Source: a bacterium (GTDB taxonomy: Bacteria; Patescibacteriota; Minisyncoccia; Phycocordibacterales; UBA918). Taken from it: DNA of 34,353 nt. The stretch lies in contig JAUIFS010000005.1 of assembly GCA_030430425.1 (NCBI GenBank), forward strand, positions 1 to 34,353, written 5' to 3'. The notes below the pieces were generated by a model that made no database searches, was not told where the DNA came from, and saw only the letters and a program-made list of their open reading frames with translations. A program made the position numbers and the translations under genes. Below, one piece after another: positions 1 through 34,353 of this stretch; positions within the stretch are counted from its first letter, which is position 1; each line of letters starts with the position of its first letter.

Positions 1-3000
1 GGGTACCGCGTACCGCGCAAGTGGGGCTGGGACTGCCATGGTTTGCCACTGGAGAACTTGATTGAGAAGAAGCTCGGACTTGCGACAAAACGAGACATCG
101 AAGCATACGGTATCCAAAACTTTAACGAAGCTGCTCGTGGAGCGGTGATGGAGTATGCGGACGACTGGGCGAAAATTGTGCCACGCATGGGGCGTTGGGC
201 TGACATGGAGGATGACTACAAGACAATGGACTCAACATATACCGAAAGTGTATGGTGGGTCTTTAGTCAGCTCCACAAAAAAGGGCTCGTGTACGAAGGC
301 TTTAAGTCCATGCACCTGTGCCCACGGTGTGGTACCACGCTTTCAAACTTTGAAGTCAACCAAGGATACAAAGACATCAAAGATATTGCGATTACCGTGA
401 AGTTGCCGCTTCTGGATGATGCGGGAGAAAAAACAGATACTAGTCTTTTGGTATGGACGACAACACCATGGACCATGCCGGGGAATATGGCAGCGGCAGT
501 GCATGACGAACATGACTACGTAAAGATTTCAGTTACTACTGATGAAGGTGTTGAAAATGTAGTACTTGCCAAAGAGCGACTATCACAACTTGGTACAGAA
601 GAATACGAAGTGCTCGAGACCTTCAAAGGAAGCGAGCTCGTAGGTAAGCGATACGAGCCACCATTCCCATATCTTGCCAACGAAGATTTTGAAGGGAAAG
701 AGAACGCATGGCAGATCCTGCATGCAGACTATGTTGAGCTCGGTGAAGAGGGGACTGGTGCGGTGCACTTGGCTCCCGCATATGGTGACGACGACATGAA
801 ACTCGCGCAAGAGCATGGAGTACCGATATATCACCATGTCGATGAAGGAGGACATTTCAAAGAGTTTGTGACTGACTTTGCAGGACAGCTCGTGAAGCCA
901 AAGGATGATGATGAGTCTGGGGTGATGCATCTAGATGCAGACATTGAAATCGTAAAAGCATTGCAGGCAAACGGCAAGCTCTTTCGAAAAGAGAACGTGA
1001 CGCACAGCTACCCACACTGCTGGCGCTGCGATACACCACTTTTAAACTACGCAACAACGTCGTGGTTTGTGGAGGTGACAAAAATTAAAGATCAGCTCGT
1101 GGAAGAAAACAGTAAAGTGCACTGGGTGCCTGAACACGTTGGGCGAGCGCGGTTTGGGAAGTGGCTTGAAGGTGCACGTGACTGGGCGGTCAGTCGACAA
1201 CGTTACTGGGGAGCACCACTGCCGATCTGGAGAAACCCAGAGACACAAGAGTATAAAGTATTTGGTTCGCTTGCTGAACTTCAGGAGTATGTACCGAAGT
1301 CAGGGAATACCTATTATGTAATGCGTCATGGTGAGAGTGAAAGTAATGTAAAAGGAGTTATTTCTGCAAATATTGCCAATGAAGATGGGCTTACCGATAC
1401 AGGCAAAGAACAGACTTTATCTGTAATCGAAGAAATGAAACAAAATGATATTGATTTAATTATTGCGTCACCGTTTCACCGAACTAGTGAGACTGCAGCA
1501 TTGGTGCGTAATGAAATCGGATTATCAGAAGATGCAATGATATATGATGAACGTATTCGAGAGTTTGATTTAGCTGATGAATTTGAGGGGAAGCGTTGGC
1601 ATGATGACTACGCAGCACACTTTGCAACTTGGGAAGAACGCTTTACCAAAGAATTGCCTGGCTCAGAAAACCGACGTGACGTCATGAAACGTATGGGAGA
1701 GTTTCTCTATGATATTGAGAAGACGTATACGGGTAAGAAAATTCTCATCGTGAGTCATGGTGGTCCAATTGCGACGTTGCGGGCGGCAGCAAATGGTTGG
1801 AACGTGGAGCAGCAAAAGGAGGATTATGACAGTGGTCGCTACTTTGCTAATGCACAATGGGAAGAACTGGTCTTTCATCCTATGCCACATAACGATAATT
1901 ACGAACTGGATTTTCATCGACCATATATTGACAACATAGAACTCTACGAAGGAGAGACGAAGCTACAGCGTGTGCCTGACGTGTTTGACTGTTGGTTTGA
2001 AAGTGGCTCTATGCCATATGGCCAAAAACACTTCTTGGGAGAAGCAAAAGAAACGTTTGACCCAGAAACAGGAAAGGGCTTCCCGGCAAACTTTATTGCG
2101 GAAGGACTTGATCAAACACGAGGATGGTTCTACTCACTGATAGTGCTTGGAACAGCAATCTTTGAAAAGAGTCCATTCCAGAATGTGATTGTAAATGGAC
2201 TGGTACTTGCAGAGGACGGAAAGAAAATGAGTAAGTCGCTGCAGAACTACCCAGACCCAATGGAGCTTGCCCAACGGACGGGAGTGGATGCAATGCGCTT
2301 CTACCTCCTTTCTTCTCCAATTGTGCGTGCAGAAGATCTCAACTTCTCAGAGAAGGAGGTGCTTGAGCTGCAACGAAAAAACATTGGACGCCTCAATAAC
2401 GTACTAACAATGTATGAAATGTTCGCAGACGGTTCTGTTGCTGCAAATGCAGAAAGTGAACATGTGCTTGATCAGTGGATTGTTGCACGATTGCACGAAG
2501 TGATTGCACAAAGCACAGCAGGGTACAAAAACTACGAACTTGATAAAGCAACGCGACCCATTACTGACTTTATTGACGATCTGTCAGTGTGGTACTTGCG
2601 ACGAAGCCGTGATCGTCTGAAGTCTGAAGATGCTGCTGACATGCAGTTGGCACTCGGCACACTACGCTACGTACTCGAAGAGCTTTCTAAGGTGATGGCA
2701 CCTGTCATGCCGTTCTTTGCAGAGCATCTCTACCAAGGAGTAAAGGCAGATAACGGGGCTGAAAGTGTGCATCTCACGCAGTGGCCAGCAGGAGGGGGAG
2801 TTGATGTTGATCTTTTGGAAACAATGCGGAAGGTTCGTGAGACGGTAACAGCAGCACTGCTTGCGCGAACAAAAGCAAATGCAAAAGTACGACAGCCACT
2901 GCAATCAGTTACCGGACCTGAGTTTGGAGCTGCGATGCAGCAGGTTATTCTCGAAGAGATTAATGTAAAAGAATATATTGTTGTTGAAGATGGTATGGTG

Positions 3001-3279
3001 ACACTTAATACAACCATCACCCCTGAGCTACAGATGGAAGGCGATGCGCGAGAGTTTATGCGTGCGGTGCAGGGTATGCGAAAAGATGCTGGGCTGCAGC
3101 AGGATGATCGCGTTATTCTTACCGTACAAACCTCAGATGGAGGACAGGAAATGATCGAACGATTTTCTGAAGATATTTCCAAAACAGTTGGAGCCACGGA
3201 GATTATCTTTGGAGATGCAACCGGTACCGAAGTGAACGCAGGAGATCATTCATGTACAGTGACAATTACAAAAGTCTAA
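1..3279 (+). CDS. ileS: Isoleucyl-tRNA synthetase, N-terminus cut by window edge, with internal histidine-phosphatase domain
   Basis: Frame is open from base 1 (GYRVPRKWGWDCHGLPLENLIEKKLG); DWAVSRQRYWGAPLPIW, DVFDCWFESGSMPYGQ and KMSKS motifs typical of class I IleRS. An inserted MRHGESES...IVSHGG domain lies around 1303-1890. Confidence 0.96.
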   Translation, partial: GYRVPRKWGWDCHGLPLENLIEKKLGLATKRDIEAYGIQNFNEAARGAVMEYADDWAKIVPRMGRWADMEDDYKTMDSTYTESVWWVFSQLHKKGLVYEGFKSMHLCPRCGTTLSNFEVNQGYKDIKDIAITVKLPLLDDAGEKTDTSLLVWTTTPWTMPGNMAAAVHDEHDYVKISVTTDEGVENVVLAKERLSQLGTEEYEVLETFKGSELVGKRYEPPFPYLANEDFEGKENAWQILHADYVELGEEGTGAVHLAPAYGDDDMKLAQEHGVPIYHHVDEGGHFKEFVTDFAGQLVKPKDDDESGVMHLDADIEIVKALQANGKLFRKENVTHSYPHCWRCDTPLLNYATTSWFVEVTKIKDQLVEENSKVHWVPEHVGRARFGKWLEGARDWAVSRQRYWGAPLPIWRNPETQEYKVFGSLAELQEYVPKSGNTYYVMRHGESESNVKGVISANIANEDGLTDTGKEQTLSVIEEMKQNDIDLIIASPFHRTSETAALVRNEIGLSEDAMIYDERIREFDLADEFEGKRWHDDYAAHFATWEERFTKELPGSENRRDVMKRMGEFLYDIEKTYTGKKILIVSHGGPIATLRAAANGWNVEQQKEDYDSGRYFANAQWEELVFHPMPHNDNYELDFHRPYIDNIELYEGETKLQRVPDVFDCWFESGSMPYGQKHFLGEAKETFDPETGKGFPANFIAEGLDQTRGWFYSLIVLGTAIFEKSPFQNVIVNGLVLAEDGKKMSKSLQNYPDPMELAQRTGVDAMRFYLLSSPIVRAEDLNFSEKEVLELQRKNIGRLNNVLTMYEMFADGSVAANAESEHVLDQWIVARLHEVIAQSTAGYKNYELDKATRPITDFIDDLSVWYLRRSRDRLKSEDAADMQLALGTLRYVLEELSKVMAPVMPFFAEHLYQGVKADNGAESVHLTQWPAGGGVDVDLLETMRKVRETVTAALLARTKANAKVRQPLQSVTGPEFGAAMQQVILEEINVKEYIVVEDGMVTLNTTITPELQMEGDAREFMRAVQGMRKDAGLQQDDRVILTVQTSDGGQEMIERFSEDISKTVGATEIIFGDATGTEVNAGDHSCTVTITKV

Positions 3280-3315
3280 CGTATCGTCATTGTAAGCGGA
3301 CGCGAAGCAATCCAG

Positions 3316-3358
3316 AAAACAAAAAACCAGAAACGGAACGTTTCTGGTTTTTTGTTTT
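3316..3358 (+). terminator. Intrinsic terminator after ileS
   Basis: 20-bp arms aaaacaaaaaaccagaaacg / cgtttctggttttttgtttt with 3-nt loop. Confidence 0.85.
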
Positions 3359-3377
3359 AGAGTACAATCATACATAC

Positions 3378-3950
3378 ATGAGTTACCAGACCTATATCAC
3401 GGAAGCAATTGTCTGCGGTTCAAAAAATAGTATGACCTCTGACAAGTCGTACCTGCTGTTTACCAAAGACGCAGGTATGCTCTGGGCACGTGCACGCAGT
3501 GTACGCATGGAGAAGTCTAAACAGCGGTATGCACTCCAGGACTTTTCCATTATTCGTGTTTCTCTCGTGAAGGGGAAAGGAGGGTGGCGTATTGGGAGTG
3601 TGGAAGCGGTGAGCAATCCGTTCATGGAGGCATTGTCTCGTAGGGCACGTGGTGGGGTGCATGCGGTAATGAAATTGCTGCGTCGGTTTATACATGGAGA
3701 AGAGTCACATAAGAGCTTATATACAGACACCGTACTCGTACTCTCGTGCATGAGTGTTGCACAGTCGGAAGATATTTCTGATTTACAAAACCTTTTTACG
3801 CTGCGTTTGTTGCATATGCTTGGGTATATCGCTCCGCATGTCGACTATGCAGACATTCTTGAAACAGAAGACCCTTGGTCGGTGCCTGTGCCGTTGCCCG
3901 TGCGAGCACACACTGCCATTGAAAAAGCACTACAGGTAAGTCACTTATAG
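3378..3950 (+). CDS. recO: DNA repair protein RecO
   Basis: MSYQTYITEAIVCGSKNSMTSDKSYLLFTKDAGMLWARARSVRMEKSKQRYALQDFS resembles the RecO N-terminal OB domain; the upstream part of the ORF overlaps the terminator, so the start was moved to 3378. Confidence 0.8.
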   Translation: MSYQTYITEAIVCGSKNSMTSDKSYLLFTKDAGMLWARARSVRMEKSKQRYALQDFSIIRVSLVKGKGGWRIGSVEAVSNPFMEALSRRARGGVHAVMKLLRRFIHGEESHKSLYTDTVLVLSCMSVAQSEDISDLQNLFTLRLLHMLGYIAPHVDYADILETEDPWSVPVPLPVRAHTAIEKALQVSHL

Positions 3951-3979
3951 CGTGATACAATAGTTTTACAAAATACACT

Positions 3980-5953
3980 ATGAGCGGAATTAAAGACCAA
4001 GAACGTATTGATGCACTGCGAAAACGTTTATATGAACGTGGGCGTCCGGTTGAAAAGAAAGAAAAGCATGTGCTCACTGATACAAAACAAAAAGTGCAAA
4101 CACAGTGGAAGAAAACTGCAGAAACTGCAAAAGCGGTTGCTGCCGCAACACGCTCCGTTGTGCCGCAGCAACCAACAGCAGCACCAGCCGATGCAACAGA
4201 AAATAGTACAATAGAAACAATGGCACCACGAAAGAAAAAGCGCGGGTATCGGCTGAAGCTTGTTCTTGCGGGGCTGCTCTTTTTTGTTCTTGCCGTTACT
4301 GTTTCGAGTATGGTACTTATGTTTGGAAACAAGAGCATTTCCGGCGAAAACATCACTATTAGTGTTACCGGTCCGTTTACCATTGGAGGTGGCGAAGTGC
4401 TTCCTGTACAGGTGGGGGTGACCAACGCCAATGCCGTTGCGATAGAATCAGCGACGCTTATTGTTGAATATCCGCTTGGGACACAGTCTGCAACAGAGGA
4501 GCGCAACGATATTTTTGTTGAACGACTTACGTTAGACACAGTAGATTCTGGACAGACCGTTAATGTGCCGTTACGCGCGGTGGTCTTTGGGGAAGAAAAT
4601 GATGAAAAGGAAATCAAGGTATCTATTGAGTATCGTGTACGTGGTTCTAATGCAACATTTTTCAAAGAAGCAGATCCACTACGCTTCAAAATAAGTTCCT
4701 CACCTATCGTCGTTCGAGCGCAGGCACTGCAAAAAGTTTCTTCAGGACAAGAGACCGATGTAGAGCTGACGATCACTTCTAATGCTCAAAATACTCTTTC
4801 GGAAGTATTGGTGAAAGCAGAATACCCGCTTGGGTTTGATTTTACAAAAGCATCGCCCGCACCCGATGGTGGGCAGAATGTATGGATACTTGAAGATCTT
4901 GCTCCCGAAGATTCAAAGAAAATTATTATCACGGGTATTGTGGTTGGAAAAGAGACTGACGAGTACGCAATTAACTTCACTGTAGGTGTACCAAACGATA
5001 GAGATCAGTTTGCGCTTGCGTCGGTGTTTGCAACCACCCAAACAGCATTTGAGATCGAGCAGCCGTTCTTGGGTATCGACATGGAGGTTGCGGGAGTGGT
5101 TAATGGCGAGGCAGTCATTGAACCAGGACAGCATTCAAGCGCTGCTATTGAAATTAAAAATACATTAAGCGACACGTTGTATGACTTGCAGGTTGAAGTA
5201 CAACTTGGTGGGAATGCGCTTTCAGATCTTGACGTAGGTCCGCCAAATGGCTTCTATGATTCCTTGAGTAATAAAATTATTTGGGATGTGTCCAATGCAC
5301 CGGATCTTCGAGAGCTGCACCCAGGTCGCAAGATACGTCTCTCGTTTGGTATTGAACCGTCAGAAGATGTTTCTCAAACACCACAGATAACTATGGATGT
5401 GAATGTAAAGGGGCGTCGTGTATCTGAGTCACAGGTTGCCGAGACGCTCATTGGTACCGCTCAAAGTGTGGTGAAAGTTGCATCAGCACCGAAGTTGCGA
5501 TCAGACATTGCATACAACAACGGCATCTTTAGTGATAGCGGTCCAGTGCCTCCAAAGGCAGAACAAAAAACAACCTACACTGTTTCATTTATGGCAGAAA
5601 ACGGAACAAACAACATTGCCGATACGGTAGTAACAGCGACACTTCCATCGTATGTAACATGGGTAGATAAGACATCAGGTTCTGGAGTGGTGCAGTACGA
5701 CCCTGTGCAACGTATTGTTACGTGGGAAGCAGGTTCAGTTAAGGCAAATGCTGCTGCATTTGCATCATTCCAGGTAGAGCTGTTGCCGAGTAAGTCACAA
5801 ATCGGCACAACACCGGTGTTGGTAGGTGAGCAGCGCCTTCGTGCAGAAGATTTATTTACTGGAGAAGTGGTGCGTGCGGTAAGTCAGGCGGTTACTACAG
5901 AGATGTCGACCGAGACGGGTCATCCGAAAGGGAACGGAAGAGTTGTTGAATAA
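3980..5953 (+). CDS. Membrane-anchored extracellular protein with repeated Ig/DUF11-like domains
   Basis: Lys-rich N-terminus, one TM segment (LKLVLAGLLFFVLAVTVSSMVLMFG), then repeated beta-rich segments (ISVTGPFTIGGGEVLPVQVGVTN..., VTATLPSYVTWVD...). Confidence 0.7.
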   Translation: MSGIKDQERIDALRKRLYERGRPVEKKEKHVLTDTKQKVQTQWKKTAETAKAVAAATRSVVPQQPTAAPADATENSTIETMAPRKKKRGYRLKLVLAGLLFFVLAVTVSSMVLMFGNKSISGENITISVTGPFTIGGGEVLPVQVGVTNANAVAIESATLIVEYPLGTQSATEERNDIFVERLTLDTVDSGQTVNVPLRAVVFGEENDEKEIKVSIEYRVRGSNATFFKEADPLRFKISSSPIVVRAQALQKVSSGQETDVELTITSNAQNTLSEVLVKAEYPLGFDFTKASPAPDGGQNVWILEDLAPEDSKKIIITGIVVGKETDEYAINFTVGVPNDRDQFALASVFATTQTAFEIEQPFLGIDMEVAGVVNGEAVIEPGQHSSAAIEIKNTLSDTLYDLQVEVQLGGNALSDLDVGPPNGFYDSLSNKIIWDVSNAPDLRELHPGRKIRLSFGIEPSEDVSQTPQITMDVNVKGRRVSESQVAETLIGTAQSVVKVASAPKLRSDIAYNNGIFSDSGPVPPKAEQKTTYTVSFMAENGTNNIADTVVTATLPSYVTWVDKTSGSGVVQYDPVQRIVTWEAGSVKANAAAFASFQVELLPSKSQIGTTPVLVGEQRLRAEDLFTGEVVRAVSQAVTTEMSTETGHPKGNGRVVE

Positions 5954-6064
5954 TGAGATGAAATACAAGGCACGGGTGGGCAACCGCAAGAGCCTTACGT
6001 CTGTAAGGTGACAAGGTCGTCGGACCCCGTAACGAAGTAGTTCGCTCATTATTCAACAACTCTT
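5938..6064. repeat. 20-bp perfect inverted repeat enclosing 87 nt, left arm overlapping the upstream stop codon
   Basis: aagagttgttgaataatgag (5938-5957) and ctcattattcaacaactctt (6045-6064). Confidence 0.85.
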
Positions 6065-6215
6065 GAGAAAGGTGGAAAGCGAAATAGTGGAGTAGTTGAG
6101 CGAAACGTAGGTGCGACCTTAAGGAGGAGCTTGCGACGGGGAAAGGTCGTTCCTGGGTGAGTGTCTTTTGCAATACGCTATGCTACAGTACAGCTACTAA
6201 ACGCACGAATTATAT

Positions 6216-7601
6216 ATGTCAGAACAAAACGAAAACAAGATGGAAAAGATCGTATCGCTGTGTAAGCGACGCGGCTTTGTCTTCCAGGGAAGTGAAATCT
6301 ACGGAGGTCTTCGCGGTACCTGGGACTATGGTCCTCTTGGAGTAGCACTCAACAATAACATTAAGCGAGAGTGGTGGAAGCTGTTTGTTGATAGTCGTGA
6401 GGATATGTACGGACTTGATGCCGCGATTATCATGAACGCAAAAGTGTGGGAAGCGTCGGGTCACACTGGGGCAGGGTTTTGTGATCCACTTGTTGAAGAT
6501 GTTAAAACCGGGGAGCGTTTTCGTGCTGATCACCTACTACAGGATAATGGTATTGAGGCTGAAGGACTTTCTCTTGAGGAGATTGATAGTTTGATTGCTG
6601 ATAACGCTATTAAAAGTCCAAAAGGGAATGAACTGTCCAAAGCGCGTGAGTTCAACATGATGTTTGCGTCACGAGTTGGAGCGACTGCAGGCGAGGAAGG
6701 GAAAGTGTATCTTCGCCCCGAGACTGCACAAGGTATTTTTGTAAACTTCAAAAATGTGCTCGACTCTATGTCGCCGAAGATGCCGTTTGGTATTGCGCAG
6801 ATAGGGAAGGCGTTTCGCAATGAGATTGCGCCACGAGAGTTTCTTTTCCGGGTTCGTGAGTTTGAACAAATGGAAATTGAATACTTTGTAAAAGAGGAAG
6901 ACTGGGAGACTGAGTTTGAAAAGTTACGAAAGGATATTGTTGTATGGCACAAGCACCTCGGTCTGTCTGAAGAAAACATTCGTGAGTACGACGTACCTGA
7001 GAACGACCTCGCGCACTACTCAAAGCGAACGATTGACTTTGAGTACAACTATCCGGGGAAAGGATTTGATGAGTTGGCAGGGTTTGCGTACCGAACTGAT
7101 CATGACCTGAAGAACCACATGGAAGCGAGTGGTACAACAATGGAATACATTGAGCCAGACGGTGCACGATTTATTCCACACGTACTTGAGCCGAGCTTCG
7201 GTATTGGTCGTGCATTGACAGCTGTTTTGTGTGAAGCGTACACAGAAGACGAGATGAACGGGGAGGTGCGCACATACCTCAAACTGCCCGTGCACCTTGC
7301 ACCATACCGTGTAGCAGTCTCACCGCTTTTGAAGAATAAACCGCACCTGGTAGAGAAAGCAAGAGAGGTCTTTACAGAACTTAAGGCTGAGTTTAGTAAC
7401 GTCGCATGGGACGATAACGGAAACGTCGGAAAGCGGTATCGCCGTCAGGATGAAATCGGAACACCGTACTGCTTGGTGATCGACTTTGACACACTCGGTG
7501 AAGAGGCTCCGGAAAACAAAGACACCGTCACAGTTCGTAATCGTGACACAGGTGAGCAAGAGCGTGTTGCAATAGCAGACCTTGTTGGATACCTCAAATA
7601 A
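6216..7601 (+). CDS. glyQS: Glycyl-tRNA synthetase (dimeric class II)
   Basis: MEKIVSLCKRRGFVFQGSEIYGGLRGTWDYGPLG, RPETAQGIFVNF and VLEPSFGIGRA motifs. Confidence 0.95.
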   Translation: MSEQNENKMEKIVSLCKRRGFVFQGSEIYGGLRGTWDYGPLGVALNNNIKREWWKLFVDSREDMYGLDAAIIMNAKVWEASGHTGAGFCDPLVEDVKTGERFRADHLLQDNGIEAEGLSLEEIDSLIADNAIKSPKGNELSKAREFNMMFASRVGATAGEEGKVYLRPETAQGIFVNFKNVLDSMSPKMPFGIAQIGKAFRNEIAPREFLFRVREFEQMEIEYFVKEEDWETEFEKLRKDIVVWHKHLGLSEENIREYDVPENDLAHYSKRTIDFEYNYPGKGFDELAGFAYRTDHDLKNHMEASGTTMEYIEPDGARFIPHVLEPSFGIGRALTAVLCEAYTEDEMNGEVRTYLKLPVHLAPYRVAVSPLLKNKPHLVEKAREVFTELKAEFSNVAWDDNGNVGKRYRRQDEIGTPYCLVIDFDTLGEEAPENKDTVTVRNRDTGEQERVAIADLVGYLK

Positions 7602-7602
7602 T

Positions 7603-7631
7603 AAAAAGACCTGGCGAAGTCAGGTCTTTTT
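7603..7631 (+). terminator. Intrinsic terminator
   Basis: aaaaagacctg gcgaagt caggtcttttt. Confidence 0.85.
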
Positions 7632-7668
7632 GATATAGTGCTGTTTAGAGAAATGAATGGAGGATGCT

Positions 7669-7956
7669 ATGGATGACAAGGCACTTCTGGTGATTAAGCT
7701 GTTTTTAATCAATCGTGGTTTTGATGCAGCGAAAGCACAAGAAGGTGTGCAAGACGGACACTGGATACTCTTAGTACTTCCGTTGCTATGTGCAGCATGT
7801 TGTAGAGATTCATACGAAGCAGGGCTCCGCAATATTTTGTTGAAGCTTGAGCAGGGGTGTCATTATGATGGATCCCCACTTGTGTCTGGCGAATCAGATT
7901 GGAAACAAGAAGACACAGAAAAAGTTCTAAAGCTTGCCCAGATGGAAGCGAAATAA
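7669..7956 (+). CDS. Small hypothetical protein
   Basis: MDDKALLVIKLFLINRGFDAAKAQEG...; GGAGG at 7659-7663 supports the 7669 start; terminators on both sides. Confidence 0.6.
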   Translation: MDDKALLVIKLFLINRGFDAAKAQEGVQDGHWILLVLPLLCAACCRDSYEAGLRNILLKLEQGCHYDGSPLVSGESDWKQEDTEKVLKLAQMEAK

Positions 7957-7980
7957 AAGAGGTGCCGGAGGCACCTCTTT
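7956..7980 (+). terminator. Intrinsic terminator
   Basis: aaagaggtgcc gga ggcacctcttt followed by a T-rich tail. Confidence 0.8.
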
Positions 7981-8029
7981 TCTCTTTTATACGGTGTGGT
8001 ACATTAGGAAACATAACTTTATATATTTC

Positions 8030-9457
8030 ATGTCAGAAAAAGCACCAAAATATTTAACGACCACACTGCCGTACGTAAATGCTGATCCGCACATTGGGTT
8101 TGGTTTAGAGATGGTGCAGGCAGATGCACTTGCACGCTACTGGCGGTTGATGGGACACGAGGTGTTCTTTAGCACCGGTACTGATGAACACGGTCAGAAG
8201 ATTGCACAGAAGGCAGACGAAAAGGGAGAAGATCGACAAAAGTATGTTGACCATTTTGCAGGGGAGTTTAATCGCTTAAAAGAGGCACTTAATCTTTCGT
8301 ATGACAACTTCGTTCGGACTACCGACGTAGATCACAAAAAGGCAGCACAGCATATATGGAAACTGTGCGAAGCAGCAGGAGACATATATAAGAAGAAGTA
8401 CAAAGGGCTCTATTGTGTAGGGTGCGAGTCCTTTAAAGTTGAGTCTGACTTGGTAGACGGAAAGTGTCCTGATCACTTAAAGGAACCAGAAGAAATTGAG
8501 GAAGAAAATTATTTCTTCAAGCTTTCAAACCATCAAAAGTACCTCGAAGACTATCTTTCACAAGAAGGGGTAGTGGAGCCAGAATGGCGTCGAAAAGAAG
8601 CGTTGAACTTCGTGCAAGCTGGTCTTGAAGACTTTTCTATTTCACGAGAGGTGTCACGTATGGACTGGGGTATACCGGTGCCGGGAGACGAAACACAAGT
8701 TATGTACGTGTGGTTTGATGCGCTCACAAACTATATTTCAACACTCGGCTGGCCAGATGACGAAGAGGGGTTATTTCAGAAATTTTGGCAGGAGGGTGTC
8801 ACTACGCAGTTAGCAGGGAAGGACCAGGTGCGCTTCCAGTCGATCATGTGGCAAGCGATGCTGAAGAGTGCGGGAATCAAAGCAACTGACAAAGTGGTCT
8901 ATCATGGCTTCATAAACAGTGGAGGACAGAAGATGAGTAAGTCGCTTGGAAATGTTATCTCGCCGTATGAACTGGTTGCAAAGTATGGAACTGATGCAGC
9001 GCGCTATATTCTCTTGCGGCATGTACATCCGTTTGATGATTCAGACTTGACGTGGGAAAAGATGGATGAGTACTACACTGCAAATCTTGTAAATGGGTTA
9101 GGTAACCTTACTGCACGCATTATGAAAATGTCAGAGACACATCTTGAAGTGGGTACATTTGAACCATTTGAACCCACAACAGTTGATGCGCCGGACATGT
9201 TGCATATGCAAGCAGCAATGGATCATATTTGGTCACTCATCCAGATTGCAGATGAGTTGATTGCAGAGACAGAACCATTCAAGTTAATTAAAACAGAGCC
9301 TGAAGTTGCAAAAGGGATTTTGGTAAATCTCCGTCAGCAACTACTCCATATTGGACGATTGTTGCTACCAGTCATGCCTGAAACAAGTGTTGCTATCCGT
9401 GCTGCAGTTCGTGCAAATAAAAAACCAGAAAATCTCTTTACACGTTTAGAAAACTAG
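8030..9457 (+). CDS. metG: Methionyl-tRNA synthetase
   Basis: KYLTTTLPYVNADPHIGFGLEMVQADALARYWRLMG, STGTDEHGQKI and KMSKSLGNVISP motifs; ORF upstream of 8030 overlaps a terminator. Confidence 0.95.
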   Translation: MSEKAPKYLTTTLPYVNADPHIGFGLEMVQADALARYWRLMGHEVFFSTGTDEHGQKIAQKADEKGEDRQKYVDHFAGEFNRLKEALNLSYDNFVRTTDVDHKKAAQHIWKLCEAAGDIYKKKYKGLYCVGCESFKVESDLVDGKCPDHLKEPEEIEEENYFFKLSNHQKYLEDYLSQEGVVEPEWRRKEALNFVQAGLEDFSISREVSRMDWGIPVPGDETQVMYVWFDALTNYISTLGWPDDEEGLFQKFWQEGVTTQLAGKDQVRFQSIMWQAMLKSAGIKATDKVVYHGFINSGGQKMSKSLGNVISPYELVAKYGTDAARYILLRHVHPFDDSDLTWEKMDEYYTANLVNGLGNLTARIMKMSETHLEVGTFEPFEPTTVDAPDMLHMQAAMDHIWSLIQIADELIAETEPFKLIKTEPEVAKGILVNLRQQLLHIGRLLLPVMPETSVAIRAAVRANKKPENLFTRLEN

Positions 9458-9458
9458 T

Positions 9459-9797
9459 ATGAGCATGCAAAGCATTAAAGATATTTCTGAGCGTAATCAT
9501 CGTGTTGAGATGGAAAAGGCGTGGGAGACAAGCAAAACACGCCGTACAATTATTGCACTGATGACCTACATCGTTGCAGCAGTCTTTATGAAGCATATTG
9601 GAGTAGAGGAGTATATGCTTAGCGCGTTAGTGCCAACTGGTGGATACATATTCTCGACACTTTCTCTGCCAGTAGTAAAAACGATGTGGATTCAAAAGAA
9701 GGAGTCTTCTTTTGAATCTGGTTTTAATGAAGTTAAAAAACGCGATATGAGTGATAGCGAATCAGCGTTACGTGGGACACAAAAATACGATTCATAG
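9459..9797 (+). CDS. Small membrane protein of unknown function
   Basis: Directly follows metG; contains hydrophobic segments TIIALMTYIVAAVFM and YMLSALVPTGGYIFSTLSLPVV. Confidence 0.6.
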   Translation: MSMQSIKDISERNHRVEMEKAWETSKTRRTIIALMTYIVAAVFMKHIGVEEYMLSALVPTGGYIFSTLSLPVVKTMWIQKKESSFESGFNEVKKRDMSDSESALRGTQKYDS

Positions 9798-9856
9798 CAT
9801 CCGTTAGTTATCCACACAATCTGCATGAGACTTCTTTAGTAAGAACAAAAAATTAG

Positions 9857-9904
9857 TATACTTATACACAACAGGAGGTAGCCGTTCTTTGCGGCTGCCT
9901 TTTT
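9857..9904 (+). promoter_or_regulatory. -10-like TATACT followed at once by a terminator-like hairpin (candidate attenuator)
   Basis: TATACT 9857-9862; aggtagccg-ttctttg-cggctgcct-tttt 9876-9904, upstream of the ATG at 9927. Confidence 0.5.
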
Positions 9905-9926
9905 CATATACATAATCAAAATTATC

Positions 9927-12329
<2,403 letters not shown>

Positions 12330-12343
12330 TATAAGACGATACC

Positions 12344-12370
12344 AAAAAACACCCCCGTGGGGTGTTTTTT
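12344..12370 (+). terminator. Intrinsic terminator
   Basis: aaaaaacacccc ... ggggtgtttttt. Confidence 0.85.
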
Positions 12371-12408
12371 GTTGGGGCGGGTGGTACATATCACATACAA
12401 TAGATTTT

Positions 12409-12442
12409 TTAAAAACCTTTCAATCGATTGAAAGGTTTTTAA
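12409..12442. repeat. 34-bp perfect palindrome with core ACCTTTCAATCGATTGAAAGGT, at the 3' end of the TrpR-like gene
   Basis: ttaaaaacctttcaatcgattgaaaggtttttaa; contains the stop codon of the minus-strand gene. Confidence 0.95.
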
Positions 12443-12843
12443 TTACTTCCCAAACCATGATATCGATCAAGTCCGTTGTAATGAGGAAGTATGCCTCCAA
12501 GGTGTAATATGTTGTCTATAGTTTCAAGTATCGTAAAGTAGTTTTTCTTGGTTTTTCCAAGTTGACTCAGTATGTAATTATAATCACCTTTCTCAAGTTT
12601 TAACTTGATGTGTCTCGCTGTAGCAGGACTGATTTTTGTAGTGCTTGCAATTGTGTATAAGGACTTTCCTTCAAGGAGGAGTATAATAACCGTCAGTCGC
12701 TTTGCAAGCATGATTTTTTCTTCTGCACCGAGTATTTCAGTCAGAAATAGACTGCTATCAGCTTTATTAAGCGCCTTTCCTAAAGTTTCAAAAAGTGAGT
12801 TGAGTTGTTTTTTGTGTAAGTGATTTTTATTAAGATGAACCAT
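12439..12843 (-). CDS. TrpR-like (YerC/YecD-type) HTH protein
   Basis: LFLTEILGAEEKIMLAKRLTVIILLLEGKSLYTIASTTKISPATARHIKLKLEKG. Confidence 0.7.
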   Translation of the reverse strand: MVHLNKNHLHKKQLNSLFETLGKALNKADSSLFLTEILGAEEKIMLAKRLTVIILLLEGKSLYTIASTTKISPATARHIKLKLEKGDYNYILSQLGKTKKNYFTILETIDNILHLGGILPHYNGLDRYHGLGSN

Positions 12844-12856
12844 GTATATAGGGTAG

Positions 12857-12888
12857 CACATACCTTTCAATCGATTGAAAGGTATGTG
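12857..12888. promoter_or_regulatory. 32-bp perfect palindrome with the same 22-bp core, between the TrpR-like gene and tatD (candidate operator)
   Basis: cacatacctttcaatcgattgaaaggtatgtg; core identical to 12409-12442. Confidence 0.75.
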
Positions 12889-12922
12889 TGTGATAGTATG
12901 GGTGGAAAACGTTACATACAAT

Positions 12923-13786
12923 ATGAATTATAAATATATTGACACTCATGCACACTTAAACCTTTCAGCATTTGACGATGATGTTGATGCTGTTGCAGCT
13001 GCATGTGCAGCGGAAAGAGTTGCGATAATCAACATTGGCACAAAGAAGACTACAAGCAAGAAAGCAGTCGATCTTGCACAAGCGCCTGAGCACATGTTTG
13101 CAATGGTTGGTCTGCACCCGATCCAAACAACACCTGAGTATCACAGTGAAGAAGAGGTTGGTGGCACTGCGTTTACCTCAAAAGGAGAGGAGTTCGATGT
13201 TGATTACTATCGTGACTTGGCAAAGAGTAAAAAGGTAGTCGGAGTTGGTGAGTGTGGTTTTGATTACTGGCACAATGGACCAGAAACATATGAAGCTCAA
13301 GAAAAAGCATTTCTACAACAGATAGCATTTGCAAACGAAATGGATTTGCCGCTGATGATTCATACTCGTAATCCAAAGCCAGGAGAGGAAAGTCCTACAG
13401 GTCGAAGTGTGTACGCTGACGTGCATGAGATTCTCAAGCACAATGCAAAGGTACCGTTTAACGTACACTTCTTTGCAGGGACACTAGCAGAGTCGCAGAA
13501 GTTTTTTGCTATTGGCGGAACTATTTCTTTTACCGGGGTAATTACATTTGCAAAAGATTATGAGGAAGTGGTTCGTAATACACCGCTTGAGTTGCTACAC
13601 GCTGAGACTGATTGCCCGTATGTTGCACCAGTGCCACACCGAGGGAAGCGGTGTGAGCCAAGTATGGTTATTGAAGTCTATAAAAAAATAGCAGAGATAA
13701 AAAAACTCGATGAAGAAGTCGTGCGTTTACAGCTGATTGAGAATGCACAGAAGCTTTACAAGCTTCCGCACGAGGATAGATCCTAG
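12923..13786 (+). CDS. tatD: TatD family metal-dependent DNase
   Basis: YIDTHAHLNLSAFDDD, AMVGLHPIQT, VGVGECGFDYW, PLMIHTRN, LHAETDCPYVAPVPHRGKRCEP. Confidence 0.9.
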   Translation: MNYKYIDTHAHLNLSAFDDDVDAVAAACAAERVAIINIGTKKTTSKKAVDLAQAPEHMFAMVGLHPIQTTPEYHSEEEVGGTAFTSKGEEFDVDYYRDLAKSKKVVGVGECGFDYWHNGPETYEAQEKAFLQQIAFANEMDLPLMIHTRNPKPGEESPTGRSVYADVHEILKHNAKVPFNVHFFAGTLAESQKFFAIGGTISFTGVITFAKDYEEVVRNTPLELLHAETDCPYVAPVPHRGKRCEPSMVIEVYKKIAEIKKLDEEVVRLQLIENAQKLYKLPHEDRS

Positions 13787-13820
13787 AGATTTTTTGGGAG
13801 TGATACTCAGTATAAAAGAT

Positions 13821-13848
13821 AAAGCCTGACAGGACCTGTCAGGCTTTA
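13821..13848. terminator. Bidirectional terminator between tatD and HNH gene
   Basis: aaagcctgacagg acctgtcaggctttatt. Confidence 0.75.
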
Positions 13849-14232
13849 TTGTGCATAGTATTTAACACGCCTCATCTTACGCCTTAAGGCACGCAAGTAT
13901 TTTCCTCGCTGCTTCACACCATGTTTTTTCTGCTTCTTTTCTAGAACTTCTGCTAATTCGTTTAATTTTACGAGCATCTGTGGGGCAGAGTATCTGATTT
14001 TCTGCACTTTATTGTAAAAACTTAGTGCATCTTGGGAACCTCTATATGAATTGCAGTGTAGACATGCTGCCAGAAGGTTGTGCTCATTGTTAGAGCCACC
14101 TTTTATTTTCGGAATGTAGTGGTCTCGTGTAGCAGTTATGTAACATATGGTTTGAGTATCTAAGGTCATAACAATACCACAATACGCACAGCGATGGTTC
14201 TGTCTTTCGGAAAGAATTTCAATAGATATCAT
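13846..14232 (-). CDS. HNH endonuclease family protein
   Basis: CAYCG...ATRDHYIPKIKGGSNNEHNLLAACLHCNSYRG. Confidence 0.85.
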   Translation of the reverse strand: MISIEILSERQNHRCAYCGIVMTLDTQTICYITATRDHYIPKIKGGSNNEHNLLAACLHCNSYRGSQDALSFYNKVQKIRYSAPQMLVKLNELAEVLEKKQKKHGVKQRGKYLRALRRKMRRVKYYAQ

Positions 14233-14280
14233 CAGGTACTCCTTTCTGTTTGTAATGTAGCAAAAAAATAAGCTAAAGAA

Positions 14281-14311
14281 AACACCTGACGAAATTCGTC
14301 AGGTGTTTTTA
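14281..14311. terminator. Terminator hairpin between two HNH genes
   Basis: aaacacctgacgaaattcgtcaggtgttttt. Confidence 0.75.
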
Positions 14312-14745
14312 GACGATTACTAAACGTTGACGTTCACGAAAGGTGAACTCAAAATGGCGGTATGCAAAAGCAATGTATCGTTTTGCCTTACCACGCAGTT
14401 GACGTTCATGCACCTGTAAACAGTGTAGTTTCAGATCGTAGAGTTCATCTCTACTAATGGTGTGCCAACGTATCCAAAGATAGGGATTTTTCTTAAACCA
14501 TTTTTGCATGAGGTTGTAAAACGCCTCAGCTTCCATGTCGCCACGGAGATTGTTGCATTGTAAACATGCAGCTACCATGTTTTCAGGAGTAGTCGGCCCC
14601 CCCAAGAACGTGCAATGTAATGGTCTTTAGTAATGGCGTCTCGCGGTGTCGGAACACCATCTATATGTTCATGTTTGAACATGGGGTGATCACAGTAATA
14701 ACATCGAAACTCTTGCGCTGCTGCGATCCGATGAATGTACGTCAT
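14309..14745 (-). pseudogene. Second HNH gene split by a 1-nt frameshift in a G7 (C7 on +) tract
   Basis: Upstream frame reads MTYIHRIAAAQEFRCYYCDHPM...TKDHYIARSWGG; downstream frame continues PTTPENMVAACLQCNNLRG. Adding one G at 14597-14603 restores one HNH frame. Confidence 0.75.
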
Positions 14746-14825
14746 TTCTCCATCCTCGCTCTTTCAAAGGTCTCTCTCTTCATAATAGTACATAATGACG
14801 TAGCGTATTCAGAGAGGTGGGGAAG

Positions 14826-14852
14826 AAAAACCGACACAAGGTGTCGGTTTTT
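14826..14852. terminator. Terminator hairpin
   Basis: aaaaaccgacac aag gtgtcggttttt. Confidence 0.8.
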
Positions 14853-14853
14853 A

Positions 14854-15774
14854 TTAATCAAAAATTTTAATGAGATACTCGTCGATTTCTCGCTGATCCA
14901 TATCGTAGAAATGAATATTTTCGTCGTAGAGGTGTTCTGCAAGATCTTCACCAACAAAACGCCAATGCCAGGGCTCGAAGATGTAGAAATTGTTTCCTTC
15001 AGGGTAAGAAAGGGTAAAGCCGTGTTTGTGTGCATTTTTTAATAACCATGCATACGCTTCGGTGTCTGCAAAACTGGTGTAGGTCCCCCCTGTTGCGGGG
15101 TCGGTGAGATCTACTGTGGTACCAAGCTGGTGTTCAGAGTATCCTTGGTCTGCTGAGAAGGTGTTTGCACCTTCGCCATACACTTGCGTAAATTGACCTT
15201 TCAGAGCATTCTGATAATCAAACGAGCGGTATGCAGAGATGACTTTTAGGTCAATATCGTCACGGGCTGCATCTTCAATCATATCTTCAAGAAAAGGAAG
15301 AGCATCACCATGAAAAAATTGGGCATTTTTTCCTGGGAGTATGTATTCTTCATCAATCTCTTCAATGTCTGAAGGTATATAATTTTCATTTAGAAAGTAT
15401 ACTTTTGAATATTTCTGCAAAAGCTCTTTGTCTGTTTTGGAAAGTTTATCAAGATCACCGACGGTCCCTGCAATTTTTCTAATCTGGTCTTCAAAGTCCT
15501 CATTTTTGTTCTTTTCTTTACGGTAGTCATCTTCAAGGTCTTCAAGATCGTCACGTATGTCATCGAGCGTATCTTCAAGTTGCGTTATGGTTTTATGTGC
15601 TTCAGCAAGTTTCTGGTCTTTGTCGGTTACCGTACGTTTTGTTTCGTCGCTAAAAGTAGCAAGTTCCTTTTTGAGTGTGAGTGTTTGATAGCCGAAGTAT
15701 CCAGTAGCGGCAAGCATACATACTAAAAGGAGAGAGAGGACGATATCTGATCGATCGATGTGCTTGATATTCAT
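14854..15774 (-). CDS. VanY-type D-alanyl-D-alanine carboxypeptidase with TM and coiled-coil
   Basis: VISAYRSFDYQNAL, YSEHQLGTTVDLTDP and FEPWHWRFVG motifs; N-terminal TM followed by an acidic coiled coil. Confidence 0.9.
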   Translation of the reverse strand: MNIKHIDRSDIVLSLLLVCMLAATGYFGYQTLTLKKELATFSDETKRTVTDKDQKLAEAHKTITQLEDTLDDIRDDLEDLEDDYRKEKNKNEDFEDQIRKIAGTVGDLDKLSKTDKELLQKYSKVYFLNENYIPSDIEEIDEEYILPGKNAQFFHGDALPFLEDMIEDAARDDIDLKVISAYRSFDYQNALKGQFTQVYGEGANTFSADQGYSEHQLGTTVDLTDPATGGTYTSFADTEAYAWLLKNAHKHGFTLSYPEGNNFYIFEPWHWRFVGEDLAEHLYDENIHFYDMDQREIDEYLIKIFD

Positions 15775-15821
15775 GTAGGGCAATTTTAACACAATTTCGG
15801 TGTTCTTTATTAAATAAAGAT

Positions 15822-15859
15822 AAAATGCACGTATGACCTGTGGATCTACGTGCATTTTT
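15822..15859. terminator. Hairpin near the 5' side of vanY-like gene
   Basis: aaaatgcacgta ... tacgtgcatttttag. Confidence 0.55.
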
Positions 15860-16120
15860 AGACCGCTGTGCATGCCTGAGGACAGCAAAGTCGGTTGATC
15901 GTGTGTGTGAGACGTGCAATAAAGCCAGCATAATACCTCCTATCTAGCCACCTGCACTTTCTGTGTCTCGGTGATGCGCTCATAACAACACATCGTACTT
16001 ATTATGACGTATGAAAGTGGACTTTCTTTCACCATTTGATTGTAGTTTGGCTATATTGCTTCGTACCGTATTCTGTGGTACTTTTGGACACGTTATAAAT
16101 TAATTAAATGGATGTGTACA

Positions 16121-16211
16121 GACAATATGAAAGGCGTCCAGCGATTTGCCCAAGGGCAGAACAAATCGGGACATAAATTCAATATGGTCATTACATTCCT
16201 TATTTCATTTA
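16121..16211 (+). promoter_or_regulatory. Structured 5' leader of rpsF (shared motif, copy 1)
   Basis: gtcc-AG-cgattt-gcc(caag)ggc-agaac-aaatcg-ggac, then aaattcaatatggtcattacattccttatttcatttaATG. Confidence 0.75.
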
Positions 16212-16778
16212 ATGTCAAAAGAAACAATGCCAGCAGCTGAGGCAGCAGAACGTAATAGTTACGAGCTTGCCTTCCACGTACTTCCAACAGTTGCTGAAGG
16301 GGAAGTGTCAGGTGTATTTGAATCAATCAAATCACTCATTACTACAAACGGTGGGGAACTCTTTGATGAGGAAGCACCAGAACGGTTCGATCTTGCATAC
16401 GAAGTGGTAAAACACATCGAAGGAAAGAATCGAAAGTTCACAAGCGCATACTTTGGATGGGTACGATTCCGATCAGAAGGTGCAGCACTTGCAGCGATCA
16501 CAGAAGAGCTCGATGCAGATACAAATATCTTGCGTCATCTTCTCATTAAGCTGACAAAGGTTGAGGAAGCAAATCCATTCCGATTCCATGAAGCACTCGC
16601 AGCAGAGAAAACAGTCACCACAGTTGAAGAATCAAAGGTGGTCCCTGATGTAACTACTGTAGAGAAGGCTACAGAAGCTACTGAAGAGAACGTTGAAGAA
16701 ACTGAAGCAGAAGAAGCTGGAACCGCTGATGATGCTGAGATTGAAGAAGCGCTGTCAACTGAAGAGAAGACGGATTAG
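16212..16778 (+). CDS. rpsF: Ribosomal protein S6 with acidic C-terminal extension
   Basis: YELAFHVLPTVAEGEVSGVFESIKSLITTNGGEL...KFTSAYFGWVRFRSE; followed by ssb and rpsR. Confidence 0.85.
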   Translation: MSKETMPAAEAAERNSYELAFHVLPTVAEGEVSGVFESIKSLITTNGGELFDEEAPERFDLAYEVVKHIEGKNRKFTSAYFGWVRFRSEGAALAAITEELDADTNILRHLLIKLTKVEEANPFRFHEALAAEKTVTTVEESKVVPDVTTVEKATEATEENVEETEAEEAGTADDAEIEEALSTEEKTD

Positions 16779-16838
16779 TTTCAGTAGTTGCAATACGTGT
16801 ATACTAATCACCAACAACTAAAAACTAAGAACTAAATT

Positions 16839-17285
16839 ATGTACTTAAACAAAGCAATGGTCTATGGTAATCTCACACGAGATCCTGAAATGAAAGCACT
16901 GCCAAGTGGTATGAATGTAACGTCATTCTCACTTGCAACAAATCGACGATATAAAGATCGCGATGGCAACTATCAGGACGCTGTGGATTATCACAACATC
17001 GTAGTGTTTGGCCGACAGGCAGAAACAGTTAATCAATACCTTAAGAAAGGGTCAGGAGCATTTGTTGAAGGACGAATGCAGACGCGCTCTTGGGAGAAAG
17101 ATGGACAAAAGCACTACCGAACAGAAATCGTTGCCGATCGGGTACAGTTTGGTCCACGCTCTGGGGGAGACGGGGGAGGTGCAGCAGCACCTGCAGCAAC
17201 AGCTGCGACGGGAGATACTCCCGCAGCACCTGCGGCTCCGGATTATCCTGAAGAAGACATCAACCCAGAAGACATCCCATTTTAA
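16839..17285 (+). CDS. ssb: Single-stranded DNA-binding protein
   Basis: MYLNKAMVYGNLTRDPEMKALPSGMNVTSFSLATNRRYKD...; C-terminal DINPEDIPF. Confidence 0.95.
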   Translation: MYLNKAMVYGNLTRDPEMKALPSGMNVTSFSLATNRRYKDRDGNYQDAVDYHNIVVFGRQAETVNQYLKKGSGAFVEGRMQTRSWEKDGQKHYRTEIVADRVQFGPRSGGDGGGAAAPAATAATGDTPAAPAAPDYPEEDINPEDIPF

Positions 17286-17287
17286 GA

Positions 17288-17405
17288 CGACAGATTTGCC
17301 ACAATCTGCTGCGTTGCACTGCAGTAAATTTTTCATCACCGTACCATTGTACGGCTCAGAAAAATTTCTTGGTGCGCCTTGCATCTTGGGCAACCTGACG
17401 CCTTA
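17288..17405 (+). other. Structured non-coding element between ssb and rpsR
   Basis: Hairpins cagatt/aatctg, aaattttt/aaaaattt enclosing ccgtac/gtacgg, and ttgc/gcaa; no plausible ORF. Confidence 0.5.
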
Positions 17406-17486
17406 AAATATGTTAGAAAATTTGAATTGAAATCATTATCAGCAGCTCTGGTCTAAGGACTACGAGCTCATAGCTAAAGACTAACC

Positions 17487-17684
17487 ATGTCAGAACAAAA
17501 GAAATCAACTGTAAATAACCACATCGACTATAAGAACATCATGAAGATTGAGGCGAACACAAACCCTCACGCTCGAATGTACAACCGACGTCGAACCGGT
17601 ATGACCGCAAAGGCACAACGAAACTTTGCTAAAGCAACAAAACGAGCTCGGTTTATGGCACTCATGCCATTCATCCAGCATTAA
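17487..17684 (+). CDS. rpsR: Ribosomal protein S18
   Basis: IDYKNIMKIEANTNPHARMYNRRRTGMTAKAQRNFAKATKRARFMALMPF. Confidence 0.9.
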   Translation: MSEQKKSTVNNHIDYKNIMKIEANTNPHARMYNRRRTGMTAKAQRNFAKATKRARFMALMPFIQH

Positions 17685-17721
17685 AGCTGAGAAATATACC
17701 CAATCTGCTTTGTCAGATTGC

Positions 17722-17767
17722 GAAAAGCGACCCTCCCTGGACACAAGTCCCAGTCGGGTCGCTTTTC
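17722..17767 (+). terminator. Terminator hairpin after rpsR
   Basis: gaaaagcgaccc ... gggtcgcttttc with inner ctgg/ccag. Confidence 0.75.
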
Positions 17768-17825
17768 TTATCTTCCGCGCATCTCGGGCATCTTCTCAAC
17801 TTTAGTACCTTCTCTAAAACTCTAT

Positions 17826-17866
17826 AAAGAAAAACAGACTTCATAACGAGGTTTGTTTTTCTTTTT
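17826..17866 (+). terminator. Terminator-like hairpin in ORF-free gap
   Basis: aaagaaaaacagac ... gtttgtttttcttttt. Confidence 0.65.
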
Positions 17867-17972
17867 AGTCAGGTAATACACAGTTGCACTATGTGAGGTA
17901 AATAGTCTGCATATTATTTTCCTCCCACACCTTGTATCTGGAGCATCTCTGAAACCCTAGCAAGAAATAAAG

Positions 17973-18001
17973 AAAGCGGCTCCTTTTAGGAGCCGCTTTT
18001 T
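17973..18001 (+). terminator. Terminator-like hairpin in ORF-free gap
   Basis: aaagcggctcct ttt aggagccgcttttt. Confidence 0.8.
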
Positions 18002-18093
18002 CCTTATCTTGTTCTGCTAAAGATTGATTTTTTATATAAATTATGTTATAATAAAAGAAGATTTGAAAGAGATAGATTGGGGAAGGATATCCA

Positions 18094-18294
18094 ATGAAAT
18101 ACTTGGTCATTGTTATGTGTCTCGCTGCCGCTGCCGCTGTTGCTATGTGGTACGAAACCGGCAGCTTCTGGCTTGCGCTGGGCGCGTATGCCTCCATGGG
18201 AGTCTTGCTGGCTCTTTCGTTTTCGGTCCGAGATGTCTTTTTGACACAGGAGACGAAATCGAATTTTTTGACACAGGAGACGAAATCGAACTAA
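18094..18294 (+). CDS. Small membrane protein with duplicated C-terminal nonapeptide
   Basis: MKYLVIVMCLAAAAAVAMWYETGSFWLALGAYASMGVLLALSFSVRDV + FLTQETKSN x2; purine-rich ggggaagg upstream. Confidence 0.6.
   Translation: MKYLVIVMCLAAAAAVAMWYETGSFWLALGAYASMGVLLALSFSVRDVFLTQETKSNFLTQETKSN
18238..18291 (+). repeat. 27-bp tandem duplication
   Basis: tttttgacacaggagacgaaatcgaa(t/c) twice, in frame. Confidence 0.9.
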
Positions 18295-18320
18295 AAAAGC
18301 GGGCAAATTTGCCCGCTTTT
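18295..18320. terminator. Palindromic terminator between convergent genes
   Basis: aaaagcgggcaaatttgcccgctttt. Confidence 0.85.
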
Positions 18321-18321
18321 C

Positions 18322-18897
18322 TTATGCCTTTTGTACGCGCTCTGAGTAGAGTCCCGTATCGGTATTTATTGCTATGGTATCTCCCTGTGCGATAAACTGG
18401 GGCACCTGTACCGAGTAACCTGTTTCGAGCGTTACCTCTTTTGTTGCACCACTTGAGGTATTTCCCTTAACCGCGTCAGATGCTTCAGTCACCTTCAGCT
18501 CAACCTTAATGGGCGTGATAACGCTCATGATCTCTTCGTTAAACACTACGGCGTCTACGATACTGTTGCCAGTTACAAACCGTCCGAGTTTCCCAACGAC
18601 GTCTTCACTGAGGCTGAAGCGATCACTGGGGTCAGTAGGGGAACAGAACCAGTATTCTCCCCGATTTTCATACAAAAATTTCACTTCCTTCTTTTCAATG
18701 TCCGCCTCCTGGAGTACATCAGCTTGATGGAATGTCCGGTCAACCACACCACCAGTGCGGAGATTTTTCATCTTTACGGCATTACTCGCTTTTTGCCGGT
18801 CTTTCTTTGAAATGTTTGACGTAAGTACCAGGTAGGGGTCATCATCCATGATGACGGTTCGCTTTGGGAGTATCTCGTTATAGTTGACTTTTGACAT
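18322..18897 (-). CDS. efp: Elongation factor P
   Basis: MSKVNYNEILPKRTVIMDDDPYLVLTSNISKKDRQKASNAVKMKNLRTGGVVDRTF...; three-domain EF-P length (191 aa). Confidence 0.9.
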   Translation of the reverse strand: MSKVNYNEILPKRTVIMDDDPYLVLTSNISKKDRQKASNAVKMKNLRTGGVVDRTFHQADVLQEADIEKKEVKFLYENRGEYWFCSPTDPSDRFSLSEDVVGKLGRFVTGNSIVDAVVFNEEIMSVITPIKVELKVTEASDAVKGNTSSGATKEVTLETGYSVQVPQFIAQGDTIAINTDTGLYSERVQKA

Positions 18898-18989
18898 TAA
18901 ATGAAATAAGGAACGCAGTGACTATATTGAATGTAGTTCCCAATTTGCCCCTTGTCCTAGGGTAAATTGCTGGAACACGAGCAGTAGTC
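18898..18989 (-). promoter_or_regulatory. Structured 5' leader of efp (shared motif, copy 2)
   Basis: RC: gttcc-AG-caattt-accctaggacaaggggc-aaattg-ggaac, then tacattcaatatagtcactgcgttccttatttcatttaATG. Confidence 0.8.
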
Positions 18990-19096
18990 AAAACGTAATT
19001 ATAAATAATTATGCCTTAAGTTATACCAAAATCAGACCCCGAAGGCAAAAAAACACAACTTTATGTGTATGCAATGAGTGGTACTATAGTACCAAC

Positions 19097-19693
19097 ATGT
19101 TAGGTATCACTACAACAGATAGCGCGAAAGACTTAACCGACGAAGAGATCCTGATACGTGCTCAAGCACAACCGTGGATATATACGGTACTTCTTGAACG
19201 ATACCAAGATGCGTTTATGCGGAAAGCACGAAGCATTGTCCGCAATGAGCTCGATGCCGAAGAAGTGGTGCAAGATGCATTCACCAAGATATACATGAAC
19301 GCCGATAAGTTTAAACCGCAAGAGGGGGCGAAGTTTTCTTCGTGGGCATACCGCATTCTCATGAACACGGCGTTTACGCGCTATCAAAAGAAGGTGAAGG
19401 AAGGGGAGCGGTTTACCTACATTGACCCTGAGTATGAACACATGGTTGCTGACACAAAACAGGAGGCAGTACTTCGTGAGCGAGTCGATGCCATTGAACG
19501 TGTGCTTGAGCGTATGCCGGGGCACTTTGTATATGTACTGCGCCTGCACTACATAGAGCGCTGGCCGCACCAAGCGATAGCTGAAGAAACAGGAGAGAGT
19601 GTCGGTACGATCAAGGCACGTATTCACCGTGCAAAGGCAGCGTTTCGCAAAGAGGCAAACGATGACGAGACTGTAACACTATTGAGTGACTAG
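19097..19693 (+). CDS. ECF-type sigma-70 family RNA polymerase sigma factor
   Basis: NELDAEEVVQDAFTKIYMNADKFKPQEGAKFSSWAYRILMNTAFTRYQKK; region 4 YIERWPHQAIAEETGESVGTIKARIHRAKAAFRK. Confidence 0.9.
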   Translation: MLGITTTDSAKDLTDEEILIRAQAQPWIYTVLLERYQDAFMRKARSIVRNELDAEEVVQDAFTKIYMNADKFKPQEGAKFSSWAYRILMNTAFTRYQKKVKEGERFTYIDPEYEHMVADTKQEAVLRERVDAIERVLERMPGHFVYVLRLHYIERWPHQAIAEETGESVGTIKARIHRAKAAFRKEANDDETVTLLSD

Positions 19694-19717
19694 GCACATC
19701 TCTTGGTTGTGAGATAT

Positions 19718-19747
19718 AAAAAACCACCCTGGGTTAGGGAGGTTTTT
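19718..19747. terminator. Terminator between convergent genes
   Basis: aaaaaaccaccct gggtt agggaggttttta. Confidence 0.75.
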
Positions 19748-20189
19748 AGAATATATTGAGGTACACAAGGTAGATGCCTCCAGCAATAGATGCCGTACTG
19801 AGGTGCCATACTGTGTGCCATGTGCGGTATGCCCGCAGGTTGCCTTGTTGCTCATGCTTTTTCGCCTGGCTCCAAACGAAGAATGTGAGTACACAAGCAA
19901 CGATCGCCATGCTCCATGCTGAGTTGCTCTCTGCTGCGTAGAGTAGGATAGGTTCTACTGCTATGTAGAGTACTGCAAAGATCGTGTCGAGCAGCTCAAG
20001 TACATCATGTGCTGTTGCATGATACAGGCTCGAAAGTGTCATGATAATGAGAGCTGGTGCTGCAAGCAGTAAGTTATCGTGTACATATGCGACAAAGGCA
20101 GGGAAGAGCCATATGATGTTGCTGTATACAAGTATAGGAGCCTTGTACATATTTTCATCACAAATGGTCGATGAGTAGTTTTTTGTCAT
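19746..20189 (-). CDS. Polytopic membrane protein resembling CREST-superfamily hydrolases
   Basis: SLYHATAHDVLELLDTIFAVL and WHTVWHLSTASIAGG (Ser, Asp, HxxxH spacing); strong aaaggagg SD upstream. Confidence 0.55.
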   Translation of the reverse strand: MTKNYSSTICDENMYKAPILVYSNIIWLFPAFVAYVHDNLLLAAPALIIMTLSSLYHATAHDVLELLDTIFAVLYIAVEPILLYAAESNSAWSMAIVACVLTFFVWSQAKKHEQQGNLRAYRTWHTVWHLSTASIAGGIYLVYLNIF

Positions 20190-20286
20190 GAAGAACCTCC
20201 TTTCTGCAGGGAATCCTACCATAGTCACTATGTTGTTGTAACCTTTTCTGCTTGTTTTGAGTAATAATAAATGCTCTACAAAGATT

Positions 20287-20619
20287 ATGAAAACAACAGA
20301 TTTCAAACAAATGCAACGACGGATTATGATGCATGTGTACCGCACGTTTGCTATCCGTCTTGCTACACATCCACTGACACTACATGTAGGCTTGCTTGTG
20401 GGGGCTGCCTACGCAGTTGGGTATTTTGTGCACGTTGCAGCGGTGATGCGCAACATGGCAAATGTGCCCGTAGGGGAACTCGGTGGATTTCTTGCGCGGG
20501 CAGTGACGAACACGGAAGGCATTACGTTGTTGGTATTAGGAGTCATGATATTTGCAGCACTTTCACTGCCAATCCAGTTGCCACAGTATCGACGCTCACT
20601 ACGTGAGATGGCAACATAA
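20287..20619 (+). CDS. Small membrane protein
   Basis: MKTTDFKQMQRRIMMHVYRTFAIRLATHPLTLHVGLLVGAAYAVGYFVH...; two TM segments. Confidence 0.6.
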   Translation: MKTTDFKQMQRRIMMHVYRTFAIRLATHPLTLHVGLLVGAAYAVGYFVHVAAVMRNMANVPVGELGGFLARAVTNTEGITLLVLGVMIFAALSLPIQLPQYRRSLREMAT

Positions 20620-20642
20620 AATTTTTGTAAATACGAACAAAT

Positions 20643-20688
20643 AATCGCGACAATAAAACCGCCCTAGGGCGGTTTTATTGTCGCGATT
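20643..20688. terminator. 46-bp perfect palindrome, bidirectional terminator between convergent genes
   Basis: aatcgcgacaataaaaccgccctagggcggttttattgtcgcgatt. Confidence 0.85.
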
Positions 20689-20710
20689 GTTTTGGTTATT
20701 TTGCGTTTCT

Positions 20711-21799
20711 TTATCCTTTCGCGTCTTCTTTCATCGCTTTCTTAATATTTCGCAACAGTTCATTGGTCAACTTCTTATCTCCCTTGAGTGTCGTACGCGC
20801 GGCGTCATACCCACGCCCAAGCTTCACCACGGTAGACTCATCACCTCCGGGGGGAGTGTAGCTGTATGAAGCACCTGCTTTGGCAACCATCTTGTATTTT
20901 TCTCCGAGTGCAAGAAGTTCTCCTTCGCGCGAAATACCTTCACCGTAGATAAGATCAAACTCCGTAGTGCGGAAAGGTGCTGCTACCTTGTTTTTAACAA
21001 CCTTTACTCTATGACGACCACCAACAACTTCGTCACCCTTTTTGATTTGCGCAATACGACGGATATCGAGTCGTACTGAAGTATAGAACTTCAACGCTTT
21101 ACCGCCTGGCGTCGTTTCAGGGTTACCAAACATAACACCAATTTGCATACGGATCTGATTAATGAAAATAACCGACGTTTTGCTCTTCGATACAATAGAA
21201 GTGAGCTTGCGTAGTGCCTGACTCATCAGTCGCGCCTGTTTTCCTACGTGATGTGCACCCATTTCACCCTCAATCTCGTCTTTTGGGGTAAGGGCAGCAA
21301 CTGAGTCAATGACAATAACGTCTATCTTTCCACTGCGCACGAGTGACTCAACGATCTCGAGTGCCTGCTCACCAGTGTCAGGTTGCGAGATAAGAAGCTC
21401 ATCGAGCTTTACCCCGATGTTTTTTGCGTACTCTGGGTCCATGGCGTGCTCTGCGTCGATAAATGCACAGATGCCACCTTCTTTCTGCGCCTCAGCAACC
21501 GCATGTAACGAAAGGGTAGTCTTACCTGAAGACTCAGGTCCGTAGATCTCAATAATACGTCCACGAGGGAATCCACCTACACCAAGTGCGTCATCAAGAC
21601 CAATTGATCCAGTTGAAACAGCGTCGATATCCACATGCTTTGTTTCATCAAGTGTCATGATGGCTTCGTCACCAAACTTTGTTTTGAGACTGCGCAGCGT
21701 TTCCGCTATGTCCGCAGACCCTTTCTTTACTTCGGTCTCGACGTCTGCCTTCTTGGTAGTTACTTTGGTTGTCTTCTTAGTCGTTTTTTTAGTTGCCAT
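20711..21799 (-). CDS. recA: Recombinase RecA with Lys/Thr-rich N-terminal extension
   Basis: [70 protein letters not shown]. Confidence 0.98.
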
Positions 21800-21869
21800 A
21801 GATATGTTTAGTTAATGTGTTCATAGTACCATGTGGTGAACGAACGTACACCATTTCGTACGGGGAAAA

Positions 21870-22244
21870 CTAGCGAGTGAGTGCAGGGGTATACACAAAC
21901 TCTTTTGTATACGTTTGTATCCTGCCGTATCGGTCGTGTGCCTCGAGTGTTGCTATGGTGTAGCCATTTTCCAAAACCAATGCTTCGTTAAAGTGCCCTG
22001 CGGTATTGGTATAAATTTGCCGCCCATTGAGTGTGAGCTTCACAATATTTTCAGCTGCCCCTTCGAGCGTTACCACACGATGTTCCTGAGCTACTGCTGG
22101 TTCATTGGCAAACACAATACGTGGACCGATGATCAAGAAGCGCGCTTGGAAGATGGTATATCCAGCTACAAAACAGACACACACAGAAACTGCCGCGTAG
22201 TATAAGAGTGATCGTAGGGTAAGGGTGCGTATAAAGGGAGACAT
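21870..22244 (-). CDS. Membrane-anchored protein of unknown function
   Basis: MSPFIRTLTLRSLLYYAAVSVCVCFVAGYTIF TM then beta-rich segment; start at 22244 lies just downstream of the ftsK stop. Confidence 0.6.
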   Translation of the reverse strand: MSPFIRTLTLRSLLYYAAVSVCVCFVAGYTIFQARFLIIGPRIVFANEPAVAQEHRVVTLEGAAENIVKLTLNGRQIYTNTAGHFNEALVLENGYTIATLEAHDRYGRIQTYTKEFVYTPALTR

Positions 22245-22251
22245 AGTGGTG

Positions 22252-24468
22252 TTAGTAGGTATTGTTTTCGTCAGCTTCTTCGAGGAGCTCTTCGGCTTCA
22301 CCGTTACTGATGATTTCTCGTGCCTTCGAACCGTCCTGAGGTCCGATGACGCCGCGTTCTTCAAGCATGTCGATCAGACGCGCTGCACGAGAGTATCCCA
22401 CACGAAGTTTCCGCTGCAGGTAGGAGGTAGATGCTTTCCCGGCGTCAATAACTGCTTGCTTTGCGTCTTCGTAGAGATCATCTTCGTCATCATCATCAAC
22501 CAATGAGTCAAACATGGAGCCTGAGTTATTGCCGTCCGCAGGAGCATCAAGATCAATCTGTTCGAGTTCGGCTACATCTGCTTGGTTTTTTAGGAAGTCT
22601 ACGACGTTCTTGAGTTCGTCTTCAGTAACGTACGCAGACTGCAGGCGAATCGGCTTGATGTATTCCTCAGAAGAGAAGAGCATGTCTCCTTGTCCCAGTA
22701 GCTTTTCTGCACCGATTTGGTCAAGAATAGTCCGCGAGTCGATCTGCGACGCAACTTTCATCGCAAGTCGCGTAGGGATGTTTGCTTTAATGGTCCCCGT
22801 GATCACGTTTACCGAAGGACGTTGTGTTGCAAGCAAGAGGTGAATACCAACCGCACGACTCATTTGTGCAAGACGCACAATAGACGCCTCGAGTTCTCGC
22901 GGGTACGCCTGCATGAGGTCCGCAAGCTCGTCCATCACGATAACGATGTAGGGAAGTGGTTCAGGGAGTGCTTCCTGTGCTGCCTTTTCCTCCTCAGGGT
23001 CTTCATACGAAGACGACTCAAAGTCATTTTTTGCAGGCTGGTAGATGTTGCTGTGGTATGAGTTAAGGTTCTGTACACGGTTGTCTTTTAGTACGTCATA
23101 CCGCCGTTCCATCTCCTTTACCGCCCACTTCAGTGCCATAAGTGCTTTTTTCGCGTCGGTGATCACCTCGGTCATAAGGTGCGGGATACCGTTGTAGAGG
23201 GTAAGTTCCACGCGCTTTGGGTCAACCATGATTAGCCGCATCTGGTCCGGTGAGTTTCGGTAGAGTAATGAGACGATCAAGTTGTGGATCATAACTGACT
23301 TTCCAGAACCGGTTGTACCGGCGATCAGACCATGCGGCATGCGTGCAATATTTGCGAAGTGTGCAGCGCCGGTAATGTCTTTTCCAAGTGCGGTCAACAG
23401 TGGGTGCGGGGAGTCAGCAAACTCAGGTGACGCAAGCAGGGAAGCCAGACCAATCGTTGCTTTTTCAATGTTTGGTACTTCAATACCCACGAGCGACTTT
23501 CCAGGGATCGGCGCCTCGATACGAATGGTACTCCCACCGAGGTTAAGCTCGAGTTCACGTTGCAACCCAACAATACGCGCAAGCTTCACTCCCTGTGCAG
23601 GCTTTAGTGCATAGCGGGTAACGGTCGGACCAATCTCAACTTGGTCCATCTCAACCTCAATCCCAAACTCTTGCAGAGTGCGCTTGATAGCGTTTGCGTT
23701 TGCTTTGACGTCACCATTTTTTGCTTTCCCTTTACCCTTCGCCAAGAGGGAAAGAGGAGGTGCTTTGTACGGACCACTGTAGCTTGCCATGACAAACTCC
23801 TCTTTTTTCTTTGTGTCTTTCTTCCCGAGACCGAGGCGTTCAGACACTGTTTTCGTTTCTTTCTCAGTCTCGGGGTCATCTTCCTCTGAAAGGTCTTCCA
23901 AAGGAGTTTCTGGTTCGGTGTCTTCAGGTATTTCCAGTTGCTCGACATCATCGGCAATAGCTTCCTTCTCTTTCTTAGAGAAGCCAGGGAAGTGCAGACC
24001 AGTGTTGAAGGTAAGGAGGATGCCGATCAATGACAACGCAAAGAGTGCAACACCTGCAACTGCTTTGTCTAAGAGTGCAACCAGTGGCCACCCCAAGACA
24101 AGTCCTGCATACCCGCCAGCACCAACTTTCAGAAGTTCAAACAGCCCCAGTATTGCAAGGAACAGTAGTGCGATACCAAATATCTTCGACGCACTCACGT
24201 GTCCATCTTCTTTTGGTTTCCACAGTGCATATATATAGAACACACAGGCAAGCGGGGAGAGCCATTTACCTGCCCCAAAAAGTGCCTCCAAAATTGTGTT
24301 TATGATTTCTCCAAAGTTACCCGCAGTGTTCGTCAGTGATGCGACAAGACAAATGGTCAACAGCCCAAGAATGATCGAGCTCACCCCTTGTTTAGCTTGT
24401 GGGGAAAGGTCGTCAAAAAATGGTTTCCGTTCGACTTTCTGCTTTGTCTTTTTCTTTCGTTTTGCCAT
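22252..24468 (-). CDS. ftsK: DNA translocase FtsK/SpoIIIE
   Basis: N-terminal TMs, GLIAGTTGSGKSVMIHNLIVSLLYRNSP (Walker A), IVIVMDELADLM (Walker B), C-terminal gamma wHTH (ASTSYLQRKLRVGYSRAARLIDMLEERGVIGP). Confidence 0.97.
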   Translation of the reverse strand: MAKRKKKTKQKVERKPFFDDLSPQAKQGVSSIILGLLTICLVASLTNTAGNFGEIINTILEALFGAGKWLSPLACVFYIYALWKPKEDGHVSASKIFGIALLFLAILGLFELLKVGAGGYAGLVLGWPLVALLDKAVAGVALFALSLIGILLTFNTGLHFPGFSKKEKEAIADDVEQLEIPEDTEPETPLEDLSEEDDPETEKETKTVSERLGLGKKDTKKKEEFVMASYSGPYKAPPLSLLAKGKGKAKNGDVKANANAIKRTLQEFGIEVEMDQVEIGPTVTRYALKPAQGVKLARIVGLQRELELNLGGSTIRIEAPIPGKSLVGIEVPNIEKATIGLASLLASPEFADSPHPLLTALGKDITGAAHFANIARMPHGLIAGTTGSGKSVMIHNLIVSLLYRNSPDQMRLIMVDPKRVELTLYNGIPHLMTEVITDAKKALMALKWAVKEMERRYDVLKDNRVQNLNSYHSNIYQPAKNDFESSSYEDPEEEKAAQEALPEPLPYIVIVMDELADLMQAYPRELEASIVRLAQMSRAVGIHLLLATQRPSVNVITGTIKANIPTRLAMKVASQIDSRTILDQIGAEKLLGQGDMLFSSEEYIKPIRLQSAYVTEDELKNVVDFLKNQADVAELEQIDLDAPADGNNSGSMFDSLVDDDDEDDLYEDAKQAVIDAGKASTSYLQRKLRVGYSRAARLIDMLEERGVIGPQDGSKAREIISNGEAEELLEEADENNTY

Positions 24469-24580
24469 TACGTTAAATGAAATTAAATGAAGAAATGAAC
24501 GTAGTGAATATTCTGAATTTAGTTCCTAATATGCTCCTTCCTAGAGCATATTACTGGAACAGAAAACAGTAACTACTGTG
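24469..24580 (-). promoter_or_regulatory. Structured 5' leader of ftsK (shared motif, copy 3)
   Basis: RC: gttcc-AG-taatatgctc-taggaag-gagcatatta-ggaac, then taaattcagaatattcactacgttcatttcttcatttaatttcatttaacgtaATG. Confidence 0.75.
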
Positions 24581-24751
24581 TTACGTAACATACTATTAAT
24601 ATACCCACATTCTACCACGCTCAAAACAACATTTCGTCTTGAAAAATAAGGACATCCTCAGTCTAAACGACACTTGCAAGTCTCATAAAAAAGTATATAG
24701 TACATAACAGACTTGTCCTAAAGAGATTATTTAGATGTTAAGGACACACTA

Positions 24752-25462
24752 ATGAATGCTAAAGATACAAACATAAACGACAATAACTTTAAAAAGTTAT
24801 TGCACAATGACGATTATTATCGCCATATTTTTAAAAAGACAGAAAAGATAGTGTCGGTAGTCTTTTATATTGTGCAGAATATTGACCATAATAAAAAGTC
24901 AGAGACACATATCAGCAACATAGCGTCAAAGGCACATTTTGCCCATGAGAACGCATTGCGGTCACTTGAGGTCAAACCAATGAACTCCAAGGAGGTTCTT
25001 GAGCAGTTTGCACAAGCACTGATCGGGCTCGATAGCGTGCTGCGCATTGCCGGAGCAAGTGGTGTATTCTCTGCAGAGGTGCTGCATGTGGTTACGGCGG
25101 AAATTGACAGTGTACTGCGATCGCTTTCTGGGTACATGTCCCCAGAAGTAGGAGTTGAATCATCATTCCTGCAAAATGTATCTGCTCCAGAAGCCCCTAT
25201 ACGGAAAGCATCAGCCCCGGTACAAAACACTGCGCGGAAAACAGCTTCTCAAGCATCCCAACCTCCGGTAAATAGTGCCGACCGACGCACACGCATTCAG
25301 ACTATCCTAGAGGCAAAAGGGGAGGCAACTATTAAAGACATTTCGGAGATTGTCACGGACTGTAGTGAAAAGACAATCCAACGCGAGCTAAACGCCATGA
25401 TAGATGAGAACATAGTTCAGAGACAAGGAGAGCGACGCTGGTCAAAGTATTCACTTGCTTAG
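24752..25462 (+). CDS. Protein with C-terminal winged-helix (DeoR-like) domain
   Basis: RRTRIQTILEAKGEATIKDISEIVTDCSEKTIQRELNAMIDENIVQRQGERRWSKYSL. Confidence 0.65.
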   Translation: MNAKDTNINDNNFKKLLHNDDYYRHIFKKTEKIVSVVFYIVQNIDHNKKSETHISNIASKAHFAHENALRSLEVKPMNSKEVLEQFAQALIGLDSVLRIAGASGVFSAEVLHVVTAEIDSVLRSLSGYMSPEVGVESSFLQNVSAPEAPIRKASAPVQNTARKTASQASQPPVNSADRRTRIQTILEAKGEATIKDISEIVTDCSEKTIQRELNAMIDENIVQRQGERRWSKYSLA

Positions 25463-25650
25463 TAGCCGCATACACGTATGTAAAAAGTTATAGTCTTTTA
25501 AAAAAGAGACAAACGCACAGTTCTTTAAAAGTCATATACGGACACACAAAACGTAGACGAGGGTCGATACACAGGTCGAGGACTACCCTTCGCTGAACAG
25601 CGTGAAGCAAGTGCAGACAAGGATTACTCTTGGCGAAGCGGAGCGACGAA

Positions 25651-25667
25651 AAGGGTAACCCTTGGCA
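25651..25667. repeat. REP-like half-element in intergenic region
   Basis: aagggtaacccttggca matches the REP arm at 28331-28380. Confidence 0.55.
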
Positions 25668-25870
25668 AACGGTGTTAGGCCACCAGACTCTTGCCCTCCC
25701 AATTTTTCTATTGCCTAGTTGCCATTTACCCTAGGTTCCCATGTAAGAAAGCAGCAGGGAGGACGTCATAAAGGGTAGTCGCAAGCGATGCGTATGTATT
25801 GACTTTAGAGTCGTAAACACGTATCTTTTCTTGCAATCGCAACAGTTATCGCAGCTATCCACAAAGCCTT

Positions 25871-25899
25871 TTGATGGAGACCTGCAGAAACGGTATACT
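25871..25899 (+). promoter_or_regulatory. Sigma70-like promoter for S-layer-like gene
   Basis: TTGATG (25871-25876) - 17 nt - TATACT (25894-25899). Confidence 0.6.
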
Positions 25900-26257
25900 G
25901 TTGTCGTGTCCGTCTGACACGCTCTTTTTTTAGAGCGTACTCAGAAGCGGATGTTTGTTCATTGATAATCAGACTGTGTATCACACATATCTCTGTACAT
26001 ATATAAGATGATTATCACGCGCGATAAAGTGCCGCGCGGTATAAGTAGTATCTTTATTTCCCTATAACTTTTTTCCTACAGGACAGAACGACAGAAAAGG
26101 GAACTGGATTCCGCAGCTAACCAGATATGCCGACTAATGGTGTATCAGGCTAGTGATATTACGTACGGGACTCTTCTGAGTACCGTACTAATATGAATTA
26201 ATTCATATTATTCATTATATTCCCGCTAATGGGATTAATTACAACTAAATTATAGTT

Positions 26258-28231
26258 ATGACTATTGCAAACAATGTTGCAGCAAAGCTTTCAGTAGCTT
26301 TTGTTGCAATCGCAATGATGCTCTCTCTAGTTGCTCCTGCGCAAGCGCAGACAGCTGAAGAGCTACAAGCACAGATTGCTGACCTTATGGCAACAATCAA
26401 CGCGCTTCAATCACAAGTTGGAGCAGGTGACTCAATGTCATCATCAGACGTATGTCCGTACACTTGGACTCGCTCACTAAACATGGGTGACACAGGAATG
26501 GACGTTATGAAACTACAGCAGTTCCTAAACGCTGACGTTGCTACACAAGTAGCAGCAGCAGGTTCAGCAGGTTCAGCTGGAATGGAAACTCAGTACTACG
26601 GTCCTGCTACAGGAGCGGCAGTTGCTAAGTTCCAAGAAATGTACCGAGCTGACATCCTGTCACCACTTGGTCTTGTAAACTCAACAACATTCTTCGGTCC
26701 ATCAACAATGGCGAAAGCAAACGCACTATGTGTATCTGCACCAGTTGATAACGGAGGTGATGATGGAGACGATGGAGACAACGGAGATAACTCTGATGAC
26801 TCAAACGAACTCGGAAACGACGAAGGTGATATTGAATCAGTTTCAGAAGTTTCTGCTGACGAATCTTCTCTAGAAGAAGGTGAAGAAGGTGGTATCCTTG
26901 CTTTCGAAGTTGAAATCGAAGGTGACGTAGAAATCAACCGAATCGACATCTTCGCTGAAGAAACAGGTGGAGCAAATGACGATGATGCTGATGATTACTT
27001 CGTAGAAGCTTCACTATGGGTAGATGGCGACAAGGTTGCTACTCTAGACGTAGATGATTTCGACGATGACGATGCACCATACGAAATTACTTCAGGTGGT
27101 AATGCTTATGACTACCGAATGCGATTCTCAGGTCTTGACCTAGTATTCGAAGACGGTGACGAACCAGAATTCCAACTTGCGTTCGAAGTTGTTTCACGAC
27201 TTGACTCAGACAGCATCAACAACGGTGTGTGGACAGCTGAGCTAGACTCAATCCGATTCGTTGATGGTCAAGGATTCACTGGTACTGACGAGCGAGCAGA
27301 TGATGATGTTAAGGACACAGTATCTTTCGACATGGAAGAAACAGCAGAGCTTGACATTTCTGATAACTCAGATAACCCTGATCCAACAACACTGAAGATT
27401 GACGATGGAGATGATGAGTCAGATGAATACGACGTTCTTGTATTCGAAATTGAAGAAGACAATGGTGTTGATGTAACAATCGACGACATGACATTCCAAG
27501 CAACAACAACTGGTGAAACAGATGAATCAAAAGTTATTGAAGAAGTGATCCTTTACCAAGGTTCAACAGAGCTTGCTTCAGAAACAATTGGTTCAGATGG
27601 TGACCTGATTATGTTTGAAAACCTAGGAATTGAAATTGACGGTGATGCAACTGAAGAGTTCACACTTGCAATGATCTTCAAGGGATCAGACGATGCTGGA
27701 ACAGGTTCTGACGTTACAGTAGAACTTGTATCAGTTGATGATGCTGAAGACGCTAATGGAAATGACGAAGGTGAAATGACTATCGACATTTCTGCAGGTT
27801 CAGAAACTCATACACTACGAACAGTAGTGCCAGAAGTTACTGACACTTCATTCTCAAATGATAAAGCGGAAGATGATCAGTCTGGTGTGATCTCATTCGA
27901 GTTCACTATCTCAGCTGAAGACGATGACTTCGACTTTGGTGTTGCAAACAAGGCAGCAGTTGATGGAACATCAGATGATATCCGATTCACAACTACTGGT
28001 ACTGATCTAGGTATCGATGTTGCTGCAATCACTAAGATTTCTGGTGATGCTACAGCAACAGTTGCTGGATGGACTATTACTGACGGTGAAGAAGCTACAT
28101 TCGTTATGGATGTAACATTCACTACAGTTGATTCTGGTGACAACGGTACATACCGTGTAAACGTTGACACTGTAGGTGGTATCGAAATTGACGATACTTC
28201 AGATGGTCTAACACTTTCAAACCCTAACTAG
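26258..28231 (+). CDS. Acidic S-layer-like surface protein with peptidoglycan-binding-like domain
   Basis: Signal peptide MTIANNVAAKLSVAFVAIAMMLSLVAPAQAQ; TAEELQAQIADLMATINALQSQV; NMGDTGMDVMKLQQFLN...YYGPATGAAVAKFQ; very Asp/Glu-rich remainder. Confidence 0.8.
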   Translation: MTIANNVAAKLSVAFVAIAMMLSLVAPAQAQTAEELQAQIADLMATINALQSQVGAGDSMSSSDVCPYTWTRSLNMGDTGMDVMKLQQFLNADVATQVAAAGSAGSAGMETQYYGPATGAAVAKFQEMYRADILSPLGLVNSTTFFGPSTMAKANALCVSAPVDNGGDDGDDGDNGDNSDDSNELGNDEGDIESVSEVSADESSLEEGEEGGILAFEVEIEGDVEINRIDIFAEETGGANDDDADDYFVEASLWVDGDKVATLDVDDFDDDDAPYEITSGGNAYDYRMRFSGLDLVFEDGDEPEFQLAFEVVSRLDSDSINNGVWTAELDSIRFVDGQGFTGTDERADDDVKDTVSFDMEETAELDISDNSDNPDPTTLKIDDGDDESDEYDVLVFEIEEDNGVDVTIDDMTFQATTTGETDESKVIEEVILYQGSTELASETIGSDGDLIMFENLGIEIDGDATEEFTLAMIFKGSDDAGTGSDVTVELVSVDDAEDANGNDEGEMTIDISAGSETHTLRTVVPEVTDTSFSNDKAEDDQSGVISFEFTISAEDDDFDFGVANKAAVDGTSDDIRFTTTGTDLGIDVAAITKISGDATATVAGWTITDGEEATFVMDVTFTTVDSGDNGTYRVNVDTVGGIEIDDTSDGLTLSNPN

Positions 28232-28280
28232 TCTTAGTTAGAGCTTGAAATGCAACCATTCTTGAAACTTCGGTTTCTTG

Positions 28281-28316
28281 AAAACAAAAAAGCCCCTCCG
28301 GGGGCTTTTTTGTTTT
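28281..28316 (+). terminator. Intrinsic terminator after S-layer-like gene
   Basis: aaaacaaaaaagcccc tccg ggggcttttttgtttt. Confidence 0.9.
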
Positions 28317-28330
28317 ACCTAAAAGCATAC

Positions 28331-28380
28331 CTGACCAAGGGTTACCCTTGGCAAGGTTGCCAAGGGTAGCCCTTGGTCAG
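28331..28380. repeat. REP/BIME: nested inverted repeat 5' of transposase
   Basis: ctgaccaagggttacccttggcaa-gg-ttgccaagggtagcccttggtcag (24-bp arms, 1 mismatch). Confidence 0.9.
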
Positions 28381-28419
28381 GATAAGAAGCCAAGACTTGT
28401 CATGGTATCCTTACATAAA

Positions 28420-29055
28420 ATGGCAACAAGGTACATTTCATTTGCAGAAGGTGAGTTCTATCACGTATATAATCGTGGAGTTGATAAAAGAATTATTTTC
28501 AACACTGATGCTGACTATAGGAGATTTCAAGAGTTGTTGTATGTTGCCAATGCTTCTACTTCTGTGGCGCTTCGTAATTTAAAAAGAAATTACGATTCAG
28601 TCTATACCTATAAAAAGTCCGACAGTCTCGTTGCTATCGGAGCGTATTGTCTCATGCCGAACCATTTTCATATTTTATTGACACCGTTAGTGGAAAACGG
28701 TGTTAGTCTATTTATGAATAAGTTAACAACGGGGTATTCAATGTATTTTAATAAAAAATACGAACGATCAGGAGCACTGTTTTCGGGCACATTTAAAGCT
28801 AAGCATGCTGATGGGGATGAGTATCTAAAATACTTATATGCGTATATACACCTTAATCCTCAAAAACTTTTCAAAAATAAGGGAAACACTTTGAATGTAT
28901 CGATTCGGTATCCGTATAGCAGTTTGGGTGATTATGTAAATGGTGAAAGGGAAGAGTCTATTATCTTAAAAACTAAAAACTTCCCCGAGTACTTTAAGAC
29001 ATCAAACGAGCACCTACACGAACTTACAAGTTGGCTCGAGTTTGACCAAGGGTAG
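28420..29055 (+). mobile_element. REP-associated tyrosine transposase (RAYT, Y1_Tnp/HUH)
   Basis: FHVYNRGVDKRIIF, GAYCLMPNHFHILLTP (HUH), YLYAYIHLNPQK; flanked by REP inverted repeats. Confidence 0.92.
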
Positions 29056-29090
29056 CCCTTGGCAAACATCCTGCCAAGGGCTACCCTTGG
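29046..29090. repeat. REP/BIME 3' of transposase, overlapping its stop codon
   Basis: ccaagggtagcccttggca-aacatcc-tgccaagggctacccttgg, perfect 19-bp arms. Confidence 0.92.
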
Positions 29091-29155
29091 CGGGATGGGT
29101 ATTCCCATTGTTTCTGTGCAGGGTTGTGTCCTTCACGGTATACTATACAAACAAA

Positions 29156-29257
29156 ATGAAGTTATTTAACAAAACCTTTTACAAGTTCCTATTTAGCTTT
29201 GCTGCGGTGGTCACGGTAACACTCGTGTTGATCCTTCTGGTGAACATTCACCTGTAG
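29156..29257 (+). CDS. 33-aa single-TM peptide
   Basis: MKLFNKTFYKFLFSFAAVVTVTLVLILLVNIHL; short, so uncertain. Confidence 0.4.
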   Translation: MKLFNKTFYKFLFSFAAVVTVTLVLILLVNIHL

Positions 29258-29281
29258 CAGCTACTTCTTATCTTGTTCTCT

Positions 29282-29743
29282 ATGATTCGTATCACTGACC
29301 AGTACTTTTGGAATATTATCTTCATACTTTTCTACGTTGCGCTTTTGACCATGGGGGTGATTATCCTGCAGACCGAAAGTCATCTTGAGTACGATAACCT
29401 CACGCTTATAGACATCTCGCTGATGGCACTCGCGTCGCACCGACTTATTCGTCTGTTCATTCATGACTCGATGACAAAGTGGTTCCGTGAGCAGTTTTAT
29501 GATGCAAAGGTGACCAAAGCAGGGAAGGTGACACTCTATAAACCTGCAACAGGTCCGCGACGAACCATCGCTGACCTCATGAGCTGCCCGTGGTGTTTTG
29601 GAGTCTGGGCGTCTTCGTTTGTCGTGTTTTTCTACTTTCTCACACCAGTGGCACAGATTCCTGTACTCATTCTCGCACTCTCCTCTGTGGCAACGATATT
29701 CCATCACTTCTCATGCTTGCTGTATAGTAAATCTCAAGAATAA
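29282..29743 (+). CDS. DUF1360-like membrane protein
   Basis: LMALASHRLIRLFIHDSMTKWFRE...RRTIADLMSCPWCFGVWASSFVVFFYF. Confidence 0.65.
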   Translation: MIRITDQYFWNIIFILFYVALLTMGVIILQTESHLEYDNLTLIDISLMALASHRLIRLFIHDSMTKWFREQFYDAKVTKAGKVTLYKPATGPRRTIADLMSCPWCFGVWASSFVVFFYFLTPVAQIPVLILALSSVATIFHHFSCLLYSKSQE

Positions 29744-29808
29744 GTACGATTTTCCCTGGGGGGTTTTGTTGGGTACAAGCACGTAGCGGGGAGTGCTGGG
29801 GTGCTACC

Positions 29809-31467
29809 ATGAAGCTACTTATGAAGTATATTGCTGAACTAAAAAATCTCCTTACAGGAGAAGTGTCTGATGCACCTAATGTACTGGAGCTTAATAGTGA
29901 AGACACAAGTATTTTCCACGTACGTCCTGAGTGTGTAGTGTATCCAAAAGATACACACGACCTACAGAAACTTGTGCAATTTGTTGCAACACATCCTGAG
30001 GTGACCCTCACCGCACGTGCTGCGGGCACTGACATGTCGGGTGGACCGCTGACGTCTTCAGTGGTGGTGAGCATGACTGAACACTTCAACAAGATACATA
30101 CCGTTCGTGAAGATTATGCGGTTGTTGAGCCAGGGGTGTACTACCGAGACTTTGAGCGGAAAACACTTGCCAAAGGTGTGCTGCTCCCGTGCTACACAGC
30201 ATCAAAAGAACTGAACACAGTTGGCGGCATGGTGGCGAACAACTCCGCAGGAGAAAAGTCACTGACCTATGGAAAGACTGAAAAGTGGGTACGCGCACTG
30301 AAAGTGGTTCTCAGCGACGGCAACGAGTATGAGTTCCGGAAACTGAGCCGGACTGAGTTTGAGCATAAAAAAGCACAAAATGACTTTGAAGGTGCATTGT
30401 ATAGAAAGATAGAAAAACTAATTCTTGATAACAGAGCAACTATCGATGCAGAGCGACCAACGGTGAGTAAGAACTCAGCAGGGTACAGCATTTGGAATGT
30501 GTGGGATGAGGAAGCTGATACGTTCGACCTCACGCAACTGATCATCGGCTCCCAAGGAACACTTGGGCTTATCTCTGAAATCACGTTTGACCTAATGAAG
30601 CCAAAACAACATGCGCGTATGTTGGTCATGTTTTTACGGAAGCGACACATGCAAAAGCTGGGCGATATGGTAAATACCGTCCTTGCAGAAAAGCCTGAGA
30701 GTTTTGAGTCGTACGATGACAAGACGTTTGGTATTATGCTCCGCATTTTCCCGAAACTCCTTAAGAAACTTGGAGGCAACCCATTCAAGCTGGTATGGGA
30801 CTTTTTGCCTGAAGCAAAAATGATCCTCACAGGAGGCATTCCGAAGCTGGTACTTATGGCTGAGTTTGTGGGTGACTCTGAAGAGGAGGTGATCGCACAA
30901 GCTGCGAAAGCGCAAGAAAAAGTATTGGCAAAATATACAGTGGCTACGCATGTGACAAAGACACAGAAAGAAGGGGAGAAGTTTTGGGCTATTCGTCGGG
31001 AGAGTTTTAAGCTCTTGCGCGAGAATGTGCATGGGAAACATACGGCTCCGTTTATTGACGACATTTCTGTGTGTCCAGAAAAACTTCCTGAGTTCTTACC
31101 GAAACTGTATGCAATCATGGCAGACTACAAACTTATCTTTACCATTGCAGGACATATTGGTGATGGAAACTTCCACATCATTCCGCTTATGGACTATCAC
31201 CGACCTGACTTCAAGAAAATAATTCATGAGCTCTCAGAGCGTGTGTATGCGCTTGTGGGGGAGTACGAAGGGTCAATTACTGGTGAACACAACGATGGTC
31301 TGATTCGCACGCCATATCTCGATCGCATGTTTTCTTCAGAAATGCTTGCTGTCTTTGAAGACGTGAAAGACGCGTTCGATCCACGCGGTATTTTCAACCC
31401 ACATAAAAAGGTGCATGGTGACATGAACTTACTTCTACAATCTATAAAAAAAGAAGTGAGAGAGTAG
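29809..31467 (+). CDS. FAD-binding oxidase/dehydrogenase (GlcD / D-lactate dehydrogenase-like)
   Basis: VVYPKDTHDLQKLVQF, TARAAGTDMSGGPLTSSVVVSM, VEPGVYYRDFE, GGMVANNSAGEKSLTYGKT, GSQGTLGLISEITF, AGHIGDGNFHIIPLMD, SITGEHNDGLIRTPYL. Confidence 0.9.
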   Translation: MKLLMKYIAELKNLLTGEVSDAPNVLELNSEDTSIFHVRPECVVYPKDTHDLQKLVQFVATHPEVTLTARAAGTDMSGGPLTSSVVVSMTEHFNKIHTVREDYAVVEPGVYYRDFERKTLAKGVLLPCYTASKELNTVGGMVANNSAGEKSLTYGKTEKWVRALKVVLSDGNEYEFRKLSRTEFEHKKAQNDFEGALYRKIEKLILDNRATIDAERPTVSKNSAGYSIWNVWDEEADTFDLTQLIIGSQGTLGLISEITFDLMKPKQHARMLVMFLRKRHMQKLGDMVNTVLAEKPESFESYDDKTFGIMLRIFPKLLKKLGGNPFKLVWDFLPEAKMILTGGIPKLVLMAEFVGDSEEEVIAQAAKAQEKVLAKYTVATHVTKTQKEGEKFWAIRRESFKLLRENVHGKHTAPFIDDISVCPEKLPEFLPKLYAIMADYKLIFTIAGHIGDGNFHIIPLMDYHRPDFKKIIHELSERVYALVGEYEGSITGEHNDGLIRTPYLDRMFSSEMLAVFEDVKDAFDPRGIFNPHKKVHGDMNLLLQSIKKEVRE

Positions 31468-31564
31468 ATGCATCAAGTCGGTGCATGAGTAATTAGGTTC
31501 ACTATCTACAGCACGCACGTATAGACGGAAAAGAGATGAAGTAGTCTGCTACTATTGTAGATAT

Positions 31565-33898
31565 ATGGAACTTTTATCGTACTTTGATCTTCATACAGTA
31601 TATCTGGTGATTTTTTCAATTGGTCTTTCTATCGCAGCTGGAGCAGCAATTCTTAGTAATTTACTTTTTATAATAAGCATCCGAGACGGAAGCGTTTCTC
31701 AAGATGAATATCGCATCCTCCGTCACTCCCGCAATGTTGTCTGGGTGGGTGTTGTGCTCTATACCTTTTCAGGTGTAGGGCTTTTCACACTCTCAGCAGA
31801 GGCAATGCTTGGACTTGGTATTTTCTATGCAAACATGACTATTGCGACCCTAATGGGCTTCAATGCATTTGTGTTCCAATTTTTCCATCTTCCTCGACTA
31901 CAAACAATGGTCGGGAATGATTTTTCAGAAAAAAGTAAAAAGAAGTCTTCCTCGAACTTTCTCGCGTATTTGTTAATCAGTGAAGCAGTTTCAGTGGCGT
32001 CGTGGGTATTTATTGTCTTGCATCATGCAATGTTTCGTTTCCCTGGGAGTTACGCGATGGTTATGGCAGCGTACTGTTTCTTCGTGTTGGCTGTGGGGGT
32101 ATTGTTTGCACTTACCACTACACAGGTACTGACTGACAAAAATAAAAGATTCCTTGCCATAGTCGGGGTAGGGATACTTGTATTGGCGGGTATGTTCTCA
32201 GCTATGGTGGTGAAAGACGGAGTTGTTGGAGTACCTGTATCGAAAACAATAGAAGCTAAAACAGAAGGGACAGAAGATTCTGCTGATGTGATTACGACAT
32301 ATACACTCAGAGAAGTAGCAATGCACAGTAATATTGAAGATTGCTGGGTAGTGATTGACGGTCGAGTATACGATGCTACTCCAGCGGCAGAAAAGTATCC
32401 TGCTGTCTACGCTTGCGGGACAGACTCAAGTGAAAATTATAGGACAATAACTCCAGATGGGATAAGTGATCGAGTGAAGTCGTATGAAATCGGGCTGTTA
32501 GGATTTACTTCTGCAGAAATTGCAGCAAACAACACAAAAGAAGCATGTTGGCTGGTGATTGACAATCTTGTGTTTGATATGACCGAAGAGGCAAAGTTGC
32601 ACCCAGCGGCGTTTAACTGTGGTACTGATGCGTCGGTAAACTACCATCATAACCACGGTAAGGGCATTAGTGATAAGCAAATGAAATTCTTTATCGGGGC
32701 AGTGGACGATGGGGTAAAAACGATGGAGTCCGGTAATCCAGATCAGCCAGTGACAGAACTAAAGCCGTACAGTGAGCTATATGTTGAAGCTGGCTCTTGG
32801 GATAATCATGAGCTGATGGTGATAGTAGAAAAAGATGCTGAGAAGCTACTCTTTATGGATGGAAGTACTCACACTGAACTAGGACGGATCCACGATATTG
32901 GATTCCAACCACACACTTCAGTCTACTCGGAAGATGCACGGTACATGTTCATTATTGCTCGTGATGGCTGGTTGACGAAGGTTGACCTTAATACGTTCGA
33001 GCCGGTTAAGTCAATAAAAGTAGGAGAAAGTTCTCGTGGGACTGCTCTGACTGATGACGGTAAGTATCTTGCTATCGGTAACTACATCCCAGGCAATATT
33101 GTTATGGTAGACCCCATCACCTTGGACGTGCTGAAAACCATTCCTGCCGTAGGTGAGATTGACGGTGAAGAAGTTGAGTCCCGGGTGGGGGCGATGGTAG
33201 AAGCAGGAGATAAGGTGATTGCGGCTTTGAAGGATCTCAACAGTGTTTGGGTGATTGATACATCTAAACCAGATTTTCCTATCATTGAAAAACACTGGAA
33301 TATTGGTGAAAATGCCACACCACTACATGACGCTTTCTTATCGGCTGATGGAAAATTCTACATTGTTGCTTCGATGGGGTCTAAGACTGTCTGGGTAATG
33401 GATACAAATACTTGGCAACCAGTAACGGAGGTGGAAACTGGTGAAACCCCACACACAGGTCCAGGTGCAACATGGGGAAATAAAATCTACATTCCTGCTT
33501 TAGGCGAAGGATTAATCACCGCCATAGATATGGATACGTGGGAGCCAGTGTCCCACATCAAAACAGCAGGGCCGGGGCTATTCATCCGTTCGTACCCACC
33601 GAATCCAGACTACCCGTATGTGTGGACAGAAACCGCCTTTGGTGAATTCCACGATGAGATTTATGTGATTGATGCACGGACTGATGAAATTGTAAAAACT
33701 ATCCGTCCAGTAGAAGGAGAGAGTTCGTGGCATCCAGAATTTACCCTTAATGGTCAGTTTGTATACATCGTATCCCAAACTGCCAATGAGATTGAAGTGT
33801 ACGACGCGTGGACATTTGAACTCGTTAAACGTATCACAGCTGAAACACCATCAGCAGTATCAAACATTGGTATTCGAATCGAGGAAAAGGGGTTGTAA
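31565..33898 (+). CDS. Membrane protein with two cytochrome b5-like domains and a cytochrome d1 (NirS/NirN)-like beta-propeller
   Basis: Multiple N-terminal TMs; TLREVAMHSNIEDCWVVIDGRVYDAT and TSAEIAANNTKEACWLVIDNLVFDMT...LHPAAFNCGTDAS; propeller IGFQPHTSVYSEDARYMFIIARDG, PLHDAFLSADGKFYIVAS, TPHTGPGATW. Confidence 0.8.
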   Translation: MELLSYFDLHTVYLVIFSIGLSIAAGAAILSNLLFIISIRDGSVSQDEYRILRHSRNVVWVGVVLYTFSGVGLFTLSAEAMLGLGIFYANMTIATLMGFNAFVFQFFHLPRLQTMVGNDFSEKSKKKSSSNFLAYLLISEAVSVASWVFIVLHHAMFRFPGSYAMVMAAYCFFVLAVGVLFALTTTQVLTDKNKRFLAIVGVGILVLAGMFSAMVVKDGVVGVPVSKTIEAKTEGTEDSADVITTYTLREVAMHSNIEDCWVVIDGRVYDATPAAEKYPAVYACGTDSSENYRTITPDGISDRVKSYEIGLLGFTSAEIAANNTKEACWLVIDNLVFDMTEEAKLHPAAFNCGTDASVNYHHNHGKGISDKQMKFFIGAVDDGVKTMESGNPDQPVTELKPYSELYVEAGSWDNHELMVIVEKDAEKLLFMDGSTHTELGRIHDIGFQPHTSVYSEDARYMFIIARDGWLTKVDLNTFEPVKSIKVGESSRGTALTDDGKYLAIGNYIPGNIVMVDPITLDVLKTIPAVGEIDGEEVESRVGAMVEAGDKVIAALKDLNSVWVIDTSKPDFPIIEKHWNIGENATPLHDAFLSADGKFYIVASMGSKTVWVMDTNTWQPVTEVETGETPHTGPGATWGNKIYIPALGEGLITAIDMDTWEPVSHIKTAGPGLFIRSYPPNPDYPYVWTETAFGEFHDEIYVIDARTDEIVKTIRPVEGESSWHPEFTLNGQFVYIVSQTANEIEVYDAWTFELVKRITAETPSAVSNIGIRIEEKGL

Positions 33899-33904
33899 AC
33901 AGCA

Positions 33905-33950
33905 GAAAAAGAAAAGGGGCGTGCGCATGCGCACGCCCCTTTTCTTTTTC
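33905..33950 (+). terminator. 46-bp perfect palindrome, intrinsic terminator
   Basis: gaaaaagaaaaggggcgtgcgcatgcgcacgccccttttctttttc. Confidence 0.9.
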
Positions 33951-33974
33951 ATACATTCTGGTATAGTGTTGCGC

Positions 33975-34110
33975 AACAGGCTCATGACAGTTGGTCGCAC
34001 TCCGTAAAGGGAGAGCAATAAAGAAGGGATTCCTTCGCCAGCCGAGGTCCAAACTATCTTTTTGATGTTGGGGTCGAGCCTTTGGAAGCTGCTGCTTCCT
34101 TGGGTCTGTT
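33975..34110 (+). promoter_or_regulatory. Probable L10 ribosomal-protein leader
   Basis: Located upstream of rplJ; contains cgccagCCGAGGTccaaactatc and a gaagctgctgcttcc hairpin, consistent with known L10 leaders. Confidence 0.65.
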
Positions 34111-34116
34111 TATATA

Positions 34117-34198
34117 TTAGTACTTAGCTCCTAGCTCTTAGCTATTAGCAAATCGCTTTGCGATTTGCGTGACTAAGGACTAAGGACTAATAACTAAA
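34117..34198 (+). repeat. Stem-loop whose arms are degenerate heptamer repeats, upstream of rplJ
   Basis: ttagtac ttagctc ctagctc ttagcta ttag / caaatcgc ttt gcgatttg / gactaag gactaag gactaat aactaaa. Confidence 0.65.
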
Positions 34199-34207
34199 TG
34201 CTATTAC

Positions 34208-34353
34208 ATGGCAATTACAAAAGCAAAAAAACAAGAAATTCTTGCAAAGCTTGATGACATCAAGTCGACTGCTGATTCTATCGTGTTTGTGAACTTTTCA
34301 GGCATGGAAGGTAACGACGTTACCGCTATGCGTGCGAAGCTCCGCGATGAGGG
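34208..34353 (+). CDS. rplJ: Ribosomal protein L10, 3' end beyond window
   Basis: MAITKAKKQEILAKLDDIKSTADSIVFVNFSGMEGNDVTAMRAKLRDE. Confidence 0.85.
   Translation, partial: MAITKAKKQEILAKLDDIKSTADSIVFVNFSGMEGNDVTAMRAKLRDE

Follow-up and report, generated by a model that had tools for sequence, protein, structure and literature searches.

Similar structured sequences precede rpsF, efp and ftsK in a patescibacterial contig, which raises the question of whether the three genes share a regulatory RNA leader or carry copies of something else. The answer given by the analysis of the window (the whole stretch of 34,353 nt), its source genome and related genomes is, with a probability of roughly 0.84, that the sequence is a small modular non-autonomous mobile DNA element of two adjacent hairpins, belonging to a new family, and not a dedicated 5′ leader.

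The copies at rpsF, efp and ftsK share two adjacent hairpins

The three copies (Table 1) were present where the preliminary description had placed them and could be aligned over about 80 nt. Their supposed position directly before ATG was found at rpsF and efp, where the last base adjoins the start codon, but not at ftsK, where a spacing of 15 nt was observed. The helices quoted for the left hairpin (HP1) were right, with GTCC/GGAC or GTTCC/GGAAC as outer pairs, a bulge of two bases (AG), and CGATTT, CAATTT or TAATATGCTC in the inner helix, which is long and differs in sequence between copies while keeping its pairing. The following AUUCA..UUUCAUUUA tract is indeed conserved, but it is not the plain sequence it had been taken for: RNAalifold over nine copies detected a second hairpin here (HP2), which the first reading missed and which has the form TAAAT-TC-AATATAG-TC-AC-TAC-GT-TC-CTTATT-TC-ATTTA. 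HP2 comprises 13 pairs, with 94% of cells paired and changes on both sides in nine pairs, and its covariation score exceeded all 500 shuffles and every slid version. HP1 covariation likewise exceeded all 500 shuffles, and the common structure proposed from compensatory changes was confirmed by this stem covariation. HP2 is the even better-supported and more conserved of the two, HP1 being variable. Both hairpins have conserved extrahelical residues, AG in HP1 and a single T in HP2, which also has TC/TC internal loops (GA/GA on the opposite strand); these features would fit protein recognition of folded DNA. Together, HP1 and HP2 make up an element of ~80 nt, or perhaps ~105 nt counting a variable left arm; its left boundary is not fixed.

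Table 1. Element copies and neighbouring features in the window (R1, R2 and R3, scores in bits; R1 is a covariance model).
Feature	Position	Strand	Remarks
Element copy 1	16133..16211	+	Abuts rpsF ATG (16212); R1 limits 16133-16214; R1 94.6, R2 56.1, R3 58.1
Copy 1 hairpins	HP1 16136-16172, HP2 16174-16211	+	
Element copy 2	18898..18978	-	Abuts efp ATG (18897); R1 limits 18895-18978; R1 86.3
Copy 2 hairpins	HP1 about 18936-18978, HP2 18898-18935	-	
Element copy 3	24484..24562	-	15 nt upstream of ftsK ATG (24468); R1 limits 24481-24562; R1 95.9
rpsF (ribosomal protein S6)	16212..16778	+	Copy 1 at start codon
efp (elongation factor P)	18322..18897	-	Copy 2 at start codon
ftsK	22252..24468	-	Copy 3 upstream
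Putative efp promoter, TTGCCT-17-TATAAC	19020..19048	-	Alignment with relatives

The motif TTGCCT-17-TATAAC is probably the efp promoter. In the alignment, both this candidate and the leader before efp are conserved in element-free relatives, which would place copy 2 inside the 5′ UTR. As parts of probable 5′ UTRs, the copies at rpsF, efp and ftsK may have an effect on expression.

Copy number and taxonomic spread

A BLASTN search with the rpsF copy as query matched seven further places in the 726-kb source genome (G000), and model R1 returned 17 matches in it below an E value of 1, of which ten had E <= 1.2e-12 and an eleventh 1.2e-8; the genome holds about ten good copies. Considering both sets of matches and the covariation over 500 shuffles, the likeness of the three copies is far beyond chance. 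With further copies found genome-wide, the first refuting condition of the preliminary description did not arise, though these copies altered the meaning of the initial finding.

Among the relatives, 29 of 59 had R1 matches, nearly all of them in one genus (Kaiserbacteria-like Patescibacteria), within which genomes carry between 0 and 33 copies, several having none. In an order-wide sample, matches were found in 6 of 248 genomes, two of them outside the genus. GTDB contigs were also scanned with the core pattern, the matches then being confirmed by R1. Confirmed copies occurred only in apparent Patescibacteria records (Kaiserbacteria, Paceibacterota, OLB19, UBA7435 and HKST-UBA34 among others, including records with no title beyond "uncultured bacterium"); R1 gave no support to pattern matches in contigs of Clostridiales, Paenibacillus and Treponema. 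With regard to phage carriage, the core pattern had no match in viral contigs. Reduced Patescibacteria genomes are generally regarded as poor in mobile DNA; this family, however, numbers more than 30 copies in one genome of under a megabase and occupies untranslated regions of rpsF, efp, ftsK, rpsS, atp genes and dnaN, all of them core genes.

No Rfam family matched over the whole window at the gathering score, and permissive thresholds returned nothing covering the element copies; the long variants were also without a match. An existing Rfam family does not, therefore, explain the element, and the literature searched contained no account of such a family in Patescibacteria. Spurious microRNA matches in Rfam were due to an inverted repeat next to recA, long and almost perfect (CAATAATCGCGACAATAAAACCGCCCTAGGGCGGTTTTATTGTCGCGATTG; window 20637-20692), which is probably a bidirectional terminator.

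Modular variants

Separate HP1 and HP2 models were built to look for autonomous copies, in which a gene would separate the hairpins; they revealed modular variants but no such gene. The common part is HP2, which is also found downstream of other left hairpins, e.g., of the CCCGATACCAGTTTGG...CTAAACTGTCCTGTG type in the source genome, and the family is therefore undercounted by R1. A module of ~57 nt can lie between HP1 and HP2 in either orientation, and at the efp site the left part differs by genome, each version standing before an HP2 that ends at the ATG. Separable end modules with an optional middle, the build of BOX-like repeats, are accordingly seen as HP1-HP2, as HP1-57nt-HP2 and as other left hairpins joined to HP2.

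The 57-nt module (CTAGTTTTTAA..GACTATAAAAACGGAAAT..GGT) was located at L252:710-751, L249:2256, L251:1785, L253:1786, L256:1959 and L139:8654; it has no Rfam match and is possibly a structured element of its own. At L117, L118, L116 and L108 (G000 contigs 21, 9 and 40), a longer and different left hairpin (CCCGATACCAGTTTGGTA..CTAAACTGTCCTGTG) stands before HP2.

BOX of Streptococcus pneumoniae is a short dispersed intergenic repeat with the build boxA-boxB-boxC, co-transcribed with its neighbours and without its own transposase gene (PMC3049150). The present element shares with it short length and dispersal, composite end modules (5′ and 3′) between which a further one may stand, stable stem-loops, the lack of a transposase gene and probably co-transcription, an analogy of function and build in which sequences were compared via Rfam only. 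Unlike BOX, its end modules are single covarying hairpins, its middle module occurs in either orientation, and its 3′ module abuts start or stop codons.

Presence, absence and orientation at orthologous sites

The vanY-rpsF-ssb-efp-recA-ftsK neighbourhood of the source genome is syntenic in the genus, and the sites at rpsF, efp and ftsK are all empty in G013 and G025, which are its two closest relatives. The efp site is also empty in G015, yet this genome has a copy at ftsK, being the only relative that shares it. When copies were placed on a tree of concatenated proteins, those at efp were scattered (G000, G016, G027, G029 and G031, with weaker traces in G005 and G006), those at rpsF were found in G000, G027 and G059, and those at ftsK in G000 and G015; most relatives lack the element at rpsF. 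About 7 of some 35 genomes, in scattered lineages, have HP2 next to the start codon of efp, with differing left hairpins. Dispersed copies with presence and absence at orthologous sites, as expected of a MITE, are what these comparisons revealed.

The start codons at which sense copies end include those of rpsF, efp, ftsK, rpsS and recR, and antisense copies adjoin the stop codons of dnaN, atpD, dnaB, argS, grpE and others (gene names assigned by eye); genome-wide, sense leaders are a minority. In the dnaB-recR gap, the orientation in G009 is opposite to that in G013 and G015. Copies nested within HP1 of another copy were observed in G022, and tandem copies were also seen. The conserved 5′ leader of the preliminary description is not supported, given the absence of the element from the closest relatives at all three genes, such variable copy number within a genus, and other copies that are antisense after stop codons, nested, or beside a duplicated gene start.

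The HP2 edge often abuts coding-sequence edges

Abutment was defined as an HP2 edge lying -12 to +15 nt from a coding edge and was scored in the 111 copies with enough flank. Coding edges came from mechanical ORFs of at least 80 codons instead of trained gene prediction, which makes the counts approximate in absolute terms: the HP2 edge was at a coding edge in 50 of the 111 copies (35 antisense stops and 15 sense starts), compared with 8 of 111 for the HP1 edge (p = 8e-11) and 71 of 580 random intergenic positions (12%; p = 5e-14). In 14 cases the stop codon starts right next to the terminal TCATT and in 10 it is the TGA within TCATT, these being the commonest arrangements. A leader in sense orientation, conserved upstream of orthologues, is not the pattern found, given the empty sites in the closest relatives and the ratio of antisense-stop to sense-start abutments.

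Genome compactness accounts for part of the abutment, but not for the HP2-facing bias or the exact abutment at efp. Edge abutment and recurrence at efp exceed in precision what random insertion would predict, and some copies could have been retained for function. The precision at gene borders amounts to a testable insertion rule.

Pairing points to folded DNA

In the paired columns of 68 distinct copies, 1688 cells were Watson-Crick, 31 were G-T and 59 were A-C. The G-T share was 1.8% (31/1719), vs 8% (20/249) in control tRNAs from the same loci (229 Watson-Crick and 20 G-T cells), a difference whose Fisher p value (1e-6) is indicative, as copies are related and cells are not independent. The near-absence of G-T indicates that wobble is hardly tolerated in either strand, and selection therefore probably acts on folded DNA and not on a wobble-tolerant RNA switch. 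Covariation of the RNA type, including the G-U pairs expected of a cis-regulatory leader, was not observed, and at rpsF and efp the sense RNA of the element folds less stably than the opposite strand. Both findings argue against the earlier wording "conserved RNA structure" as the description of an RNA leader. As the case illustrates, strongly covarying stems that recur in 5′ UTRs can pass for riboswitches, and a shortage of G-T pairs allows DNA-level hairpins to be told from RNA-level ones.

Flanking direct repeats

Direct repeats of 21-62 nt beginning exactly at the HP2 edge were found in 6 of 122 copies, well above a mismatched-pair control, the left repeat copy beginning 53-73 nt before HP1. 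The repeat includes the start of the neighbouring gene at L109 and L121, and its end at L102. The remaining 116 of 122 copies have no such repeat, so either the target is not always duplicated or most duplications have decayed. At L121:3175-3480 (G006 contig 55), a gene start and the element are amplified in tandem (X-E-X-E-X'), which suggests that flanking repeats drive local duplication there.

The YPAL/RU-2 element of Yersinia is palindromic, measures 168 bp and has target duplications of 3-26 bp (PMC2229807). By analogy, the present element is also palindromic, lacks TA-ended terminal inverted repeats and shows putative target duplications that are long and variable (21-62 nt, 6 copies), but it consists of two tandem hairpins with a gene-edge preference, and both sequence and host differ.

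Interpretation and alternative explanations

The mobile-element reading rests on the dispersal of copies, the empty sites, the occurrence of both orientations, nesting, the few flanking repeats and covariation restricted to Watson-Crick pairs. A putative trans-acting enzyme would recognise the hairpins as folded DNA, and insertion would place the HP2 end at the target, insertions at coding-sequence edges presumably being those that are targeted or that the host tolerates. The element would be transcribed within the 5′ UTR at rpsF and efp, and probably also at ftsK, any effect on expression being a by-product and not the reason for which the structure is conserved. A bolder proposal, still speculative, is a family with undescribed machinery in which the folded HP2 end integrates with near-nucleotide precision at coding borders (before ATG or after stop), striking efp again and again in lineages independent of one another and so providing essential genes with hairpin leaders that can be exchanged.

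That a cis-regulatory RNA leader (regulon- or riboswitch-like) of rpsF, efp, ftsK, rpsS and others has spread by duplication appears improbable. It would agree with the strong covariation, with HP2 recurring at efp and with sense copies finishing exactly at the start codons of five named genes, recR included; however, antisense-stop abutments outnumber sense-start ones, the closest relatives are without the element, tolerance of G-U is almost nil, the less stable RNA at rpsF and efp is the sense one, and the left hairpin varies between species at the same efp site. The preliminary description was correct that this is not an S6:S18 site: although, as with the S6:S18 rpsF leader, the element lies here in the rpsF 5′ UTR, it has no Rfam match, occurs at many unrelated genes, also antisense to them, and is missing at rpsF in most relatives. 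Slightly less probable still is a non-mobile chromosomal element maintained by the host (a protein-binding or nucleoid site, or a transcript insulator) and put at gene borders by selection. Such an element would account for abutment with HP2 towards the gene and for the same gene edges recurring in several species, but hardly for 0-33 copies within a genus with several genomes lacking any, nor for copies that are nested or in tandem, nor for the direct repeats at their flanks.

A narrower version of the mobile-element reading, compatible with it but rather unlikely, is that of a REP/REPIN or an IS200/IS605-derived MITE moved by a Y1 (HUH) transposase, e.g., the RAYT of the window. Many of these genomes have Y1 genes, and the layout of HP2, guide-hairpin-cleavage-site, is that of IS608 right ends. 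Furthermore, the conserved extrahelical bases of the hairpins and their covariation by Watson-Crick exchange alone recall ssDNA substrates (cf. PMC8266576). Against this version, G022 (26 copies), G033, G014, G006 and G003 carry copies and have no Y1 match, the window RAYT and the IS200 of G000 contig 36 have other terminal palindromes, no GTAG/GGAG tag stands at the hairpin base, and long direct repeats would be unusual for elements of this family.

Candidate mobilisers and related systems

The searches for a mobiliser, which covered Y1 transposases and reverse transcriptases, linked no transposase, integrase or reverse transcriptase to the element, and neither of the two enzyme classes follows copy number. 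The window RAYT and the IS200 TnpA of contig 36 were rejected as mobilisers for their differing palindromes and the copy-rich genomes without Y1, and a reverse transcriptase because it is absent from most copy-rich genomes (G000, G015, G022, G014 and G006). No terminal inverted repeats are shared with the two Y1 elements of G000, HP1 and HP2 being internal palindromes. Compared with REP/REPIN and its RAYT (TnpAREP; PMC8266576), the element likewise consists of dispersed, ssDNA-hairpin-like palindromes with conserved bulges, and a RAYT gene is present in the window; it differs in that the foot tag is not conserved in the flank logo, in the other palindromes of that RAYT and in the many element-rich genomes without Y1. 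An integron attC site was considered from structure and appears unlikely, the consensus R-box not being seen; a bidirectional terminator was rejected, copies lying within the atp and grpE-dnaK gene strings and lacking a T-run downstream.

The RAYT-like Y1 transposase gene of the window lies between CCAAGGGTAGCCCTTGG palindromes of its own (28336-28386, 28418-29055, 29046-29094) and is unrelated to the element. At L009:540-1140 (G000 contig 36), a tRNA-like stretch (GGCTCCGCGGATAGGATTCGAACC) interrupted by long inserts lies beside the IS200 transposase and is possibly an interrupted tRNA gene.
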